Of a DNA stretch of 64,000 bases, positions 1-64,000 are shown in pieces. Both the position numbers and the translations under genes were made by a program. The notes under the pieces were generated by a model. The model did not search any database and was not told where the DNA came from. It saw only the letters and a program-made list of their open reading frames with translations. How positions within the stretch are numbered: the first letter of the stretch is position 1; the number at the start of each line of letters is the position of its first letter. Source of the stretch: Halomarina salina (GTDB lineage: Archaea > Halobacteriota > Halobacteria > Halobacteriales > Haloarculaceae); assembly GCF_023074835.1 (NCBI RefSeq), contig NZ_JALLGW010000001.1:620001-684000 (forward strand), written 5' to 3'.

Positions 1-130
1 CGACGGCACTACCGTCGACCTCCTCACCGAGCGAGCGCCCGATGAATCGGTTCGCGTCCTGTCCATCCACGTCGAACTGGTGTGTCGTGCCGTCCTCGGG
101 GTCGGCGACGACGACTTGAAACTCGGCCAT
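1..130 (-). CDS. rps6e: 30S ribosomal protein S6e (N-terminal part)
   Basis: The minus strand opens with ATG at 130 and reads [14 protein letters not shown], then [21 protein letters not shown] before leaving the window. This is the conserved start of archaeal ribosomal protein S6e, a small-subunit protein. Only the first 43 or so residues (a beta-strand-rich segment) are present; the C-terminus lies beyond the left edge. The start is well placed: no earlier in-frame start gives the family's usual N-terminus, and an A-rich stretch (TTTTGAC on the minus strand) sits about 25 bases upstream, as expected for a leaderless haloarchaeal mRNA. Confidence 0.85.
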
Positions 131-221
131 ACGGTGGCAAAACCGACGCGTAGTCAAAAGGGTACTGAAACGACCCTCCGCGGGGAGAAAGGGAGATGAA
201 CCGTGCTAGCGTACATGACGT

Positions 222-524
222 GTGAACAGGTATCCAGCTACCGCGTACGACGACGCATCCTACCAGGCAGACGCGGCCGTGGTCGCGGCCGCCGTGGGCG
301 ACTTCGGGGCGGCCAGCGACCACGTCCGGTCGGCGTTCGCCGCCCTCCGGTCGTCGCCGTACACGGACCACGTCGAGGCGGTCCACCGTCTGGGTGTCGA
401 CGCGGCGGGCGCACTCGCGGCCCCCGACGCCGACCGCGACCGCGTCGTGGCGCTCCTCGAAACCTTCCGGACCGCGGTCGAGCGGTGTCACGAACGAGCG
501 GTGGCCGACGTCAGGGCACGCTGA
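222..524 (+). CDS. small haloarchaeal protein, tandem paralogue 1
   Basis: A 100-residue acidic, alanine-rich, probably all-helical protein starting at GTG 222. I do not recognise a named family. Its middle (SPYTDHVEAVHRLGVDAAG, then an acidic stretch and a final helix) aligns by eye with the next gene (APYPHLVDRLHRQATDVV in the same relative position), so the two look like diverged tandem duplicates. No Cys, signal peptide or membrane segment is present. The start is uncertain because no strong ribosome binding site is visible and an out-of-frame ATG lies 19 bases upstream. Confidence 0.6.
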   Translation: MNRYPATAYDDASYQADAAVVAAAVGDFGAASDHVRSAFAALRSSPYTDHVEAVHRLGVDAAGALAAPDADRDRVVALLETFRTAVERCHERAVADVRAR

Positions 525-701
525 GCCGGGCGGACCAGCGAATCGACGAATCGGCGATTCGAATTCGGCCCCTCCGCGACTTCCGACCCGTCGGCAGGGA
601 CGCTCCGAGCCGACGGTTTGCTATGTATTGCCTCACCGAACGGCCACCACTACGTGCGTAGCTGTAACACCCGTGACCGAGCGGCCGCTCTCCACGAGCG
701 A

Positions 702-1034
702 ATGCGTACCGAACAGCCGACCTCCCAGCCGACGTACGACGGTGCCGCCTACGCTATCGACGAGGCCCACCAGCACGCCACCGACGACGAGGCGTGGGAC
801 GCCGTGGGTGACCTCGCCCACGACGCCCTCGAACAGGTGAGCACCGCCCCCTACCCCCACCTCGTCGACCGCCTCCACCGGCAGGCGACCGACGTCGTCC
901 TCTCGTGCAAGCGCGACCCGGTCGACGACAGCCACGTCCTCGCCCGACTGGACCAGATGCAGACCACCCTCGCGGAGATGCAGGCGCTGGCCATCGCCGG
1001 GACGACGATGCTCCCCGACGAGTTCGACGACTGA
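702..1034 (+). CDS. small haloarchaeal protein, tandem paralogue 2
   Basis: A 110-residue acidic protein starting at ATG 702 (MRTEQPTSQPTYDG). A TTG 84 bases upstream would extend it, but the extension is Cys/His/Arg-rich and unlike haloarchaeal N-termini, so ATG 702 is preferred. The body is predicted helical, with a heptad-like C-terminal helix (VLARLDQMQTTLAEMQ). It shares the YDxAxY start and the PYxxxVxxLHR core with the gene at 222-524. Function unknown. The pair could form helical bundles or heterodimers, but nothing in the sequence shows a partner. Confidence 0.6.
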   Translation: MRTEQPTSQPTYDGAAYAIDEAHQHATDDEAWDAVGDLAHDALEQVSTAPYPHLVDRLHRQATDVVLSCKRDPVDDSHVLARLDQMQTTLAEMQALAIAGTTMLPDEFDD

Positions 1035-1120
1035 GCCCGACCGACACGACGACGGGACGGGGAGTGACGACGACCGCCGCAACGCCGAGGGCTATTGCGC
1101 TCCCGCCCCTCGACTCCCGC

Positions 1121-1441
1121 ATGCCACCCGCACCGGACGACCGACCACGTGACGCCGACCAGCGCGGAGACGACCCGTCGTTCCCCGAGGCGCTCGCGTC
1201 GGCGTTCGACGCCACCGACGCCGAGATTCGGGTCGTCGCCAGGCAGGCGCAGGACCTCGCCGACTCGGGGCGCTACCGGGCCGACACCAGCCACGAGTTG
1301 ACTCCCGGCGTCGTCGTGACCGAACTCGGCGACGCGCCCGACGACGGCCTCCCGTCGAAGTGGAACTGGTGGGTCGGGGCGCTCGACCTCGCGTACGGCG
1401 ACTACGCCGAGTTCCGCATCCAGGCCTACCGGTCCGAGTGA
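1121..1441 (+). CDS. conserved haloarchaeal hypothetical protein
   Basis: A 106-residue protein from ATG 1121 (MPPAPDDRPRDADQRG). The reading frame is open further upstream, but that part is arginine-rich and shadow-like, whereas composition becomes acidic at this ATG. It begins with a disordered charged tail, then a helix (SFPEALASAFDATDAEIR), a central segment and a Trp-rich end (KWNWWVGALDLAYGDY) that looks like a compact alpha/beta fold. No enzymatic motif is visible. It lies 77 bases before the nuclease gene on the same strand but with no clear coupling. Confidence 0.6.
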   Translation: MPPAPDDRPRDADQRGDDPSFPEALASAFDATDAEIRVVARQAQDLADSGRYRADTSHELTPGVVVTELGDAPDDGLPSKWNWWVGALDLAYGDYAEFRIQAYRSE

Positions 1442-1518
1442 CCGTCGGGGAACGGACCGGGCAAGGGGAGTGTCGAGGACCGACGGAGCCAAACCGCTCG
1501 CACCGGTAGCGACGCGCA

Positions 1519-2751
1519 GTGAACCTGGAGTTCCTCGGCGGTGCGGGCGAGATCGGCCGGAGCGCCCTCCTCGTCGACGACTCGCTCCTGCTCGACTACG
1601 GGATGGCGAGCACGACCCCGCCGTCGTACCCGGTCGGTCGCGTCTCGCCCGAGGCGGTGGTCGTCACCCACGGTCACCTCGACCACGTCGGCGCGCTCCC
1701 CGCGCTCATGTCCGGGACCGACCGCCCCGAGGTCCACTGGACGCCGCCGACCCGCGAGTTCGCGCTGACGCTCGCCCGCGACACGCTGAAGCTCCACGGC
1801 AACACGCCGCGCTGTCCGTTCACGGAGACGGACGTGCAGCGCCTGACCCAGGAGTCCCACACCCACGGCTACGGTGAGTCCTTCGACGCGGCGGGCTACG
1901 AGGTGACCTTCTCCAACGCGGGGCACATCCCCGGGAGCGCACACGCGCTGGTGACGGGCCGCGAGGGGACGCGACTGCTCTACACCGGCGACTTCCACAC
2001 CGACTCACAGCGCCTCGTCGCGGGGAGCACCGACCGCCCGGACGCCGACGTGGTGGTCTGTGAGTCCACCTACGCCGACGTGCGCCACGAACCGCGCGAG
2101 CAGGTCGAGCGACGGTTCGCCCGGGAACTCCGGGAGACCGTCGCGCAGGGCGGCACCGTCGTCGTCCCGGCGTTCGCCATCGGGCGGACGCAGGAGGCGC
2201 TCATGCTCTGTGAACGCTACGACCTCGACTGCTACGTCGACGGGATGGGCAAGCGCGTCTCGCGGATGCTCCGCTCGCACCCCGACTACCTCCGGGACCC
2301 GGAGGCGTTCTCGCGGGCCGTCTCGCACGCTCGGTTCGTCACGTCGCCGGGACAGCGCGAACGCGTCGCCGCCCAGAACACCGTCGTCGTGACGACGAGC
2401 GGGATGCTCTCGGGCGGCCCGGCGATGACCTACGTCCCCGAGGTTCGCGGGTCGCCGGTGAACCTCCTCGCGTTCGTCGGCTACCAGGTCGAGGGCACCA
2501 CCGGGAGGGAGGTGCTGGAGACGGGCCGCGGCGATTTCGACGGGCGCGTCCTGCCAGTCAGCGCCCGGACCGAACTGTTCGAACTGTCGGCGCACGCCGA
2601 CCGGGACGGCCTGCGCGAGTTCCTCTCGTCGTACGAGGACGCGCGGGTGCTGGTGAACCACGGCGACCGATGTGACTGGTTCGCAGAGCAGTTGCGGGAG
2701 GACGGGGTCGACGCCAGCGCGCCGGAACTGGGTGACACCGTGGAGGTGTGA
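1519..2751 (+). CDS. metallo-beta-lactamase/beta-CASP RNA nuclease (CPSF-like)
   Basis: A 410-residue enzyme of the metallo-beta-lactamase fold with a beta-CASP domain, the archaeal relatives of CPSF73 and RNase J that cleave or trim RNA. Visible metal ligands: HGHLDHVG at 51-58, AGHIPGSAH at 134-142, YTGDFH at 155-160 and a late SAHAD near 359; VNHGD near 381 closes the site. The beta-CASP insertion carries VVVPAFAIGR near 212 and TTSGMLSGGPA near 294. There is no N-terminal KH domain, so it matches the shorter aCPSF2-type proteins rather than the KH-containing termination factor. The GTG start at 1519 is chosen because MNLEFLGGAGEIG is the standard first strand of the fold. It is zinc-dependent by family and cytoplasmic. 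Confidence 0.85.
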   Translation: MNLEFLGGAGEIGRSALLVDDSLLLDYGMASTTPPSYPVGRVSPEAVVVTHGHLDHVGALPALMSGTDRPEVHWTPPTREFALTLARDTLKLHGNTPRCPFTETDVQRLTQESHTHGYGESFDAAGYEVTFSNAGHIPGSAHALVTGREGTRLLYTGDFHTDSQRLVAGSTDRPDADVVVCESTYADVRHEPREQVERRFARELRETVAQGGTVVVPAFAIGRTQEALMLCERYDLDCYVDGMGKRVSRMLRSHPDYLRDPEAFSRAVSHARFVTSPGQRERVAAQNTVVVTTSGMLSGGPAMTYVPEVRGSPVNLLAFVGYQVEGTTGREVLETGRGDFDGRVLPVSARTELFELSAHADRDGLREFLSSYEDARVLVNHGDRCDWFAEQLREDGVDASAPELGDTVEV

Positions 2752-2926
2752 CGGCTGAGACCACCCGAGAAGAGACGTTCGCAGGTCCGCCGCTTACCCC
2801 GTCGACTGCCGAACGTCGAGACGGCCGATGAGTAAATCTCCGAACCCCCGGTGGGCGACCATGTGCACGACTCGAACTGTCTCGCCGCACCGGTAACCAT
2901 CACCCCTGACTACGTCTCGCCGGGGC

Positions 2927-3432
2927 GTGAGCGAGCGGATTGCAGGGAGATTGTATCGCAGTCTCCGCGTTCTCGAGTGGGCGACCGACGCACGCTGTCT
3001 GGTGATACCGGCCATCGACGAAGGCGCCTCCACGATCGTCGAGATGTTCGACGGTGGGACGCGTGCTGCGGGTTTAGCAGGGACGTCGATAGACAGCGTG
3101 GCCAGTGGGGGACGTCAGGAGGGAAGCGTACCTGGCACGGGTCGCGTACCTCTGGTTCGAAGTGTACACCGTCGAGTGACCGGGCCACGCGTTAGTCGCC
3201 CACAGCCGCCGAACAGTGTCGTGAGTCGTGTCCCCTCGTCGGCCGCTACGCCGTCGTCGGTGTCTCGCCCCCACTGAGCGGCGCAATCTTGCTGTTCACG
3301 GTCGCCGCGTTCGGCGTCGCCGTGGCACTCCCCCACTCTCGACACCCACTGGGGGCAGGCATCCTGACCGGTGGCGTCTGTCTCCGGTGTCGGACGCGTC
3401 GACCACCGGGACGATCCGTTACCGGCCGGTGA
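2927..3432 (+). pseudogene. possible decayed membrane-protein gene in a 725-base gap
   Basis: Between the nuclease and the next intact gene (2752-3476) no complete gene is convincing, yet coding-like fragments appear in three frames in order: MSERIAGRLYRSLRVLEWAT from GTG 2927; AYLARVAYLWFEVYTVE ending at a stop near 3177; and YAVVGVSPPLSGAILLF followed by a further hydrophobic run around 3247-3330, ending at a TGA at 3432. The last piece would be a transmembrane helix. I infer a frameshifted, decaying membrane-protein gene, possibly related to the intact membrane protein that follows. It could equally be non-coding DNA with chance open frames. Confidence 0.3.
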
Positions 3433-3476
3433 GAATCATCGGAGGGGCCATCCCCCGACCCGACCAACTATCTCTC

Positions 3477-4436
3477 ATGAGTCGAGTATCGTCCTCGGGA
3501 GACCCCAGAGCACCGTCGAGGCCAAACGACGGGACCGGCGAGTCGAGCGTCAGGGTCGACGCCGACGAGACGACTGTCGGTCACCGACCGGACCGCTGGC
3601 TGGGGTGGGCGCTCGTCGCGCTCGCGCTCGGCGTGGCGACCAACTCCCTGCTCGGTCCGCTCGTGACGGGAGCTATCGCGTACCCGTTCCCGGAGACGCT
3701 CGTGAACCAGACCGTCGGGCTGGAGGCGGTGTCGCTCGCGGTCGTCGCGCCGTGGAGCCTCGTCGCCGCCTGGTTCGTCCTCCGGGACCACCGCGCGGGA
3801 CCGGTGCTGGCGCTCCCACCGGCCGCCTACACCGCGTACATGTTCGTCCAGTACGTCGTGGGGCCGGAGTACCTGACGTACTCCTGGGTGGTGGCGTTCC
3901 ACCTCGGGCTGTTCGTGCTCAGCGGGGCCGTCCTCGTCCGGGCGTGGAGCAGTGTCCGAAGCGCCTCGCTCCCGACACCGTCGGAGACGAGGCGGCGGCG
4001 GGCCAGCGTTGGGCTCGTCCTCCTGACCGCGTTCGTCGGGCTTCAGTACCTGCCCGCAGCGGGCGGCGTGCTGACCGGCGGCCCGGTGTCCGACGAGGTC
4101 GCCGCCGCACCGACGATGTACTGGTCCATCGCCCTCCTCGACCTCGGTGTCGTCGTCCCGGTCACCGTCGCGACCGCAATCGGTCTCCTCCGGGGCGCGT
4201 CGTGGGCCGAGCGAGCGCTCTACGGCGTCGCTGGCTGGTACCTGCTCGTCCCCGTCTCGGTCGCGGCGATGGGACTCACCATGCTGGCGAACGGCGACCC
4301 GAACGCGTCTGTGGGACAGGTCGTCGTGCTCTCGGTCGCCGCCCTGCTGTTCACCGCGTTCGCGGCGTGGGTCTACCGACCGCTGTTCGCCCGAGCGAGG
4401 GACCGACAGGGGACGACGGAACGAACGACCGGATAG
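3477..4436 (+). CDS. multi-pass integral membrane protein
   Basis: A 319-residue membrane protein. The start is placed at ATG 3477 (MSRVSSSGDPRAPS) because the longer open frame upstream is arginine-rich shadow sequence. A disordered acidic N-terminus of about 40 residues is followed by roughly eight hydrophobic segments, for example WLGWALVALALGVATNSLLG, LEAVSLAVVAPWSLVAAWFV, VGLVLLTAFVGLQYLPAAGG and VVVLSVAALLFTAFAAWVY. A short Arg/Glu tail is cytoplasmic by the positive-inside rule. No transporter or enzyme motif is recognisable. It stands alone on the plus strand after the decayed region. Confidence 0.7.
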   Translation: MSRVSSSGDPRAPSRPNDGTGESSVRVDADETTVGHRPDRWLGWALVALALGVATNSLLGPLVTGAIAYPFPETLVNQTVGLEAVSLAVVAPWSLVAAWFVLRDHRAGPVLALPPAAYTAYMFVQYVVGPEYLTYSWVVAFHLGLFVLSGAVLVRAWSSVRSASLPTPSETRRRRASVGLVLLTAFVGLQYLPAAGGVLTGGPVSDEVAAAPTMYWSIALLDLGVVVPVTVATAIGLLRGASWAERALYGVAGWYLLVPVSVAAMGLTMLANGDPNASVGQVVVLSVAALLFTAFAAWVYRPLFARARDRQGTTERTTG

Positions 4437-4790
4437 CCCGGAACACCGTCGTCTTCGGGTCTCTCGGCGTTCCTCGCGAACGCGAGGACAGTGTCGGTGG
4501 CAGTGTGTCGGAACTGAGAGACAGTGTCGAGGCGTGACGTTCGGGTCACGTCTACACCTCGTTCGTGGTCACATCGCGTCCCGATTCCTCTCGAGCGAAG
4601 CTGTTCTGACTCGGCTGATAGACTCGTGCCGCGAGTGTATCAAAACGAACTTCTAACAGGTGGTGGAGGGACGGAGTGATGGAGTGTCACCGTTCCAATT
4701 ATTTATTACTCCGCATGTTACAGTTTGATTAGCCATGCACCTCGGTACGACATCTCACGACTATTTTTCGACTGAGCCTCAGCGTCTACG
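4437..4790. other. intergenic region with promoter of the next gene
   Basis: No gene is visible here. The stretch becomes AT-richer toward its right end (runs such as attatttatt near 4700) than its surroundings. A TATA-like ctatttttcg at 4761-4770 lies 21-30 bases before ATG 4791, the spacing expected for a leaderless haloarchaeal transcript. Confidence 0.5.
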
Positions 4791-5507
4791 ATGTTGAGTT
4801 CCCGTCGAAAATCGTACCTGCTCCTAATCATCGGGGTTCTGCTGCTGGTCAATCCATACGCACCCGGCCTCCATCTCGGAGGCGGGAGTGTACATCAGTA
4901 CGAAGCAGCCACAGTGACGTATAACGAATCCGAGGGACTGCACGTAACCGACCCAGAGACGGGCCGTGAACTCTCGCTTCCGAGCGTGGACGACGACATC
5001 ATCTGTACCGTCTGGACCGGGCGGGTCTGCCAGTTCGAGTACGCCGTCTACGAGGACTCGAACGTGAGTGCGACCCCCGGTGAATACACGGACTATCAGT
5101 TCGTGTATCTCAACGAAACGCTCTACAGGCCGACGACCGTCGTCCGCGAGCGGCAGTTGCAGATGAGCCTCGACCGGGTGACTGAATCCGACCCCCTCCG
5201 AGACGTGGCCACGAGCGGAGGGATTTCAGAGGGTGCTCGGAGCGCAATTTCGTCTGGGTCGGTGCTGACGTACCACGAACTGCCAGAAGACGGAACACTC
5301 GTTCGCCACGATGGGCAGTACTACACGCTCTACGCAGCCGGGGTAATACAGTACGGAATCGGCGGGAGTTCCTGTTCCTCCAGCAGTGACGGGTTCTGTG
5401 TTGCGGCTGATACCAAACGATGGACCGACAGCATCCTTACGCTCGTTTCGTGGGGTATCGGCGTTGCGCTCATCGTCTTCGCGTTCCGGTCTCGTGACCC
5501 GACCTGA
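4791..5507 (+). CDS. orphan surface protein with two membrane anchors
   Basis: A 238-residue protein with an N-terminal hydrophobic segment (YLLLIIGVLLLVNPYAPG, residues 9-26), a polar domain of about 165 residues with several NxS/T sequons (YNES, SNVS, LNET), and a C-terminal helix (SILTLVSWGIGVALIVFAF, about 213-231) before a short basic tail. The central domain is therefore probably extracytoplasmic. Four Cys (near 63, 71, 193 and 201: IICT, RVCQF, SSCSSSSDGFC) could form two disulphides. Lower GC and higher Ser/Tyr content than neighbours suggest a lineage-specific or acquired gene. No family is recognised. Confidence 0.65.
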   Translation: MLSSRRKSYLLLIIGVLLLVNPYAPGLHLGGGSVHQYEAATVTYNESEGLHVTDPETGRELSLPSVDDDIICTVWTGRVCQFEYAVYEDSNVSATPGEYTDYQFVYLNETLYRPTTVVRERQLQMSLDRVTESDPLRDVATSGGISEGARSAISSGSVLTYHELPEDGTLVRHDGQYYTLYAAGVIQYGIGGSSCSSSSDGFCVAADTKRWTDSILTLVSWGIGVALIVFAFRSRDPT

Positions 5508-6200
5508 ACCGTTCTGAGCGACTGAATACGGCCGGGAACAGGGTTGCTACCTCCTCATCAATAGATGATCTCTGTAACTCTATCGCTCCGACCCGCGCCA
5601 AACGATGCGCAACCAACGGTCGATTCACTCCCTGAATGCAGTACCCCGATATTGCCAGAACACCCAGCGGTTTGCCTGCTATCTGATACACTCACGCTCT
5701 CTGTCTATCAGTACCAGCAATCTTCACACCTGTTTCTTCGGCTGCAACTCACCATGGAGTGTGCTACTAGTTGCCATAATTTTTATAATGGTAGAACGTG
5801 ATGTTTTCGATGGAACCCAGTTGGTTCCCGGCGGGAACGACCGCCGACGCACACGACTGGAGAACTGCTCGAGCAAGCAATAGCGAGCGTTCCGGGTGGC
5901 CCGAGGATGTGACGGGGGCCACCCACTCACGTCCCTGCTTCAGCGTTCTCGACTGAATCCTCCAGCGTTCCAGTAGTACCTCACCGGGCACTGTCTCGAC
6001 CGCGGCGACCTCACTCTGCCGGCTTACCCGCTGGTAGACCGGCTGAACGAGACGAACCCTGTCCCACGAGTAGCAGCAGAAATCGATACTGGAGTCGTCA
6101 GTAGCGATAGACCCACGCTCTCGGTCTATCACCGGGGGCAACGGGGAGTAAACCTCGCCGAACCCCGGACACCTATTATCGACGTGGGTATGGTTCAGGT
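5508..6200. other. gene-poor, lower-GC intergenic region
   Basis: About 690 bases without a convincing gene. Composition is more AT-rich than the rest of the window up to about 5810. A short palindrome, gttcccggcgggaac, lies near 5825. A minus-strand open frame of about 110 codons reaches into the metY start and is doubtful. Upstream of metY the sequence cctattatcgac near 6170-6181 is a TATA-like promoter about 25 bases before the GTG at 6201. Confidence 0.45.
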
Positions 6201-7496
6201 GTGAGCGACGATACCAACGACCGACGTATCGCGACCGACTCGTTACACGCGGGGCAGACCCCGGACCCGGCGACCGGGGCACGGGCGCCGCCGCTGTACC
6301 AGACCACCTCGTACGTCTTCGAGGACGCCGAAGACGCGGCCGCGCAGTTCGCCCTCGAGAAGCCGGGCTACATCTACTCCCGGCTCATGAACCCGACGGT
6401 CGAGACGCTCCAGGAGCGCCTCGCCGCCCTCGAAGGCGGCGTCGGTGCCGTCGCGACGGCCTCCGGGATGGCCGCGCTCGACCTCACCACCTTCCTGCTG
6501 GCCGAGGCCGGCGACAACATCGTGACCGCATCCTCGCTGTACGGCGGCACCTACACGTACCTCACCCACTCCGTCGAGCGGCGCGGCATCTCGACCCGGT
6601 TCGTCGAGACGCTCGACTACGACGCGTACGCCGAGGCCATCGACGAGGACACCGCCTACGTCCACCTGGAGACCATCGGGAACCCCGCGCTCGACACGCC
6701 GGACATCCAGCGAATCGCGGACGTCGCCCACGAGCACGACGTGCCGCTGCTCGTCGACAACACGTTCGCCACGCCGGCGCTCTGCCGGCCGCTCGAACAC
6801 GGTGCCGACCTGGTGTGGAACTCCACGACGAAGTGGCTCCACGGCTCGGGGACGACCATCGGCGGAATCGTCGTCGACGGCGGCTCGTTCCCGTGGGCCG
6901 ACCACGCCGAGAAGTACCCCGAAATCGCCCAGGACAACCCCGCGTACCACGGCGTCAACTTCGCGGAGACGTTCGGCGAGGCGGCGTTCACCTACGCGGG
7001 CATCGCTCGCGGCCTGCGCGACCTGGGCAACCAGCAGTCACCCTTCGACGCCTGGCAGACCATTCAGGGGCTGGAGACGCTCCCGCTCCGGATGGAGCGT
7101 CACTGCGAGAACGCGATGGTCGTCGCCGAGTTCCTCGAGGCACACGACGCCGTCTCGTGGGTGAACTACCCCGGCCTCGACTCCCACCCGACCCACGACA
7201 ACGCGAGTACGTATCTGGACGGCGGCTACGGTGGGATGATCACGTTCGGTCTGGCGGGCGGGTACGACGCCGCCCGGCAGACGGTCGAGTCGACCGACCT
7301 CGCGAGCATGCTCGCCAACGTCGGCGACTCCAAGACGCTCATCATCCACCCAGCAAGCACCACCCACCAGCAGCTCACCGACGAGGAGAAGGAGGCCTCG
7401 GGCGTGACCGACGACCTCGTGCGCCTCTCGGTCGGCATCGAGGACCCCGGCGCGATCATCGACGACCTCGAGAAGGCCATCGACGCGGCGACCTGA
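6201..7496 (+). CDS. metY: O-acetylhomoserine aminocarboxypropyltransferase (sulfhydrylase)
   Basis: A 431-residue PLP enzyme of the Cys/Met-metabolism family. It makes homocysteine from O-acetylhomoserine and sulfide, the direct-sulfhydrylation route to methionine. Visible features: N-terminal RIATDSLHAGQTPDPATGA, the YSRLMNPT substrate/PLP segment at 59-66, ASGMAA at 87-92, the PLP-ring Asp186 in LLVDNTFATP, and the Schiff-base Lys211 in WNSTTKWLHGSGTTIGG. The length and the KYPEI...YHG...FGEAAF insertion favour MetY over the shorter cystathionine synthases and lyases. GTG 6201 gives the expected N-terminus (MSDDTNDRRI). No metX neighbour is present. Confidence 0.88.
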   Translation: MSDDTNDRRIATDSLHAGQTPDPATGARAPPLYQTTSYVFEDAEDAAAQFALEKPGYIYSRLMNPTVETLQERLAALEGGVGAVATASGMAALDLTTFLLAEAGDNIVTASSLYGGTYTYLTHSVERRGISTRFVETLDYDAYAEAIDEDTAYVHLETIGNPALDTPDIQRIADVAHEHDVPLLVDNTFATPALCRPLEHGADLVWNSTTKWLHGSGTTIGGIVVDGGSFPWADHAEKYPEIAQDNPAYHGVNFAETFGEAAFTYAGIARGLRDLGNQQSPFDAWQTIQGLETLPLRMERHCENAMVVAEFLEAHDAVSWVNYPGLDSHPTHDNASTYLDGGYGGMITFGLAGGYDAARQTVESTDLASMLANVGDSKTLIIHPASTTHQQLTDEEKEASGVTDDLVRLSVGIEDPGAIIDDLEKAIDAAT

Positions 7497-7826
7497 ACGC
7501 GTCGACCCCTCGCTCGCGGTGTTCGACGCCGTCGCTCTCGGTTCGGTGACTTCCGAGACCGCATCGCAGTCGCTCGTCGGTAGTAGAGACAGACGGGGTA
7601 GGTCTGGCAGCGTGAACTACACGTGCAGACCACGTGAGTCGAAAGGTTGCCGACCAGACCGTGCCGTCTGCTCCTCCCTACCAGCCATCGCTACAAAACC
7701 CCTCCGATGCCCGGATTCGATGCATGGGGCGAGAGTCGGGCGCAGTCGACACGCGGTGTCGGCGAGCGACCGCGCAGACTCGAGACCGGTAGCTCGGCTC
7801 TCGTGAACGTCCCGGTCAGCGCCGAC
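7497..7826. other. intergenic region between convergent genes
   Basis: This 330-base gap separates the 3' ends of metY (plus) and the HD-domain gene (minus). I find no tRNA, structured RNA or credible gene. Some open frames from the HD gene's antisense strand run into it and are treated as shadows. Confidence 0.4.
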
Positions 7827-9260
7827 TCACCGCTGGGCGCGGTAGCGTTCGTTGAGCAGGTCGACCGTGCGGTCGACGTGCCCCTCCGGGACGTAGACGA
7901 ACGGGATGGAGCGGTCGAACGCGCGGTCCCCGTAGAGGCCGTACTCGCCGACCGACTGGGTCCGGCCGTTGTGCGCCAGCGGGATGTCCTTCAGTTCGGC
8001 GGGTTCGTACTCCGGGACGTACGAGCGTTCGATCCACACCTCGTAGAGCGGGACGTCGAGCTCCGCGGCGAGGTGGCGTTCGAGGTCGTCGTCGTTCGCC
8101 AGCAGCCAGCGCGTGTAGTCGTCGACCCCGGCTTCGCTCTCGGCGGCGACGACGTCGGCGTAGCCCAGTCGGTGTTTCCAGCACGACTCGGCGAACCGTC
8201 GGGTACGGAACCGTTCGTAGAGGTCGGCGAAGGCCTCGCTCGGTGGGTCGTCGGCCGCCCGGCGGAACCGGTCGAGTACGGCGTGGTCGTCCAGGTGGTC
8301 GTCGAGGACGGCCTCGGCGGTGATGGGCGGCGTGTCGGCGTGGGCGACGAGTTCGTCCAGCAGGCGACGGACCAGTACGTTCGCGTACACCGACTTGTGG
8401 TGCTGGGTGACCCACATGTACAGCGAGATGCGGCCTTCGAGGTAGTTGCCGATGGTGCTGAGCGCCTTCTCCGAGAGCGCGAGGCCCGCGTCCGGGTGGG
8501 CGGTGTAGGCGGCGACCATCCGTTCGGTGTCGACGCTGAGCACGTCCGCGCCCGTCATGTGGTCGTCGCGGATGATGTAGTCGAGGCGGTCGACGTCGAT
8601 GGGCGAGTGGAGGAGTTCGGCGGCGACGCCGTGTTGCCAGTGGTCGCCCGCCTCGTAGCGCAGGCTCCACCCGAGGACGTACGCACACACCTCGTGCGGG
8701 TCGACGCCGAACGCCTCGATGGCGTCGGCGTACTCGGCGAGGACGGTGACACAGCTCAGCAGTTCGTGGGGGTTGGCGCGACGTATCGGAATCGGGAGGC
8801 GGTCGGCGTTCGACTCGTTCTCGGCGCTGAACCCGGTCTCGACGCTCGTCACGCCGACCTGTTCGAACGCGGCGGCGAGTCCCTCCTCGACGAGCCGGTC
8901 GCGGAGCGCGGCGGTGTCGAGGTGGCGTTCGCCGAGGTGAGAGAGCGGCGGGTGGCCGACGTCGTGGAGCAGGCAGGCGAACGCGAGCGTCCACTCGACG
9001 GTGTCGAGTTCGTCGTCGCCGATGCCGTCGGTGAAGTACGGCTGGGTCCGCAGGTTCTCGAAGACGCGCTGGCCGAGGTGGTAGACGCCCAGCGAGTGTT
9101 CGAACCGGGTGTGGGTCGCGCCGGGGTAGACGAGGTGGGTCGCCGAGAGCTGGCGGACGCGGCGGAGTCGCTGGAACGGTGCGGTGTCGACGACGCGGTC
9201 GACGACGCGTTCGTCGAGGTCTATGTAGCCGTGAACGGGGTCTTTGAGCTGTCTGGTCAT
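7827..9260 (-). CDS. HD-domain phosphohydrolase, dNTPase-like
   Basis: A 477-residue HD-superfamily protein related to SAMHD1/dGTPase-like hydrolases. It starts KDPVHGYIDLDE, the usual opening of this subgroup. Metal ligands visible: H55 in TRFEHSLG, the HD pair at 99-100 in CLLHDVGHPPLSH, and a later Asp in SPIDVDRLDYIIRDD near 220, the typical fourth-ligand segment. By family it hydrolyses dNTPs or related phosphomonoesters with a divalent metal; the true substrate is unknown. The ATG at 9260 is chosen because a near-identical 14-base copy of the start region (catgaccagacagc on the minus strand) lies 17 bases upstream but out of frame. Confidence 0.8.
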   Translation of the reverse strand: MTRQLKDPVHGYIDLDERVVDRVVDTAPFQRLRRVRQLSATHLVYPGATHTRFEHSLGVYHLGQRVFENLRTQPYFTDGIGDDELDTVEWTLAFACLLHDVGHPPLSHLGERHLDTAALRDRLVEEGLAAAFEQVGVTSVETGFSAENESNADRLPIPIRRANPHELLSCVTVLAEYADAIEAFGVDPHEVCAYVLGWSLRYEAGDHWQHGVAAELLHSPIDVDRLDYIIRDDHMTGADVLSVDTERMVAAYTAHPDAGLALSEKALSTIGNYLEGRISLYMWVTQHHKSVYANVLVRRLLDELVAHADTPPITAEAVLDDHLDDHAVLDRFRRAADDPPSEAFADLYERFRTRRFAESCWKHRLGYADVVAAESEAGVDDYTRWLLANDDDLERHLAAELDVPLYEVWIERSYVPEYEPAELKDIPLAHNGRTQSVGEYGLYGDRAFDRSIPFVYVPEGHVDRTVDLLNERYRAQR

Positions 9261-9500
9261 GGAGGCTGTCTGGTCATGGGTGGTGAGTCGGGTCGGTTGG
9301 CGAGATGCGTCGGCCGGTGAGGCGGGCCGGTCGGCGAGATGCGACGCGCCGTGGAACGGGCGGTCGCAAGCGGTGACGGACCGGAGCCACACGCCCGTGA
9401 GTACCCAACGAAACGGCCGGAGCGGCGTGGCTCTTTCGTTCCCAGCGGGTGGGAACCGTCGCTCACGTCTTGGCCCCCCGACGGGTACTCACGAGCGACG

Positions 9501-9932
9501 ATGTACGACCGAATCCTCGTCGCGACGGACGGCAGCGAGACGGCACGGGTCGCCGTCGACCACGCCATCGACCTCGCGGCGGTCCACGACGCGGCGCTCC
9601 ACGCGCTGTACGTCCTCCACCTCCGCCCCTCGCTCGAACCGAATCTGGAGCTGCTGTACGACCAGCTCGAAGCGTTGGGCGAGGAGGCGACCGCCCAGGT
9701 CGCGGAGAACGCTGCCCAGCAGGGCGTCGAGGTCGTCGAAGCGATGGCGAACGGCACCCCGCACCGCCAGATACTCGACTACGTCGACGAGCACGACGTC
9801 GACCTCGTCGTGCTTGGGACCCACGGACGGACGGGCCTCGAACACGCGCTCGTCGGCAGCGTCGCCGAGCGCGTGGTTCGCCTCTCGCCCGTCCCGGTGC
9901 TGACCGTCCGCCACCCCGCCTCCGACGAGTGA
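9501..9932 (+). CDS. universal stress protein (UspA family)
   Basis: A 143-residue single-domain universal stress protein. It begins MYDRILVATDGSETA (first strand and nucleotide loop) and ends with the ATP-binding signature GTHGRTGLEHALVGSVAERV, then PVPVLTVR. This is the ATP-binding type. Family members are small alpha/beta dimers linked to stress and energy sensing. It is transcribed divergently from the HD-domain gene across a 240-base gap. The start is set at ATG 9501 because the longer frame upstream is basic shadow sequence. Confidence 0.88.
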   Translation: MYDRILVATDGSETARVAVDHAIDLAAVHDAALHALYVLHLRPSLEPNLELLYDQLEALGEEATAQVAENAAQQGVEVVEAMANGTPHRQILDYVDEHDVDLVVLGTHGRTGLEHALVGSVAERVVRLSPVPVLTVRHPASDE

Positions 9933-10026
9933 CCGGCCGCCACGCCGATTCCGACGTGGTGACCTCGCCTGCGACCCGGACCCGTCACGGGGACGCACGT
10001 ATCCCGTCGGCCTGCGTCGTGGTACC

Positions 10027-10446
10027 ATGGTCGAGTACACCGACCCAGACCTGAGCGACGCGGAGCGAGAGGCGCTGCACGACCTGCAACTCGGCATCGA
10101 GAAACTGTATCGCGGGTACGGTGCGCTGCTCGACTGGCACCACCACGTCGGCAGCGGGATGAACTACTTCGCCGCCGCCGAGCGACAGTTGCGCGAGGCG
10201 GGGCACACCGCGTTCGCGGACGAACTGCGCGACGTCCACCTCCCGGCGGGGGCCGTCGAGGACCAGTGGACGTACGAACTCGTCGACGTGTTCCGCCACG
10301 GCTTCCTGGCCGACGTGACGGCGTTCGAGGCGTCGGTCCGCGAGGACCTCGCCGACGGCGGTCCACACGTCACCGAGCGACGACACCAGCGGGAGCGACG
10401 GGAGCGAGCCGACGGCGACGCGTGGCGGTCGGGGACGGAAGAGTAG
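10027..10446 (+). CDS. conserved haloarchaeal helical protein
   Basis: A 139-residue acidic, helix-rich protein. It carries several His residues (DWHHHVGSGMNYF, FADELRDVHLP) and a Trp/Tyr-rich segment (EDQWTYELVDVFRHGF), ending in a charged tail. The His/Glu pattern could suggest a metal or cofactor site, but no known motif is complete. It follows UspA on the same strand with a 94-base gap, so co-expression is possible. Function unknown. Confidence 0.65.
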   Translation: MVEYTDPDLSDAEREALHDLQLGIEKLYRGYGALLDWHHHVGSGMNYFAAAERQLREAGHTAFADELRDVHLPAGAVEDQWTYELVDVFRHGFLADVTAFEASVREDLADGGPHVTERRHQRERRERADGDAWRSGTEE

Positions 10447-10554
10447 CGAGGAGGAACGGGAAGTGACGAGGCGTCACGATTCGCGGGGAGTCTCGGTGGA
10501 CGCCGAACGGAGCGCCGTAACGAGGGAGAGGGAAGAGCGGGCGACGAGCGGTCG

Positions 10555-10839
10555 TCAGTCGTCCCGTGCCGCCTCGACGCGGTCGGCGTGTTCTTCGAGG
10601 TCGGCGGCTATCTGCCGGGCCTCGTCGGGCGTGAGCGTCACGCGGTCCGCGTGGGGGTGCAGATGCTCCAGCGTCGTGCCGTCGAGTTCCAGCGCCAGCG
10701 TGACGTGGTCGGGGTCGTTGCGCGGCGAACTGACGTCGAGGACGGCGTACGTCTCCTCCTCGAACTCGTGGGCCTCCGCCTCGGCGTCGACGAGGTCCAG
10801 CGTCGTGTACGCGGTGACGCTCAGGATGCGCTCGGACAT
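10555..10839 (-). CDS. small conserved protein after nitrite/sulfite reductase
   Basis: A 94-residue acidic protein (MSERILSVTAYTTLDLVDAEAE at the N-terminus) with beta-rich first half and a helical end (TPDEARQIAADLEEHADRVE). Its own ATG at 10839 would lie directly next to the TAG stop of the reductase gene upstream on the same strand: the two read TAG-ATG with no gap, so it is almost certainly the second gene of that operon. No catalytic motif is seen. A role connected with the reductase is an inference from this coupling only. Confidence 0.7.
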   Translation of the reverse strand: MSERILSVTAYTTLDLVDAEAEAHEFEEETYAVLDVSSPRNDPDHVTLALELDGTTLEHLHPHADRVTLTPDEARQIAADLEEHADRVEAARDD

Positions 10840-12606
10840 CTAGTCGTCACTCGGTGCGGCGGCGTCGCCGGGTATCGTCTCCTCGTCGTAGGGGTACCAC
10901 GCCTGCTTCGTGTTGTGCATCATGGGGTCGTCGTAGCTGGTCTCCATGGGGTCGGCGAGGCCCTTGAGTCCTTCCTCGCCCGTGTCCTCGGAGACGCTCG
11001 CGATGAACTCGCGGAACGACTGCCCGTCGGTGCGTTCCTCCTCGTAGGTCGCCAGCAGGTTCTCGATGTAGCCCGGCACCTCGTCGGCGGGCACTCGCAT
11101 CTCGACCCAGTCGGCGAACTGCGGGTCCTCGCCGAGGCCGCCGCCGAGGCCGATGTCGAACGCCTCGACCGGTTCGCCGCCCTTGCGGGCCTTCATGCCG
11201 CGCAGCGAGACGTCGGCTATCTGTGGCTGGGCGCACGACGCCGTACATCCGGAGAGGTGGACGTGGAACTCGTCGAGGCCCTCGGGGAGTTCGACGTTGT
11301 CCTTCAGCCAGCGAGCGTAGCGCACCATCCGGTTCTTCGTCTCGGTGATGGCGAGGCCGCAGAACTCCGTCCCCGTGCAGGCGATGGAGCCGCGCATGAA
11401 CGGATGGGGGTCCGGCGAGTAGTCCTCGAACAGCGGGTCGTCGAGGAACTCGTCGACCTCGCTCTCGTCGATGTCCGCGACGATGACGTTCTGGCGCTGT
11501 GTGAGACCGACGAGTTCGCTGCCGTACTCCTCGGCGCGCTCCGCGAGTGCGACGACCTCGTCCGCGGCCATCCGGCCGGTGAGGACCGAGAGCCCGACGA
11601 ATCGCTCGTCGGAGTCGTTCTGCTCGTGGACGCCGACGTAGTCGCCGGTCGCGTCGGTGCGGCCCGCGTTGTAGTCGTACTGATGACGCAGGTCCTCGCC
11701 GGCGCTCGGGAGTTCGTAGTCGACGTAGTCGTCCTGCAGGACGCGGCGGAACTTCTCGGCGCCCCACTCGTCGACGAGGAACTTGACGCGAGCGTTGAAG
11801 CGGTTGTCGCGGTCGCCATGGTCGCGGAACAGCGCCGAGACGCCCGCCGCGACCTCCGTCATCTCGTCGGGGGTGCAGAACACGTCGAGGTCGCGGGCGA
11901 ACCTCGGCTCTTTCCGAGCGAGGCCGCCGCCGACCCGGACGTTGAACCCGTCGACCTGTTCCCCGTCTCGCTCCTTGACCGCCGGTTCGAAGGCGAGGTC
12001 GTTGATGTCGCCCTGGCCCGCGCCGCGGGTGTCGCCGGTGACCGACACCTTCCACTTCCGGGGGAGGTTGGCGTGGTCGGGGTTGCCCTTGAACTCCTCG
12101 TTGAGTTCCTGGACGAGCGGCCAGACGTCGACGTGCTCGTCGGCGTCGCGGCCAGCGACGGGCGAGCCGACGATGTTGCGCCACGAGTCGCCGCAGGCCT
12201 GGATGGTCGAGAGGCCGACCTCGTCGAGACGGTCGAAGATGTCCGGGACGTCCTCGATCTGGATCCAGTGCAGCTGGATGGACTGCCGGGTGGTGAAGTC
12301 GGCCCAGCCGTTGCCGAAGATGGGGTTGTCACTCGGACCGGTCGAGTACTTCTGGGCGATCTCGCCGACGACGCGCAGCTGTTCCGGGGTGAGGCGGCCC
12401 ATCGGCACCCCGACGCGCATCATGAAGTTACCCTCCTGTCCCGAGCGCTGGTGGTACAGCCCCCACCACTTGAACCGCTCGAACCACGCGTCGTGTTCGT
12501 CCTCGGGGATGGCCTCGAAGCCACCCTCCTCGGCGAACCGGCGGAGGTGGTCGCGGACCTCCACCCCGTACACCTCGTCCTTCCATCCTTCGACCTTCGA
12601 CGGCAT
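10840..12606 (-). CDS. siroheme nitrite/sulfite reductase (ferredoxin type)
   Basis: A 588-residue assimilatory reductase with siroheme and a 4Fe-4S cluster, making ammonia from nitrite or sulfide from sulfite in six-electron steps. The cluster ligands are visible: Cys410 and Cys416 in CTGTEFCGLAITETK, Cys454 and Cys458 in SGCTASCAQPQIADV. Two ferredoxin-like half domains are present (GVPMGRLTPEQLR; RFVGLSVLTGRM). The CTGxEFC wording resembles nitrite reductases more than sulfite reductases, which usually read CPxxxxC, but single-gene haloarchaeal members are annotated both ways. A TATA-like tatacacc at 12631-12638 lies 25-32 bases before the ATG at 12606, so the mRNA is probably leaderless. 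Confidence 0.8.
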   Translation of the reverse strand: MPSKVEGWKDEVYGVEVRDHLRRFAEEGGFEAIPEDEHDAWFERFKWWGLYHQRSGQEGNFMMRVGVPMGRLTPEQLRVVGEIAQKYSTGPSDNPIFGNGWADFTTRQSIQLHWIQIEDVPDIFDRLDEVGLSTIQACGDSWRNIVGSPVAGRDADEHVDVWPLVQELNEEFKGNPDHANLPRKWKVSVTGDTRGAGQGDINDLAFEPAVKERDGEQVDGFNVRVGGGLARKEPRFARDLDVFCTPDEMTEVAAGVSALFRDHGDRDNRFNARVKFLVDEWGAEKFRRVLQDDYVDYELPSAGEDLRHQYDYNAGRTDATGDYVGVHEQNDSDERFVGLSVLTGRMAADEVVALAERAEEYGSELVGLTQRQNVIVADIDESEVDEFLDDPLFEDYSPDPHPFMRGSIACTGTEFCGLAITETKNRMVRYARWLKDNVELPEGLDEFHVHLSGCTASCAQPQIADVSLRGMKARKGGEPVEAFDIGLGGGLGEDPQFADWVEMRVPADEVPGYIENLLATYEEERTDGQSFREFIASVSEDTGEEGLKGLADPMETSYDDPMMHNTKQAWYPYDEETIPGDAAAPSDD

Positions 12607-12630
12607 AGCCCACTGTCGGAGAGTCGGCGG

Positions 12631-12638
12631 TATACACC
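12631..12638 (-). promoter_or_regulatory. TATA-like box of the reductase operon
   Basis: The plus-strand tatacacc (GGTGTATA on the minus strand) is centred about 28 bases before the start codon of the nitrite/sulfite reductase, matching a leaderless haloarchaeal promoter. Confidence 0.5.
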
Positions 12639-12891
12639 CGTGGCTCCCGTCAAGGCTGGCGGGGACTCCCGCGACCCGGAGAGCGTTGCCGGTAGCCATC
12701 GGAGACGGTCCGAGCTCCCAGACCGCCCCGACCGCCTGTAGACCAGCCACCGGTCCCCAGGGCACGACACCCCGACGTGGACCGCACGGACGGGCCACAC
12801 AGGTAGCGGTCATACTTGCTTCAACGCCGCAGCACTGGACAACGTTACAGGCGAGAGCGGGCTTAAACGAGGGGAGTACCAAGAACGGGTG

Positions 12892-12972
12892 ATGAATGAG
12901 ACAGAGTCGTCGGGTGCGTCGACCGCACCCGTGGACGTCGCACCGGAGCTGTACGAGGAGGACGCAGAGTGA
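12892..12972 (+). CDS. 26-residue microprotein coupled to the next gene
   Basis: A very short gene: ATG 12892, 26 codons (MNETESSGASTAPVDVAPEL then YEEDAE), TGA ending at 12972. The stop overlaps the next start in a GTGA arrangement, the typical sign of translational coupling. A TATA-like gcttaaacg at 12861-12869 lies about 27 bases upstream, giving a leaderless transcript that begins with this microprotein. It is acidic with a conserved-looking DVAPELYEED end. Function unknown; it is supported by promoter position and overlap, not by homology. Confidence 0.5.
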   Translation: MNETESSGASTAPVDVAPELYEEDAE

Positions 12973-13160
12973 GCGAGCAACGGAGCGACGACAGGGAGTC
13001 GTCGCCACGGACCGGAGCGAGCGACGCCGAGCGAACCGACACGGAAGCTGAGGACGAGGAGGTCGACACCAGCCACCTGGACGGACTCGTCGACGGGTGT
13101 GGCTGCGCCGAGATGATGGACCACCTCTCCGAAGAGCGGGAGAAACAGGCGGACTCGTAA
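12969..13160 (+). CDS. small acidic protein with CGC motif
   Basis: A 63-residue protein starting at GTG 12969 inside the stop codon of the 26-residue gene before it. The first 40 residues are disordered and strongly acidic; the end (DGLVDGCGCAEMMDHLSEER) has a Cys-Gly-Cys pair followed by a short helix with His. Such small haloarchaeal Cys proteins often bind metals, but the four ligands of a normal zinc site are not present, so pairing with another copy or a partner would be needed. It is divergent from the nitrite/sulfite reductase operon; any shared role is inference. Confidence 0.65.
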   Translation: MSEQRSDDRESSPRTGASDAERTDTEAEDEEVDTSHLDGLVDGCGCAEMMDHLSEEREKQADS

Positions 13161-13286
13161 CGGAAGCGCTCTCCGTCACCCCCGACCCCGAGCAGTGACC
13201 GACCGTGCCGACGGGTCCGTGACCTGTCGGCCCCCCGTCGCAAGACCGCGCGACCCTTTTAGAGTCCCCCGCCCTGACAGTGACCA

Positions 13287-13955
13287 ATGAGCGAGGACGA
13301 CGTGCCGTCGCCGGACCGCGAGTCGCCGGTCGGCCGACCGGTCGTCCGGGGGGACCCGGCGCTGATGGGTGACCGCGCCGAGCGCGCCGTCCAGTTCGAC
13401 CCCGACGACCCCGCCTCCCTCGAACGGGCCGCCCAGGTCGTCCACTCGTTCGCCACCGAGAGCGCCGGGGCCGCGGACAACGTCTACATGCTCCGGGGGG
13501 CGGCCGCCTGTGCCGCCCTCGTCCGCGGCGAGGGGTCGTACAAGGCCGCCGCCGAACGCGCGGGCGAGGACGTGACCGTCGCGTTCATCCGCAAGTGGGC
13601 GCGCGTCCACGACCTGCCGCGGGCGGTCCGCGAGTGCGTCGCGACCGGTCGCATCGCGCCGACGGCTGCCAAGCACATCGCCCGTGCCCGCGGCGAAGCC
13701 CGGTACCACCTCGCGTGGGCCGTCCTCGACCACGACCTGACCGTCCGCGACGTACGGACCGCCGCCAGCGACATCAACGACGGCCGTAGCGTCGAGGACG
13801 CCCTCGCCGAACAGGGCGTCGCCGTGGGAGACATCGCGCTGTCGCTCGACGCCGAGAGCTACCGGGACCTGCGGTGGCGGGCCGCCCGACTCGGTGTGGA
13901 CCCGGAGGACGTCATCGCCGAGGCGCTGGATGCGCTCGACCCGCTAGAGGAGTAG
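13287..13955 (+). CDS. haloarchaeal protein with ParB-HTH-like core
   Basis: A 222-residue protein. After an acidic tail it carries a helical core that reads like the helix-turn-helix of ParB/KorB proteins: YKAAAERAGEDVTVAFIRKWARVHDLPRAV, then VATGRIAPTAAKHIARA, the 'strategy, then lived-in helix' pattern seen after ParB catalytic domains, but without a ParB nuclease domain. A C-terminal segment (ESYRDLRWRAARLGVDPEDVIAEALDALD) resembles a short ribbon or helical dimerisation end. I infer a DNA-binding protein conserved in haloarchaea. TATA-like acccttttagag at about 13252-13264 lies 25 bases before ATG 13287. Confidence 0.65.
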   Translation: MSEDDVPSPDRESPVGRPVVRGDPALMGDRAERAVQFDPDDPASLERAAQVVHSFATESAGAADNVYMLRGAAACAALVRGEGSYKAAAERAGEDVTVAFIRKWARVHDLPRAVRECVATGRIAPTAAKHIARARGEARYHLAWAVLDHDLTVRDVRTAASDINDGRSVEDALAEQGVAVGDIALSLDAESYRDLRWRAARLGVDPEDVIAEALDALDPLEE

Positions 13956-14275
13956 CGAGGCGCGAGCATCGCGAGCGCCTCGGAAAATCCGAACGGCGAA
14001 CGGAGTGAGCCGTGAGGAGTCGGGAGATTCGGAGCGAGTGAGAATCTCCGAGCAGCCGAACGGTGAGCATCGCGAACCGTGAGGAGTAGCGCGGTTCGGA
14101 GTTCCCGCGAGCGCTAGCGAGCGGGAGCACGGATGACGAGTATCACGAGTCTTCCGGAGCGACCGAGCGAAGCGAGGGAGTGAGAACCGCGGGATAGGAG
14201 CGGGGAGCGCAAGCGACCCGCGAGGAGTAGGGAGATTCGGACCGAGCGAAGCGAGGAAGAATCTCCGAGCGACTG
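13956..14275. repeat. cluster of imperfect hairpins with shared GAGGAGT/GAGCGAAGCGAG loops
   Basis: The gap between two convergent genes is made of short inverted repeats. Clear stems: GCGAGGCGC with GCGCCTCG (13956-13982), GGAGATTC/GAATCTCC at 14023-14030 and 14042-14049, CGAACCG/CGGTTCG near 14072-14098, and GGAGATTC/GAATCTCC again at 14231-14238 and 14259-14266. The words gaggagt and gagcgaagcgag recur between them. The first hairpin sits directly after the stop of the preceding gene and may stabilise or end its mRNA. Confidence 0.6.
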
Positions 14276-14293
14276 GTGGCCAGTACGTTATTC

Positions 14294-15640
14294 TCACTCG
14301 TCCCCGGAGAGATACCGCTCTGCAGCGGTCGCCAGCGTCGCCCCCGCTGTCACCACGTCGGCCCACTCGACGCTCTCGTTGGGAAAGTGCGCCTGGTCGA
14401 TGCTGCCGGGGCCGAACAGGACGGTCGGAATCCCCGCCTCGATGTAGTGACGCGCGTCCGCGCCGTAGGTGACGCCGAGCGGTGCGGTGTCGGTCGGCCC
14501 GTTCTCACCCATCGCCGCCTGGACGGCCCCGACGACCGGTTCGTCCGTCGCTATCTCGCTGGCCTCGAACTGGATGCCGAGGCGCTCCACCGACAGCGCG
14601 TCCGGCCACCCGGACTCCCGCGCCGTCTCGGTCAGTCGGTCGCGGACGGCCGTCTCGACCTCCGCCACGGTCTCGCCCGGTGCGACGCCGACGCGGACCT
14701 CCGCGGTGAGACGGGCGGGGACCGTCGACGCCCACTCGCCAGCCTCGACGGTCCCGACGACGATGGGCCACGGGGTCGGGAAGCGGTCGTAGAGCGGATG
14801 GACCACCGACTCGCCGCGCTCGCGTTCGAGCGCACGCAACGCGTCGTGGACGACCTCGAACCGGTCGAGGGCGCTGGCCCCGCGCCACGCGGTCGCGGCG
14901 TGGGCCGACCGGCCGCGCACCTCGACGCGAACCATCAGGCTCCCCTCGCTGGCGACGACGGGACACAGTTCGGTCGGTTCCGCGACGATAGCCGCGTTAC
15001 GGTCGCCGGGGTACGGGGCGTCGAGGGCGCTCGCCGCCGCGCCGATGCCGCCCTCCTCCTCGCCCGCGACGCTCTCGACGACGATGCGGCCGTCGAGGGA
15101 GGCCTCCCCCTCCTCGACGCGGTCGGCGAGGTACCGCGCCGCGTAGACGCAGGCCCCGAGACCCGACTTCATGTCCGCTGCGCCGCGCGCCGTCAGCCAG
15201 TCACCGTCCTCGCTCCACGTGGGCGCGAACGGGTCGCTGTGCCAGGCACCGTCGTCCGCAGGGGCTTCGTCGTCGGAGCCGACGTGTGTGGATTCGCCAG
15301 TCGCTCGCGGGGCGTCGCTGGCGGGGACGACGTCGGCGTGGCCGTTCAACAGGAGCGTCGGCCCCTCGCCGGCCCCGAGTTCCAGCACGCCTGCGACGCT
15401 CGGCCGGTCCGCGGTCTGAATCTCGGCGGGGTCGTCCGGGAACGACGGCTGTCCCGCCAGCCGCACCGGGTCGGCCTCCCACTCGTAGGTCTCGAACCCG
15501 AGCGCGTCCAGATGTCCACGGACGAACGACTGCACACCGGCCTCCGCGCCGGGCGTCGACTCGAACGAGACGAGGCGCTCGACGAACGACCGGAGGTCCT
15601 CGGCGTATCGCTCGGCGAACGGTGGAGACGGGTCGGTCAT
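14294..15640 (-). CDS. M20-family deacylase (ArgE/DapE-like)
   Basis: A 448-residue zinc-dependent amidohydrolase of the ArgE/DapE/aminoacylase group, which removes acyl groups from amino acids. Motifs in order: first metal ligand in LLLNGHADVVPA, bridging Asp in ARGAADMKSG, the catalytic Glu pair in VAGEEEGGIGA, a later ligand in IVAEPTEL and a final His in GPGSIDQAHFPNESV. The lid/dimerisation domain (VRGRSAHAATAWRGASA) is intact. An extended acidic insertion around residues 112-135 fits salt adaptation. Start set at ATG 15640 since the frame beyond it is Arg-rich and runs into tRNA sequence. Exact substrate cannot be told. Confidence 0.82.
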   Translation of the reverse strand: MTDPSPPFAERYAEDLRSFVERLVSFESTPGAEAGVQSFVRGHLDALGFETYEWEADPVRLAGQPSFPDDPAEIQTADRPSVAGVLELGAGEGPTLLLNGHADVVPASDAPRATGESTHVGSDDEAPADDGAWHSDPFAPTWSEDGDWLTARGAADMKSGLGACVYAARYLADRVEEGEASLDGRIVVESVAGEEEGGIGAAASALDAPYPGDRNAAIVAEPTELCPVVASEGSLMVRVEVRGRSAHAATAWRGASALDRFEVVHDALRALERERGESVVHPLYDRFPTPWPIVVGTVEAGEWASTVPARLTAEVRVGVAPGETVAEVETAVRDRLTETARESGWPDALSVERLGIQFEASEIATDEPVVGAVQAAMGENGPTDTAPLGVTYGADARHYIEAGIPTVLFGPGSIDQAHFPNESVEWADVVTAGATLATAAERYLSGDE

Positions 15641-15737
15641 CGCCCGAGGATGCGTCGGCAGCGGCAAGAGCGTTTGGCACAGTTCCACACGAAACGGAGG
15701 AGGGTCGTCTCGCTCTACGTGGGGAAGGGAACACGGA

Positions 15738-15844
15738 GAGAGGGATTTGAACCACGGTCGCACGTGCTCGCTTCGCTGCGCGCGTGCTCCCTGATTCGAA
15801 ATCCACGGCCGTTTCACTCCTCGTGCAAGCACTCGGAGCAGAAA
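15738..15844 (-). repeat. tRNA-Lys 3'-end-capped repeat unit (~113 bases)
   Basis: Downstream of tRNA-Lys the T-arm sequence gagagggatttgaacc recurs exactly (15738-15753), 113 bases from the same sequence in the tRNA (15851-15866). Between the copies lie, in order, a hairpin around gctcgcttcgctgcgcg, an inverted T-arm-like gattcgaaatcc, and a GTTTC-hairpin-GAAAC element next to the tRNA. The same order is found in the unit downstream of tRNA-Ser. Confidence 0.65.
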
Positions 15845-15918
15845 CGGGCTGAGAGGGATTTGAACCCCCGGCCGTCTGGTTAAAAGCCAGACGCTCTCCC
15901 TAACTGAGCTATCAGCCC
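15845..15918 (-). tRNA. tRNA-Lys (anticodon TTT)
   Basis: The minus strand folds as a tRNA: acceptor GGGCTGA with TCAGCCC, D-arm GCTCAGTTAGGGAGAGC, anticodon stem TCTGG/CCAGA with loop CTTTTAA (anticodon TTT), T-arm GGGGGTTCAAATCCCTC. Discriminator G. CCA is not encoded. It carries lysine to AAA/AAG codons. It stands between the M20 deacylase and the surface glycoprotein gene. Confidence 0.95.
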
Positions 15919-16013
15919 TCACTTCGACTACCCTCGCTCGTCGCTAAACCGTTACGGTTGACAGGGGCGAGACGTTGGGAGGCGAGCGAGCACGAGGCGC
16001 TGGTCGACCGAGC

Positions 16014-17273
16014 TCAGCCTCGAACGGGGAGGAACGCGAGTCCGATGACCAGCATCCCGGCGACCGAGCAGATGATGATGATGTTCCAGAGTCCGGTCAT
16101 CCGCTCTCCGAAGGAGGTCTGTGTCTCCTCCTGGACGACGTAGTCGGAGTAGTTGCTCCCGAGCTGGACGCCCTCCAGAGTCGTGTTGTTACCCTGGTGG
16201 CTCGTGACGAAGTTGACGACGCGCTGTTCGCCGTTCGCGAGCGTGACGTTGCCACCCTGTTCGAGTTCGACCGTGTTGTACTGCGGTGCGGTGTACTCGA
16301 CGACTGCGGTGGTGTTCGTAACGTTGACCACGGTGGCGCTGACGTTCATCATCTTCGCGTCACTGAACGTCTCGAGTTCGATCTGAAGCTCGAACGAGTC
16401 GCCCTGCTGGACGCGCGTCTGCTCCGGTTTCGGCAGGTAGTCGGCGATAGGGACGAACGTTCCGTTCGACCGGTACCGCACGAACGTCTGTCCCTCCGAC
16501 GTGATCGTCGAGTTGTAGACGGCCGGGTCGCTCTCGAGGACGGCAGTGACGTCCGTCGTGTTGGTGAAGACGAGCGTGTCCTGCGCCTGCGTGTAGAGAC
16601 TGCCGTTGGCCTGCGCCGCGCCACTCTCGCTGCCACCGCTACTCCCGGAGGCGTTCGAGGCGGACCCCGACTCAGCGGTGGTGGTCGCGTTCCCGCCACT
16701 GGCCGCGGAGGTCGTTCCGTTGGAGGCAGCGCTCGTCGCGTTCCCTTCACCGGGCGTCACCTGACCGCTACCACCGGACGCGTTCGTCGAGTTGCTGGCG
16801 ACGTCGCCCGAGGCGTTACCGGACGCGTTCCCCGAGGCGTTACCGCCGGAACTCTGCTCGCCAGCCGCGGACAGCGCCGTCACGTTGCCGTCCGACGAGA
16901 CGTACGCGCGGTCGAGGTTCGGCGCGACCCCCGTCGTCACGAGCCACGAGCCGTTGAACACTTCCGCAGTGGTGCCGTTGTCGAAGCTCTGGTTCTGTGT
17001 CGTCTCCGGAACGTACCACTGGAGCGTGCCGGCCGGGGTCGCACCGCCGCCACCGCCACCACCGTGGCCGCCGCCACCGCCGGAGCTCTCTTCCATCTGT
17101 GCGAGGACGCGATACTCTTGACCGTTGGAGTCGCTGAAGTTCGTCCCGTTCTGGTACGTCTGGGCCCCCTCCAGTTGGATCGTCGGGGCCTCGGCAAGCG
17201 AGATGACGGAGTACGCACTCGCCCCCATGACCAGGAAGAAGACGAAGAGGACCGCGGCCGCTCGTCGTTGCAT
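16014..17273 (-). CDS. sequon-rich membrane-anchored surface protein
   Basis: A 419-residue protein with an N-terminal hydrophobic helix (AAAVLFVFFLVMGASAYSVI, residues 5-24) and a C-terminal one (LWNIIIICSVAGMLVIGLAF, about 395-414). The long middle part is extracytoplasmic by prediction. It has a glycine block with one His (residues 65-77), then a Ser/Asn/Gly/Thr-rich low-complexity stalk with repeated NASG units. I count about 25 NxS/T sequons, a candidate for heavy N-glycosylation. A beta-rich globular part follows (FVRYRSNGTFVPIADYLP; FELQIELETFSD). The topology fits a haloarchaeal cell-surface glycoprotein; no enzymatic domain is seen. Confidence 0.7.
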   Translation of the reverse strand: MQRRAAAVLFVFFLVMGASAYSVISLAEAPTIQLEGAQTYQNGTNFSDSNGQEYRVLAQMEESSGGGGGHGGGGGGGATPAGTLQWYVPETTQNQSFDNGTTAEVFNGSWLVTTGVAPNLDRAYVSSDGNVTALSAAGEQSSGGNASGNASGNASGDVASNSTNASGGSGQVTPGEGNATSAASNGTTSAASGGNATTTAESGSASNASGSSGGSESGAAQANGSLYTQAQDTLVFTNTTDVTAVLESDPAVYNSTITSEGQTFVRYRSNGTFVPIADYLPKPEQTRVQQGDSFELQIELETFSDAKMMNVSATVVNVTNTTAVVEYTAPQYNTVELEQGGNVTLANGEQRVVNFVTSHQGNNTTLEGVQLGSNYSDYVVQEETQTSFGERMTGLWNIIIICSVAGMLVIGLAFLPVRG

Positions 17274-17454
17274 ATCTGTGGCGACGAAAGCGCGGCGTAT
17301 ATCGGTTGCGTTCTCCTCGACGGGTGGCCGCGTGCGTCCGACACCGGTAGCAGCTGTTCGACGAGCAGTCAGACGACGGGATTCGAGAACTCGTGGCCGA
17401 CAGGAAGTGCAGCGACTACGAGGTGAACTGTGACCGTGCGAAACCGTTCGCGAG

Positions 17455-17530
17455 AGCCAAGGGCCGGATTCGAACCGGCGTGATCTCGCTCTGCAGGCGA
17501 GTACGTATGGCCAGACTCTGTCACCTTGGC
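17455..17530 (-). tRNA. tRNA-Cys (anticodon GCA)
   Basis: Acceptor GCCAAGG pairs with CCTTGGC; the anticodon stem CTCGC/GCGAG encloses CTGCAGA, giving anticodon GCA; T-arm GCCGGTTCGAATCCGGC. Discriminator T (U). It is the distal tRNA of the rRNA operon, the usual place in haloarchaea, but a strong hairpin with a T run separates it from 5S. Confidence 0.95.
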
Positions 17531-17602
17531 GCGTAGATGGCTCTACTGGGAGCGCGTGAATAAGGGTAGCGGTCTACTGCAACCGCTCCGCGGCAGAACG
17601 AC

Positions 17603-17634
17603 GAAAAGCGGCCGCACTGCGCAGTGCGGCCGCT
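17603..17634 (-). terminator. palindromic hairpin plus T-run after 5S rRNA
   Basis: A perfect 28-base palindrome (17607-17634, arms agcggccgcactgc) is followed on the minus strand by TTTTCG. It lies about 28 bases after the 3' end of 5S and before tRNA-Cys. This looks like an intrinsic terminator of the rRNA transcript, or a processing/attenuation site for tRNA-Cys. Confidence 0.6.
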
Positions 17635-17661
17635 CTCGGTTAGATGAATAGGGTATGAATG

Positions 17662-17888
17662 GATGGCGGCGAACCACCAGCTGCGGGCGTCGACAGACCG
17701 ATCTCCGATTCCACCGGGACGAACCCTGCGTGTACTACGGATCACGGTCCTCGGCCCGTGCTTGGCCACCCTTGCGGGTCAGTTTTCCCAGAGACTCTCG
17801 TACTCCAGTACTCGCTGGAACGCAGGCAGGCTTATCTTCCGTGTTCGGGATGGGTACGGGAGGAACCCTGCCGCTGTGGCCGCCTTAA
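17662..17888 (-). rRNA. rrf: 5S rRNA with internal insertion of about 100 bases
   Basis: The 5' half (TTAAGGCGGCCACAGCGG start, then CCCATCCCGAACACGGAAGA) and the 3' end (GGTTCGCCGCC) match haloarchaeal 5S rRNA and pair as helix I. The gene is about 227 bases instead of about 122. The extra sequence follows CTCTGGGAAAA (plus about 17680-17782) and interrupts the helix IV/V region. An enlarged 5S with a 108-base insertion is established for Halococcus morrhuae, so the extra segment probably stays in the mature RNA. Ends are placed by comparison and may be off by a few bases. Confidence 0.9.
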
Positions 17889-17937
17889 CGCCGACTCGCG
17901 GAATCGAACCGCGTGTGGGGTAAGGACCACCGTCGGT
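17889..17937 (-). other. tRNA-like t-element for 5S 5'-end processing
   Basis: Directly before the 5S 5' end the transcript contains a T-arm (CGCGG TTCGATT CCGCG) and an acceptor-like stem (CCGAC with GTCGG), ending at the base before TTAAGG. In Haloferax volcanii a tRNA-like element at this position is cut by tRNase Z to give the 5S 5' end; the same job is inferred here. Confidence 0.65.
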
Positions 17938-17941
17938 CATG

Positions 17942-17977
17942 GTACGTGCGATCCAGTTAACGCCTGGACCCGTTTAC
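17942..17977 (-). other. 23S processing stem, 3' strand with BHB bulge
   Basis: This strand pairs with 20929-20964 to loop out pre-23S. Outer stem 17942-17956 (15 pairs), three-base bulge 17957-17959, four-base central helix 17960-17963, inner stem 17964-17977 (14 pairs). This is a canonical bulge-helix-bulge, the site cut by the splicing endonuclease encoded at 32641-33642. Confidence 0.85.
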
Positions 17978-17984
17978 GGGACCA

Positions 17985-20902
<2,918 letters not shown>

Positions 20903-20928
20903 AATATAATTGAATGCTCTGGACCGCG

Positions 20929-20964
20929 GTAAACGGGTCCAGTGAGCGCCTGGATCGCACGTAC
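20929..20964 (-). other. 23S processing stem, 5' strand with BHB bulge
   Basis: Partner of 17942-17977: inner stem 20929-20942, bulge 20943-20945, central helix 20946-20949 (one G-U pair), outer stem 20950-20964. Cleavage at the two bulges would release pre-23S and allow ligation of the flanks. Confidence 0.85.
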
Positions 20965-21105
20965 ACACGGTGTCATACACACGCCCGGAGACTAAGCGGA
21001 CCTGCGTCGACCCTTCCCATCCTCGCTTGCACGAGATGGTGCATCTGTCTTCATCGGGAAGAGCGCCGGATTGCACTTAAGCAACCCGGTCTCGTCCCGT
21101 GAATA

Positions 21106-21177
21106 TGGACCCACTGGGATTCGAACCCAGGGCATCCTCCTTGCAAAGGAGGCACTCTCCCACTGAGCTATGGGCCC
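21106..21177 (-). tRNA. tRNA-Ala (anticodon TGC) in the 16S-23S spacer
   Basis: Acceptor GGGCCCA pairs with TGGGTCC, D-arm GCTCAGTGGGAGAGT, anticodon stem CCTCC/GGAGG around TTTGCAA (anticodon TGC), T-arm CTGGGTTCGAATCCCAG, discriminator A. tRNA-Ala in this spacer is standard for haloarchaeal rRNA operons. Confidence 0.97.
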
Positions 21178-21181
21178 TACC

Positions 21182-21217
21182 TGTTAGCCCTGATAGTTCT
21201 GAAGTGCTCGGTCGGTC
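21182..21217 (-). other. 16S processing stem, 3' strand with BHB bulge
   Basis: Pairs with 22870-22905. Outer stem 21182-21199 (18 pairs), three-base bulge 21200-21202, central helix 21203-21206, inner stem 21207-21217. It lies five bases before tRNA-Ala (in the transcript's 5' to 3' sense). Confidence 0.85.
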
Positions 21218-21296
21218 GCAGACGTGGGCGAACCCACGTAGTCGACGACGTCCGCGCCAAAGGTGAGCCAGGCGCGTCGGCCTGGTCTCGATCTGT

Positions 21297-22767
<1,471 letters not shown>

Positions 22768-22869
22768 GTTCCCTTCCCGAAGGAAGGGGGTTGGCGGGTA
22801 ACACACTCAGAGAGTGTGTACCATATCCCATTTGCGTATTGCATATGTATCGGACGTCGGCGACAGTCG

Positions 22870-22905
22870 GACCGACCGAGTGTCACCGAACTATCAGGGC
22901 TAACA
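22870..22905 (-). other. 16S processing stem, 5' strand with BHB bulge
   Basis: Inner stem 22870-22880, bulge 22881-22883, four-base central helix 22884-22887 (with one G-U), outer stem 22888-22905, complementary to 21182-21217. A canonical bulge-helix-bulge in the 16S leader. Confidence 0.85.
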
Positions 22906-22971
22906 TCAGATCCCGTCTTGACGGCGGACCGCAGGGGCGGAATCCTCACTTCTTTCGGATTTCAGGGTAGC

Positions 22972-23000
22972 CGGTTCGAGGGTATAAACCCATCGAACCG
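22972..23000 (-). promoter_or_regulatory. palindrome around a TATA box (rRNA leader)
   Basis: A 29-base near-perfect palindrome with arms cggttcga/tcgaaccg surrounds gggtataaaccc. On the minus strand this gives GGTTTATACCC, a TATA-like box nearest to 16S. It could be the most proximal rRNA promoter with an overlapping operator, or a hairpin in the leader of the upstream transcripts. Confidence 0.45.
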
Positions 23001-23040
23001 ACTTCGAAATCCCGGACACGGCCAGACGGCCGCGCCCCGT

Positions 23041-23086
23041 CGCGTACTACATCCGAACGCCCCCATACATATAAGGGCGTCGGACC
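23041..23086 (-). promoter_or_regulatory. rRNA tandem promoter, proximal copy
   Basis: TATA box CCTTATATGT (plus 23067-23076), with GTCCGACG just upstream and GTAGTACGCG at the expected start about 25 bases downstream. It repeats the unit 82 bases further away almost word for word, as in the tandem rRNA promoters of other haloarchaea. Confidence 0.7.
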
Positions 23087-23122
23087 GGGGATGACCCCCC
23101 AGAGGAGGGCCATCCTTCGTTT

Positions 23123-23168
23123 CGCGTACTTCGTCCGAGCGCGCCCTTACATATAAGGGCGTCGGACG
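23123..23168 (-). promoter_or_regulatory. rRNA tandem promoter, distal copy
   Basis: TATA box CCTTATATGT (plus 23149-23158), GTCCGACG upstream and GAAGTACGCG downstream at the expected start site. It is the second copy of the unit at 23041-23086, with an 82-base offset. Confidence 0.7.
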
Positions 23169-23230
23169 GCGGGTGTCGTTCCCCGGTGGGGAACGTCCCG
23201 CGCTTCTTCGCATTCCATTCGAGTAGAGGC

Positions 23231-23240
23231 TTACACTTAA
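23231..23240 (-). promoter_or_regulatory. possible third upstream rRNA promoter
   Basis: Minus-strand TTAAGTGTAA resembles haloarchaeal rRNA TATA boxes and lies 82 bases upstream of the box at 23149-23158, the same spacing as between the two clear copies, although the flanking words are not conserved. Confidence 0.45.
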
Positions 23241-23531
23241 CCCCGTCGAACCACAGGCGCTCCGTCATGCGTTTTCATGGGAGTATTGTACCATGGGAGG
23301 GGTGTACCATAGAGGTCGATGGCGCTCCGTAGCCACGGCTCGTCGAGGTGGATGTCGCGCGGTCGGAGACCGGTTCGTCATCCCCCGCGTAGACGGGTAG
23401 TCAGACCGGGTGAGGCCGCGCGGGTACGGGTACGCGTGGGAGGTATCAAGAACCTGTGGAACGCTCGCCGAGCGGGTCGTCAGTAGTGACTGCCGAGGCG
23501 TGGATATGCCGAAAGACTGTGGTGTGGCCGT

Positions 23532-23846
23532 TCAGATCTCTTCGAGGTGCTCGATTCCTTTCTTCGAGACGTTGGCCTTCGTGATGCGGTCGGGCATCCA
23601 GTCCGGTTTGTCGTCCGGCGCGTCCTCGACCCAGGCCCACCCCTCGTAGTGGTGTACTTTCTTCGTTCCCTTCTCGCGGAGACTGATGTCCTCGCGGTCG
23701 GCCGCCTCCTCACCGTCGGCCGGTTCGAGCCGTCTGGCGGCTTTCAGCGCGGCCTGACGAGGAGTTCTCCCCGAGAACACACTCGATTCGCTTCCGGTCG
23801 TCTCCCGAAGCGCGAAGTTCCGCTTACCGTCGTCGCTACGTGCCAT
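23532..23846 (-). CDS. MC1-family chromosomal DNA-binding protein
   Basis: A 104-residue protein of the archaeal MC1 family, small monomeric proteins that bend and compact DNA. The family core is plain: KRNFALRETTGSESSVFSG, then TPRQAALKAARRL, LREKGTKKVHHYEGWAWVE, and PDWMPDRITKANVSKKGIEH at the end. A disordered acidic insertion (EPADGEEAADRED) separates the halves, as expected in a halophile. Unlike most genes here it has a leader with a Shine-Dalgarno (GGAGGT about 8 bases before ATG 23846) and a TATA-like GATATAGTTATG at about 23886-23897. It may act in chromatin alongside the nearby rRNA operon, but proximity alone proves nothing. Confidence 0.9.
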   Translation of the reverse strand: MARSDDGKRNFALRETTGSESSVFSGRTPRQAALKAARRLEPADGEEAADREDISLREKGTKKVHHYEGWAWVEDAPDDKPDWMPDRITKANVSKKGIEHLEEI

Positions 23847-23920
23847 GGTTTCGTACCTCCGTGTCAGTGTGAGACATGACCCTACATAACTATATCCCCG
23901 AAACCACCCGATGTAGACCA

Positions 23921-23990
23921 GTTCTTTAAGTACCATATCCGCAGAACGTGACGACGGCACTGTCGTTCGCACAGCAAACTTAAGTACAGC
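23921..23990. promoter_or_regulatory. divergent promoter region of MC1 and the AbrB-like/pyrD operon
   Basis: Two TATA-like boxes with the same core, ctttaagtac (23924-23933) and cttaagtac (23979-23987), lie between the divergent genes. The second is 36-44 bases before ATG 24021 and serves the plus-strand operon, whose start also has GAGGT at 24005-24009. The first may serve either strand. Confidence 0.5.
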
Positions 23991-24020
23991 GTGTGCCGAA
24001 GGGCGAGGTAAGATATCGCG

Positions 24021-24221
24021 ATGGTGCGAAAGAAGAAGCTCAGTCCGAGCGGCGCCAAAGACGACAACGGCGAGTATCACAACGTTCACCTGAACCTCCA
24101 CGAGGACGAGCTCACGGTCGCTGGCATGGAGATCGGCGACGAAGTGTACGTGCGCGTGCGCGACAACAAAATAATCATCCAGAAAGCCTCCGACGAAGAG
24201 GATATCGAACACGAGTTCTGA
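24021..24221 (+). CDS. AbrB/MazE-like small protein coupled to pyrD
   Basis: A 66-residue protein: basic start (MVRKKKLSPSGAK), then a beta-rich segment VHLNLHEDELTVAGMEIGDEVYVRVRDNKIIIQK, which has the layout of the swapped-hairpin AbrB/SpoVT fold (strand, 'GxxxGDEVxVxVxDxxIxIxK'). Members are DNA-binding dimers, often transition regulators or antitoxins. No toxin gene follows. Its TGA overlaps the pyrD ATG by one base (TGATG), so the two are translated together. A regulatory role for pyrimidine synthesis is possible but not shown. Confidence 0.7.
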   Translation: MVRKKKLSPSGAKDDNGEYHNVHLNLHEDELTVAGMEIGDEVYVRVRDNKIIIQKASDEEDIEHEF

Positions 24222-25270
24222 TGTTCTACCGTGCCGCGAAGCCCCTGTTGTTCCGGCTTCCGGCGGAGACGGCCCACACCGCCACGAAGCGACTGCTCAA
24301 GGCAGGGCAGGGGACCCGAATCGAGGACGCCCTGACCGCCCGCTACCGCGTCGACGACGCGCGACTTCGCACCAGCGCGTTCGGTCTCGACTTCGATAAC
24401 CCGGTCGGCGTGGCCGCCGGCTTCGACAAGAACGCCGAGGTGCCGGGGATGCTCGCCGCACTCGGCTTCGGGCACGTCGAGGTCGGTGCCGTCACCGCCG
24501 AAGCCCAACCCGGCAACCCCCGTCCGCGCCTGTTCCGTCTCCCCGAGGACCGCGCCCTCGTCAACCGCATGGGCTTCAACAACGCGGGCGCTGACGTCGT
24601 CGGGCCGCGACTCGCCCGTACCGACGCGCCCGTCCCCCTCGGCGTCAACATCGGGAAGTCGAAGGTGACGCCGCTCGACGAGGCGCCCGAGGACTACCGC
24701 TACAGCTACGAGCGCACTGCCGCGGGCGGCGACTACTTCGTGGTCAACGTCTCCTCGCCGAACACCCCCGGTCTCCGCGACCTGCAGAACCGCGACCACC
24801 TCGAGGCTATCCTCGGCGAACTCCTCGACGCCGACGCCCGTCCGCTGCTCGTGAAGCTCTCGCCGGACCTCACGGACGGTGCCATCGAGGACGCCCTCGC
24901 GGTCGTCGACGACCTGGCCCTCGACGGCGTCGTCGCGGTCAACACGACGACGGAGCGACCCGACACGCTCCGGAGTCACAACCGGGCCGAGACGGGCGGG
25001 CTCTCGGGGGCACCAATCGAGGAGCGCGCTACCGAGCGCGTCCGGTTCGTCGCCGAGCGGACGGACGTCCCCGTCGTCGGCGTCGGTGGCGTCTCGGACG
25101 CCGCGGGCGCGTACGCGAAGATTCGCGCAGGAGCGTCGCTCGTCCAGCTGTACACAGCCCTCGTCTACGAGGGACCCGCGCTCGCCCGCGACATCAACCG
25201 TGGTCTGCTCGGCCTGCTCGACCGCGACGGGTTCGACGCCGTCGAGGACGCCGTCGGCGCTGACCTGTAG
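24221..25270 (+). CDS. pyrD: dihydroorotate dehydrogenase (quinone), class 2
   Basis: A 349-residue FMN enzyme that oxidises dihydroorotate to orotate in pyrimidine synthesis and passes electrons to quinone. An N-terminal amphipathic helix pair (MFYRAAKPLLFRLPAETAHT) is the membrane/quinone-binding extension of class 2. FMN and substrate motifs: PVGVAAGFDKNAE at 61-73, GNPRPRLFRLPED near 98-110, NRMGFNNAG at 115-123, the catalytic Ser in NVSSPNTPGLRDLQNR at 176-191, KLSPDLTD and the GVGGVSDA...GASLVQLYTALVYEGP phosphate site. Length is normal. It starts inside the stop of the AbrB-like gene. Confidence 0.92.
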   Translation: MFYRAAKPLLFRLPAETAHTATKRLLKAGQGTRIEDALTARYRVDDARLRTSAFGLDFDNPVGVAAGFDKNAEVPGMLAALGFGHVEVGAVTAEAQPGNPRPRLFRLPEDRALVNRMGFNNAGADVVGPRLARTDAPVPLGVNIGKSKVTPLDEAPEDYRYSYERTAAGGDYFVVNVSSPNTPGLRDLQNRDHLEAILGELLDADARPLLVKLSPDLTDGAIEDALAVVDDLALDGVVAVNTTTERPDTLRSHNRAETGGLSGAPIEERATERVRFVAERTDVPVVGVGGVSDAAGAYAKIRAGASLVQLYTALVYEGPALARDINRGLLGLLDRDGFDAVEDAVGADL

Positions 25271-25368
25271 CTACCGTCGCGGCGTCGACTCGAAGGACCG
25301 GAGACGACGGGAGCGTTCGAGCTAGTGTCTCACGTGGGCCCTCCGGAAGCGCAGGAGAGAGGAGAGAA

Positions 25369-27159
25369 CTACTCCAGCGCCGCGAGGTCGAACTCGAACG
25401 CCGCCACCGGCAGTTCCAGGTCGTGTTCGACCAGCACGCGCGGGTGTATCTCGCCGACGACGCCACACCGCTCGCCGTCGAGTTCCACGGCCGCGGTGCG
25501 GCCCTCGATGAACGACGGGTGGGTCGTCGCCGGCGTCTCCAGGTTCGCACCGAACGCGCCTGCGAGCGCCTGCAGTCGCGCCTTCGCGTCCTCGTAGCCC
25601 GCGTCGGTGCGCGCGAGGACTGCGGCCACGCTTCGGCGTTCCGCGGCCTTCGTCTCCTCGCTCTCGTCGACGTGCGCCACGAGGCCGATTTCCGCGAGGT
25701 CCTGTGGATACGCCCGGTGGGTGTTGTTCTCCAGGACCGTCAGCAGCGACGGGAGCGCCCACGTCCGGACGACGGTGTAGTCCTCGCTGTACGGTTCCGC
25801 GATGGTCACCGGCGGCCGCTGCCCCAGCGGTGCGTCGGGGTCCAGTTCGTCGGGAGCGGCGAGACCCATCCGGTCGAGGCAGTCGCGCTCGCTCGTCATG
25901 TGGAAGTCGAGCATGTCCTCGAAGCCCAGACCGACGAGCGCGTCCCGCGCTGCGCCCTCCAGCCGGGAGCGTTCGTGCCGGCCGCCGACCGTCGACACCT
26001 CGGGGTAGCGCGGGTCGAGTTCGTTGAACCCGTGGGCGCGGCCCACGTCGTCCACGACGTCGACCGGGTTGAGCACGTCCACTCGGTACGGCGGGACGCC
26101 GACGCGGTAGGCGTGGTCCCCCTCGCCGTCCGCGGTGGCGGGAGCGCCGTCCGAATCGACCGTCTCGGCGTCCAGTCCCGCGCGTTCGAGGTAGTCGACG
26201 ACCTGCTCCTCGCTCAGGTCGACGCCGAGCAGTTGCTCGATGCGCGCGTGCGTGACGGTCTTGTGGTCGACCGAGAGGTCGGGACGGAGTAGCTCGCGCT
26301 GTTCGGCCGGGTGGCCCTCGGGGTACTCGACGCGGACCTCCTCGACCCGGCCACCGCGCGCGTCCAGCGCGTAGCAGATGATGGCGCACATCTTGTCGAT
26401 GGTCCACTGGTCGGTGCCGGTCAACTCGACGAGCAGGTCCCGCGAGTTCTCGCTGACCTCCGTCCGACGGCCGTTGATGACCGGCGGGAACGAGAACAGG
26501 CCGATGTCGTCGTAGATGGCCGGGAGTCGCTCGTACTCCGAGACGATGTCGGCGTACTTCTCGCCGGTCGGGTGCTCGGTCAGCACCTCGCCGGGCGTGA
26601 GTTCCGCATCCGAGTCGAGCGCGACGAACGTGTCCTCGTCGGGCGCGACACCGCGGTAGCTGATGGATTTGACGCCCTCACCGCCCGGTTCCTCCGCCGC
26701 GCTCCCCGCCGCACCGCCTTTCAGCATGGTCAGGTCGTGCACCCCGATGGCGCCCTTGACGCGCTGGCGACCCATCGTCGCGTGGAGCTTCTCCTGTAGC
26801 TGGATGAGCGAGTCGAGTTTCGCCTCGCTCATGTCGAGGCCGCGGACGATAGCGCCCGTCACGTACGGGCGCTCGTCGGGGACGGACTCGTCGACCTCGA
26901 ACACCCAGTCGGCGTCGTTCGTCTTGGGGACGTAGACGCCCCTGTCGGTGCCGTCCTGGTAGCGCAGCGACCGCGCCACGCCCTCGACGGAGAGGCGGTC
27001 GAGACGGTCCGGCGCGAACTCCAGCTGGAACTCGCCCTCCTCGGTCTCGCCCTCGAACTCCAGACCCAGGTCGAACAGGTCGCGTTTCAGTTCCTCGTCG
27101 TCCCGGTCGGTGCTGGCGAGTTTGCGCAGTTCGTCGGGGTCGACGTCGACGACGGGCAT
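25369..27159 (-). CDS. pheT: phenylalanyl-tRNA synthetase beta subunit
   Basis: A 596-residue archaeal-type beta subunit; with PheS it forms the (alpha-beta)2 enzyme that charges tRNA-Phe. It begins directly with the short archaeal B1 region (MPVVDVDPDELRKLAS) and lacks the bacterial EMAP-like and anticodon-binding extensions. The B3/B4 editing region (YSxxPP-like FSFPPVINGR near 224-233) and the B5 domain (RVGVPPYRVDVLNPVDVVDD near 366) are visible, followed by the catalytic-like module (TIAEPYSEDYTVVRTWALPS). Its ATG overlaps the pheS TGA by one base (TGATG). The pair follows the Phe-rich leader. Confidence 0.93.
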   Translation of the reverse strand: MPVVDVDPDELRKLASTDRDDEELKRDLFDLGLEFEGETEEGEFQLEFAPDRLDRLSVEGVARSLRYQDGTDRGVYVPKTNDADWVFEVDESVPDERPYVTGAIVRGLDMSEAKLDSLIQLQEKLHATMGRQRVKGAIGVHDLTMLKGGAAGSAAEEPGGEGVKSISYRGVAPDEDTFVALDSDAELTPGEVLTEHPTGEKYADIVSEYERLPAIYDDIGLFSFPPVINGRRTEVSENSRDLLVELTGTDQWTIDKMCAIICYALDARGGRVEEVRVEYPEGHPAEQRELLRPDLSVDHKTVTHARIEQLLGVDLSEEQVVDYLERAGLDAETVDSDGAPATADGEGDHAYRVGVPPYRVDVLNPVDVVDDVGRAHGFNELDPRYPEVSTVGGRHERSRLEGAARDALVGLGFEDMLDFHMTSERDCLDRMGLAAPDELDPDAPLGQRPPVTIAEPYSEDYTVVRTWALPSLLTVLENNTHRAYPQDLAEIGLVAHVDESEETKAAERRSVAAVLARTDAGYEDAKARLQALAGAFGANLETPATTHPSFIEGRTAAVELDGERCGVVGEIHPRVLVEHDLELPVAAFEFDLAALE

Positions 27160-28691
27160 CAGTAGATCACCTCCGCGTTCCGCAGGAAGTCGAGGTCCGC
27201 GAGCGTCCCGTGGAGGTCGCGGATGTCCTCCGCGCCCGTGACGAGCATGGCGAGGCGTTCGAGCGCCAGCCCCCACGCCATCACCTCGCAGTCGACGCCC
27301 AGCGGTTCCAGCACTTCGGGACGGAAGATGCCCGAGTTGCCTATCTCGATGAGTTCGTCGGTGACAGGGTGGCGGCCGAACAGCTCGAAGCTCGGTTCGG
27401 TGTACGGGTTGTAGTGGGGCTTGAACTCGATGCCCGTGATGCCGAACTGCTCGTAGAACTCCGTGAACGTCCCCATCAGGTCCCGGACCGAGAGGTCCTC
27501 GGCCATCACCCACCCTTCTATCTGGAAGAACTCCAGCAGGTGGGTCGCGTCGAGCGTGTCGTTGCGGTACACCTTCTCGACGGAGAACCACCGCTGGGGC
27601 GGCTCCAGGTCGCCCTCGGCGTGTCCCGAGAGGTAGCGCATCGACAGCGACGTGGTGTGCCCGCGCAGGTCCAGTCCCCGCGCCACGTCCTCGGTCCACG
27701 GCGAGTGGTAGCCGTCGCCGTCCTCGCCGACGCCCTCGCGGTGGGCGCGCGCGACGCGGTCGACGAGGTCGCTCGGCATGTCGGCCTCGTCCATCTCGGC
27801 GGGGTCCGAGAGGACGAACTGGTCCCAGTGGGTGCGCGCCGGGTGGTCCTGGGGCATGAACAGGCAGTCGTTGATCCAGAACTCCGCGTCGACGTGCGGG
27901 CCGTCCATCTCCTGGAACCCCATGCCGACGAGCACCTCCTTCACCCGGTCCGCGGTCTGCCGGAGCACGTGTTTCCGCGCGGGCGTGACGGCCTCGGCGT
28001 CGGCCTCGACGTTGTACTCGGTGAACTCCACGTCCGCCCACTCGCCGCTCGTGAGCAGTTCCGGCGTGACCTGTGCGACCGTCTCCGCGACCCTCACGCC
28101 CTCCATCATCGCGGTGACGCCCGCGTCGGTGAGCAGCAGGGAGCGTGCGGTGCGCTCCTCGCGGACGACGAGACTGCGTCGTTCGAGCGCGTCGAGCGTC
28201 TCGTCGTCGACGGACTCGGTGACGTTCGCCCCGCCCGCTCCCTCGGCGATAGCGTCCAGCGCGGTCGCCTCCGCGTCCGCGTCTGGGTCGGCGGTCGCGT
28301 CGGCCGACACCGCGCCGCCGTCGATGGTTCCGTAGCCCTTCCGCGCGAAGTTCGACAGGGCAATCTGGACCTCGGGGCCGTCCAGCCCCGCCGCGTCGAC
28401 GAGTTGGCCCATCTCGACGCTCTCCTCGTCCACGCCCGCCTCGACGGCGGCGCGGTAGAAGCGGACCTCGGGGAGGGCGTCCTCGCGGTACGTCTCGCCT
28501 TCCTCGGTGAGCGAGACGGTCTCCTCGGCCTGCTCGGTGACGGTGAGCAGGCCCTCCTCCTGTAGTTCGAAGGCCGCGCGCGTGACGACGGTGGGCGACT
28601 CGTCCACGTCGTCCGCGACGGCCTCGACGGTTCGTTCGTCGGTGGCGGACGCGGCCTCCAGGACCGCGACCTGCGCTGCGGGCAGTTGCAT
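27159..28691 (-). CDS. pheS: phenylalanyl-tRNA synthetase alpha subunit
   Basis: A 510-residue catalytic subunit of class II PheRS. The N-terminal ~200 residues are winged-helix tRNA-binding domains (AQVAVLEAASATDERTVEAV; FELQEEGLL), with an acidic linker near 145. Catalytic motifs follow: motif 1 region (GFQEMDGPHVDAEFWINDCL), motif 2 (RWFSVEKVYRNDTLDATHLL then FFQIEGW) and motif 3 (GNSGIFRPEVL; VMAWGLALERLAML). It is the first long gene of the leader-pheS-pheT transcript, 145 bases after the leader peptide stop. Confidence 0.93.
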   Translation of the reverse strand: MQLPAAQVAVLEAASATDERTVEAVADDVDESPTVVTRAAFELQEEGLLTVTEQAEETVSLTEEGETYREDALPEVRFYRAAVEAGVDEESVEMGQLVDAAGLDGPEVQIALSNFARKGYGTIDGGAVSADATADPDADAEATALDAIAEGAGGANVTESVDDETLDALERRSLVVREERTARSLLLTDAGVTAMMEGVRVAETVAQVTPELLTSGEWADVEFTEYNVEADAEAVTPARKHVLRQTADRVKEVLVGMGFQEMDGPHVDAEFWINDCLFMPQDHPARTHWDQFVLSDPAEMDEADMPSDLVDRVARAHREGVGEDGDGYHSPWTEDVARGLDLRGHTTSLSMRYLSGHAEGDLEPPQRWFSVEKVYRNDTLDATHLLEFFQIEGWVMAEDLSVRDLMGTFTEFYEQFGITGIEFKPHYNPYTEPSFELFGRHPVTDELIEIGNSGIFRPEVLEPLGVDCEVMAWGLALERLAMLVTGAEDIRDLHGTLADLDFLRNAEVIY

Positions 28692-28836
28692 TGGTTCGTA
28701 CACTCGGGTACGTCGGTTAGGTGTTTTCGAGTCGACTCGTGGTGTGGGTGTAACCCAGACTGGCGAGAGTGACTCGCGCGATGCGACCCCTGCGGGCGAT
28801 TTCGTCCCCCGACCGCGGAGAGAGTCCGCCGCTCGC
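28692..28836 (-). promoter_or_regulatory. structured spacer between Phe leader peptide and pheS
   Basis: Four short perfect hairpins or palindromes follow one another in the transcript: GCGGA-CTCTC-TCCGC (28815-28829), GCGAG-TCACT-CTCGC (28763-28777), TGGGT-TAC-ACCCA (28745-28757) and CGAGTCGACTCG (28728-28739). No U-rich terminator is evident. The spacer could respond to ribosome stalling on the leader peptide, or simply be an untranslated region. Confidence 0.4.
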
Positions 28837-28917
28837 TCAGGCCGCGAAGAAGAAGCCGAACCTCGCGACGCGTGGCTGGTCGGCGACGACACCGGCACGG
28901 CGAGGTTCGCTTGCCAT
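28837..28917 (-). CDS. Phe-rich leader peptide of pheST
   Basis: A 26-codon gene on the same strand as pheST: starts MASEPRRAGVV and ends RVARFGFFFAA before TGA. Four of the last seven residues are Phe, with codons TTC-GGC-TTC-TTC-TTC. A TATA-like CTTTTCC lies 24-30 bases before its ATG, so transcription probably starts at this ATG (leaderless) and the peptide is the first thing translated on the pheST mRNA. Phe-rich leader peptides control pheST by attenuation in enteric bacteria; an analogous sensor in an archaeon is an inference. The high-scoring context is the combination of strand, promoter and Phe run. Confidence 0.6.
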   Translation of the reverse strand: MASEPRRAGVVADQPRVARFGFFFAA

Positions 28918-28940
28918 ACTGGTGAGAGTCGGTGCCGACA

Positions 28941-28947
28941 GGAAAAG
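28941..28947 (-). promoter_or_regulatory. TATA-like box of the pheST leader transcript
   Basis: Minus-strand CTTTTCC, 24-30 bases upstream of the leader-peptide ATG. No comparable box lies directly before pheS itself. Confidence 0.45.
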
Positions 28948-29086
28948 CGTTCCGGGGGTGTGAGAGCAACTGGACCAGCAACGCCGGTGGGACTGAACGG
29001 GGCCGCCGTCTCGACGACGGAGCAGACGGGTGAGCACCGCAGCGAGCGCCAGCGAGCGAGGAGCGCGCCCGCCGCACCGAGTCGAG

Positions 29087-29099
29087 AGGGGCTTTCGAG
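29087..29099 (+). repeat. intergenic GGGGCTTTCGAG motif, copy 1
   Basis: The word aggggctttcgag, 63 bases before the methyltransferase start, is shared with intergenic copies at 34569-34637 and 37139-37155. Confidence 0.4.
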
Positions 29100-29161
29100 A
29101 CGTTGGCGGTATCTCGTGAACACCAACTCCGATTATTACCGAGAGCAGAGAACGATGCTGC

Positions 29162-29791
29162 ATGGAGTGGACGGAGTTCTACCGCGAGCGAGACTACGAC
29201 CGCATCGCGTACCTCGCGGGCGACGACATGCCGGACCTGCTGGGGCGGTTCTTCTCGCGTACCCGCACCCCCGACACGATGCTCTCGGTCGGCTGTGGCC
29301 CCGCCGTCACCGAGTTCGCCGTCGCGGAGCGTCACCCCGAGACGGCGGTCCACGGCGTCGACGTCTCCGAGGACCTGATTGGGGACAACCGCGAACTCGC
29401 CGCCGACGCGGGACTTGGGAACCTCACCTTCGCGGTCGACTCGCTCCCGGACCTCGACGCGGGAGGCGAGTACGACCTCGTCTACTGCGTCGCCACGCTG
29501 TTCTTCGTCGAGGACGTGGACCGCGCGCTCGAATCGCTCTGGTCCCGCGTCGCGGCCGGCGGGTTCCTCGTCGTCAGCTACCCCTCGACCGGGACTCGTC
29601 GGGGCGCGATGGCGATGGACGAGCAGAGTCGGGCGTTCTTCTCGCTGGTCGTCGGCGAGGAGAACCTGCGGACGCGCGAGGCGGTCGAATCGGTGCTCGG
29701 CACGGCGGTCGAGGACTTCTGGGACGCGGTCGACGCGCCGGAGGAACCGTACCGGGAGTTCGCGCCGACGGTGTACGCACGGCGGGAGTAG
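29162..29791 (+). CDS. SAM-dependent methyltransferase
   Basis: A 209-residue class I methyltransferase. SAM-binding motif I is MLSVGCGPAVTEFAVAERHP (residues 40-59), motif II acidic loop GVDVSED near 67-73, then motif 'YDLVYCVATLFFVEDVDRAL' near 104 and GGFLVVSYPSTG. The C-terminal part (FFSLVVGEENL) is a substrate-binding extension. The substrate cannot be predicted. It starts at ATG 29162, 78 bases before the aldo/keto reductase gene on the same strand, so co-transcription is likely. The gene diverges from the pheST leader. Confidence 0.75.
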   Translation: MEWTEFYRERDYDRIAYLAGDDMPDLLGRFFSRTRTPDTMLSVGCGPAVTEFAVAERHPETAVHGVDVSEDLIGDNRELAADAGLGNLTFAVDSLPDLDAGGEYDLVYCVATLFFVEDVDRALESLWSRVAAGGFLVVSYPSTGTRRGAMAMDEQSRAFFSLVVGEENLRTREAVESVLGTAVEDFWDAVDAPEEPYREFAPTVYARRE

Positions 29792-29868
29792 TCTCCGACG
29801 GCAGGCGGCCACCCGTCGTCGGTTGCCGTGGGCGGACGACTATTGTCGGCGGCGCGTCACCAGACGCC

Positions 29869-30834
29869 ATGGAGTACACCACCCTCGGCGACACGGGCGT
29901 GGAGGTCAGTCGAATCTGTCTGGGCTGCATGGGCTTCGGCGGGTCGGGCGGCGACGAGGCGTGGGACTGGACAGTCGACGAGGAGCAGGCGACGGCGGTC
30001 ATCGACCGGGCCATCGACCTCGGTATCAACTTCTTCGACACGGCCAACATCTACTCGAACGGCGCTTCCGAGGAGATACTCGGCAACGCGCTCTCGGAGC
30101 ACGACCGCGAGGAGCAGGTCGTCGCGACGAAGGGGTACTTCCCGCTGGACGAGGAGGACCCCAACTCCGGCGGCCTCTCGCGCAAGGCCATCGAGAACCA
30201 GCTGGACGCCTCGCTGGACAGACTCGGGATGGACACCGTCGACCTCTACCAGACCCACCGCTGGGACTACGACACGCCCATCGAGCAGACGATGCGTGCG
30301 CTCGACGACGCGGTCCGCCGGGGGAAGACCCGCTACCTCGGTGCGAGTTCGATGTGGGCCTACCAGTTCGCCGACGCCCTCCACACCAGCGACGAACTCG
30401 GACTGGAGCGGTTCGCGACGATGCAGAACCACCACAACCTCGTCTACCGCGAGGAGGAGCGCGAGATGAACCCCCTGTGCGACAGAGAGAACGTCGGTCG
30501 CATTCCGTGGAGTCCGCTCGCCGGCGGCTACCTCACCCGCCCGCACGACGAGAGCGACGCGATGCGCGAGCGGACCGAGGAGCGCTACGACTCCCCGCAG
30601 GCCCGCGAGATAAACGAGCGCGTCCAGAAACTCGCCGACGAGGAGGGCGTCTCGATGGCACAGATCGGTCTCGCCTGGCTGCTCCACAAGGACGTCGCGG
30701 CACCCATCTACGGGACGACGAGCGTCGACCACCTCGAAGAGGCCGTCGAGGCCGTCGAACTCGACCTCTCGGCGTCGGACATCGAGTTCCTCGAAGAACC
30801 CTACGAGCCGACCGCGGTCAACGGCCACGAGTGA
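29869..30834 (+). CDS. aldo/keto reductase
   Basis: A 321-residue NAD(P)H-dependent oxidoreductase with a TIM-barrel fold. It starts MEYTTLGDTGVEVSRICLG. Catalytic tetrad: Asp and Tyr in FFDTANIYSNGASEEILG (about 55-72), Lys in VVATKGYF, and His in VDLYQTHRWD. Cofactor segment at the end: GLAWLLHKDVAAPIYGTTSVDHLEEAVEAV. It resembles the group of haloarchaeal oxidoreductases acting on sugars or aldehydes; the substrate is unknown. Follows the methyltransferase by 77 bases. Confidence 0.88.
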   Translation: MEYTTLGDTGVEVSRICLGCMGFGGSGGDEAWDWTVDEEQATAVIDRAIDLGINFFDTANIYSNGASEEILGNALSEHDREEQVVATKGYFPLDEEDPNSGGLSRKAIENQLDASLDRLGMDTVDLYQTHRWDYDTPIEQTMRALDDAVRRGKTRYLGASSMWAYQFADALHTSDELGLERFATMQNHHNLVYREEEREMNPLCDRENVGRIPWSPLAGGYLTRPHDESDAMRERTEERYDSPQAREINERVQKLADEEGVSMAQIGLAWLLHKDVAAPIYGTTSVDHLEEAVEAVELDLSASDIEFLEEPYEPTAVNGHE

Positions 30835-30861
30835 CCGGCCGACGTAGCCCGGGCCGCTGAG

Positions 30862-32544
30862 TCAGCGCCGCGAACTCTCCAGTTCGATGTCGAGCGAGTC
30901 CAGCAGTTCCTCGGCCTCGGCGCGCTTCTCCTGGTGGTCTTCGAGGAACGCGCGCATCATCTCGGCCGCCTGCTCCTTGCAGCCACCGCAGAGGCGTTCG
31001 CCGCCGACGCACTCCTCGTACACCTCGCGGGTCAGGTCGTCGTCGTCCTGCGCGAGCAGGTAGGCGTACAGTTCGTACACCGGGCACTCGTCGGCCTCCC
31101 CACCGAGTTCGCGCTGCTTCTCCGCTGTCTCGCGGCCGCCCGTCGTCGCGGACTTCACCTTGTCGTAACCCTCCTGCGGGTCGTCGAGCAAGGAGATGTG
31201 CGACGCCGGAATCGAGGAGGACATCTTCCCACCCGTCAGGCCCGTCATGAACCGGTGGTAGATAGAAGAGGGCGGGACGAACCCGTAGCCGCCGTTGTCG
31301 ACCTCCACGTCCTGTGCGAGCGCCTCCGCCTCGTCGCGCGTCAGGTCGAACGCGTCGACGTGCTCGTCGAAGACGCGCTTCTCGCCGTCGACGGCCTCGA
31401 CCAGTGCCTCGAACGCCTCCTCGGTCGCGTTGCGGTCGAGGAAGCGGACGCGCGGGCGGAGCGGTTCCATCCCGGCGTTGGCGAGTTTGGCCGCTGCGCG
31501 TTCCTCCGGCGGCGCGTCGTCGGCCACCGCCTCGTCGTCTCGCTGATCCAGTCGCGGCCGGTTCCCGAAGTCGACGGCCTCGATTCCCTCCTCGACGAGG
31601 ACCGCCGCGTCGATGCAGCGGACGGTCACGTCGTCGCCCGACTCGCTCGCCTCGGCGGCCTTCTCCGAGAGCGCGTCGTACGCGTTCTCGACGACCGCTC
31701 GTTCGGCCTCGTCCACCTCGAAACTCGCGTACGCCTCGGTGACGCCGAAGTAGCGCATCCGCGAGGCGAGGTCCCGCGACAGGCGGACGTGCGGGTCCTG
31801 GTCCGGGCCGACCGGGATGACCGTCGGTTTCGGCTCGTCCAACTGGGGATAGCAGATGTCGGCCATCTGCGTGACGACCGACTGCATGTGGGAGACGTCC
31901 GTCTCGCCATCGAAGCCGTAGATGGCCTCCAGTTCGGAGTAGTTCGCCTTCGCGCCGAGTTCGAACGCGAGGTCCTGCAGCGGGCGGTTCTCCGACTGGC
32001 GGTAGAGTTCACCCTCCTCGGGGTCGAAGCCGAGTGCGAGCAGGCTCAGGAGGTAGTCCCGCGCGTGTTCGTCTATCTCCGCCCACGAGAGGCCGCGGGC
32101 GGCGTGGGCTTCGAGGTCCGCGATGAGGCCGTAGGCGTCGAGCCCCTGCTGCTGGTGCCAGATTATCTCGTCGAAGACGAGTTTGTGGCCGATGTGGGGG
32201 TCGCCCGTCGGCATGAACCCCGAGAGGACGGCGGCGGGGTCGTCGTTCGCCATCGCCTCCAGCACGCGGCGGTACTCGCGGTGGCCGAAGATGACGCCGC
32301 GGCGCATCAGGTAGTGGGGGGTCGGCACGTCGGGCAGCACCTCGTCGAACTCCTCGATGCCGAACTGCTCGAACAGTTTGCGGTAGTCCGCGACGGTCGA
32401 GGAACCCCAGGGGTCGAGGGTGACGTCGTCCGCTCCGGCGGCCGTTCCGCCGTCGGTGCGTGGCGTCTGCGCCAGTGCGTCCTCCACGTCGTCCGCGTCG
32501 GCGTCCGGAGCGCCCCGCTGTCGCTCGTCGGTGTGGTCGCTCAT
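30862..32544 (-). CDS. trpS: tryptophanyl-tRNA synthetase
   Basis: A 560-residue class I synthetase of the archaeal/eukaryal TrpRS type. After an acidic N-terminal tail it shows the HIGH motif at 117-120 (GDPHIGHK), the KMSSS loop (TGGKMSSSIPASH near 427-439), and MRRGVIFGHREY at about 80-91, typical for archaeal TrpRS. A large acidic insertion (about residues 290-370) is typical of haloarchaea. C-terminal Cys pair region (ERLCGGCKEQAAE) is also a family feature. It charges tRNA-Trp. It lies 96 bases downstream of endA on the same strand. Confidence 0.92.
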   Translation of the reverse strand: MSDHTDERQRGAPDADADDVEDALAQTPRTDGGTAAGADDVTLDPWGSSTVADYRKLFEQFGIEEFDEVLPDVPTPHYLMRRGVIFGHREYRRVLEAMANDDPAAVLSGFMPTGDPHIGHKLVFDEIIWHQQQGLDAYGLIADLEAHAARGLSWAEIDEHARDYLLSLLALGFDPEEGELYRQSENRPLQDLAFELGAKANYSELEAIYGFDGETDVSHMQSVVTQMADICYPQLDEPKPTVIPVGPDQDPHVRLSRDLASRMRYFGVTEAYASFEVDEAERAVVENAYDALSEKAAEASESGDDVTVRCIDAAVLVEEGIEAVDFGNRPRLDQRDDEAVADDAPPEERAAAKLANAGMEPLRPRVRFLDRNATEEAFEALVEAVDGEKRVFDEHVDAFDLTRDEAEALAQDVEVDNGGYGFVPPSSIYHRFMTGLTGGKMSSSIPASHISLLDDPQEGYDKVKSATTGGRETAEKQRELGGEADECPVYELYAYLLAQDDDDLTREVYEECVGGERLCGGCKEQAAEMMRAFLEDHQEKRAEAEELLDSLDIELESSRR

Positions 32545-32640
32545 GCGTAGTCGTTGTCAGAGCAGGCGGTTGGCGGCGGCAAAACGGTTCGCATACCACG
32601 GCGCGAGCCAGTGACGGGGGCGGCAGTGAGGCGGGTGCCG

Positions 32641-33642
32641 TTACGGCGTCAGTCGCGACAGCGACAGCCACTCCACCTCGCTGCCGTCGACGAGCGCGAA
32701 CACCATCGTCTTGCGGACGCCGTGGGCGAGGCGGACGTCGAGCGCCAGGTCGCGGGGCGCGAACTCGTGGCCAGCGGCGACGACGCGCACGAGGTGCTCG
32801 GAGTGTCCGAGGTCGTCGGCGCTCTCGACGTCGGCGTAGGTCCGAAAGTCCGAACCGAACTTGAACCCGGTCTTGGGGACGACGTCGCGCTCCCGGAGCG
32901 TGCGGTAGACCGCGAGGCGGCGGTCGAACCGGTCGCCCTCGACCTCGCGACCGCGTTCGACGATGCCCGCGTGCTCGGCGTCCACGCGGACGACGTCGCG
33001 TTCGGCGAGGTAGGCCGCCTCCAGCAGCGAGCACTGGATCGGGCCGTCCACCTCCCGGCCGTCGAGCGGGCGACCGTAGAACGCCTGCCGGTAGAGGTCG
33101 GTCGGCGGGTCCCACAGCACGACGCGGTCGGCCAGCAGCGCGCCGTAGACGTCCGACGGGAGGTCGGTGTCGCTCGTCCCCGAGATGTCGGGCGTGTCGA
33201 CGCCGAGGTACGTTATCTCGCTCTCCTCGTCGACGACGGCGAGCGTCTCGTCGATGGAGGTGGCGGCGATGCGCTCGCGTTCGCCCACGACGCGCATCCG
33301 GTACTCGACGTCGTCGCCCCACGGGCCGTCGCCGCGCGGGTAGACGACGAAGTCGACGCCGTCGCCGGCGTCGCGCCAGCGCCCCGGCGAGAGGTAGAAC
33401 CCGCGGTCGCGGAGGTCCTTGTAGACGAGGAAGTCGAGCGTGCAGTCGGTCGTCGCGAGGAACGACCGGAAGTCCATGCCGTCGACGTTCTCGATGTCCC
33501 CCCGGAAGAGGAGATGTGCCGCCTCAACCGGCGCGAGGTCGAGAGCGTCGTCGTCGGGGCGTCCGTAGCCGCGGTTGTCGTAGAACTGCTCGCGGCCGGG
33601 ACCCGACAGGCGAACGACGTCACCGTCGAGCGTTGCGTCCAT
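32641..33642 (-). CDS. endA: tRNA-intron endonuclease
   Basis: A 333-residue splicing endonuclease of the haloarchaeal form, two fused repeats in one chain that work as a homodimer. The first repeat (QFYDNRGYGRP, VYKDLRDRGFYLSPG) is degenerate; the second has the catalytic triad: Tyr in FGSDFRTY, His in GHSEHLVRVV, Lys in GVRKTMVFALV near the end. It cuts bulge-helix-bulge structures in tRNA introns and in pre-rRNA, such as the two stems in this window. The neighbouring trpS encodes the synthetase for tRNA-Trp, the best known intron-containing tRNA of haloarchaea; that adjacency is common in the group. Confidence 0.92.
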   Translation of the reverse strand: MDATLDGDVVRLSGPGREQFYDNRGYGRPDDDALDLAPVEAAHLLFRGDIENVDGMDFRSFLATTDCTLDFLVYKDLRDRGFYLSPGRWRDAGDGVDFVVYPRGDGPWGDDVEYRMRVVGERERIAATSIDETLAVVDEESEITYLGVDTPDISGTSDTDLPSDVYGALLADRVVLWDPPTDLYRQAFYGRPLDGREVDGPIQCSLLEAAYLAERDVVRVDAEHAGIVERGREVEGDRFDRRLAVYRTLRERDVVPKTGFKFGSDFRTYADVESADDLGHSEHLVRVVAAGHEFAPRDLALDVRLAHGVRKTMVFALVDGSEVEWLSLSRLTP

Positions 33643-33745
33643 GCCTAGGGCTGTCAGCCCCACGACCATCAACGAACCGCCTCGCCGGTGTGCGCTACCG
33701 AGACTCCGCTCCACTCGGGTTCGAGCGGCGTCGTCTCCTCCCGAC

Positions 33746-34477
33746 TCAGACGGCCTCGCAGGTCGCGTCGAGACAGCGAGCGCTCCCCGACCCCGTCCGG
33801 AACGCCGGGAGGCCGCAGTCGCAGGTACCAGCGACCACGCCCCGCGGGAACGAGAACGCCGTCTCGCAGTCCGGGTAGGCGTCACAGCCGGCGAGCAGGC
33901 CGCCGCGTCGGATGATGCGCAGGTCGTCGCCGCAGTCGGGACAGGTCCACGCGCGGTCGAACGCCTCCCGGACCGCGTCGTCGAGCGACTCGCAGTCGCG
34001 GTCCAGACACACCTCGAACTCCGCGCCGCGCTCGGCCCGGATGCGCGGCAGCCCGCAGTCGCACGTCTCCTCCAGCACCGTCGCGTCCCCCGGTAGTCCG
34101 TAGCGCTCGTCGCAGTCGACGCAGACGACGCCGCCCTTGGTGCGGACGAGCGTGCCGCCGCAGCCCGGGCAGGAGCCGACCGGCGTTCCGGCGGCACTCG
34201 CCGGGACGCTACTCGTGGCGTAGGCGTCGTGGACGGTGACCGTCAGGCGCTGGTCGCCGTCCCGCGCGACGATGCGGACCGGGTCGGACTCGACGGTCAG
34301 CGCCTCGGGGCGCGTGAGCCACGCCACGGGCTGGTAGCCGTCGGCGTCGTGGACGAGGACGGTGTCGTCGGGTTTGACGAGGCAGACGACGTGGCCCCGC
34401 TGGAGACGGGCGCGCGGTCCCGTCCCCTCGAACTCGGTCGTACACTCGCCCGCGAACAGTCGGAAGCTTCCGGACAT
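33746..34477 (-). CDS. NucS-like N-domain protein with zinc ribbons
   Basis: A 243-residue protein. The N-terminal ~75 residues (GSFRLFAGECTTEFEGTGPR, then GHVVCLVKPDDTVLVHDADG and QPVAWL) match the first domain of archaeal NucS/DUF91 nucleases, but no nuclease domain follows. Instead there are several topoisomerase-like Cys4 zinc ribbons: CPGCGGTLVRTKGGVVCVDC near 103-122, CDCGLPRIRAE with LDRDCESL, CPDCGDDLRI with CDAYPDC, and CDCGLPAF with CLDATC. It is likely a single-strand or junction-binding DNA repair factor. Its start faces the 224-base gap before the Hel308 end. Confidence 0.75.
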   Translation of the reverse strand: MSGSFRLFAGECTTEFEGTGPRARLQRGHVVCLVKPDDTVLVHDADGYQPVAWLTRPEALTVESDPVRIVARDGDQRLTVTVHDAYATSSVPASAAGTPVGSCPGCGGTLVRTKGGVVCVDCDERYGLPGDATVLEETCDCGLPRIRAERGAEFEVCLDRDCESLDDAVREAFDRAWTCPDCGDDLRIIRRGGLLAGCDAYPDCETAFSFPRGVVAGTCDCGLPAFRTGSGSARCLDATCEAV

Positions 34478-34568
34478 GGGACTGCGTGGTTCCGTTCTGG
34501 GTCATGAAGGCTCGGACTAGCAGTAACGATAGGATTCAGCTGGGTCCCAACAGCGACCGTCGTGAATA

Positions 34569-34637
34569 CCTCGAAAGCCCCGAGGTGGTGGCTCATCAAG
34601 CAATCCGGGTGGACTGAGAGCGCGGGGGCTTTCGAGG
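34569..34637. repeat. intergenic inverted repeat CCTCGAAAGCCCC...GGGGCTTTCGAGG
   Basis: Two facing copies of the 13-base word, cctcgaaagcccc (34569-34581) and ggggctttcgagg (34625-34637), form a stem with a 43-base loop upstream of the NucS-like gene. The left copy itself is a small palindrome (cctcgaaagccccgagg). Confidence 0.55.
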
Positions 34638-34701
34638 CGTTTCCATCGGCCACTACCAACCAGAAGTAATCAGACGAACAGGCACCCACAGAACCTAGTC
34701 G

Positions 34702-37041
34702 TCACTCGACGCGAACGGTCCGAGACTCGGAAACCGGCGGCAACGGCAGATCCGGAAACGCCACGCAGACCTCGAACGTCATCTCGTCGGCGCTCCCGCC
34801 GAAGACGGCCGCAGGGACGGTCGTCTCGCCGAGATACGCGGTCGTGTCGGCCATCTCGACGCCGTTGACGGTCACGGCGACGCTGGCGCGCGCGCCGCCG
34901 GCCGCCGAGCGGACGCGCAGTTCGCGCATGTCGTTCTTCCCGCGGCCGATTCGTTCGGGGAACTCGCCCCACTCCACCTCGATGGCGGGCAGGTTGCGGG
35001 CGTTCTCCAGGACGCGCGCGGCGACGCCCTCGGAGAGGCCTGCCTCGACGAGTCCCGCCTCGCCCGCGGCGATGACGTCGGTGGGCGTGACGATGCCCTC
35101 GTCGGCGAGTCGCTGTGCGCGGCCCGCGCCGACGCCGTCGATGGCGGTCAGTCCCACGGCGTCGCTCCCGATGCCGTGTTCGACCCGCGCTTCGGTGCGA
35201 CGCGCGAGGTTCGCGGCGTCGGGCGCGGCGAAGGTGCCGAGGAACTCCTGCAGGGCGGCGAGCAGGCGCAGCGCGTTCTGCCGGATGACCCAGGCGTCGC
35301 TCTGGAGTTCGCCCGGCGTCGACCCGGTCATGCTGGCCCGGAGGATGGCGAGCACCTTGCGGTGGCCGTCGTCGTCCAGCGAGTCGGTCCCGGAGAGGAC
35401 GCCGTTCACCGCGTCGCGCTCCGAGGAGCGACAGGAGACGCTGTCGAACTCGGCCGCGCCCGCGACGCACTCGAGGACGGCCGACTCGTCCACGTGGTCG
35501 CGGTCGGCTAACTCGGCGAACCGCTCGGCCGTGTCGAGGCGCAGGTAGTACCGCGACGCGAGGCGACCCAGCGGGGTGCCCTCGACGCCGAGGTTCTCGT
35601 CCGTCTCGACGAACCCCGACTCGACCAGTCGGGAGAGCGTCTCGCGCACGCGCTGGCGGAGGCGACCGCCGAAGTCGTAGCCCTCGGGGGCGGACTGCGC
35701 GCGAACGTAGTAGAACGTGGTCTCCAGCCAGTCCATCACGTCGTCGAGGTCCCGGATGGTTCCGAGGGAGATCTCGGCGTTGAGGTGCGCGTCGAGGTCC
35801 GTCGCGAGCCGCGACTCTATCTCCTTGCCCTCGCTGAGGAGCTGTTCGTAGCGCTGCTTGTCGGAGTACTGGCAGACGACGTAGGCGTACCCCGCGTCGT
35901 CGTAGCCCGGCCGGCCCGCGCGCCCGAGCATCTGGAGGACGTCGAGCGGACTCATGTCCACCTCGCCCTCCAGCGGGTCGTGGAGCTTGGTGTCCCGGAT
36001 GACGACACAGCGCGCGGGGAGGTTGACGCCCCACGCGAGCGTCGAGGTGGAGAACAGCAACTGGACGTCGCCGCGCTTGAACCACTCCTCGACGCGGTCC
36101 TTGTCGCCCTTCGAGAGGCCGGCGTGGTGGAAGCCGACGCCGTCGAGGACGGACTTTCGGAGCGTCTGGTTCTGGAGTTCCTGCGCCTCGGTATGAAAAT
36201 CGTAGTCGCCGCGCGCGCCCATCGGCACGTCGCGCTTGGCGAGTTCGTCGCGCGCCTTCTCGGCCGCGCGGACGGTGTCCTGCCGGGAGGCGACGAAGAC
36301 GAGCGCCTGTCCCCCGTCGCTGACGTGCGGTTCGGCGAGGTCCAGCGCGCGGTAGAGCCGCCGGTACTTGTCGGCGAACGGGTTGTCCCCGCGCGAGTAG
36401 GTCTTGACCGACGCTTCCAGCGGGACGGGCCGGTACTCGTCGCCGAACTCGAAGGTGCAGTCGGGCGGGGCGTCGAGCCACTGCGCCACGTCGTCGACGT
36501 TCGGCATCGTCGCCGACAGCGCGACGATGCGGGGGCTACAGAGCCGTCGCAGTCGGGAGATGGTCACTTCGAGGACGGAGCCGCGTCGGTCCGAGTCGAG
36601 CAGGTGGACCTCGTCGATGACACAGCAGTCGACGTCCCGGATGAAGCCGTACCGCGCCGAGTCGTGTTTCCGAGTCGCCGAGTCGGCCTTCTCGGGCGTC
36701 ATCACGAGGATGTCGGCGCGTTCGGCGCGCCGCGGGTTCAGGTCGCGTTCGCCCGTGACGACGTAGACGGAGTAGCCCATCTCCTCGAAGCGCTCCCACT
36801 CGCTCTCCTTCTCGTTGGTGAGCGCGCGCAGCGGCGCGAGAAACAGCGCGGTGCCGCCCGCGTCGATGGTCTTGCAGATGGCGAGTTCGGCGAGCGCCGT
36901 CTTCCCGCTGGCGGTCGGTGCGCTCACGACGACGTTCTCGTCGCGCTCCATGATGGCCGGGTACGCCGACGCCTGCATCCGATTGAACGAGTCGAACGGG
37001 AAGGCGTCGGCGAACTTCGGGAGGCGCTCGGCGACGTTCAC
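34702..37041 (-). CDS. Hel308-like superfamily 2 DNA helicase
   Basis: A 779-residue Ski2-like helicase. Walker A is APTASGKT at 41-48; motif Ia APLRALTNEK near 69; motif II DEVH at 143-146; motif III ALSATMPN; motif V-VI STSTLAWGVNLPARCVV and MLGRAGRPGYDD. Winged-helix and ratchet domains follow, then a helix-hairpin-helix end (LTAIDGVGAGRAQRLADEGI). A final ~100-residue beta-rich domain resembles the Sec63/C2 end of Brr2-type helicases and is longer than in minimal Hel308. By family it unwinds lagging-strand forks or assists recombination. The gene lies divergent from lpdA. Confidence 0.85.
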   Translation of the reverse strand: MNVAERLPKFADAFPFDSFNRMQASAYPAIMERDENVVVSAPTASGKTALAELAICKTIDAGGTALFLAPLRALTNEKESEWERFEEMGYSVYVVTGERDLNPRRAERADILVMTPEKADSATRKHDSARYGFIRDVDCCVIDEVHLLDSDRRGSVLEVTISRLRRLCSPRIVALSATMPNVDDVAQWLDAPPDCTFEFGDEYRPVPLEASVKTYSRGDNPFADKYRRLYRALDLAEPHVSDGGQALVFVASRQDTVRAAEKARDELAKRDVPMGARGDYDFHTEAQELQNQTLRKSVLDGVGFHHAGLSKGDKDRVEEWFKRGDVQLLFSTSTLAWGVNLPARCVVIRDTKLHDPLEGEVDMSPLDVLQMLGRAGRPGYDDAGYAYVVCQYSDKQRYEQLLSEGKEIESRLATDLDAHLNAEISLGTIRDLDDVMDWLETTFYYVRAQSAPEGYDFGGRLRQRVRETLSRLVESGFVETDENLGVEGTPLGRLASRYYLRLDTAERFAELADRDHVDESAVLECVAGAAEFDSVSCRSSERDAVNGVLSGTDSLDDDGHRKVLAILRASMTGSTPGELQSDAWVIRQNALRLLAALQEFLGTFAAPDAANLARRTEARVEHGIGSDAVGLTAIDGVGAGRAQRLADEGIVTPTDVIAAGEAGLVEAGLSEGVAARVLENARNLPAIEVEWGEFPERIGRGKNDMRELRVRSAAGGARASVAVTVNGVEMADTTAYLGETTVPAAVFGGSADEMTFEVCVAFPDLPLPPVSESRTVRVE

Positions 37042-37138
37042 AGGTGGTGACGGGAGCGCCCGGGCAAAGACCTAGCGATTGGCGAATGTGGTGTAGTGGG
37101 TTCGGTTCGAGAAGTCAGATGCATCGCAGGGACGACAA

Positions 37139-37155
37139 CCTCGAAAGCCCCGAGG
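37139..37155. repeat. intergenic CCTCGAAAGCCCCGAGG motif, copy 3
   Basis: Identical over 17 bases to the copy at 34569-34585. It sits between the divergent Hel308 and lpdA starts, about 98 bases from each. Confidence 0.5.
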
Positions 37156-37251
37156 CCGTCACGAACGCGTGAGTACAGACGAGTTCCGAAACTCAACCCC
37201 CCGAACCTAGAAACCCATACAGCCAAACCCCCGGCGGCAAATATCGCGAGT

Positions 37252-38676
37252 ATGGTCGTCGGAGACATCGCGACAGGGACCGACGTCGTCGTCATCGGCG
37301 CGGGGCCGGGCGGCTACGTCGCCGCCATCCGTGCCGCACAGCTCGGAAAGGACGTGACGCTCGTGGAGAAGGACGCCTACGGGGGCACCTGCCTCAACTA
37401 CGGCTGCATCCCGTCGAAGGCGTTCGTCACGGCGGCGGGCGTCGCCCACGACGCGGCGAACGCCGAGGAGATGGGCATCCACGCCGACCCGGCCGTCGAC
37501 ATGGCCGGGATGACCTCGTGGAAGGACGACGTCGTCGACCAGTTGACCGGGGGCGTCGAGAAGCTCTGCAAGGCCAACGGCGTCAACCTCATGGAGGGCA
37601 CGGCGACGTTCGCCGACGAGAACAAGGTCCGCGTCGGCCACGATGGCGAGGGCCAGGGCAGCGAGTCGCTGGAGTTCGAACACGCCATCGTCTCGACCGG
37701 TTCGCGCCCCGTGCAGGTGCCGAACTTCGAGTTCGACGGCGAGCACATCCTCTCCTCGCGGGAGATGCTGGCGCTCGACTCGGTGCCCGAGAGCCTGCTC
37801 GTCGTCGGCGCGGGCTACATCGGGATGGAGCTCTCGACGGTGTTCGCCAAACTCGGCACGGACGTCACCGTCGTCGAGATGCTCGACTCGGCGCTGCCGG
37901 GCTACGAGGACGACGTGGCGCGCATCGTCCGCTCGCGCGCCGAGGACATCGGCGTCGACTTCCACTTCGGCGAGGCCGCCAGCGAGTGGGAGCAGATGGG
38001 CGACGGCATCACCGTCCGCACCGAGGACGCCGACGGCGAGGTCAGCGAGTTCGGCGCGGAGAAGGCGCTCGTCGCCGTCGGGCGCTCGCCCGTCACCGAC
38101 ACCCTCGACCTCGACGCGGCGGGCGTCGAGACGAACGACGAGGGGTTCATCGAGACGGACGACCGCGCCCGGTCGAACGTCGAGCACATCTACGCCGTCG
38201 GCGACGTCGCGGGCGAACCGATGCTCGCGCACAAGGCCAGCAAGGAGGGCCAGGTCGCCGCCGAGCACCTCGCCGGGGAACCCGCGGCGCTCGACTACCA
38301 GAGCGTCCCGGCGGCCGTCTTCACCGACCCCGAGATCGGGACGGTGGGGCTGACCGAGGCCGAGGCCGAGGAGCAGGGCTTCGAACCCGTCGTCGGCCAG
38401 ATGCCGATGCGGGCCTCCGGGCGCGCGCTCAGCATGAACGAGTCCGAGGGGTTCGTCCGCGTCGTCGCCGACGAACCGAGCGGGTTCGTCCTCGGCGCGC
38501 AGATAGTGGCCCCGGAGGCGAGCGAACTCGTCGCCGAACTCGCCCTCGCCATCGAGATGGGCGCGACGCTCGAAGACGTCGCCGCGACCATCCACGTCCA
38601 CCCGACGCTCTCGGAGGCGACGATGGAGGCAGCCGAGAACGCGATGGGTCACGCGATTCACACCTTGAACAGGTAG
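37252..38676 (+). CDS. lpdA: dihydrolipoyl dehydrogenase
   Basis: A 474-residue FAD flavoprotein that reoxidises lipoyl groups of 2-oxoacid dehydrogenase or glycine-cleavage complexes with NAD. FAD motif VVVIGAGPGGYVAAIRAAQL at 12-31; redox disulphide Cys47/Cys52 in GGTCLNYGCIPSK; NAD motif LLVVGAGYIGMELSTVFAKL; second FAD motif HIYAVGDVAGEPMLAHKA; active-site His-Glu region IHVHPTLSE near the end. The length is normal. No E1 or E2 gene is adjacent, so it may serve complexes encoded elsewhere. Start ATG 37252, with TATA-like aaatatc about 12-18 bases upstream being too close; ttcagc-free promoter is unclear. Confidence 0.93.
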   Translation: MVVGDIATGTDVVVIGAGPGGYVAAIRAAQLGKDVTLVEKDAYGGTCLNYGCIPSKAFVTAAGVAHDAANAEEMGIHADPAVDMAGMTSWKDDVVDQLTGGVEKLCKANGVNLMEGTATFADENKVRVGHDGEGQGSESLEFEHAIVSTGSRPVQVPNFEFDGEHILSSREMLALDSVPESLLVVGAGYIGMELSTVFAKLGTDVTVVEMLDSALPGYEDDVARIVRSRAEDIGVDFHFGEAASEWEQMGDGITVRTEDADGEVSEFGAEKALVAVGRSPVTDTLDLDAAGVETNDEGFIETDDRARSNVEHIYAVGDVAGEPMLAHKASKEGQVAAEHLAGEPAALDYQSVPAAVFTDPEIGTVGLTEAEAEEQGFEPVVGQMPMRASGRALSMNESEGFVRVVADEPSGFVLGAQIVAPEASELVAELALAIEMGATLEDVAATIHVHPTLSEATMEAAENAMGHAIHTLNR

Positions 38677-38762
38677 CGCCGGAGCTGCCAGGGTCACGGC
38701 CGTTCGTGGCAGAAGAATCAGAACGGTCGGTGGAGAGAACGGCTCCGACGAGACGAGTCGTT

Positions 38763-39689
38763 CTACGAGTACTCGTGTCTGATGACGAGCGTCCCGCTCG
38801 AATCTCTGACGAACACCGTATCGCCATCGTTGTTCCAGACGGGTGCATCGGCGTTCCAGTAGAGGTCGGCCGACGAGTCGGAGCCGCGACCAGTGTGAAG
38901 CGTGATCGACTGTCCGGGCTGTAGCGTGACGCCATCCGGGACGTAGTATCGATGGTTCTTCTCGTCCTCGACGAGCCATCCACCGATATCGAGTGGTCGG
39001 CCGCCACTGTTCTCGAAGACGATGTACTCGTCGTTCAGCACGTCGCGCTCGTCGCCACCCTGTGCGTCGGCGTGGACCCGCACCACGACGAGTTCACCCG
39101 GTGCAGGAGTTTCGGTTGGTAGTGCTGGAGTCGAGGAAGGCGTCTGTGTCGGGACCACATCGGTCCGGTCAGGAGTTTGGTCGGCCGTCGCAACTGGGGC
39201 CGGGGACTCCGGCGCGGCGGTGGTCGAAGCAGTGGGCACGACGCTGGTTTCCCGTGAGGGGTCAGGAACGCTGTCGGTCTGGGTCTGCCGTGATTCGGTC
39301 CGTCGCTCGGGAGTCGACGTCGCTGGAACGTCCGTCGAGACGGCGGCGGACGTCGTCGCTGCGGCAGTCGAAGTGTCGGTCGGTGCCGAGGGACCGCTCT
39401 CCGGTTGGGGGTCGGAACTCGTTCCACCGAGGGCGGACAGCACGACGAGAAGACCCAGTCCGTACAATCCGGCAACGACACCAGCTTTCGCTCCACCACC
39501 AGGAGCGATACCCGGCAGTCGGGCGAGTCGGGTGCCCCAGCCTCGATAGTCGCGCCAGACGACCCCCGCGAGAATAACCGGAAGACCCAGAATCACGAGC
39601 GGCACCAGACAGAGGTAGAGCAGCCCCACGACCGCGTTCCGCTTCGTACTGCCGGGACGCATCAACGGAACCCGGTCGGCGAGAACCAT
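38763..39689 (-). CDS. membrane-anchored lamin-tail domain protein
   Basis: A 308-residue protein: two N-terminal membrane helices (VVGLLYLCLVPLVILGLPVI at about 20-39; AGVVAGLYGLGLLVVLSALG at about 69-88), then a ~110-residue Ser/Thr/Pro-rich stalk, and a C-terminal lamin-tail (LTD) Ig-like domain: LNDEYIVFENSGGRPLDIGG, WLVEDEKNHRYYVPDGVTL, GQSITLHTGRGSDSS, WNNDGDTVFVRDSSG. Extracellular LTD domains in prokaryotes occur on surface proteins and secreted nucleases; no nuclease is present here. The stalk is a probable O-glycosylated spacer. Confidence 0.75.
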   Translation of the reverse strand: MVLADRVPLMRPGSTKRNAVVGLLYLCLVPLVILGLPVILAGVVWRDYRGWGTRLARLPGIAPGGGAKAGVVAGLYGLGLLVVLSALGGTSSDPQPESGPSAPTDTSTAAATTSAAVSTDVPATSTPERRTESRQTQTDSVPDPSRETSVVPTASTTAAPESPAPVATADQTPDRTDVVPTQTPSSTPALPTETPAPGELVVVRVHADAQGGDERDVLNDEYIVFENSGGRPLDIGGWLVEDEKNHRYYVPDGVTLQPGQSITLHTGRGSDSSADLYWNADAPVWNNDGDTVFVRDSSGTLVIRHEYS

Positions 39690-39799
39690 ATCGATGGATT
39701 ACATCACTCACCAGCATAAAGCAGTGCCGGGAGGTGACAGTGTCGCAGAACCGGAGCCGTGCACCATCCCAGCGCCGTGGACAGTGCGTCCCGAGTACG

Positions 39800-40282
39800 C
39801 TACTCCTCGATGTACCGTCGCCACTCGTCGCCCTCTGCGACGCGTTTGATGAACTCGTTGCGCTCCCTGAGAACGCGGGTGAATCGCCGTTCGACGGCCC
39901 GGTCGAAGACGCGCCCGACGGGGCCGAGCGGCGACGCGAAGGTGACCACGTCGCGGAGCATCGTCCCGTCGACGGCGTCCTCGTCCTCGAACGCGAAGAA
40001 GTGGTCGTGGACGAACGTGTCGAGCGGCCCCTCCTTCATCGTCTGCCGGAAGTGGTTCGGCCGGGAGAACGCGCTCACCTTCGTCGTGAGTTCGAACCGC
40101 TTGCCGAGCAGCGGCACCTGCCAGACCGTCGACTCGCCCGGCGTCGCGAGACCGCTGACGGCCCCGGCCACCGGGCGAGTCCCCTCGCTCGACGTCTCGT
40201 GCTGGAGGTCGATGCTCCGCGCGAGGTCGAAGACGCGCTCTGTCGGCGCGTCGACGTGCGTCTCGGCTCGAATCGTCACCAT
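39800..40282 (-). CDS. SRPBCC (START-like) superfamily protein
   Basis: A 160-residue helix-grip protein of the polyketide-cyclase/SRPBCC type. It starts TIRAETHVDAPTERVFDLAR, the typical first strand and helix, continues with beta strands (FELTTKVSAFSRPNHFRQTM; GTMLRDVVTFASPLGPVG) and ends in the long C-terminal helix (VERRFTRVLRERNEFIKRVA). Such proteins bind hydrophobic ligands or act as ring-hydroxylase/cyclase relatives; the ligand is unknown. It is divergent from pheA with an 87-base gap. Confidence 0.8.
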   Translation of the reverse strand: MVTIRAETHVDAPTERVFDLARSIDLQHETSSEGTRPVAGAVSGLATPGESTVWQVPLLGKRFELTTKVSAFSRPNHFRQTMKEGPLDTFVHDHFFAFEDEDAVDGTMLRDVVTFASPLGPVGRVFDRAVERRFTRVLRERNEFIKRVAEGDEWRRYIEE

Positions 40283-40369
40283 GTCGTCGTCACTCGCACC
40301 AGAGGAGCGGTCAGGATGAAAGTTGGCACCGCCGACGTGTTTTTCCGGAATCGCACCGAGGGCGAACGT

Positions 40370-41194
40370 ATGAAGGTCATCACGCTCGGCCCCGAGGGGA
40401 CGTACTCCCACCGGGCGGCCCGAGCGGTCGTCGGCGAGGACGCGGGCGACGACGCCATCCAGTTCACCGAGTCGGTCGCGGACATCGTCGCCCGCGTCGC
40501 CGACGGCGAGGCAGAACGGGGCGTCGTCCCCATCGAGAACAGTATCGAGGGCTCCGTGACGGAGAGCCTCGACGCGCTCTGTGACAGCGAGGTGGCGGTC
40601 GTCCTCGAACTCGTCACGCCCATCCGCCACGCCCTGCTCGCGCAGGGGCCGGAGTTCTCCCGCGTGGTCAGCCACTCCCAGGCGCTCGCGCAGTGTCGGA
40701 GCTACCTCGAAGAGAACCACCCGGACGTGACCCAGGAGGCGGTCGCCTCGACCGCTCGCGGCGTCGAGATAGCGCGCGAGGACCCCACGGCCGCCGGTAT
40801 CGCGCATCCCGACACCGCGGGCGACGACCTGCAGGTCCTCGCCGAGGGCATCCAGGACCGCACCTCGAACGCGACCCGGTTCCTCGTCGTCGCGCCCGCC
40901 AGCGAACGGCAGGACGGCGGCGGGAAGACCTCCTTCGTCGTCTACCCGAACACGAACCACCCCGGCCTGCTGCTCGAACTGCTCGAACCGTTCGCCGGCC
41001 GCGACATCAACCTCACGCGCATCGAGTCCCGGCCGAGCGGCGAGCGACTGGGCGACTACGTCTTCCACATCGACGTCGCGGCGGGTCTCTACGAGGACCG
41101 GACGCAGGAGGCACTCGACACCGTCGAGTCGCTCGTCGGCGACGGCTGGGTCCGGACGCTCGGGTCGTACGACACCCGCCACGTCCTGTACTGA
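40370..41194 (+). CDS. pheA: prephenate dehydratase
   Basis: A 274-residue monofunctional enzyme that converts prephenate to phenylpyruvate in phenylalanine synthesis. It begins MKVITLGPEGTYSHRAA. Catalytic domain motifs: VPIENSIEGSV near 54, ILxP-like VTPIRHALLAQ, SHSQALAQCRSYL, the TSNATRFLVV segment with the essential Thr, then the ACT regulatory domain KTSFVVYPNTNHPGLLLELL with GRDINLTRIESRP, which binds Phe for feedback inhibition. No chorismate mutase is fused. ATG 40370 is the start; tttttccgg about 20-29 bases upstream is TATA-like. Confidence 0.92.
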   Translation: MKVITLGPEGTYSHRAARAVVGEDAGDDAIQFTESVADIVARVADGEAERGVVPIENSIEGSVTESLDALCDSEVAVVLELVTPIRHALLAQGPEFSRVVSHSQALAQCRSYLEENHPDVTQEAVASTARGVEIAREDPTAAGIAHPDTAGDDLQVLAEGIQDRTSNATRFLVVAPASERQDGGGKTSFVVYPNTNHPGLLLELLEPFAGRDINLTRIESRPSGERLGDYVFHIDVAAGLYEDRTQEALDTVESLVGDGWVRTLGSYDTRHVLY

Positions 41195-41279
41195 CGCGTC
41201 GGGGCCGGTGTCGGGCCCTGAACAGTCACTGGCCCAGTCCTGTACTAGACTTATCAGGTGCGGCGGCCTACCGCCCCCC

Positions 41280-41687
41280 ATGCCACGACGCAACCCGTTC
41301 GAGGACATCGAGCGCATGTTCGAGGAGATGAACGAGGGGTTCCGCGCGTTCGACACGAAGATAACCCGCGGCGTGGCGGTCGACGTCGTGGACCAGGACG
41401 ACAGCTACGTCGTCACCGCCGACCTGCCGGGCTACGACAAGGACGACATCGACGTCCGCCTCTCGGGGAACAGCCTCACCATCGGCGCGTCCCGCGAGAC
41501 GGAGTCGTCCGAAGAGGAGGAGCGCTACGTCCGACAGGAGCGCTCCAGCGAGTCCGTCTCGCGGACGCTCCGCCTGCCCGAACGGGTCGACGAGGAGTCG
41601 ACCGACGCCTCGTACAACAACGGCGTGCTGACCATCACGCTCGGGAAGGCCAGCGAGGACGACGGCGAGTCCATCCCCATCAACTGA
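41280..41687 (+). CDS. Hsp20 small heat-shock protein
   Basis: A 135-residue alpha-crystallin-type chaperone, holding unfolded proteins in soluble form. The crystallin domain runs from VAVDVVDQDDSYVVTADLPGYD to ASYNNGVLTITLGKA; the A-x-x-x-n-G-v-L signature is ASYNNGVL near 111-118. The tail ends in SIPIN, the I-x-I motif that holds oligomers. The promoter ctagacttatc (41245-41255) lies 25-35 bases before ATG 41280, leaderless. It follows pheA in the same direction but has its own promoter. Confidence 0.9.
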   Translation: MPRRNPFEDIERMFEEMNEGFRAFDTKITRGVAVDVVDQDDSYVVTADLPGYDKDDIDVRLSGNSLTIGASRETESSEEEERYVRQERSSESVSRTLRLPERVDEESTDASYNNGVLTITLGKASEDDGESIPIN

Positions 41688-41702
41688 CCCGGTACCGGCC
41701 AC

Positions 41703-42167
41703 TCACAGACGCGCCACGAGTTCTTCGCCGGCCAATTCGACGATAGCTCGCCAGTCGGACGGACGCTCACCACCGCGTTTGGGCGGGTCGAGCGGGAGCG
41801 TCAGCGCGTGGAACGCGAACCCGTCGAGCGTCTCCGCGGCCGTCCGCCCGACGAACTCGGCGTTCTCCCGTTTCGAGGAGACGCCGCCCGAGGCGAGGTC
41901 GTAGTGCTCCGTGAACAGTTGGCAGACGGTCACGCGCTCGACGGCGAGCGTCCCGTCCGAGAGGTGCCGGAAGAGTTTCGCGGTGTTGTCCGCCGGGTCC
42001 GCGCGTCGCCACTCCAGTTCCACCAGCACGAGGTGGTCGGCCGACTCGCCGCCGACGTCGACGGGGGTCCGACCGACGCGGTACTCGGTCGTCCAGTCGA
42101 AGTCGGGGGCGCGCGACGCCAGTCGGTCCCGGAGGAGGACCTGCACGTCCGACGCGAACCGGCCCAT
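41703..42167 (-). CDS. haloarchaeal protein with nuclease-like DxnELE pattern
   Basis: A 154-residue protein. The central segment reads TEYRVGRTPVDVGGESADHL then VLVELEWRR, resembling the Asp...Glu-x-Glu/Lys core of the PD-(D/E)xK nuclease fold, followed by helices (NTAKLFRHLSDGTL) and a strand with Cys (ERVTVCQLFTEHYDL). I infer a possible restriction-like fold, but the usual Lys is missing (Trp in its place), so it may be inactive or unrelated. It converges with hsp20; the stop codons are 15 bases apart. Confidence 0.65.
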   Translation of the reverse strand: MGRFASDVQVLLRDRLASRAPDFDWTTEYRVGRTPVDVGGESADHLVLVELEWRRADPADNTAKLFRHLSDGTLAVERVTVCQLFTEHYDLASGGVSSKRENAEFVGRTAAETLDGFAFHALTLPLDPPKRGGERPSDWRAIVELAGEELVARL

Positions 42168-42281
42168 GAGCTGGCGGCGGACCGCACTGGCAAACCGTTT
42201 GTGGACTCGCCGGAGCGCCGACGCGTCGGAAGGGCTACCGTCTCGTGGTGGTGTCCGTCACGAGCGTCGTCGCGTGGCCGG

Positions 42282-43433
42282 TCACTCCGGTTCGACCCGG
42301 CACTCGACGGGCGTGTCGAGGAACCGGCCGACGTCGCTCGCTTCCGCGTCGATTCGGTCGCGAACGTCCTCTCCGCCGGCGGGGTCGAGGGTGTCCAGGG
42401 GTTCGAACGGCGAGACGGTGACGATGGCGGGCGACCGCGACCGGTCGAGATGCCAGGTTCCGACCACGCGGCCGTCGACGAGCACCGTCGGCCGGATGAT
42501 GCCGCCGCCGGGCCAGACGTGCGACTCGTACATCGTTGGGATGGGCCGGTTGGTCCGCTCGTAGCCGAGCAGGAACGTGTCGTACCGTGGGAGGAGGCGG
42601 ACGTGCGGAGACGCCGAGGACTCGTCGTCGAGAGCGTCGGGAGCGTCGGTCGACACCCACATCGTCTCGTCGCCGACCCGCACCTCGCGTGCGTCGTCCC
42701 CCAGCGAGTCCCACGCCGTCTGCACGTCAGTCGCGTAGAGGCCGCTCCACGCCGCGAAGTCCGACTTCGTCGTCGGCCCGTACGCGGTCAGGTAGCGCCG
42801 CGCGAGCGTCGCGAGCGCGGTCTCTCGGTCCGGCGGCGCGTCGAGCGTGACCCACGAATCGAGCAGGTCGTAGGCGTTCTTCCCGTCGACGGGGGCGACC
42901 TCGCAGAGGACGCCGCGGAGCGCCGCCCGTCGAATCAGGACGTTGGGTGCCCGACTGGACGGGTCGACGTCGACGCCCGCCTCGACGAGGTGCGCTGCGA
43001 TGTCCCGCTTCGTGAGCGGCCCCTCGTCGGCCAGTACGGAGCCGATAGTCTCGACGGCCGCCTCGACCGCCTCCTCGTCGAGACCCCACTCTGCCAGCCG
43101 TCGGGGCTCCGGGCCACGGGTGGCGAACGTCGGCCCGAACACCGAGAGCAGTAGCGAGAGGTCGTCGGTAGCGACGAGGTGGAGCGTCCCGCGCATGCAC
43201 CACGTCCTGACGACCGACCGGTCCTCGTAGAGCGCGCGGTCCACGTCGGCGACCGTCAGTCCTCGGCCGCGTGCGCGGACGGACAGCGCCGCGCTCGGCG
43301 TCTCCTGTGCCTGAAGCCCGAGGGTCGCCGCGGCGATGTCGGCGACGGTCGCCGTCTCCTGTGCGTGTGGCGCGAGGCGCTGTGCGTGCACGCGTCGGTG
43401 CCGGGCGTCGCGTTCCGTGAGCCGTGAACTCAT
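42282..43433 (-). CDS. winged-helix protein, AlkZ/YcaQ-like
   Basis: A 383-residue member of the HTH_42 (AlkZ/YcaQ) family of DNA glycosylase-like proteins that release alkylated bases or unhook crosslinks. The QxQ signature is visible in LGLQAQETPSAAL near 39-51, with the CMRGTLHLVATDD and FGPTFATRGPE segments and a large winged-helix C-terminal half (TKSDFAAWSGL; PHVRLLPRYDTFLLGYERTN; RPTVLVDGRVVGTWHL). Start at ATG 43433 (MSSRLTERDARHRR). A TATA-like box is unclear. Confidence 0.82.
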   Translation of the reverse strand: MSSRLTERDARHRRVHAQRLAPHAQETATVADIAAATLGLQAQETPSAALSVRARGRGLTVADVDRALYEDRSVVRTWCMRGTLHLVATDDLSLLLSVFGPTFATRGPEPRRLAEWGLDEEAVEAAVETIGSVLADEGPLTKRDIAAHLVEAGVDVDPSSRAPNVLIRRAALRGVLCEVAPVDGKNAYDLLDSWVTLDAPPDRETALATLARRYLTAYGPTTKSDFAAWSGLYATDVQTAWDSLGDDAREVRVGDETMWVSTDAPDALDDESSASPHVRLLPRYDTFLLGYERTNRPIPTMYESHVWPGGGIIRPTVLVDGRVVGTWHLDRSRSPAIVTVSPFEPLDTLDPAGGEDVRDRIDAEASDVGRFLDTPVECRVEPE

Positions 43434-43520
43434 GAGAGGTAGAGAGGCGACGACCGGCAAAGAACAGTGCTGTGAGCGATACGGAACGGAGGGCGTCCTG
43501 TCGCTTCTGTCCGACCTCCT

Positions 43521-46160
43521 TCAGTCGATCTGGATGGCGGGCCGACTCGGCGTGGCCTTCTTCGCCACGCTCTCGTCGGCCTCGGCCGCGGGCACGACGA
43601 CCACGTCGGCACCGAACTCGCGTTCGACCAGCCACGCCGCCTGTCGCAGCACGTCCAGTTCGCGCTCGGGGGCCAGCGCGCTCGTCAGCGACTGGCGCTC
43701 GTTCTGCAGGTTCTGCCCGTAGCTGGCCGCCTCGTCGCCCTTCTCGCGGATGTCGTCTTCCTGCATCAACTCGCCGATGACGTTCGGCGCGTCGCTCTCG
43801 ATGGCGATGTCCAGCGCGCGGTGTTTCCACTCCGGCGCGACGACGATGGTGACCTGCTCGGGGTCCTCGATACCCGCCACGTCGACGATGTTACGCACGT
43901 CCTCGCGGGTGTTCTCGACCAACTGGCGCTCACGGTCCGCGTCGCTCGCGTCGCCGGCGGGCGTCGGGAACGAGGCTTCGGCGGCGAACCCGTCGTGACC
44001 CAGCGTCGACCACACCTCCTCCGCGACGTGGGGCGTCACGGGGGCCAGCAGTCGCGTGGCGACCGACAGGCCGCGCTCGTACGTCTCGGCGTGCGGGTCG
44101 GTGTAGTCGCGGTACTGGCGCAGCAGGCCCACCAGGTCGCGCGTCTCGCGCAGCGCCTCCGCGAACGTCAGGTCCTCGTAGCTCTCGCGGGCGCTGACGA
44201 TGGTGGCGTCTATCTCGCGGGCGACGTACTCCGCGATGGCGTCGCGCTCACCCTCGGGCGGCGATTCGGTGAACTCCTCGACCGTCTCGTACAGGCGTTG
44301 CAGGAAGCCGTACGCGGACTGGACGCCCGTCTCGGACCAGTCGAAGTCCCGCTCGGGGCGGGCGGCCTGCATCGTGAACAGGCGGGCGGTGTCCGCGCCG
44401 TACTCGTCGACGATGGCCAGCGGCGAGACGCCGTTACCCTTCGACTTCGACATCTTCTCGCCGTCGGCCAGCACCATCCCCTGGGTCACCAGGTTCTCGA
44501 ACGGTTCGCGGTGGTCCAGCATCTCCATGTCCGCGATGGCCTTCGTGACGAACCGCGAGTACAGCAGGTGCATCACGGCGTGTTCGATGCCGCCCACGTA
44601 CTGGTCGACGGGCATCCAGTCGTCGGCCTGCTCGACGTCGAACGGCGCATCCTCGTCGTCCGGCGAGACGAAGCGCAGGAAGTACCACGCCGAATCGACG
44701 AACGTGTCCATCGTGTCCGTCTCCCGTTCGGCGTCGCCGCCGCAGTCGGGGCAGGTGGTCCGCTTCCACTTCGTCGCCTCGTCCAGCGGGTTCCCGGTCG
44801 TGTGGACGAACTCGGGCAACTCGACGGGCAACTCCTCCTCTGGGACCATCACGGGGCCGCAGTCCTCGCAGTGGACGACCGGAATCGGCGTCCCCCAGTA
44901 GCGCTGCCGGGAGATGCCCCAGTCGCGCAGGCGGTACTGGACGTGGTCGGTCGCCGACTCGATGTCGCTCGTCAGTTCATCGCGGGCGACGGCGCTCTCG
45001 GTGCCCGAGTAGTCGTCGCTGTTGACCAGTACGCCGTCGTCGGTGAACGCCGCCTCGCTCACGTCCGGCACCTCGTCGGTCGATGGGGCGACGACGGGCA
45101 CGATGTCGATGCCGTACTCGCTGGCGAACGCGTGGTCGCGGGTGTCGTGGCCCGGCACGCCCATCAGCGCGCCCGTCCCGACGTCCGACAGGACGAAGTC
45201 GGCGACGTAGACCGGAATCTCCTCGCCCGTCGCGGGGTTCGTCGCGGTCAGGTCGGTCTTCACGCCCTTCGGTTCGTCGCCCTCGGGGTCGGCCTCCTCC
45301 TCGACGAACCGCCGGACGTCGTCGTCCCGTTCGGCCACCTCCTGCGCGATGTGGTGGCCGGGAGCCAGCGCGAAGAACGTCGCGCCGTAGATGGTGTCGA
45401 TGCGCGTCGTGAACACCTCGACGGGGCCGTGGTCGGATACCTGGAACTCTAATCGGGCACCCGGCTGACGACCGATCCAGTTCTCCTGCATCTGGCGGAC
45501 GTTGTCGGGCCACCCGTCCAACTCCTCCAGGTCGTCGGCCAACTCGTCGGCGTACTCGGTGATGCCCCAGAACCACTGGTCCAGTTCGCGGGTCTCGACG
45601 GGCGTGCCACACCGCCAGCAGACCTCCTCGTCCCCCTCGACCTGCTCGTCGGCCAGGACCGTCTCGCACGAGGGACACCAGTTGACCTCGCTGGCCTCGC
45701 GGTAGACCAGACCCTCCTCGTGCAACCGCTCGAACAGCCACTGGTTCCACCGGAAGTAGTCGGGGTCGCAGGTCGCAATCTCGCGGTCCCAGTCGTAGCC
45801 GAAGCCCATCGCGTGCATCTGCTCGCGCATCGTCTCGATGCACGACAGCGTCCAGTCGCGGGGGTTCGTGTCCCGCTCGATGGCCGCGTTCTCGGCCGGC
45901 AACCCGAATGAGTCCCAGCCGATGGGGTGGAGGACGTGTTCGCCGCGCATCCGCCGGAATCGGGCGTACGCGTCCGTGATGGTGTAGTTGCGGACGTGGC
46001 CCATGTGCAACTCCCCGGAGGTGTAGGGGAACATCCCCAGCACGTACGTTGGGTCGTCGGCGTCGTCGGGGATGTGGAACACGTCCGCGTCGTCCCACTC
46101 GCCTTGCCACCGAGGCTCTATCTCGCTATGGTCGAAGCCGCGTCGGTCCTGGTCCTGCAT
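43521..46160 (-). CDS. leuS: leucyl-tRNA synthetase
   Basis: An 879-residue class I synthetase. HIGH-type HMGH at 52-55 in YTSGELHMGHVRNYT; KMSKS near 567 in EKMSKSKGNGVSP; zinc module CPSC...CWRC near 162-183; CP1 editing domain with TTRIDTIYGATFFAL and GVPGHDTRDHAFA (editing Asp); a second zinc module CEDC...CPDC inside. The wording GWDSFGLPAENAAI and MGHVRNYT, and the size, are closer to bacterial LeuRS than to archaeal/eukaryal ones, in line with reports that haloarchaea carry a bacterial-type LeuRS. A Shine-Dalgarno-like GGAGG lies 12 bases before the ATG at 46160. Confidence 0.93.
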   Translation of the reverse strand: MQDQDRRGFDHSEIEPRWQGEWDDADVFHIPDDADDPTYVLGMFPYTSGELHMGHVRNYTITDAYARFRRMRGEHVLHPIGWDSFGLPAENAAIERDTNPRDWTLSCIETMREQMHAMGFGYDWDREIATCDPDYFRWNQWLFERLHEEGLVYREASEVNWCPSCETVLADEQVEGDEEVCWRCGTPVETRELDQWFWGITEYADELADDLEELDGWPDNVRQMQENWIGRQPGARLEFQVSDHGPVEVFTTRIDTIYGATFFALAPGHHIAQEVAERDDDVRRFVEEEADPEGDEPKGVKTDLTATNPATGEEIPVYVADFVLSDVGTGALMGVPGHDTRDHAFASEYGIDIVPVVAPSTDEVPDVSEAAFTDDGVLVNSDDYSGTESAVARDELTSDIESATDHVQYRLRDWGISRQRYWGTPIPVVHCEDCGPVMVPEEELPVELPEFVHTTGNPLDEATKWKRTTCPDCGGDAERETDTMDTFVDSAWYFLRFVSPDDEDAPFDVEQADDWMPVDQYVGGIEHAVMHLLYSRFVTKAIADMEMLDHREPFENLVTQGMVLADGEKMSKSKGNGVSPLAIVDEYGADTARLFTMQAARPERDFDWSETGVQSAYGFLQRLYETVEEFTESPPEGERDAIAEYVAREIDATIVSARESYEDLTFAEALRETRDLVGLLRQYRDYTDPHAETYERGLSVATRLLAPVTPHVAEEVWSTLGHDGFAAEASFPTPAGDASDADRERQLVENTREDVRNIVDVAGIEDPEQVTIVVAPEWKHRALDIAIESDAPNVIGELMQEDDIREKGDEAASYGQNLQNERQSLTSALAPERELDVLRQAAWLVEREFGADVVVVPAAEADESVAKKATPSRPAIQID

Positions 46161-46318
46161 GATGGTGATATACCTCCTGCTACTCGGTGCGTACTTCTTT
46201 AGGTTGTCATTCGACAGCGGGGACTGACAGGTACGAGCGCGGAGGTGAGGCGGTCGCCCCCGGACTCGGCGACGGCGAGAGGGTCACCGATTTATCCTCC
46301 CGAGTCGTCAGGTCCAGT

Positions 46319-46534
46319 ATGAGCGAATCGGACGACCCGAGCGGTCTGACTGGCACGCTACGAACCGTCACGCCGGAGTACTTCGGCCGCCCCGACGCCG
46401 AGATGGACGTCTTCGGCTGGTCGATGTTCCTCGGCCTCGTCATCCTGCTCGTCCCGCTGCTCCCGTTCATCGTCATCGTCTGGCTCATCTCGAAACTGGC
46501 CGAGCGGGGCCACCGGCGCGCACAGAACAGGTAG
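46319..46534 (+). CDS. small single-helix membrane protein
   Basis: A 71-residue protein: a short polar start with TLRTVTPEYFGRPDAEMDVF, then one long hydrophobic stretch (GWSMFLGLVILLVPLLPFIV, about 33-52, continuing IVWLISKLAE) that could be one or two tightly packed helices, and a basic tail (RGHRRAQNR) that is cytoplasmic. The PDAEMDV...GW start and LVPLLPF core look conserved among haloarchaeal tiny membrane proteins. Function unknown. The TATA-like gatttatcc at about 46289-46297 lies 22-30 bases before ATG 46319. Confidence 0.65.
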   Translation: MSESDDPSGLTGTLRTVTPEYFGRPDAEMDVFGWSMFLGLVILLVPLLPFIVIVWLISKLAERGHRRAQNR

Positions 46535-46584
46535 GAGAGGAGACCGAACGAGGGAGAGAGCCGGGACCGCCAGCGAACGCGTCG

Positions 46585-47580
46585 TTACCTGACCCGCGTG
46601 TCGATGAGGTCGAACGGGTCGCCGTTGTCGTTGTCGTTCGCGTGGGCGTAGACGACGTGCGCGGTGGCGATGTCCTGGATGGCGAGGCCGGTCGAGTCGA
46701 ACAGCGAGATGCCCGTCTCCGCGGTGCGCCCCTCTCGGTCGCCGACCACTATCTCGCCGATGGAGCCGTGGATGTCCTCGTCGGTGAGCGTGCCCTCGCT
46801 CCACGGGACGTTTATCTCGCCGGAGTGGGTCGTCTGGGCGTAGTCGTCGATGACGAGCGTCGCGTCGAGGAGCGTCCGGTCGTCGTGTTCGTGTTTCCCC
46901 TCCGCGTCCGCGCCCATCGCGTTGACGTGCGTGTGGTCGCCCAGCCACTCCCGTCTCACGATGGGCGACTCGACGGGCGTCACCGTCGAGAGGACGTCGC
47001 AGGCCGCTGCTTCCTCGATGGACCCCGAGCGCACGTCGAAGGCGTCGCCGAAGCGGTCGACGAACGCCTGCACGCGCTCGTCGTCGAGGTCCGAGACGAC
47101 GACCGTCTCGATGGGCCGGATGGAGGCGATGGCTTCGAGTTGCGAGTACGACTGCACGCCCGCGCCGACGATGCCCAGCGAGGTGGCGTCCTCGACGGCG
47201 AGGTGGTCGGTGGCGACGGCGGCGGCCGCGCCGGTCCGGAGGCGGGTGACGGTGGTGCCGTCCATCACCGCGAGCGGGAACGCCGTCTCGGGGTCCGAGT
47301 AGATGATGGTCCCCATGACGGTCGGGAGGTCGTGTTTCTCGACGTTGTCGGTGTGAACGTTGACCCACTTCACGCCCGCGGCGTCCCAGTCGCCCGCGTT
47401 CAGGTAGGCGGGCATCGAGCGGAAGTCGCCGTTGTACTCGGGGAGGTCGATGTAGGACTTCGCGGGCATCTGGGCGTTCCCGCGTTCGTAGGCGGCGAAG
47501 GCGTCCTCGACGGCGCGGATGACGTCGGCCATCCGCGCGTTCTCGACGACGTCCGCGCGGTTCAGGAGCAGCGTTTGCAT
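46585..47580 (-). CDS. alanine dehydrogenase / ornithine cyclodeaminase family
   Basis: A 331-residue member of the OCD/mu-crystallin family, which reduces or deaminates amino acids with NAD. Substrate-binding start (MPAKSYIDLPEYNGDFRSMP near 43-62, containing the Lys), VKWVNVH near 69-75, cofactor Rossmann motif ATSLGIVGAGVQSYSQLEAI near 133, and NAMGADAEGKHE near 217, the region with the catalytic Asp. The archaeal alanine dehydrogenases belong to this family, so alanine/pyruvate interconversion is a good guess, but ornithine cyclodeaminase or an imine reductase is also possible. Confidence 0.8.
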   Translation of the reverse strand: MQTLLLNRADVVENARMADVIRAVEDAFAAYERGNAQMPAKSYIDLPEYNGDFRSMPAYLNAGDWDAAGVKWVNVHTDNVEKHDLPTVMGTIIYSDPETAFPLAVMDGTTVTRLRTGAAAAVATDHLAVEDATSLGIVGAGVQSYSQLEAIASIRPIETVVVSDLDDERVQAFVDRFGDAFDVRSGSIEEAAACDVLSTVTPVESPIVRREWLGDHTHVNAMGADAEGKHEHDDRTLLDATLVIDDYAQTTHSGEINVPWSEGTLTDEDIHGSIGEIVVGDREGRTAETGISLFDSTGLAIQDIATAHVVYAHANDNDNGDPFDLIDTRVR

Positions 47581-47647
47581 GGTGGCAGTTCTTGCCCACC
47601 GGTACTTATTCCATCCGAAGCAGTCGGCGGGCGTCGTCGGCGTCCAC

Positions 47648-47661
47648 GGAAGATACTTGTC
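47648..47661 (+). promoter_or_regulatory. conserved promoter of lipoprotein 1
   Basis: The word ggaagatacttgtc at -37 to -24 before ATG 47685 is nearly identical to the elements before the two following paralogues. Confidence 0.5.
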
Positions 47662-47684
47662 AGCCCACAGTGCAGTAGGAGACG

Positions 47685-49175
47685 ATGCGCACCCCGGCGC
47701 TCGCCATCGTCCTCGCGCTCTGCTGCGTCCTCGCCGGGTGCAACACGTTCGCCCCCGGTGCCGACCCACAGCAGCCCGTGCCGAGCGTCACGCCCGCCGA
47801 GGTGCCGGGTGACACGACCGACGCGCCTCCTCGCCGCGGCGGCGACAGGCTCGCACCGGGCCTCACGACGACCGGGTTCGGCGTCCGGAGCGACCTCTAC
47901 CGCGCCCATCGCGCGCTCCTCGAGAACCGGACGGTGCGCGTCGGACGGCAGTCCGTTCAGACGTACCGGGGCCGCGTGGTCTCGAACGTCTCCGAGGAGA
48001 CCCGCATCGGTGCGGACCGAGAGCGACTGATCGTCGAGGCGGACAACGACCGGAGTCCGGCGTCGGCGCTCACGGCCTACGGGCAGTTCTCGAACGGGAG
48101 CGCGACGCTCGACCGGCGGGTCGTCGGCGACGTCGTCCGGTACTCCGACAGCGGCGGGACCATGTCGGCCGGCCCCCGCCTCCAGAGTCGGCTGGAGGAC
48201 CTCCGGGACCTGCTGTACCGTGTCGAGTTCACGGGGGTCGAGCACGTCGGTGCCCGTGAGGGGCGAGCGCTGTACCGCGTCACGGGCAGCGACCCCCAGG
48301 CACGTGAGTACCCCGACGGCAGCGGTGACGCGGGCGTTCGCCCCGAGGTGACGCTCCTCGTCGACGAGCGTGGCTTCGTCCACTCGACGCGGACCGTCGA
48401 GGAGGTCCGACGGCCGGCCCGGCTGGTGAACACGAGCGAGGAGGAGACGGGCGCGAGCGTGACGGTGACCGTCGCCGAGCGGACGACGTTCGCGAGCGGC
48501 GGCGGCTCATTCACGGTCCCCGACTGGGTCGAGGAGGGGTTCGAGCGAATCGCCGGCCGCGAGTACGTCGTCCCCGGCGTGACGGCCGACGGGCTCGTCG
48601 ACACGGACCGCCTCGCACGAGCACACGAACGGGTCGTCGCCAACGAGTCGGTCCGCATCGAGCGCAGGTACGTCGAGCGCGAGGGCGGCACCGTCGTCTC
48701 CGAGCGGCGGGTCACCGCCGCGGCGAACCGGACGACCGGCGAGCGGTACGTGGCCGAGCGCTACGGACAGCGGAACCTCACCACCACCTCGTGGGCGAAC
48801 GACTCCGGCGGCTACCGGCGCGTGGTCGACGGCTCCGGGACCAGCTACGACGAACTGACCGAGGTTCGAGTCGGCGGGTTCCTCTCCGTGCGGCTGCCCT
48901 CGAACGCCCGCTTCGGCGAGACGGACGTCGAGGCGCTCGACGACGGCCGCTACCGACTCACCGTCACCGAGATTCCCGTCGCCGACGACGACACGCTGTA
49001 CCACGACCGCGTCAGTTTCGTCGTGGACGACCGGGGGTTCGTCTCGGCGTACGACGCGACGCTCGTCGGCGCGGGTCACGAACGCCGGCAGACGACGTCG
49101 GTCACCGTGACGACGGGACCGACGAGCGTCGAGCGGCCCGACTGGCTCGACGCCGCGAAGAACGCGACGACGTGA
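47685..49175 (+). CDS. two-repeat haloarchaeal lipoprotein, paralogue 1
   Basis: A 496-residue exported lipoprotein. Signal peptide MRTPALAIVLALCCVLAGC has the lipobox LAGC with Cys19 as the lipidation site. A Pro/Thr linker follows, then two related domains. Each starts with an (A/V)PG(L/V)T helix segment (LAPGLTTTG; VVPGVTADG) and an AHxxxxxN(E/R)(S/T)V strand, and ends near a 'DERGFV' strand and a PDWV/PDWL word (VPDWVEEG, RPDWLDAA). The layout resembles LolA-like carriers of hydrophobic ligands, by inference. It is the first of three tandem paralogues on the plus strand and has its own promoter. Confidence 0.75.
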   Translation: MRTPALAIVLALCCVLAGCNTFAPGADPQQPVPSVTPAEVPGDTTDAPPRRGGDRLAPGLTTTGFGVRSDLYRAHRALLENRTVRVGRQSVQTYRGRVVSNVSEETRIGADRERLIVEADNDRSPASALTAYGQFSNGSATLDRRVVGDVVRYSDSGGTMSAGPRLQSRLEDLRDLLYRVEFTGVEHVGAREGRALYRVTGSDPQAREYPDGSGDAGVRPEVTLLVDERGFVHSTRTVEEVRRPARLVNTSEEETGASVTVTVAERTTFASGGGSFTVPDWVEEGFERIAGREYVVPGVTADGLVDTDRLARAHERVVANESVRIERRYVEREGGTVVSERRVTAAANRTTGERYVAERYGQRNLTTTSWANDSGGYRRVVDGSGTSYDELTEVRVGGFLSVRLPSNARFGETDVEALDDGRYRLTVTEIPVADDDTLYHDRVSFVVDDRGFVSAYDATLVGAGHERRQTTSVTVTTGPTSVERPDWLDAAKNATT

Positions 49176-49187
49176 CAGACAGGTCCA

Positions 49188-49203
49188 CGGGAAGACACTT
49201 GTC
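49188..49203 (+). promoter_or_regulatory. conserved promoter of lipoprotein 2
   Basis: Word cgggaagacacttgtc at about -37 to -22 before ATG 49225, shared with the first and third copies. Confidence 0.5.
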
Positions 49204-49224
49204 GCACGCCGAGTGAGGTGGGGT

Positions 49225-50643
49225 ATGCGCCCCGCCCTCCCCGCCGTCGTCCTCGCCGTCTGTTGCGTCCTCGCCGGATGCAACAGCTTCGCGCCGGGGG
49301 CGACCGGCGACCAGCCAGCGATGCCGAGCGTGACGCCCGCGGACGTCCCGCAGACGGGCCCCGACGAGATCGCGCCGGGGCTCGACGACGACCGGTTGAC
49401 GAACGCGTCGGCGCTGTTCGCGGCCCACCAGGCGGCGCTCGCCAATCGGTCGGTCAGCGTCGAACTACGGACGACGACCCGCGCGAGCAACGACAGCGTG
49501 CTGAACGAACAGGTCGTCGAGTACCGCTTCGGGGCCGACCGCTCGCGTGTCGCCATCGACGCGACCGGACTCCAGGGTTCGACGCGGAACGTCTCGCTGT
49601 GGTTCAACGAGAGCGCGACGCTCCGCCGCGATAGCGTCGGTGAGGACGTCCGCTACACGGTGCGCGACCGCTACGGTGGCTACACCCCAGTCACCCCCAT
49701 CAGACAGGCGTTCAGCGCGACGAGAGACGCCCCCTCCTGGCCGGTCGCCGCGGAACTGCTCGGGATGGACGACGGGGTCGAGGTGTATCGAGTCACCTTC
49801 GAACAGCTACAACGGCCGCTCAGTTTCGTCGTCGACGAGCGGGGGCTGATACGCCGCGTGGTCCAGGAGGACGCTCGCACGGGCGTCGGCAGCGGTCGCG
49901 AGGGGGTGACGTCGACGACGGTGACGACAGTCGAGGCCGACGTCGGGAGCGTCGACCGGCCCGGCTGGGTCGCCGACGCCCGCGAGGCCATCGCCGACCG
50001 CGAGTACGTCGCCCCCGGCGTGACGACCGACCGCGTCCTCGACGTCTACGAACTGGTCGGCGCTCACCAGCGCATCACGAGGAACAGTTCCGTCACCTAC
50101 GTCTCCGAACGGTGGACGAACAGCTCGAACGGGAGCGTCCTCGAACTCGACCGGACGGTCGCCGAGGTGTCGGCCGACCACTCGAACTACCACGTCGCCG
50201 AGGTCCGGCGCGGCGACCGCCCGCCGAGACGGACCGAACGGTGGGTGAACGCCTCCGTCGGCTACTGGCGGGAGACGGTCGGTAACCGGACGAACTACGA
50301 CCGGGCGTACGGCGGAGACGAGTATCGCGTCGAGCGGCCGCAGCTGAACGGTCGACTCGCGGGAGACGAGACGACGCTGACCGAACTCGGCGACGGCCGG
50401 TACCGACTGGTCGCCGAGGGAATCGCCGCGGCGGCGGAGATGCCGAGCGGCGGCGTCCAGGACCCCCGAGTCGTCGTCGTGTTCGACGAACGCGGCTTCG
50501 TCTCTCGCGTCACGCAGACGTACGTCCAGAGTGAGGCGGGCGAGGAGCGCCACGTCACGCGGACGACACGTTACACCGACCTCGGGGAGACGACCGTCGA
50601 ACGCCCCGACTGGCTCGACGCCGCCCGGAACGCGACGTCCTGA
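49225..50643 (+). CDS. two-repeat haloarchaeal lipoprotein, paralogue 2
   Basis: A 472-residue lipoprotein. Signal peptide MRPALPAVVLAVCCVLAGC with lipobox LAGC; then NSFAPGATGDQP and a VTPADVPQ linker shared with its neighbours. Domain 1 starts IAPGLDDDRLTNASALFAAH, domain 2 starts VAPGVTTDRVLDVYELVGAH; both end with DERG and a PGW/PDW word. It has many NxS/T sequons. ATG 49225 is used although the frame opens 12 bases earlier, because MRPALPAV aligns exactly with the third copy's start. Function unknown; probably surface exposed. Confidence 0.75.
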   Translation: MRPALPAVVLAVCCVLAGCNSFAPGATGDQPAMPSVTPADVPQTGPDEIAPGLDDDRLTNASALFAAHQAALANRSVSVELRTTTRASNDSVLNEQVVEYRFGADRSRVAIDATGLQGSTRNVSLWFNESATLRRDSVGEDVRYTVRDRYGGYTPVTPIRQAFSATRDAPSWPVAAELLGMDDGVEVYRVTFEQLQRPLSFVVDERGLIRRVVQEDARTGVGSGREGVTSTTVTTVEADVGSVDRPGWVADAREAIADREYVAPGVTTDRVLDVYELVGAHQRITRNSSVTYVSERWTNSSNGSVLELDRTVAEVSADHSNYHVAEVRRGDRPPRRTERWVNASVGYWRETVGNRTNYDRAYGGDEYRVERPQLNGRLAGDETTLTELGDGRYRLVAEGIAAAAEMPSGGVQDPRVVVVFDERGFVSRVTQTYVQSEAGEERHVTRTTRYTDLGETTVERPDWLDAARNATS

Positions 50644-50665
50644 GGGTCGGCAGGGCGAACTCCCC

Positions 50666-50683
50666 GACGGGAAGACATTTCAC
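50666..50683 (+). promoter_or_regulatory. conserved promoter of lipoprotein 3
   Basis: Word gacgggaagacatttcac at about -40 to -23 before ATG 50706, the third member of the set. Confidence 0.45.
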
Positions 50684-50705
50684 GACACTCGAACGAGAGG
50701 GAGCT

Positions 50706-52211
50706 ATGCGTCCCGCCCTCCCCGCCGTCCTCCTGGCGCTGTGTTGCGTCCTCGCGGGCTGTAACGCGTTCGCACCGGGAACGAACGGTCCCGCCGACCC
50801 CCCGACCGTGACGCCCGCGGACGTGCCAGACACCGCCTCCGGCGAGCTAGCGCCGGGACTCACCCAGGACCGCCTGACGAACGCCTCTGCGCTGCTCGCG
50901 GCACATCGCTCGCTGCTCGCCGACGAGTCCGTCGTCGTCGAACGGCGCACCCGAGCGACGGCGGCCAACGGCACACGGCTGTACGAACAGCGTATCGAGT
51001 ACCAGTACCCAGCGGACCGCTCGTTCGCGAACGGGTTCGCAGGGGGCCTCCAGACCGGCTACGACTCGGTCGACATCTGGGCCAACGAGACGACTACGCT
51101 CTACCGCTACGGTGGCGAGGACGAGCCGCGGTACCGGACCCGCGACCGGGGGATGAGTGCGACGCCGTCAGAGCGCCTGCGCTACGACCTCGGGACCGCG
51201 GGGGACGACGCGAGCCGGCCCGTCGAGACTCGCTTCCTCGGTGAGACGGCCGGGACCGAGCGCTACCTGGTGACGCTGGAGACCCCCCAGTCGGAGCCGC
51301 CGAGGAGCTACGTCGTCGACGAAACCGGGTTCGTCCACCGGGTGCAGGAGACCTTTACCGCCTCGCTGAGCCACGAGGGCCGGACGTACCGCAACGCGAC
51401 CATCGAGACGAGGACGCGCTACCGCGTCTCGAACGAGTCGCTCGACCCGGCCGACTGGGTCGCCGACGCCCGCGAGGCCATCGCGAACCGCGAGTACATC
51501 GCTCCCGGCGTGACCGCCGAGGGAGTCACCAGCGCCCGCACGCTCCGGAACGCCCACCGCAACGTCACCGCGAACGCGTCGGTGACGTACGTCTCGGAGC
51601 GACGGGAGGTGGCCGGCGACGGGACGGTCCAGACGGTCGAGGCGCAGACGGTTCGGCGGTCGCCGGACCCGCCCCGGTACTACGAGCGCGAGCGGTCGGT
51701 GCGGAACGGCGAGACGTACCGCGAGGCGCGCTGGATGAACGCCACGGGCACCTACGTCCGACACGTCGACGGGAACCGAACGGACTACCAGTGGTTCGAG
51801 AACGGACTGGCCAGCGAGGGGGCGGCCCCCCGGTCCGTCCCGACGCCCAGACTGTCGGGGTCGCTCGAACTGCGTCAGACCGATATCACGCGACTCGACG
51901 ACGGACGGTACCGACTCGTCGTCGAGGACTACGGAGCCACCGTGCGGTACGGCGACGTCGACGGGACGGTTCGAGACCGGTCGCTCGTCGTCGTCTTCGA
52001 CGAGCGAGGGTTCGTCTCCCGGTACACGCAACGGTACACCGTCGAGTACAGCGACGGGACGACCACGACGACCGTCGACGAGTCGCGCTACTCCGACCTC
52101 GGTGAGACCAGCGTCGACCGACCCGACTGGCTCCCGACGGCGGTGAACGAGACGCGAGAGACCGACGGCGACGACCTGGAGACAGAGCACACGACGACCG
52201 TCGTCGAGTAG
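50706..52211 (+). CDS. two-repeat haloarchaeal lipoprotein, paralogue 3
   Basis: A 501-residue lipoprotein closest to paralogue 2: signal peptide MRPALPAVLLALCCVLAGC, lipobox LAGC, NAFAPGTNG linker, then domain 1 (LAPGLTQDRLTNASALLAAH) and domain 2 (IAPGVTAEGVTSARTLRNAH). Strand pairs end in YVVDETGFVHRVQ and VFDERGFVSRYT. Like the others it ends in RPDWL, here followed by a longer acidic tail (NETRETDGDDLE). It converges on the thermosome gene with a 123-base gap. Confidence 0.75.
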   Translation: MRPALPAVLLALCCVLAGCNAFAPGTNGPADPPTVTPADVPDTASGELAPGLTQDRLTNASALLAAHRSLLADESVVVERRTRATAANGTRLYEQRIEYQYPADRSFANGFAGGLQTGYDSVDIWANETTTLYRYGGEDEPRYRTRDRGMSATPSERLRYDLGTAGDDASRPVETRFLGETAGTERYLVTLETPQSEPPRSYVVDETGFVHRVQETFTASLSHEGRTYRNATIETRTRYRVSNESLDPADWVADAREAIANREYIAPGVTAEGVTSARTLRNAHRNVTANASVTYVSERREVAGDGTVQTVEAQTVRRSPDPPRYYERERSVRNGETYREARWMNATGTYVRHVDGNRTDYQWFENGLASEGAAPRSVPTPRLSGSLELRQTDITRLDDGRYRLVVEDYGATVRYGDVDGTVRDRSLVVVFDERGFVSRYTQRYTVEYSDGTTTTTVDESRYSDLGETSVDRPDWLPTAVNETRETDGDDLETEHTTTVVE

Positions 52212-52334
52212 TCGAGACCGCGGTCGTGGGGTCGCCAGCGTCGTCACTCGTCGGGAGAAAAACGGAGAATCGGTCGTCGAGTAGTCGGCGAGCGGTGCAG
52301 CGGTCGGGGAGGTGAGTGGATGCCTGAGCCGAAT

Positions 52335-54014
52335 CTACATCGCTCCGCCCATGCCACCCATGCCGCCCATACCGCCCATGCCGCCCATGCCGCCGGGGGC
52401 ACCGCCTTCGTCGCCGTCGCCCTCGGTCGACAGGTCGCCAGCGGCGATGATGTCGTCGATTTTGAGGACGAGGTTCGCGGCCTCGGTGGCACTGGAGAGT
52501 GCCTGCTCCTTGGCGTGGGCCGGCTCGACGACGCCGGCCTCGAACGTGTCCTCGACGTCGCCGCTGAAGACGTTCAGGCCCGCGGTGACCCGGCCGTCCT
52601 CGTGGGCGGCGCGGAGGTCGACGAGCGTGTCGATGGAGTCGAGGCCCGCGTTCTCGGCGAGGATGCGGGGGATGAGCTCCAGCGAGTCGGCGAACGCCTC
52701 GATGGCGAGCTGTTCGCGCCCCTCGACGGAGTCGGCGTAGTCGCGCAGGCGACGCGCCAGTTCGACCTCGATGGCACCGCCACCGGCGAGGACGCGGCCG
52801 TCCGAGACCGTCTGGGCGACGACGTCGAGCGCGTCGGTGATGCCGCGTTCGAGTTCGTCGACCACGTGGTCGGTCGAGCCGCGCAGGAGCAGCGTGACGC
52901 CGTGGGCCTCGTCGTCGGAGCCCTCGACGTAGAACAGTTCGTCGGCGTCGTCACGCGTGACCGACCCCTGACCGAGGTCTGCCTCGGTCGCGCTGTCGAG
53001 GTCGGAGACGATGCGCGCGCCGAGCACCTCCTTCAGGAACTTGATGTCGGACTTCTTCACGCGACGGACGGCGAGGATACCCTCCTTCGCGAGGTAGTGC
53101 TGGGCGAGGTCGTCGATGCCCTTCTGACAGAAGACGACGTTCGCGCCCGTGTCGACGATCTGCTGGACCTTCTCCTTGAGCTGCTCCTCCTCCTGGTCGA
53201 GGAACGACTGGAGCTGGTCCGGGCTGTCGAGGCTGAGGGAGGCGTCGGCGTCGGTCTCCTCGATCTCGATCGGCTCGTTGACGAGCAGCGCCTTCGCGTC
53301 CTCCACCGAGGAGGGCATGTCGGGGTGCGTCGGGTCCTTGTCGATGACCGCACCTTCGAGCAGTTCGGACTCGCCGGCCGAGCGGCCGGTCTGGGTCTCG
53401 ATGTTGACGAAGTCGAGGTCGACGACGTTCTCGCCCTCTGGGCCTTCGACGGTGACCGCGCGCACGGCGTCGACGATGAGCCGGCCGAGCACCTCCTTGT
53501 TGAGCTCCGCGCCCTTGCCGGTCATGGAGGTCTCGGCGACCTTCCGGAGCAGCTCCTCGTCGTCGGTGTCGACGTTCGAGGCGATGTCGTCGACCTCCTC
53601 ACGAGCCTGTTCCGAGGCCATGTGGAAGCCCTTGATGATGGCCGTCGGGTGGATGTCCTGTTCGAGCAGGTTCTCGGCGTTCTTCAGGAGTTCGCCCGCG
53701 ATGGCGACGGCGGTCGTCGTCCCGTCGCCGGCCTCGTCCTCCTGTGTCTCGGCGACCTCGACGATCATCTCCGCCGTCGGGTTGTCGATGTCCATCTCCT
53801 CGAGGATGGTGACGCCGTCGTTCGTGACGGTGACGTCGCCCATCGAGGAGACGAGCATCTTGTCCATCCCTTTCGGGCCGAGCGTCGAGCGCACGGCCTC
53901 CGATACCGCGCGGGCCGCCTGGATGTTGTACGACTGCGCGTCCTTGTCCTGCACGCGCTGACTGTCCTCACCGAGGATGATCATGGGCTGCCCCATGCGC
54001 TGTCGCTGGCTCAT
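52335..54014 (-). CDS. thermosome subunit (group II chaperonin)
   Basis: A 559-residue chaperonin subunit that folds proteins in a two-ring ATP-driven cage with a built-in lid. Signature motifs: TLGPKGMDKM at 44-53, nucleotide motif GDVTVTNDGVTI at 59-70, GDGTTTAVAIAGELL at 96-110, and a late GRVLAGGGAIEVELA. The end is a GGM repeat tail (about 543-559), as in haloarchaeal CCT proteins. A strong TATA box (tatataaa on the plus strand at 54042-54049) lies 28-35 bases before ATG 54014, so the mRNA is leaderless; haloarchaeal thermosome genes are heat-inducible. Haloarchaea have several paralogues; which one this is cannot be told. Confidence 0.93.
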   Translation of the reverse strand: MSQRQRMGQPMIILGEDSQRVQDKDAQSYNIQAARAVSEAVRSTLGPKGMDKMLVSSMGDVTVTNDGVTILEEMDIDNPTAEMIVEVAETQEDEAGDGTTTAVAIAGELLKNAENLLEQDIHPTAIIKGFHMASEQAREEVDDIASNVDTDDEELLRKVAETSMTGKGAELNKEVLGRLIVDAVRAVTVEGPEGENVVDLDFVNIETQTGRSAGESELLEGAVIDKDPTHPDMPSSVEDAKALLVNEPIEIEETDADASLSLDSPDQLQSFLDQEEEQLKEKVQQIVDTGANVVFCQKGIDDLAQHYLAKEGILAVRRVKKSDIKFLKEVLGARIVSDLDSATEADLGQGSVTRDDADELFYVEGSDDEAHGVTLLLRGSTDHVVDELERGITDALDVVAQTVSDGRVLAGGGAIEVELARRLRDYADSVEGREQLAIEAFADSLELIPRILAENAGLDSIDTLVDLRAAHEDGRVTAGLNVFSGDVEDTFEAGVVEPAHAKEQALSSATEAANLVLKIDDIIAAGDLSTEGDGDEGGAPGGMGGMGGMGGMGGMGGAM

Positions 54015-54041
54015 GTTCGCTTCGAACGTTGCTGGCGGTTC

Positions 54042-54049
54042 TATATAAA
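54042..54049 (-). promoter_or_regulatory. TATA box of the thermosome gene
   Basis: Plus tatataaa (TTTATATA on the minus strand), an almost perfect archaeal TATA box 28-35 bases before the start codon, flanked by TTCCAG... upstream sequence of the kind seen before haloarchaeal chaperone genes. Confidence 0.75.
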
Positions 54050-54233
54050 GGTTCCAGATTAGCGTTGTGAACAGCTATCACGAACCACACACGATATCGG
54101 CCGAAAACACCGGACTCGGCGAGTGTATATCGAGCGAGCCGACACGACCGACGGCCGGTCGGCGGCGCGAATCGGACTATCCTTTATACTGTTCGGCCGA
54201 ACCACCGCCGGACGCCCGCGGCCCAGTCCACTC

Positions 54234-54629
54234 TCACTCGACGGGTTCGCGCCACGTCACCCGGACCGTCCCGACGGCGAACCCGTCGCGGGAGTCGGTG
54301 TCGCGGCAGATCTTGATGGTGTTCTCGCCCTCCAGCAGCGTCGCGCCGTTCAGCACGTCCATCCAGCACTGCCACCCCGACGAGGGCGGGATGTCGAACC
54401 CCGACAGCTCCTCCCCGTTGATGAGAACTTCGTGTCCGTAGGAGTCGACGTCGAGTGCCTGCACGGTAACGTACCCGTCGACGGCCCCGTCGACGGGCAC
54501 CTCGAAGGTGTGTTCGGTCGACTCGTCGCCGACGAACTCCGCCCAGGGGACGTCGAGGGCGCTCTCGTGGTCGGCGAGGAGTTCGCCGAACTCCACGAGG
54601 GCGTAGTTGCTCCGGTAGCGTTCGCTCAT
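54234..54629 (-). CDS. haloarchaeal beta-sandwich protein
   Basis: A 131-residue protein starting at ATG 54629 (MSERYRSNYALVEFGELLAD), the second Met of the open frame; the first would add a basic stretch. The body has alternating strands: EHTFEVPVDGAVDGYVTVQA, YGHEVLINGEELSGFDIPPS, SGWQCWMDVLNGATLLEGEN, TIKICRDTDSRDGFAVGTVR, and ends VTWREPVE. The repeated 'GENT(I/V)xI' and hydrophobic alternation recall carbohydrate-binding jelly-roll folds. No signal peptide, so it is probably cytoplasmic. Function unknown. Confidence 0.65.
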   Translation of the reverse strand: MSERYRSNYALVEFGELLADHESALDVPWAEFVGDESTEHTFEVPVDGAVDGYVTVQALDVDSYGHEVLINGEELSGFDIPPSSGWQCWMDVLNGATLLEGENTIKICRDTDSRDGFAVGTVRVTWREPVE

Positions 54630-54761
54630 ACCACGTCGTTTCGGGCCAGTCACAAAGAATGGACGGATGACGAGTTCCGACTGCTCGCTGGGGACGTGAG
54701 TTCGGCAGAAGCGCGGTCGCAGCGAGCTGCTCCCTGCTCTGCATCACTGCGTTCTGCAGAA

Positions 54762-54874
54762 CGCCGGGACAGGGATTTGGACCACGCCCGGACTGCTCGC
54801 TTCGCTGCGCGGTCCGGTCTACCTCAAATCCTTCGTTGCGTTTCCGCTGCTCGCGAGTTGCTCGCAGTGAGAAA
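54762..54874 (-). repeat. tRNA-Ser 3'-end-capped repeat unit, copy A (113 bases)
   Basis: Starts with cgccgggacagggatttgg (54762-54780), one mismatch from the 3' end of tRNA-Ser (55100-55118). Then, as in the tRNA-Lys unit, a hairpin with gctcgcttcgctgcgcg, an inverted T-arm piece ctcaaatcc, and a GTTTC-hairpin-GAAAC element. The next copy begins exactly 113 bases on. Confidence 0.65.
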
Positions 54875-55099
54875 CGCTGGGACAGGGATTTGAACCACAG
54901 TCGCTCCCGTTCGCTCGCTGTGCTCACGGCTCCGCCGTTCGCATTCGAGGTCGCGAGCGACCTCGCTTCTCTCACCTCCCGCTCCCTGATTCAAACCCCT
55001 GTTGTAGAGATTCGACTCCTCACGTCCGTTCTCGCCGAATCGTGCTGCGATTCGGCTGACAGTCGGAACGCTCAGCGTTCCGACGATGTCGTCAAAATA
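54875..55099 (-). repeat. tRNA-Ser 3'-end-capped repeat unit, copy B (225 bases)
   Basis: Starts with cgctgggacagggatttgaac (one mismatch from the tRNA-Ser 3' end). Inside are gctcgctgtgctcac hairpins, an inverted T-arm-like gattcaaacccc (near 54990), then further hairpins up to the tRNA. Its length is about twice 113, so it may be two diverged units. Confidence 0.55.
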
Positions 55100-55180
55100 C
55101 GCCGGGACAGGGATTTGAACCCTGGATCCCAGAGGGAACACGCTTTCCAGGCGTGCGCCTTACCACTCGGCCATCCCGGC
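55100..55180 (-). tRNA. tRNA-Ser (anticodon GGA)
   Basis: Acceptor GCCGGGA with TCCCGGC; D-arm GCCGAGTGGTAAGGC; anticodon stem CACGC/GCGTG around CTGGAAA (anticodon GGA); long variable arm TTCCCTCTGGGAT typical for serine; T-arm CAGGGTTCAAATCCCTG; discriminator G. It reads UCC/UCU codons. Two partial copies of its 3' end lie downstream. Confidence 0.95.
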
Positions 55181-55267
55181 TCAGATGGAGTTACCGGAAT
55201 GGGACGGATAAGTCCTTCTTTCCGCCCCCGGCCGAGGGATTATCCCACCCGCGCGAGAACCGCGGGT

Positions 55268-55507
55268 ATGGCGACACTGACAGACGGCGACGAGGGCAAG
55301 ATTCTGGTCGACGCGAACGGCGACGACATCGGCATCGTCACCGCAGTCACCGACGACGTGGCGCTGGTCGACCCCGAACCGGGGTTCGTCGAAGGGCTGC
55401 TGGCCGCGTTCGGCCGTACCGACCGCGACAGCGACGACATCGAGGTGCCCCACGAGGCCGTCCAGACCGTGACCGACCGCGAGGTCCGACTGCGCGACTC
55501 GCTCTGA
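55268..55507 (+). CDS. small PRC-barrel-like protein
   Basis: A 79-residue protein with a beta-rich start LTDGDEGKILVDANGDDIGI, then VTAVTDDVALVDPEPGF, which is the 'GKxVxDxxGxxIGxVxxV' layout of PRC-barrel domains, and a C-terminal pair of strands (IEVPHEAVQTVTDREVRLRD). PRC barrels bind RNA (RimM) or other proteins; archaeal stand-alone copies have no set function. It is divergent from tRNA-Ser. A TATA-like gggattatccc near 55236-55246 lies 22-32 bases before ATG 55268. Confidence 0.7.
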   Translation: MATLTDGDEGKILVDANGDDIGIVTAVTDDVALVDPEPGFVEGLLAAFGRTDRDSDDIEVPHEAVQTVTDREVRLRDSL

Positions 55508-55522
55508 GTCGGCGCGTTCCTC

Positions 55523-55918
55523 CTACGGTCCCGCGACGTACGTCAGCAGCGTCGTCACCGCGAACACGGCGACGGTGCCGACGACGACGACTGTCAGCGG
55601 GAGCGTGCCGAACTCCAGCAACTGGTAGCCCTGCGCGAGGACGAGAAACGCGAGGGCGGCGATGACGCCCCACAGGAGCGCCGCCTTGGCCGCCGTGCGG
55701 CCGGGCGACGCCGTTGGGTCGCCCGCGTCGCTCGCCTCGCCGGGCGCTCGCGGTTCGGTCGGGTCGGTCGCGGCTGCCGATTCGGTCGAGTCGCCCGGTT
55801 CAGTCGGGGCTGTCGGGTCCGTCCGGTCGTCCGTGTCGTCGGCCCGGGGCGGTCGCTCCTGTCTGCCTGCGCCGTCCCGGCCGTTCGACTCCCGGTGCTC
55901 GTCGGGCACGCGACTCAC
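55523..55918 (-). CDS. membrane protein with acidic disordered N-terminus
   Basis: A 131-residue protein starting at GTG 55918, which overlaps the TGA of the RidA gene upstream (GTGA), so it is its translationally coupled partner. The first ~75 residues are Asp/Glu/Pro/Thr-rich and disordered; then two membrane helices (AALLWGVIAALAFLVLAQGY and TLPLTVVVVGTVAVFAVTTL) make a hairpin with both ends on the same side. No conserved motif is visible. Function unknown. Confidence 0.65.
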   Translation of the reverse strand: MSRVPDEHRESNGRDGAGRQERPPRADDTDDRTDPTAPTEPGDSTESAAATDPTEPRAPGEASDAGDPTASPGRTAAKAALLWGVIAALAFLVLAQGYQLLEFGTLPLTVVVVGTVAVFAVTTLLTYVAGP

Positions 55919-56295
55919 TCCAGCGTGGCGATGGCCTCTACCTCGACGCCGACGCCCTTCGGGAGCGCGCCCGCCTGCACGGCGCTCCGGGCCGGCGGTT
56001 CGTCCTCGAAGTACGTCGCGTACGTCTCGTTCATCTCGTCGAAGTCGTCGATGTCCGCGAGGAACACCGTCGTCTTGAGCACGTCCGACAGCTCGGCACC
56101 CGCCTCCGCGAGCACCGCCTCGACGTTGTCGAGCGCGAGTTCGGTCTGCTCGGCGATGGAGGCGTCCGCCTTCGACTCGCCCTCGGGCGTGAACGGAATC
56201 TGCCCCGCGGTGAACACGACCGACCCGTTCGTCGTCGCCTGGCTGTACGCGCCCACCGCCGCCGGTGCCTCGTCGGTACTGACGATGTCCTTCAT
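55915..56295 (-). CDS. RidA family imine/enamine deaminase
   Basis: A 126-residue RidA/YjgF/UK114 protein, a trimeric enzyme that hydrolyses reactive 2-aminoacrylate and related imines. The start STDEAPAAVGAYSQATTNGS, the VFTAGQIPFTPEG strand, TELALDNVEAVLAEAGAEL, VLKTTVFLADIDDFDEMNE, and the key Arg with PPARSAVQAGALPKGVGVEVE are all intact. These intermediates come from threonine dehydratase, encoded 1.2 kb away (ilvA). The TATA-like cccggttttatgc region on the minus strand near 56320 fits a leaderless start at ATG 56295. Confidence 0.92.
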   Translation of the reverse strand: MKDIVSTDEAPAAVGAYSQATTNGSVVFTAGQIPFTPEGESKADASIAEQTELALDNVEAVLAEAGAELSDVLKTTVFLADIDDFDEMNETYATYFEDEPPARSAVQAGALPKGVGVEVEAIATLE

Positions 56296-56442
56296 CGGAC
56301 GGGGGTGCCACGGGCGCGAGCATAAAACCCGGCGGGTCACGGGGGAACGGCGGCGCGAGCGAGTCGGGGATGCTGACGGTCACCTCGCCCCGGACCGTCC
56401 GAAGAGGCGAACGGTTACACCGACGCGGCCGGAGGTGCGCGT

Positions 56443-57426
56443 ATGGTCACGAACGTCGCCGTCGCCTGTCAGGGCGGCGGCAGTCACACCGCCTTCACCG
56501 CCGGGGCGTTACGCGAACTGCTCCCGCCGCTCCACGCCAGCGACGACCACCGACTCGTCGGCCTCTCGGGCACGTCGGGCGGTGCGCTCTCGGCGCTCGC
56601 GGCGTGGTACGGCCTCCAGCGCGAGGGACCAGACCACGCCGGCGACCTCCTCCGGCAGGCGTGGCTGGACCTCAGCGCGGACTCGGCGGTCGACTGGTGG
56701 GCCAACGAGGTGACCGTGGCCAGCGCTCGGCTGGCCAACGGCGGCGCGGCGGTTCCCGAGGTCAGCCCGTACTACACGCCAGTGGCGCTGTGGGGCCAGC
56801 GGCGCATCCGCGAGGTGCTCGACGAACTCGTCTCGTTCGACGAACTCGCGGCGCTCGCCGAGGACGACGGCGTCCCCGAACTGTTCGTCGGGACGGTCGA
56901 CGTCAACGGCGGCGAGTTCGAGACGTTCCAGGCAGACGCGGTGACGCCCGACGTGATGCTCGCCTCCATGGCGGTCCCCGAACTGTTCCACGCCGTCCGG
57001 ATGAACGGCCACGCCCACTGGGACGGCCTGTTCTCGCAAAACCCGCCCATCCACGAGTTGATGACGGTCCCACCCGCCCGCAAGCCGGACGAACTCTGGG
57101 TGCTCCAGATCAACCCCCAGCAACGCGAGGAGGTCCCCACCTCGATGACCGACATCGCCGACCGGCGCAACGAACTGTCGGGGAACCTCTCGCTCAACCA
57201 GGAGCTCCGGTTCGTCGAGCAGGTCAACCGGTGGCTGGAGGCGGGCTACCTCCCGGAGGACCGGTTCGCGCACACGGAGATACACCGTATCGGTCTCGGA
57301 CGGTCGTTCGGCCTCAGTTCGAAGCTCGACCGCTCGCCGCGGTTCGTCCGACAGTTGCTCGACCTGGGCGAGAGACGCGCGAGCGAGTTCCTCGACGGGC
57401 ACGAGGACCTCGACGCCGAGCCATAG
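56443..57426 (+). CDS. patatin-like phospholipase
   Basis: A 327-residue patatin-family acyl hydrolase. Oxyanion loop QGGGSHTAFTAGAL at 10-23; nucleophile Ser45 in LSGTSGGAL; dyad Asp192 in HWDGLFSQNPP (DG instead of the usual DGG or DGA). The rest (WVLQINPQQREEVP; LSLNQELRFVEQVNRWLEAG) follows the common patatin layout. It probably cleaves acyl esters at the membrane; in archaea with ether lipids the natural substrate is unclear. ATG 56443 gives the correct N-terminus. Confidence 0.85.
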   Translation: MVTNVAVACQGGGSHTAFTAGALRELLPPLHASDDHRLVGLSGTSGGALSALAAWYGLQREGPDHAGDLLRQAWLDLSADSAVDWWANEVTVASARLANGGAAVPEVSPYYTPVALWGQRRIREVLDELVSFDELAALAEDDGVPELFVGTVDVNGGEFETFQADAVTPDVMLASMAVPELFHAVRMNGHAHWDGLFSQNPPIHELMTVPPARKPDELWVLQINPQQREEVPTSMTDIADRRNELSGNLSLNQELRFVEQVNRWLEAGYLPEDRFAHTEIHRIGLGRSFGLSSKLDRSPRFVRQLLDLGERRASEFLDGHEDLDAEP

Positions 57427-57455
57427 TCACCGCCAGTACCACGGTTCGACGCCGC

Positions 57456-58667
57456 TCAGACCAGAATCTCGACCGGGTAGCCGTGCTCTTCGAGAGCGTC
57501 GACGAGTCGGTCGACGTGGTCGTGCCCGCGCGTCTCGAGGTCGATCTCGACCTCGGCGCTCCCCATCCCGATGTCGCGGGCGGTCCGGTCGTGCTGGATG
57601 CCGTAGATGTTCGCGCGCTGGTCGGCGATGACCCGCGACAGCTCGGTCAGGGTCCCCGGCTGGTCCTTCAGGACGGTCCGGATGCGGAGGTAGCGCCCGC
57701 TCTCGATGAGGCCGCTCATCAGCACCGTCGTCAGGACGTTCGGGTCGATGTTGCCGCCACAGATGAGCGGGACGACGACCTCCCCCTCGGTCGTCGCGAA
57801 CTTGCCTTCGAGCGTCGCGGCGAGACCGGCCGCGCCTGCGCCCTCCGCGAGCAGTTTCGAGCGTTCCAGCAGGTTCGTGATGGCCATGGCTATCTCGCGG
57901 TCGGAGACGGTGACCACCTCGTCGACCCGTTCGCGGATGACCTCGAACGTGCGCTCGCCGACCTCGCGCACCGCGATACCGTCGGCGATGGTGTCGACGC
58001 TGTCGACCTCGACCGGGTGCCCCTTGTTCAGGGCGTCCGCGACCGTCGAGGCCCCCTCGGCCTGGACGCCGACGACGCGGATGTCCGGGTCGAGCCCTTT
58101 CACGGCCGTCGCGATGCCGGAGATGAGGCCCCCGCCGCCGATGGGGACGACGACGGTGTCCACGTCGGGGAGGTCCTCGACGATTTCGAGGCCGATGGTG
58201 CCCTGCCCGGCCATCACGTCCTCGTCGTCGAACGCGTGGAGGTAGAACCGCCCCTCCTCGCGTTCGAGTTCGTGGGCGCGCTCCTGGGCCTCGTCGTAGT
58301 CCTTCCCGTGGAGGACGATGGACGCGCCGTAGCCCTCCGTCGCCTTCACCTTCGAGATGGGCGCGTTCTCGGGCATCACGATTTTCGCGTCCACGCCGGC
58401 CCGCGTCGCGGCGAGGGCGACGCCCTGCGCGTGGTTACCTGCACTGGCGGTGACGACGCCCGCTTCGCGGCGGTCGTCGGAGAGCGTCGCGATGCGGTTG
58501 GTCGCCCCGCGGATCTTGAACGCGCCGGTGCGCTGGAACTGCTCGCACTTGAGGTAGACGTCGGCGTCGATGTACCGCGAGAACGTGTTCGAGTACTGGA
58601 TGGGGGTGTGCGTCGCGGCGTCGCCGATCCGCTCGCGCGCCGCCCGCACGTCCGAGAGCGAGAGCAT
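57456..58667 (-). CDS. ilvA: threonine dehydratase (threonine ammonia-lyase)
   Basis: A 403-residue PLP enzyme that turns threonine into 2-oxobutanoate, the first step to isoleucine. PLP Lys51 is in RTGAFKIRGATN; ASAGNHAQGVA at about 74-84; the glycine-rich phosphate loop VPIGGGGLISG near 172; and LICGGNIDP near 308. An ACT domain ends the protein (RIRTVLKDQPGTLTELSRVI; IGMGSAEVEIDLETRG), which may give feedback control. A TATA-like GCAAAAGGC on the minus strand near 58696-58704 lies about 30 bases before ATG 58667, and a second box (CTTTATGCC) lies upstream of a hairpin. Confidence 0.92.
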   Translation of the reverse strand: MLSLSDVRAARERIGDAATHTPIQYSNTFSRYIDADVYLKCEQFQRTGAFKIRGATNRIATLSDDRREAGVVTASAGNHAQGVALAATRAGVDAKIVMPENAPISKVKATEGYGASIVLHGKDYDEAQERAHELEREEGRFYLHAFDDEDVMAGQGTIGLEIVEDLPDVDTVVVPIGGGGLISGIATAVKGLDPDIRVVGVQAEGASTVADALNKGHPVEVDSVDTIADGIAVREVGERTFEVIRERVDEVVTVSDREIAMAITNLLERSKLLAEGAGAAGLAATLEGKFATTEGEVVVPLICGGNIDPNVLTTVLMSGLIESGRYLRIRTVLKDQPGTLTELSRVIADQRANIYGIQHDRTARDIGMGSAEVEIDLETRGHDHVDRLVDALEEHGYPVEILV

Positions 58668-58732
58668 GAGCGAACGTTTCCGGGGGAGCCCCTATGCCTT
58701 TTGCAACGGCCGTCGCTCGGCGGGTGGGGGAA

Positions 58733-58757
58733 ACGCTCCGGAAGGGAACCGGAGCGT
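58733..58757 (-). other. perfect hairpin upstream of ilvA
   Basis: Nine-base arms acgctccgg and ccggagcgt with a seven-base loop. It lies between a distal TATA-like CCTTTATGCCC (58787-58797) and a proximal one next to ilvA, so it would be at the 5' end of the longer transcript. Confidence 0.45.
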
Positions 58758-58927
58758 GTGACAGTCTTCGCAACGACTGACGAGGGCATAAAGGCCAGCC
58801 ATGTGCAGTGAAAGTGAAATCGCACCACTCGGCGGCTTCGTTCTCGAAATCCGACGGGTGCTTCACACTCCAACGGTCGCGTGCACCTCCCGGTCGGTCG
58901 GCGTCACACCACGCTGACCGACGTCCC

Positions 58928-59311
58928 TCACTCCTCCTCGGCGTGGACCCGCACGTCCTGCTCGCGGAGGTACCGCGTGACGCGGTCCGCGAACGACCCC
59001 TCTCCCGGCCACGTCGCGTCGGCCTCCAGTCGGTCCGGGTCGCCGACGTACACCGCACACTGGCCGTTCGGACCGGGCACCGACGCCCGGACATAGAGGT
59101 CCCGGTCGACCCCCTCGTAGGCGTCGAGCGTCCGGACGTTCGGCGTCCGAAGGATGCGCCCTACAGTCTCGCCGCCGGGCGCGAGCGTCGGGTAGGCACC
59201 CTCGACGGGGTGACAGCCAGCCAGCGTCGCGTCGGGGCCGAACGTGAACGAGTCGAGGACGTCCGAGACATTCTCCGGGTCGGTGAGCGTGCCGTAGACG
59301 AAGACGTTCAT
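58928..59311 (-). CDS. gamma-glutamylcyclotransferase-like (AIG2) protein
   Basis: A 127-residue protein of the GGCT/AIG2 fold. It starts MNVFVYGTLTDPENV, the YGTL substrate loop, and has the Glu-containing helix in LDAYEGVDRDLYVRASV, the family's catalytic 'ExY' region. Enzymes of this fold cyclise gamma-glutamyl amines. Haloarchaea use gamma-glutamylcysteine as their main thiol, so a role in its turnover is conceivable but unproven. It diverges from the MATE transporter gene. Confidence 0.82.
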   Translation of the reverse strand: MNVFVYGTLTDPENVSDVLDSFTFGPDATLAGCHPVEGAYPTLAPGGETVGRILRTPNVRTLDAYEGVDRDLYVRASVPGPNGQCAVYVGDPDRLEADATWPGEGSFADRVTRYLREQDVRVHAEEE

Positions 59312-59377
59312 GGGTGGTCCACGGGACCGGTCGTCAAAAACGGCAACCCTGAAACCCCTCGGTCCGAAGCGAGCGTC

Positions 59378-60880
59378 GTGTCGACTGGGAGCCTGCGGGC
59401 GGTCTGGACGCGCGTGTTCTCGCTGGCCTGGCCGGTGATGGCCGAGCAGACGTTCCGGACGCTGATGCGCACGACGGACATCGTCGTCACGGCGGCCATC
59501 TCACCCGTCGCCGTCACGGCCATCGGTCTCGCGGACCTCTACTCCCGGTTCCCGCTGTGGGTCGGCCTCGGGATGGGCGGGGGTGCTATCGCGCTCTCAA
59601 GTCAGGACACCGGCGCGGCCGACGCGCCTGCCGAGGGCGCCGAACGCGACGAACCGTCTGACGGTGCACCGAACCGACCGAAGACCGACGACGCGGACCG
59701 CGCGACCGGGACCGTCGACGAGACGACGGCCGACGTGGTCACGCGGGCGGACGCCAACCGCGACCAGGCCATCTCGGCGGCCGTCCTCCTGGGAATCGTG
59801 CTCGGCGTCCCGTTCGCCGTCTTCGGGTGGTACTTCGGCGACGCGGCCATCGCACTGCTCGGAGCGCCCGCCGAGGTCGCTCGCCTGGGCGGGCAGTACC
59901 TCGCCGTCATCTTCCTGACCGCGCCCGCCCGGCACGTCTCGCTCGTCGCCGCGCGGTCGCTCCAGGGCACCGGCGACACCCGAACCCCGATGTACGTCAA
60001 CGTCGTCGCCAACGGCCTCAACATCTCCGCGAGCGCGATTCTCGGGCTGGGCCTGTTCGGCGTCCAGCAGTACGGCGTCCTCGGCGTCGGCGTCGCCACC
60101 GCGGCGGCGAACGTGCTGACCGCGACCACGCTCTGTCTCGCCCTGCTGACCTCGTGGTCGGAAGCGAACCTCGTCGTTCCCACCGACCCGGTCGTCTTCC
60201 GGCAACTCGTCGCGGTCAGCGCCCCCAGCGTCGCCGAGGGCCTGCTCTCGACGCTCGCGGAGTTCCCGTTCAACGCCATCCTGCTCGGGTTCGGGACCGA
60301 GGTCAACGCCGCGTTCCAGGTCGGGCGACGCGTCTACCAGCAGGTGACGAGTCCGCTCGGCCGGGGCTACAACGTCGCCGTGAGCGTCGTCGTCGGGCAG
60401 GCGCTCGGCCGGGGCGAGGCCGAGGAGGCGCGCTACCTCGGCTGGGCGACGGCCGCGCTCGGCGTCGTCACCGTCGGCGGCATCGGCCTGTTGCTGGCCG
60501 TCTTCGCACCGCGGCTCGTCGCGCTGTTCACCGACGACGCGGAGACGGCCCGCTACGCGGTCCAGTTCGCCCGCGTCTACGGCCTGACCGCGCCGTTCCT
60601 CGTCTGCTTCGTCGTCCTGCAGGGGGCGCTCCGGGGAGCCAGCGAGACGCGCGTCCCGCTGGTCGCTCGCACGACGGGGCTGTTCGGGTTCATGGTCGGG
60701 GGCACGTACCTCGGGGGCGTCGTCTGGGACTACGGCGTCCTCGGCGCGTACGCCGGGCTCTCGCTCAGCTACGTCTGGATGGCGCTCGTCGTCGGGACGA
60801 GCTTCCACCGCGGCGACTGGGCGGGCCGGGCGACACGGATGCTCGCCGACCGCGGCTCGACGCAGGAAACCGACGACTGA
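59378..60880 (+). CDS. MATE family efflux transporter
   Basis: A 500-residue multidrug/toxin extrusion transporter with about 12 membrane helices in two halves (VFSLAWPVMAEQTFRTLMRT; FRQLVAVSAPSVAEGLLSTL). The GTG at 59378 is chosen because MSTGSLRAVWTRVFSLAWPV is the usual N-terminus. Unusual: an acidic, low-complexity insertion of about 50 residues (near 78-128) after helix 2, where other MATE proteins have a short loop. By family it exports cationic compounds using H+ or Na+. Confidence 0.88.
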   Translation: MSTGSLRAVWTRVFSLAWPVMAEQTFRTLMRTTDIVVTAAISPVAVTAIGLADLYSRFPLWVGLGMGGGAIALSSQDTGAADAPAEGAERDEPSDGAPNRPKTDDADRATGTVDETTADVVTRADANRDQAISAAVLLGIVLGVPFAVFGWYFGDAAIALLGAPAEVARLGGQYLAVIFLTAPARHVSLVAARSLQGTGDTRTPMYVNVVANGLNISASAILGLGLFGVQQYGVLGVGVATAAANVLTATTLCLALLTSWSEANLVVPTDPVVFRQLVAVSAPSVAEGLLSTLAEFPFNAILLGFGTEVNAAFQVGRRVYQQVTSPLGRGYNVAVSVVVGQALGRGEAEEARYLGWATAALGVVTVGGIGLLLAVFAPRLVALFTDDAETARYAVQFARVYGLTAPFLVCFVVLQGALRGASETRVPLVARTTGLFGFMVGGTYLGGVVWDYGVLGAYAGLSLSYVWMALVVGTSFHRGDWAGRATRMLADRGSTQETDD

Positions 60881-60922
60881 AGGGAGCGAGGGCGCACCCT
60901 CTCGGAGGCACCGCCGAGAGCC

Positions 60923-61438
60923 TCACGTGAGCGCCATCGCGCCGCCGACGATGCCCGCCACCGCCAGCAGGCGGACGACGGTGCCGAGGAACGCGGCGAC
61001 GGCGAACTTCGCGTAGTTCATCTCCAGCACGCTGAACGCGTAGATGATGGCCGTGTCGGGGAGGAACGGGATGGCGAGTCCGACGCCCAGACCGAGGTAG
61101 CCGTAGCGGGTCATCAGGTCCGTCGGCACCGCGTTCTGGAGGGAGACCACGGTCGGTAGCTGTCCGAACAGGCGGTCGAACACGCCGGTCCGGGCACCGT
61201 TGCCGACCCGGAGCGCGACCAGACTGCCCACCGCCTTCCCGGCGCTGCTGGCGACGACGAGGAGGGCGAGTTCGGTCAGCGGGTCGAACCCCAGGTCGAG
61301 CGGGATGGCGAGCACGAGTTCGCCCGGAAACGGGAGGACGGCGGCGACCAGCAGCGAGTACACCGCGGCGACCAGCAGCCCCATCGGACCCGTCACCTCG
61401 TGGATGAGCGCCTCGATCACCTCGGGGACGGGAATCAT
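60923..61438 (-). CDS. VTT/DedA-like membrane protein
   Basis: A 171-residue membrane protein of the SNARE-associated/VTT (DedA) type. It shows the re-entrant loop LLVAAVLPFPGELVLAIPLD near 29-48 and further helices (ELALLVVASSAGKAVGSLVA; GYLGLGVGLAIPFLPDTAII) with a short cytoplasmic loop between. Family members flip or transport lipids (undecaprenyl phosphate in bacteria); the archaeal ones are poorly known. It converges on the MATE gene (42 bases between stops). Confidence 0.82.
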   Translation of the reverse strand: MIPVPEVIEALIHEVTGPMGLLVAAVYSLLVAAVLPFPGELVLAIPLDLGFDPLTELALLVVASSAGKAVGSLVALRVGNGARTGVFDRLFGQLPTVVSLQNAVPTDLMTRYGYLGLGVGLAIPFLPDTAIIYAFSVLEMNYAKFAVAAFLGTVVRLLAVAGIVGGAMALT

Positions 61439-61593
61439 AGCTAGGAGGGAGCGTCACCGTCGCCTAAGTGAACTGGCTATCAGTATTGGCGACCCGACGA
61501 CGGCGACGGAATTCGGCGGACTGCTCGGCCTTCGACCGACGGGACTGCGCCCCGTGCCGTGGGTTGATACGTTCGCTCGGTCACAGGAATCGT

Positions 61594-62085
61594 ATGCCGA
61601 CGGCAGGTGGTCGGGAACGTGACGGCGACAGGAACAGCCACGTCCTCGTGCTTCCGGTGGCGGTGCTCGTCGTTGCCGTCCCCGTCGTGTTCCGGACGTG
61701 GTTCGTCGGTGCGCCCGAACTGGTCGTCGCCGCGAGCGGTGGCTACGCGGGGTGTTGTCTCTGTCTCTGGGCGGCCGTTCGGTCGGTGACGCAGTGGCCG
61801 AGTCCCGAGGACTATCTCGACTACCTCCTCGTCGTCACGCTCGGCGTGGTCCTCCTGACCGCACAGGCGGGTATCCCGGTCTACAGCTACGTCCACTGGG
61901 CGCTGGTCACACCGCTCGTCGGCCTGTTCGCGGCGACGGTGGTCGCGGTATCGACGTTCTCGGCGAGATACCCCGAATCGGACGCGCTCGGGTTCTACGC
62001 ACTCGTCTTCGGTCCGGTTCTGCTCGGCGGAACCGTCGCGCTGGCGCTCCTCGAATACGGAGTGCGAACGTCCCTCGGCGGCTGA
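61594..62085 (+). CDS. four-helix integral membrane protein
   Basis: A 163-residue protein starting at ATG 61594, after a basic-shadow region. Hydrophobic segments: LVLPVAVLVVAVPVVFRTWF, LVVAASGGYAGCCLCLWAAV, YLLVVTLGVVLLTAQAGIPV, WALVTPLVGLFAATVVAVST and a last one FYALVFGPVLLGGTVALALL, so four or five helices. A CCLC motif lies in the second. No family is recognised. It stands alone between VTT and citrate synthase genes. Confidence 0.65.
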   Translation: MPTAGGRERDGDRNSHVLVLPVAVLVVAVPVVFRTWFVGAPELVVAASGGYAGCCLCLWAAVRSVTQWPSPEDYLDYLLVVTLGVVLLTAQAGIPVYSYVHWALVTPLVGLFAATVVAVSTFSARYPESDALGFYALVFGPVLLGGTVALALLEYGVRTSLGG

Positions 62086-62141
62086 GTCGAGAGACGAACG
62101 TCGGAGAAGGGAACCGAAGAGACCGAAAGCGCGGTCGTCGC

Positions 62142-63278
62142 CTACCGCTCGTCGAGCGGCGTGTAGTCGACGTCCTCGTCGCCGACGTAGCGGGCGCGCG
62201 GCCGGATGAGGCGATTGTCCTCGTACTGTTCGAGGACGTGCGCGACCCACCCGGAGACGCGGCTGATGGCGAAGATCGGGGTGTAGATGTCGATGGGGAT
62301 GCCCATCTGGTAGTACGTCGAGGCGGAGTAGAAGTCGACGTTCGGCGCGAGACCCTTCTCCTCGGCCATGTACTCCTCGATGGTCGAACTCATCTCGAAC
62401 CACTTGCGGTCGCCGGCGGCCTCGCCGAGTTCCTCCGAACGCTCGCCGAGAATCTTCGCGCGCGGGTCCTTGACGTTGTAGACGCGGTGGCCGAACCCGG
62501 CGACGCGACGCCCCTCGTCGAGGGCGGTCTCGATCCAGTCGAAGGCGTCCCGGTCGCTGCCGTCGACCTCCTTCAGCATCCGCATCACGTTGGCGTTCGC
62601 GCCGCCGTGGAGGCTCCCCGAGAGCGTCCCGACGGCCGACGTGACCGCCGAGTGCATGTCGGCGAGCGTGCTCGCGGTGACCATCGCGGAGAACGTCGAG
62701 GCGTTGAGGCCGTGGTCCGCGTGGAGCACCAGCGCCATGTCGAACGTGTCGGCCATGACGTCCTCCGGCTCCTCGTCGTTGAGCATGTAGAGGAAGTTCG
62801 CGGCGTGGCTCAGGTCCTGCCGCGGTTCGACCGGGTCGTCACCGTCGCGGGCGCGGGCGAACGCCGCGAGCGCGGTCGGCAGTTTCGCGGTGAGCCGACG
62901 GCCCTTCCGGAGGTTCGCCTCGTAGTCGGTCGGGTCGGCGTCCGCGTCCGGGTCGTACGCCGAGAGGTGGGAGGCGACGGTGCGCATCGCGGCCATCGGC
63001 TCCTCGTCCGCCTCGGCGAGCTCCTGCGCCAGTTCGACGATGGCGTCGTCGACGACGCGCTCTTCGGCCATCGACTGCGCGAACGGTTCGAGTTCGTCGC
63101 GTGTCGGCAGCTCCCCGTGCCACAGGAGATAGACGACCTCCTCGAAGCTCGCCTCGCGCGCGAGGTCCTCGATGGAGTAGCCGCGGTAGACGAGTTTGCC
63201 CGCGTCCCCGTCGATGAACGACAGTTCGGATTCAGCGACGAGGACACCTTCGAGCCCCTTCTTGAGTTCGTCAGCCAT
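62142..63278 (-). CDS. citZ: citrate synthase
   Basis: A 378-residue type II-like dimeric enzyme that condenses oxaloacetate and acetyl-CoA to citrate. Catalytic residues are visible: His in LHGGANANVMRML (near 216), His in AGFGHRVYNVKDPRA (near 256), and Asp in NVDFYSASTYYQMG (near 310). LVLHADHGLNASTFSA near 182 and IPIDIYTPIFAISRVSGWVA near 325 are standard. Start at ATG 63278 (MADELKKGLEGV); a longer frame upstream is less likely. TTTTAGA on the minus strand lies about 22-28 bases before the ATG (leaderless). Confidence 0.94.
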   Translation of the reverse strand: MADELKKGLEGVLVAESELSFIDGDAGKLVYRGYSIEDLAREASFEEVVYLLWHGELPTRDELEPFAQSMAEERVVDDAIVELAQELAEADEEPMAAMRTVASHLSAYDPDADADPTDYEANLRKGRRLTAKLPTALAAFARARDGDDPVEPRQDLSHAANFLYMLNDEEPEDVMADTFDMALVLHADHGLNASTFSAMVTASTLADMHSAVTSAVGTLSGSLHGGANANVMRMLKEVDGSDRDAFDWIETALDEGRRVAGFGHRVYNVKDPRAKILGERSEELGEAAGDRKWFEMSSTIEEYMAEEKGLAPNVDFYSASTYYQMGIPIDIYTPIFAISRVSGWVAHVLEQYEDNRLIRPRARYVGDEDVDYTPLDER

Positions 63279-63413
63279 GGTCGAGTTTCCCGAGGCGAGT
63301 CTAAAAGGATTGTTATACAGGGAAATGCTGAACGCGGGGCTCAGGGCGACGACCACCCGGTTTCCCTCGGCGCTGGAGACAACCCTTTAGCCGCAGGCGT
63401 TCGACTCGGGGGT

Positions 63414-64000
63414 ATGAGCGAGGTGGAGTACGAACCCGTGTCGGTCAAGGAGGTGCTGGCGGAGATGAAAGACACCGCCGAACTCCTCATCGACCTGTCG
63501 TACTCCGCCGTTCTCCTGGGGAGTGACGACATCGCCGAGGAAGTGCTCGAACTCGAACACCGGATGGACATCCTCCAGATGAAAGCTCGGATGAGCCTGC
63601 TGATGGCCGCGCGCAACCCCGAGGATGCCGAAGCGCTCGCGCCCGTCCTCGGCGTCGTCGGGGCCGCCGAGAAGATAAGCGACGCCGCGGGCGACATCGC
63701 GAAGGTCGTCCTGGAAGATATCGGCCTGCCCGAGGCGATGCGCGCGGCGCTCCCGGAGGCCGTGGAGACGTTGGTCCGTGCCCGCCTCACCGAATCGTCG
63801 CCGCTCGCGGGCCGCGACCTCGGCGACGTCTCGCTGGAGACGACCACGGGCGTCCGCGTCATCGCCATCCGCCGCGAGGGCGGGTGGCTGGTCGACCCCG
63901 GCTCCGAGACGCGACTGGAGGCGAACGACGTCCTCCTGCTCCGCGGCCCCGAGGAGGCCGTCGGCGACGTGTACACCGACGCGACGGACCGCGAGTTCGT
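63414..64000 (+). CDS. PhoU/TrkA-C domain protein (N-terminal part)
   Basis: The gene starts at ATG 63414 (MSEVEYEPVSVKEVLAEMKD) and runs off the right edge after about 195 residues. The first ~110 residues form a helical PhoU-like domain (TAELLIDLSYSAVLLGSDDI; EVLELEHRMDILQMKARMSL); then a TrkA-C domain begins (LAGRDLGDVSLETTTGVRVI; EANDVLLLRGPEEAV). Such proteins regulate potassium or magnesium transport in archaea. ATG is supported by a TATA-like cccttta at about 63384-63390. The partner transporter, if any, lies beyond the window. Confidence 0.8.
   Translation, partial: MSEVEYEPVSVKEVLAEMKDTAELLIDLSYSAVLLGSDDIAEEVLELEHRMDILQMKARMSLLMAARNPEDAEALAPVLGVVGAAEKISDAAGDIAKVVLEDIGLPEAMRAALPEAVETLVRARLTESSPLAGRDLGDVSLETTTGVRVIAIRREGGWLVDPGSETRLEANDVLLLRGPEEAVGDVYTDATDREF

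What the first reader, a model, noticed from the sequence alone, without database searches (positions are those of the whole stretch)
15732..15918. The same tRNA-capped unit beside tRNA-Lys, at the same 113-base spacing
Sixteen exact bases of the tRNA-Lys T-arm/acceptor region recur at 15738, exactly 113 bases from their place in the tRNA. The interior has the same order of parts as the unit near tRNA-Ser: a shared tgctcgcttcgctgcgcg word, an inverted T-arm piece, and GTTTC...GAAAC arms. Yet the cap matches tRNA-Lys, not tRNA-Ser. Two unrelated tRNAs with one unit architecture and spacing argue for a real element class whose end is rewritten to fit its host tRNA.
Basis: partly seen in the sequence, partly recalled or inferred. 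Interest (0 to 1): 0.7.

Follow-up and report, generated by a model that had tools for sequence, protein, structure and literature searches.

The report
tRNA-capped palindromic units of haloarchaea
Salt-loving archaea carry, just behind more than half of the tRNA genes examined, short gene-less DNA units that each end in a copy of that particular tRNA's tail and that come and go between species; they look like an overlooked class of miniature site-specific mobile DNA, though the enzyme that would move them is unknown.

Summary
Behind tRNA-Lys lies a ~113-base unit: a hairpin (H1), an inverted copy of the T-arm, an inner palindrome (H2), and a cap that copies the tRNA 3' end. In this Halomarina genome 25 of 43 tRNA genes carry such units, each capped with its own tRNA's tail; none has one upstream. 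A covariance model finds them in 287 of 292 haloarchaeal genomes and in 0 of 124 other genomes of the phylum. The spacing of 113 is not special (median 120, IQR 105-135). The duplicated segment runs exactly from the T-loop GTTC to the mature tRNA end. Between two close Haloferax species, single tRNA-proximal units are cleanly present or absent. Arm mismatches are as often A.C as G.T (tRNA stems: 4 versus 113), so RNA-type selection was not detected. Best explanation: non-autonomous mini-elements inserted at tRNA 3' ends, probably moved in trans by a tRNA-end-specific tyrosine recombinase. Turnover is well supported; insertion and the enzyme are inferred. No prior description was found in Rfam or in the papers held.

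The parts
15845..15918 (-). tRNA-Lys(TTT), intact host gene
   Evidence: ARAGORN; Rfam RF00005 71.4 bits
15806..15844 (-). Lys unit, H1: imperfect hairpin TTTC-T-GCTCC..GGAG-T-GAAAC directly after the tRNA 3' end; identical H1 follows tRNA-Lys(CTT) elsewhere in the genome
15795..15804 (-). Lys unit, inverted T-arm copy (GGATTTCGAA)
   Evidence: class-wide test
15754..15794 (-). Lys unit, H2 inner palindrome, type with GCGCAGCGAAGCGAGCACG
15732..15753 (-). Lys unit, cap: copy of the tRNA-Lys 3' end from G53 (GTTCAAATCCCTCT...), 4 of 22 mismatches, decayed in the acceptor part
55100..55180 (-). tRNA-Ser(GGA), host gene of the sister locus
55000..55099 (-). Ser unit 1, H1 region (long, two hairpins)
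54988..54999 (-). Ser unit 1, inverted T-arm copy
54897..54987 (-). Ser unit 1, H2 inner palindrome (expanded, 91 nt)
54875..54896 (-). Ser unit 1, cap (1 mismatch to tRNA-Ser)
54833..54874 (-). Ser unit 2, H1
54821..54832 (-). Ser unit 2, inverted T-arm copy
54784..54820 (-). Ser unit 2, H2 inner palindrome, same type as the Lys unit
54762..54783 (-). Ser unit 2, cap (1 mismatch to tRNA-Ser)

Best explanation
The 15732-15844 unit belongs to a haloarchaea-wide family of ~100-130 bp, gene-less DNA units lodged at tRNA gene 3' ends. Each is [H1 hairpin]-[inverted T-arm]-[H2 palindrome]-[copy of tRNA positions G53-N73]. Shown: the class, its tRNA-specific caps and inverted arms, sharp duplication borders, turnover one unit at a time next to an intact tRNA, and lack of an RNA-type selection signature in the arms. 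Inferred: they are non-autonomous site-specific mini-elements. One unit recombines into the tRNA between G53 and the mature end, supplies a new tRNA 3' end plus inverted arm, and displaces the old end, which becomes the cap; older units are pushed outward and decay. The likely agent is a trans-acting tyrosine recombinase of the kind whose att site is the tRNA 3' end (e.g. the Halobacteria-restricted SNJ2 family). Homologous or microhomology recombination between caps accounts for duplications and losses.
For: Own-cap copies downstream of 25/43 tRNA genes in the genome and upstream of 0; a methanogen control shows only whole tandem tRNAs. The duplicated segment is sharp: identity 0.31 at position -1, about 0.99 from GTTC on, 0.87 at the last base, then 0.59 and falling. 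Clean gain/loss of exactly one tRNA-proximal unit between two close Haloferax genomes: tRNA-Tyr (102 bp) and tRNA-Val(TAC) (112 bp), with the next unit shared. Proximal caps match the tRNA better than the second cap in 22 of 41 loci, worse in 6. In Haloferax tRNA-Glu the proximal cap carries the same allele as the tRNA in several species, while distal caps carry another. The inverted arm matches its own cap with <=2/10 mismatches in 158/194 units (shuffled 7/194), and permuting caps worsens the fit (2.13 vs 1.32). Where cap and tRNA T-arm differ, the inverted arm agrees with the tRNA 47 times and the cap 17 times, as the displaced-end model predicts. H2 is flipped exactly between its inverted arms in one Halomarina unit (L181). 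A ~1.2 kb integrase-remnant element sits between a unit cap and a ~10-nt tRNA-end copy in this genome, so caps can apparently serve as attB. Haloarchaeal integrases use tRNA 3' ends as att (13 bp for Humcor2, PMC7911831; SNJ2, PMC8371274), and SNJ2, HSTV2 and pR1SE integrases are restricted to Halobacteria, like the units.
Against: No recombinase has been linked to the units, and no excised circle was seen. A ~100 bp DNA circle is very stiff and an unusual substrate for a tyrosine recombinase. Integrated elements at tRNA-Glu cross over near the anticodon loop and duplicate >=45 nt, not 21. No unit pattern occurs in 2.9 million viral contigs. The 47:17 result and the proximal-cap polarity are also expected if copies simply decay independently. 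Clean presence/absence could be deletion by recombination between 22-bp caps instead of insertion; direction was not polarised. Each of the many tRNA specificities would need its own element lineage or a permissive enzyme.
Confidence: 0.42

Rival explanations
1. Host-recombination satellites: the units arose once (perhaps from an ancient integrated element) and now persist and spread only by homologous or microhomology recombination, gene conversion with the adjacent tRNA, and hitch-hiking on integrative elements that carry tRNA 3' halves; no dedicated enzyme acts on them.
For: Tandem units with near-identical interiors (Haloferax tRNA-Glu L248; tRNA-Arg(TCG) here) look like unequal exchange. 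A 55-bp deletion between CTCCGTC repeats at tRNA-Arg(GCG) and a collapsed unit at tRNA-Glu(CTC). An element in G113 has a unit next to the tRNA-Glu it is integrated in, as if it carried it. H1 best matches are at the same tRNA in another genome 14 times versus 1.5 expected. The first 41 nt of H1 are identical at tRNA-Val(TAC) in Halomarina and Haloferax, which are different families.
Against: Does not explain how many different tRNA genes acquired the same architecture with their own inverted arm and cap, nor the sharp G53-N73 borders shared by all.
Confidence: 0.28
2. A functional RNA module: the tRNA primary transcript runs into the unit, whose H1 and H2 hairpins act in termination, 3' processing or tRNA regulation.
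For: Stems covary (192 double-change cells versus 63 expected). Tandem 5'-GA/GA-3' mismatches occur in 65/153 H1 hairpins on the tRNA strand and 3 on the other strand. Inner orientation is strongly biased, 143:2. Units occur in nearly every haloarchaeon.
Against: A.C mismatches are as common as G.T in the arms (43 vs 49) and in H1 (49 vs 48), against 4 vs 113 in tRNA stems, also in units with near-perfect caps (23 vs 27). The covariation of the arms follows from copying different tRNAs. Where cap and tRNA differ, the inverted arm does not follow the cap. 18 of 43 tRNA genes here have no unit, and presence changes between close species. No Rfam family reaches its threshold in the unit.
Confidence: 0.15
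3. Ordinary scars of larger integrated elements (proviruses, plasmids): displaced tRNA ends left after internal deletion.
For: Archaeal tRNA genes are frequent integration sites (PMC8371274), and integrase genes lie beside some unit-bearing tRNAs.
Against: The interiors are uniform in order (H1, inverted arm, H2) and mostly 80-150 bp at many tRNAs. The integrases examined at tRNA-Glu duplicate >=45 nt. Random deletions would not leave a shared palindromic architecture.
Confidence: 0.1
4. Units serve the host as spare attachment sites that divert tRNA-end-specific integrases away from the tRNA gene.
For: In this genome an integrase-remnant element lies immediately after a unit cap, not after the tRNA.
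Against: Integration normally restores the tRNA, so protection has little obvious value; one example only; caps decay.
Confidence: 0.05

Closest known systems
Displaced tRNA 3' fragments (attR) of tyrosine-integrase elements, including SNJ2/pleolipovirus-type with short att at the tRNA end
   Same: Direct copy of the tRNA 3' end beside an intact tRNA; haloarchaea-specific integrase families; border at the mature tRNA end
   Different: No cargo or integrase in the ~80-150 bp interior; fixed palindromic architecture; inverted T-arm; tandem arrays; 25/43 tRNA genes in one genome
Integron cassettes / attC sites
   Same: Short units in tandem, each ending in an imperfect palindromic recombination-like site; strand-biased hairpins; best-matching units nearest the constant site
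   Different: No ORF, no integron integrase seen, core GTTCRAA instead of GTTRRRY, the constant site is a tRNA gene
MITEs
   Same: Short, gene-less, palindromic, dispersed, direct duplication at the target
   Different: 21-nt duplication tied to tRNA positions 53-73; no common terminal inverted repeats seen; almost only behind tRNA genes
REP/BIME palindromes
   Same: Dispersed extragenic imperfect palindromes, often paired
   Different: Arms are tRNA-specific, location restricted to tRNA 3' ends; RAYT partner not looked for

Membership tests
attR/scar of a tyrosine-integrase genomic island | Direct copy of tRNA 3' segment next to a regenerated tRNA | tested here: met
attR/scar of a tyrosine-integrase genomic island | Cargo with an integrase gene between the two copies | tested here: not met
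   Interior of 80-150 bp, too short for an integrase
attR/scar of a tyrosine-integrase genomic island | Same duplicated length as the integrases found at these tRNAs | tested here: not met
   >=45 nt for G267, G113 and G152 elements against 21-22 nt; a ~10-nt copy for the own-genome remnant
Integron cassette / attC | GTTRRRY core sites and inverse core | tested here: not met
   Cap core is GTTCRAA, being the tRNA T-loop
Integron cassette / attC | Adjacent IntI integrase and attI | not tested
   No systematic IntI search was made
MITE | Terminal inverted repeats of an autonomous transposon | tested here: inconclusive
   Internal inverted arms found, no common terminal repeats seen by eye in 33 units; no autonomous partner identified
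MITE | Target-site duplication | tested here: inconclusive
   Sharp 21-nt duplication, but it may be an att core rather than a staggered-cut duplication
Casposon-type tRNA-end insertion | 14-15 bp duplication and Cas1 integrase | tested here: not met
   Duplication is 21 nt; Cas1 not looked for; the 14-15 bp figure is from general knowledge
Structured non-coding RNA | Selection for pairing that tolerates G-U but not A-C | tested here: not met
   against tRNA stems as positive control
Structured non-coding RNA | Match to a known RNA family | tested here: not met
   Only the tRNA itself over threshold
Non-autonomous tyrosine-recombinase mini-element | Precise excision or integration at the cap by a recombinase | not testable with these tools
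   Only comparative presence/absence available

The most novel reading that the evidence does not exclude
A new class of minimal mobile DNA: ~100 bp units consisting of nothing but a tRNA-end attachment site and two palindromes, targeted to many different tRNA genes in nearly every haloarchaeon, each taking on the identity of the tRNA it sits behind and accumulating in ordered arrays, moved in trans by an unidentified recombinase.
Probability: 0.35. Interest if true: 0.9.

Novelty: new variant of a known kind. Interest (0 to 1): 0.74.

Why it matters
The units sit behind 25 of 43 tRNA genes in this genome and turn up in nearly all of the haloarchaeal genomes searched, yet no description of them was found. 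If they are mobile, they would be among the smallest site-specific mobile elements, with specificity for almost any tRNA. They turn the general question of why tRNA 3' ends are hot spots into a directly testable one in genetically tractable Haloferax. They also supply attB-like copies that integrases seem to use, and may help move tRNA 3' ends between species.

Tried and rejected
Fixed 113 spacing: rejected. RNA structure under RNA-type selection: not supported. Reverse transcription of mature tRNA: unlikely, since caps lack CCA and start at G53 rather than after position 58 (inference). Simple integrase scars: disfavoured. Viral carriage: three pattern scans of viral contigs gave nothing. Rfam match: none. 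Strict helical-turn spacing of the arms: loop lengths cluster at 30-31, 40-43 and 51, but the sample is partly pattern-selected, so no claim is made. Literature searches for haloarchaeal tRNA-end repeats found only ordinary proviral att duplications. A first own-genome listing read minus-strand loci in the wrong orientation and was redone. Two calls with an invalid centre failed.

Full report
What is there. Downstream (minus strand) of tRNA-Lys(TTT) at 15845-15918 lies one unit, 15732-15844. Downstream of tRNA-Ser(GGA) at 55100-55180 lie two, ending at 54875 and 54762. The Lys and Ser stretches align far above 1000 dinucleotide shuffles, with or without caps.

It is a class. Searching the genome with either unit hits places next to many other tRNA genes. 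Scanning 43 tRNA genes for a copy of their own last 22 nt within 600 bases found it downstream in 25 and upstream in none. The 33 units have one order of parts: H1 hairpin, inverted T-arm, H2 palindrome, cap. A covariance model of H2 matches 287 of 292 haloarchaeal genomes, 75 of 76 genera. In a sample of the phylum it matches 22 of 24 haloarchaea and none of 124 other genomes. An exact pattern in 84,980 species genomes gave 54 stretches, all haloarchaeal. Of these, 53 sit behind a tRNA: 51 by ARAGORN coordinates, L190 behind an intron-containing tRNA-Arg, and L181, whose unit is in normal order but with H2 flipped between its arms. L174 is an orphan. That pattern includes T-arm letters, so it favours tRNA-like places; the own-cap test and the control below do not have that bias. 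In a methanogen of the same phylum the own-cap test finds only whole tandem tRNAs. Across 323 haloarchaeal tRNA loci in hand, 195 have a downstream own-cap copy and 14 an upstream one; part of this sample was chosen through unit hits, so the unbiased figure is the 25/43 above. Spacing is variable: median 120, IQR 105-135.

Anatomy. The duplicated segment is sharp. Identity to the tRNA is at background level just before G53, about 0.99 from GTTC on, 0.87 at the discriminator, and falls right after the mature end. The cap has no CCA. The inverted T-arm is specific to its tRNA. H1 and H2 vary widely in sequence but stay palindromic. H1 often has a tandem 5'-GA/GA-3' mismatch on the tRNA strand only, and H2 is oriented GAGCGA-like in 143 units and flipped in 2.

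DNA or RNA. The arms covary, but that is expected when both arms are copies of different tRNAs. In the arms G.T and A.C mismatches are equally frequent (49 and 43), whereas tRNA stems from the same loci have 113 and 4. The same holds for young units (27 and 23) and for H1 (48 and 49). Equal counts are expected from dsDNA-level function or from decay after copying, not from RNA selection. This lowers, but does not exclude, an RNA role: relaxed selection on decaying copies could hide it.

Turnover. In the same genus, orthologous tRNAs differ in number and interior of units. Between two close Haloferax genomes, the tRNA-proximal unit of tRNA-Tyr and of tRNA-Val(TAC) is present in one and absent in the other, with the next unit shared. 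Other differences are deletions or collapses (tRNA-Arg(GCG), tRNA-Glu(CTC)). Direction was not polarised, so insertion is not proven. Proximal caps are closer to the tRNA than the second caps, 22 to 6 with 13 ties. At Haloferax tRNA-Glu(TTC), 15 species carry 0-2 recognisable units (some only a truncated H1), and proximal caps follow the tRNA allele in several species while distal ones do not. Where cap and tRNA differ in the T-arm, the inverted arm agrees with the tRNA 47 times and with the cap 17 times. This fits an incoming unit that brings both a new tRNA end and the inverted arm and displaces the host's end as cap; independent decay would give a similar result.

Relation to integrases. 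Elements with tyrosine integrases (PF00589) sit beside some of these tRNAs. At Haloferax tRNA-Glu they cross over near the anticodon loop, duplicate >=45 nt and exchange tRNA 3' halves; in G113 a unit lies next to the tRNA inside the element's boundary. In this genome a ~1.2 kb integrase remnant lies between a unit cap of tRNA-Leu(TAG) and a short tRNA-end copy, so caps may act as attachment sites. SNJ2-type att sites are the tRNA 3' end (PMC8371274; a 13-bp case in PMC7911831), and these integrases are restricted to Halobacteria, as the units appear to be. These facts make a trans-acting integrase the leading candidate; none was tested directly.

Verdict. The class is real, very widespread in haloarchaea, and not described in Rfam or in the open-access papers searched (subscription literature was not available). 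The preferred explanation is a non-autonomous, site-specific mini-element (0.42). The main rival is passive spread by host recombination and hitch-hiking (0.28).

Noticed in passing
L190 2570-2860 (minus); Haloferax L296, L328, L300, L290: A second unit type with a shorter cap (~14-15 nt, starting ATCCC or ACTCCC) and an interior of the opposite palindromic sense (TTCGTTCACT.., CTCGCTTCGCTC..), in tandem with the main type.
   Followed up: no
L411 279-1602, reverse complement (G000:C1:2499600-2501700): Integrase-remnant element of ~1.2 kb inserted after the cap of the first tRNA-Leu(TAG) unit, with a ~10-nt tRNA-end copy and another unit on its far side.
   Followed up: partly
L278, L279, L280, L281 (Haloferax tRNA-Glu): Integrated elements swap the tRNA-Glu 3' half including both T-stem strands, giving two compensated tRNA alleles among Haloferax species.
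   Followed up: partly
L247 (G238:C1:2546500-2552500): Dense array of a dozen or so tRNA genes on one strand, likely of viral or plasmid origin.
   Followed up: no
L181 4111-4180; L245 1957-2110: L181: H2 flipped exactly between its inverted arms.
   Followed up: partly
L174 1283-1340: Orphan H2 with T-arm-like inverted arms and no tRNA recognised within 2 kb.
   Followed up: no
window 17454-17530 and 21106-21177: tRNA-Cys and the tRNA-Ala(TGC) of the rRNA operon carry no unit; nor do their orthologues in the two congeners examined.
   Followed up: partly

Follow-up and report, generated by a model that had tools for sequence, protein, structure and literature searches.

That bacteria can exert amino-acid control by translating a leader peptide is textbook knowledge. 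In E. coli, pheST is preceded by pheM, a Phe-rich leader peptide gene that lies just upstream and is presumed to sense charged tRNA-Phe. T-boxes and other amino-acid riboswitch leaders likewise place RNA structure before an aminoacyl-tRNA synthetase gene. Attenuation of pheST in gamma-proteobacteria has been mentioned (PMC1262725). In Streptomyces, an attenuator with classic terminators lies before trpS2, the second TrpRS gene, and in Mycobacterium, leaders with runs of Cys precede cys operons and lack terminator hairpins, and Rho has been proposed to act there (PMC1262725).

Here we describe pheL from the archaeon Halomarina salina. Like pheM, it is a Phe-rich leader gene just upstream of pheST. 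Unlike pheM, it is archaeal and its mRNA is probably leaderless, and it has neither competing helices nor a hairpin-plus-U terminator in the spacer; we do not claim any sequence relation between the two. It differs from a T-box in having an in-frame Phe ORF. The actinobacterial trpS and cys leaders are functionally close to haloarchaeal trpL and cysL (see below), but they are bacterial, have Rho as a proposed factor instead of aCPSF1/FttA, and, for trpS, have classic terminators.

The original prediction came with the remark that no equivalent was known for an archaeal aminoacyl-tRNA synthetase operon. In full-text searches of the open-licence literature, we found no description of leader-peptide attenuation in archaea, and novelty is our best estimate. 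However, the ORF had already been tabulated in one species in 2016, with its Phe content and function unrecognized. In that dRNA-seq study of Haloferax volcanii, 16 uORFs were listed in 5'-UTRs of 150-250 nt (Babski 2016, PMC4983044 Table 2). uORF 13 (26 amino acids) lies before pheS, uORF 12 (23 amino acids) lies before a gene for tryptophan--tRNA ligase, and no extra transcription start site (TSS) was reported at either main gene (PMC4983044 Table 2). The two main genes are HVO_2948 and HVO_A0127. These are almost certainly pheL and trpL. None of our collected loci could be matched with certainty to the mass and length of the leader in H. volcanii (2772 Da, 26 amino acids). The table lists these uORFs as small proteins encoded in 5'-UTRs and does not remark on their Phe or Trp content, RNA structure, conservation, or regulation; nor does the paper's text mention attenuation (the string "attenuat" is absent).

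The pheL locus, its conservation, and its promoter

The window (the 64,000-nucleotide stretch of the H. salina genome that we analyzed) contains these features, from 5' to 3' on the minus strand:

28943..28954, minus strand: promoter box CGGAACGCTTTT (BRE/TATA) of the leader, at fixed positions -37..-26
28837..28917, minus strand: pheL, the Phe-rich leader ORF, encoding MASEPRRAGVVADQPRVARFGFFFAA and then a stop; conserved (found at 144 of the 179 distinct pheS loci)
28846..28854, minus strand: Phe run TTC TTC TTC (codons 22-24), the presumed sensor, U-rich and directly 3' of helix P1
28692..28836, minus strand: 145-nt spacer from the leader's stop to pheS, without T-runs of at least 4 in any of 144 species
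27159..28691, minus strand: pheS, phenylalanine--tRNA ligase alpha subunit (by homology and family-wide conservation), putatively the first regulated gene

pheL runs from the ATG at 28917 to the end of the TGA at 28837 and has 26 codons. The peptide (MASEPRRAGVVADQPRVARFGFFFAA) ends in RFGFFFAA, and all four of its Phe codons are TTC. The frame is open further 5' (as a 108-amino-acid ORF), but we prefer the start at 28917 because both conservation and the promoter support it. pheS begins with the ATG at 28691 and is followed by pheT, whose frame ends at 25369. The layout is as first proposed: a 26-codon Phe-rich ORF before pheS, with CTTTTCC 24-30 nt before its ATG (at 28947-28941) and pheS 145 nt after its stop. 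By PheS, the nearest named relatives are Halomarina oriensis (~90% identity) and H. rubra.

To define a leader, we required an ATG start, 15-45 codons, and at least 2 clustered Phe near the end. We collected the upstream regions of pheS from Halobacteria, which left 179 distinct loci once duplicates were removed, and 144 of these have a Phe-rich leader ORF. Applied to the reverse strand, the identical rule gave 3, and in shuffled sequences it gave 1.8, so a chance origin is excluded. A stricter version that demanded FF and a correctly placed A/T box gave 125 loci versus 0 for the reverse strand and 0.1 for shuffled sequences. The 144 leaders usually have 24-28 codons and end 88-297 nt 5' of pheS; typical peptides are MASEPHCRSVVRQGVPRAGFDFFFAA, MAPESHETGVGDQLRRPRSGFGFFFAR, and MPSEPRTGGSARQPRHDSTGFGFFFAA. 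Most of them contain FF (128/144), and 81/144 contain FFF. There are 512 Phe codons in the frame of the ORF, as compared to 109 and 126 in the other two frames. pheL is a short upstream ORF that is rich in codons for the operon's own amino acid, with Phe in frame and controls near zero. The original prediction had staked itself on conservation of the Phe codons among relatives, and these are conserved in place and in frame in most Halobacteria.

The leader is not essential, as 35 of the 179 loci lack a scored one. Some of these are decayed copies (in one Halomicrobium, the promoter and the Phe stretch are kept and the start is lost), and others are frameshifted metagenome contigs. Still others of the 35, such as a Natronomonas clade and Halarchaeum, show no trace of a leader upstream of pheS.

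Across 143 loci, a CNNAACGYTTTT box lies at -37 to -26 from the leader's ATG with no drift in distance, and the key promoter bases (C, A, A, and T4) are conserved at 86-95%. Given this fixed distance, the pheST mRNA would begin with pheL as a leaderless ORF, with transcription most likely starting at or beside the ATG of pheL. Most transcripts in H. volcanii are of this kind (72% of protein-coding transcripts are leaderless; PMC4983044). That pheL is the first ORF of the pheST mRNA had been predicted, and besides the fixed promoter, this agrees with the presence of a TSS upstream of the H. volcanii uORF and the absence of one at pheS (PMC4983044); translation of pheL is predicted.

The same promoter pattern is common in H. 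salina. ACGYTTTT followed by ATG 21-27 nt on occurs 55 times in the genome, versus 5 times for the reversed pattern. We read 50 of these sites: most of the ATGs begin real genes, nearly all of them at 24 or 25 nt, and pheL is among them at a distance of 25. ACGYTTTT-N24/25-ATG behaves as a leaderless promoter class genome-wide.

Another conserved element, GAACCGNTAAC-like, lies ~25-42 nt before the ATG of pheS (within 28692-28736 of the window, minus strand) and is also present in other species, including species without the leader. It is possibly a weak second promoter for pheS. In H. volcanii, no TSS was reported at its position or at pheS (PMC4983044).

Conserved RNA structure and the U-rich Phe block

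The leader RNA contains two conserved helices:

28900..28909, minus strand: P1 5' arm, CGAACCTCGC, leader nt 9-18 (codons 3-6), with compensatory changes across species
28857..28866, minus strand: P1 3' arm, GCGAGGTTCG, leader nt 52-61, just 5' of the Phe run
28794..28834, minus strand: P2 hairpin after the stop, with an outer helix (28829-28834 / 28794-28799), then an internal loop and an inner helix

P1 overlaps the ORF, Phe codons included, and the core of P2 follows the stop by a median of 6 nt. P1 has 10 perfect pairs in the window (CGAACCTCGC/GCGAGGTTCG), and in other species both arms change together, as in CCGAACCCC/GGGGTTCGG, CTCGAACGCG/CGCGTTCGAG, GTCGGACGC/GCGTCCGAC, and CCGGACCCG/CGGGTCCGG. 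At its 5' end, the ORF is conserved at the nucleotide level over 18 nt because this segment pairs with the codons that immediately precede the Phe run. In P2, 10 of 11 pairs change on both sides. Its internal loop is symmetric and purine (YGGAN / NGAAA at 28824-28828 / 28800-28804, minus strand), and the GAAA, which is invariant in 42 sequences, is part of a loop that could bind a protein.

We measured covariation in P1 and P2 with an alignment of 42 sequences. Over both helices, 86.4% of cells are paired and 18/21 pairs changed on both sides; 0 of 500 shuffles matched this on any of five measures, and when partners were offset by one column, the score fell from 0.42 to at most 0.17. When arms were swapped between species for all segment pairs, P1 (z = 9.8) and P2 (z = 6.9) stood out and every other segment pair had |z| < 3. 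In this test, no helix competed with P1 or P2, and no leader segment showed conserved pairing to the start region of pheS. The GAACCGNTAAC-like element was also considered as a partner for the 3' arm of P1, and this was rejected, as the element does not track the changes in P1. Folding the window's sequence by itself is unremarkable (z = -0.47) and is uninformative in this GC-rich RNA. The four perfect spacer hairpins that had been pointed out are not a useful description: the spacer has one conserved hairpin (P2), and P1 is within the ORF. The loop of P1 (leader nt 22-46; 28872-28896 of the window, minus strand) has near-invariant bases (G26 and C30, as numbered in the first sequence of the alignment) that are explained neither by P1 nor by the peptide.

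A covariance model of the leader element, run on 145 genomes of the class Halobacteria, finds it in most of them. Of 101 strong matches that we checked by coordinates, 100 lie on the strand of pheS and immediately before it, 39-171 nt away; the position of pheS was not at hand for the other one. Weak secondary matches elsewhere in these genomes (E about 1e-4 to 0.1) look like GC-rich chance. Outside of Halobacteria, the model found nothing in 197 genomes from the phylum except for one match with E = 0.078. A search of the region against Rfam 15 gave no match above the gathering score (the best was at chance level and far below it), and no T-box match up to E = 10. Some P2 hairpins contain a GGUGGACC-like stretch that we take to resemble a T-box sequence. 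We rejected this reading: the U is C in many loci, including the window, so the pairing to the CCA of tRNA is broken.

The Phe block itself has unusual codon usage. TTT makes up 30% of the Phe codons in the FF runs of leaders (101/337) and 5% in the pheS genes of the same loci (77/1510). T-runs of at least 4 are present in 56 of 63 leaders without FFF versus 30 of 81 with FFF, and a Val inside the Phe block is encoded by GTT in 10 of 11 cases (these counts, those of TTT included, ignore relatedness). Leaders with FFF often read TTCTTCTTC, as does the window. By these codon counts, the Phe block holds more U than encoding Phe requires, an excess that suggests a signal for termination or for a nuclease. 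Not every leader has a U-tract: in 58 of 144, no T-run reaches 4. In the spacers, T-runs of at least 4 are absent (0/144), and a pattern scan of the window region found no hairpin-plus-U-run terminator between the stop of pheL and pheS.

T5C was found to stop 95% of transcripts in living H. volcanii cells (PMC7237163), and the codon pair TTT TTC spells T5C. In archaea, the nuclease for transcription termination is aCPSF1/FttA. The KH domains of aCPSF1 bind U-tracts, with cleavage downstream (PMC8716108), and in the structure paper on FttA, U-rich RNA occupies positions -30 to -36 relative to the end of the RNA (PMC11616081).

Leaders for tryptophan and cysteine

We also compared the leader regions of other synthetase genes, as had been suggested, and found a Trp leader; a Cys leader precedes a cysE-like gene:

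G000:C1:849375-850780 (leader L232:1103-1177), plus strand, outside the window: Trp leader MHAVCWRWHALSPADSPVVAPAAA before trpS2, the second TrpRS gene
G000:C1 about 2269207-2269367 (L303/L351), minus strand, outside the window: Cys leader MRDSISRSRSLAHRSFVRPCCRC (...RPCCRC) before a cysE-like gene

The ATG of the Trp leader in H. salina (MHAVCWRWHALSPADSPVVAPAAA) is 25 nt from a ACGCTTTT box, which is the same promoter spacing as for pheL. Trp leaders are present in all 30 of the best trpS2 loci and in one Halocatena, or 31 loci across Halobacteria, and a typical peptide is M.SALEWRWRWQ.PSRADSVVAAGDAA. In the RNA, one helix brackets the Trp codons and a second hairpin spans the stop; the swap test was not decisive for trpL, as the sequences are too alike. 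There are no U-runs inside the ORF of the Trp leader, and only 9 of 31 loci have one within 90 nt after the stop. The Cys leader precedes a gene that is similar to serine O-acetyltransferase (named from its own sequence rather than by a family search). Similar Cys-rich ORFs occur in ~5 of 30 cysE loci, in few genera that all belong to the same family. At tyrS, trpS1, leuS, ileS, and valS, no leaders were seen by a crude test in which gene starts were guessed. Given the Trp and Cys leaders, general amino-acid sensing is much likelier than a peculiarity of Phe.

A model for pheL and its alternatives

pheL is very probably the Phe-sensing leader of pheST and a member of a wider haloarchaeal class. 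Reading the ORF as a Phe leader, as originally predicted, is supported by its conservation, the fixed promoter, the covarying RNA, and the Trp and Cys leaders. The ORF, its promoter, the helices, and their position are demonstrated by sequence comparison, from which we infer translation, stalling, and an output. It seems highly likely that the leader regulates pheST through translation of its Phe codons, and a Phe-sensing leader peptide gene that controls pheST is likely to be the best explanation of the whole.

We propose that if charged tRNA-Phe is scarce, then the ribosome would stall on the Phe cluster, which would hold P1 open and keep the U-rich block covered. If Phe is ample, then the ribosome would finish, P1 would refold, the U-rich block would be exposed, and fewer transcripts would reach pheST. 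The output that we favor is transcription: the Phe block would double as a U-tract for aCPSF1/FttA and would be masked by the stalled ribosome. By geometry, a ribosome whose A site holds the first Phe codon of the run would cover the 3' arm of P1 and leave P2 intact (the core is ~24 nt ahead), while a ribosome at the stop would reach into P2 (a median of 6 nt ahead). The published geometry of FttA limits when masking could act. Masking is the simplest model that uses all of the conserved parts, and we put it forward tentatively.

The same Phe sensor might instead have another output, with the stalled ribosome together with P1 and P2 setting either the stability of the mRNA (by shielding its 5' region from 5'->3' nucleases) or the translation of pheS. 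We consider this possible, although we would not bet on it. P1 begins just 8 nt from the predicted 5' end, P2 is so close to the stop that the position of the ribosome must alter it, and the spacer lacks any terminator-like U-run. On the other hand, leader segments do not show conserved pairing to the start region of pheS, and the excess U-richness of the Phe block suggests a termination or nuclease signal. A classic attenuator, in which the position of the ribosome selects between exclusive terminator and antiterminator helices in the spacer, would fit the pheM-pheST-like layout, and (by eye) the Trp leader has a repeated downstream GCUC-type segment that could compete. But in pheL, covariation is confined to P1 and P2; without a helix that competes with either of them, there is no classic two-fold RNA switch, and the between-species segment swaps led us to reject a two-state attenuator for pheL. 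Together with the lack of U-runs in the 144 spacers, this makes a classic attenuator very unlikely, and the mechanism of E. coli pheST, with which pheL was first compared, is unsupported; attenuation applies here only in the wide sense.

It is also quite improbable that the RNA is a folded binding site for a protein (PheRS itself, for example) and that the ORF is incidental. The conservation of P1, P2, and the loop with the invariant GAAA would suit such a site, but the Phe run is outside of both helices and yet its frame and its Phe codons are kept, TTC and TTT alike. Furthermore, the promoter would yield a leaderless ATG, and the same layout is repeated with Trp before TrpRS. Finally, pheL could encode a small protein with a function of its own that just happens to be on the same mRNA. 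The peptide does have a recurrent pattern (MxSEP...GFGFFFA), and the H. volcanii study counted the uORF among possible genes for small proteins (PMC4983044). However, the conserved residues correspond to the arms of P1 and shift along with P1 (in Halorubrum, Haloglomus, and Halocatena), the middle of the peptide is variable, and the element is found before pheS only, so we consider a functional small protein extremely unlikely.

Returning to the Phe-sensing leader, there may be a separate haloarchaeal class of amino-acid attenuators located on leaderless mRNAs and responding to Phe (pheST), Trp (the second TrpRS), and Cys (cysE), with Phe codons serving as the U-tract for aCPSF1/FttA and a starved ribosome blocking termination. 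We regard this broader proposal as doubtful. The Trp leader has no U-run in its ORF, so masking could not simply be carried over to it.

Our reading of pheL explains a table item that has gone without comment since 2016, and it provides a recipe for finding more leaders: a leaderless promoter followed by a short ORF with a codon cluster. Whether transcription and translation are linked in archaea has been named as an open question (PMC11616081). A class-wide case on leaderless mRNAs would show a functional link between the two, and pheL would offer a natural and tractable switch in Haloferax volcanii for testing that link.
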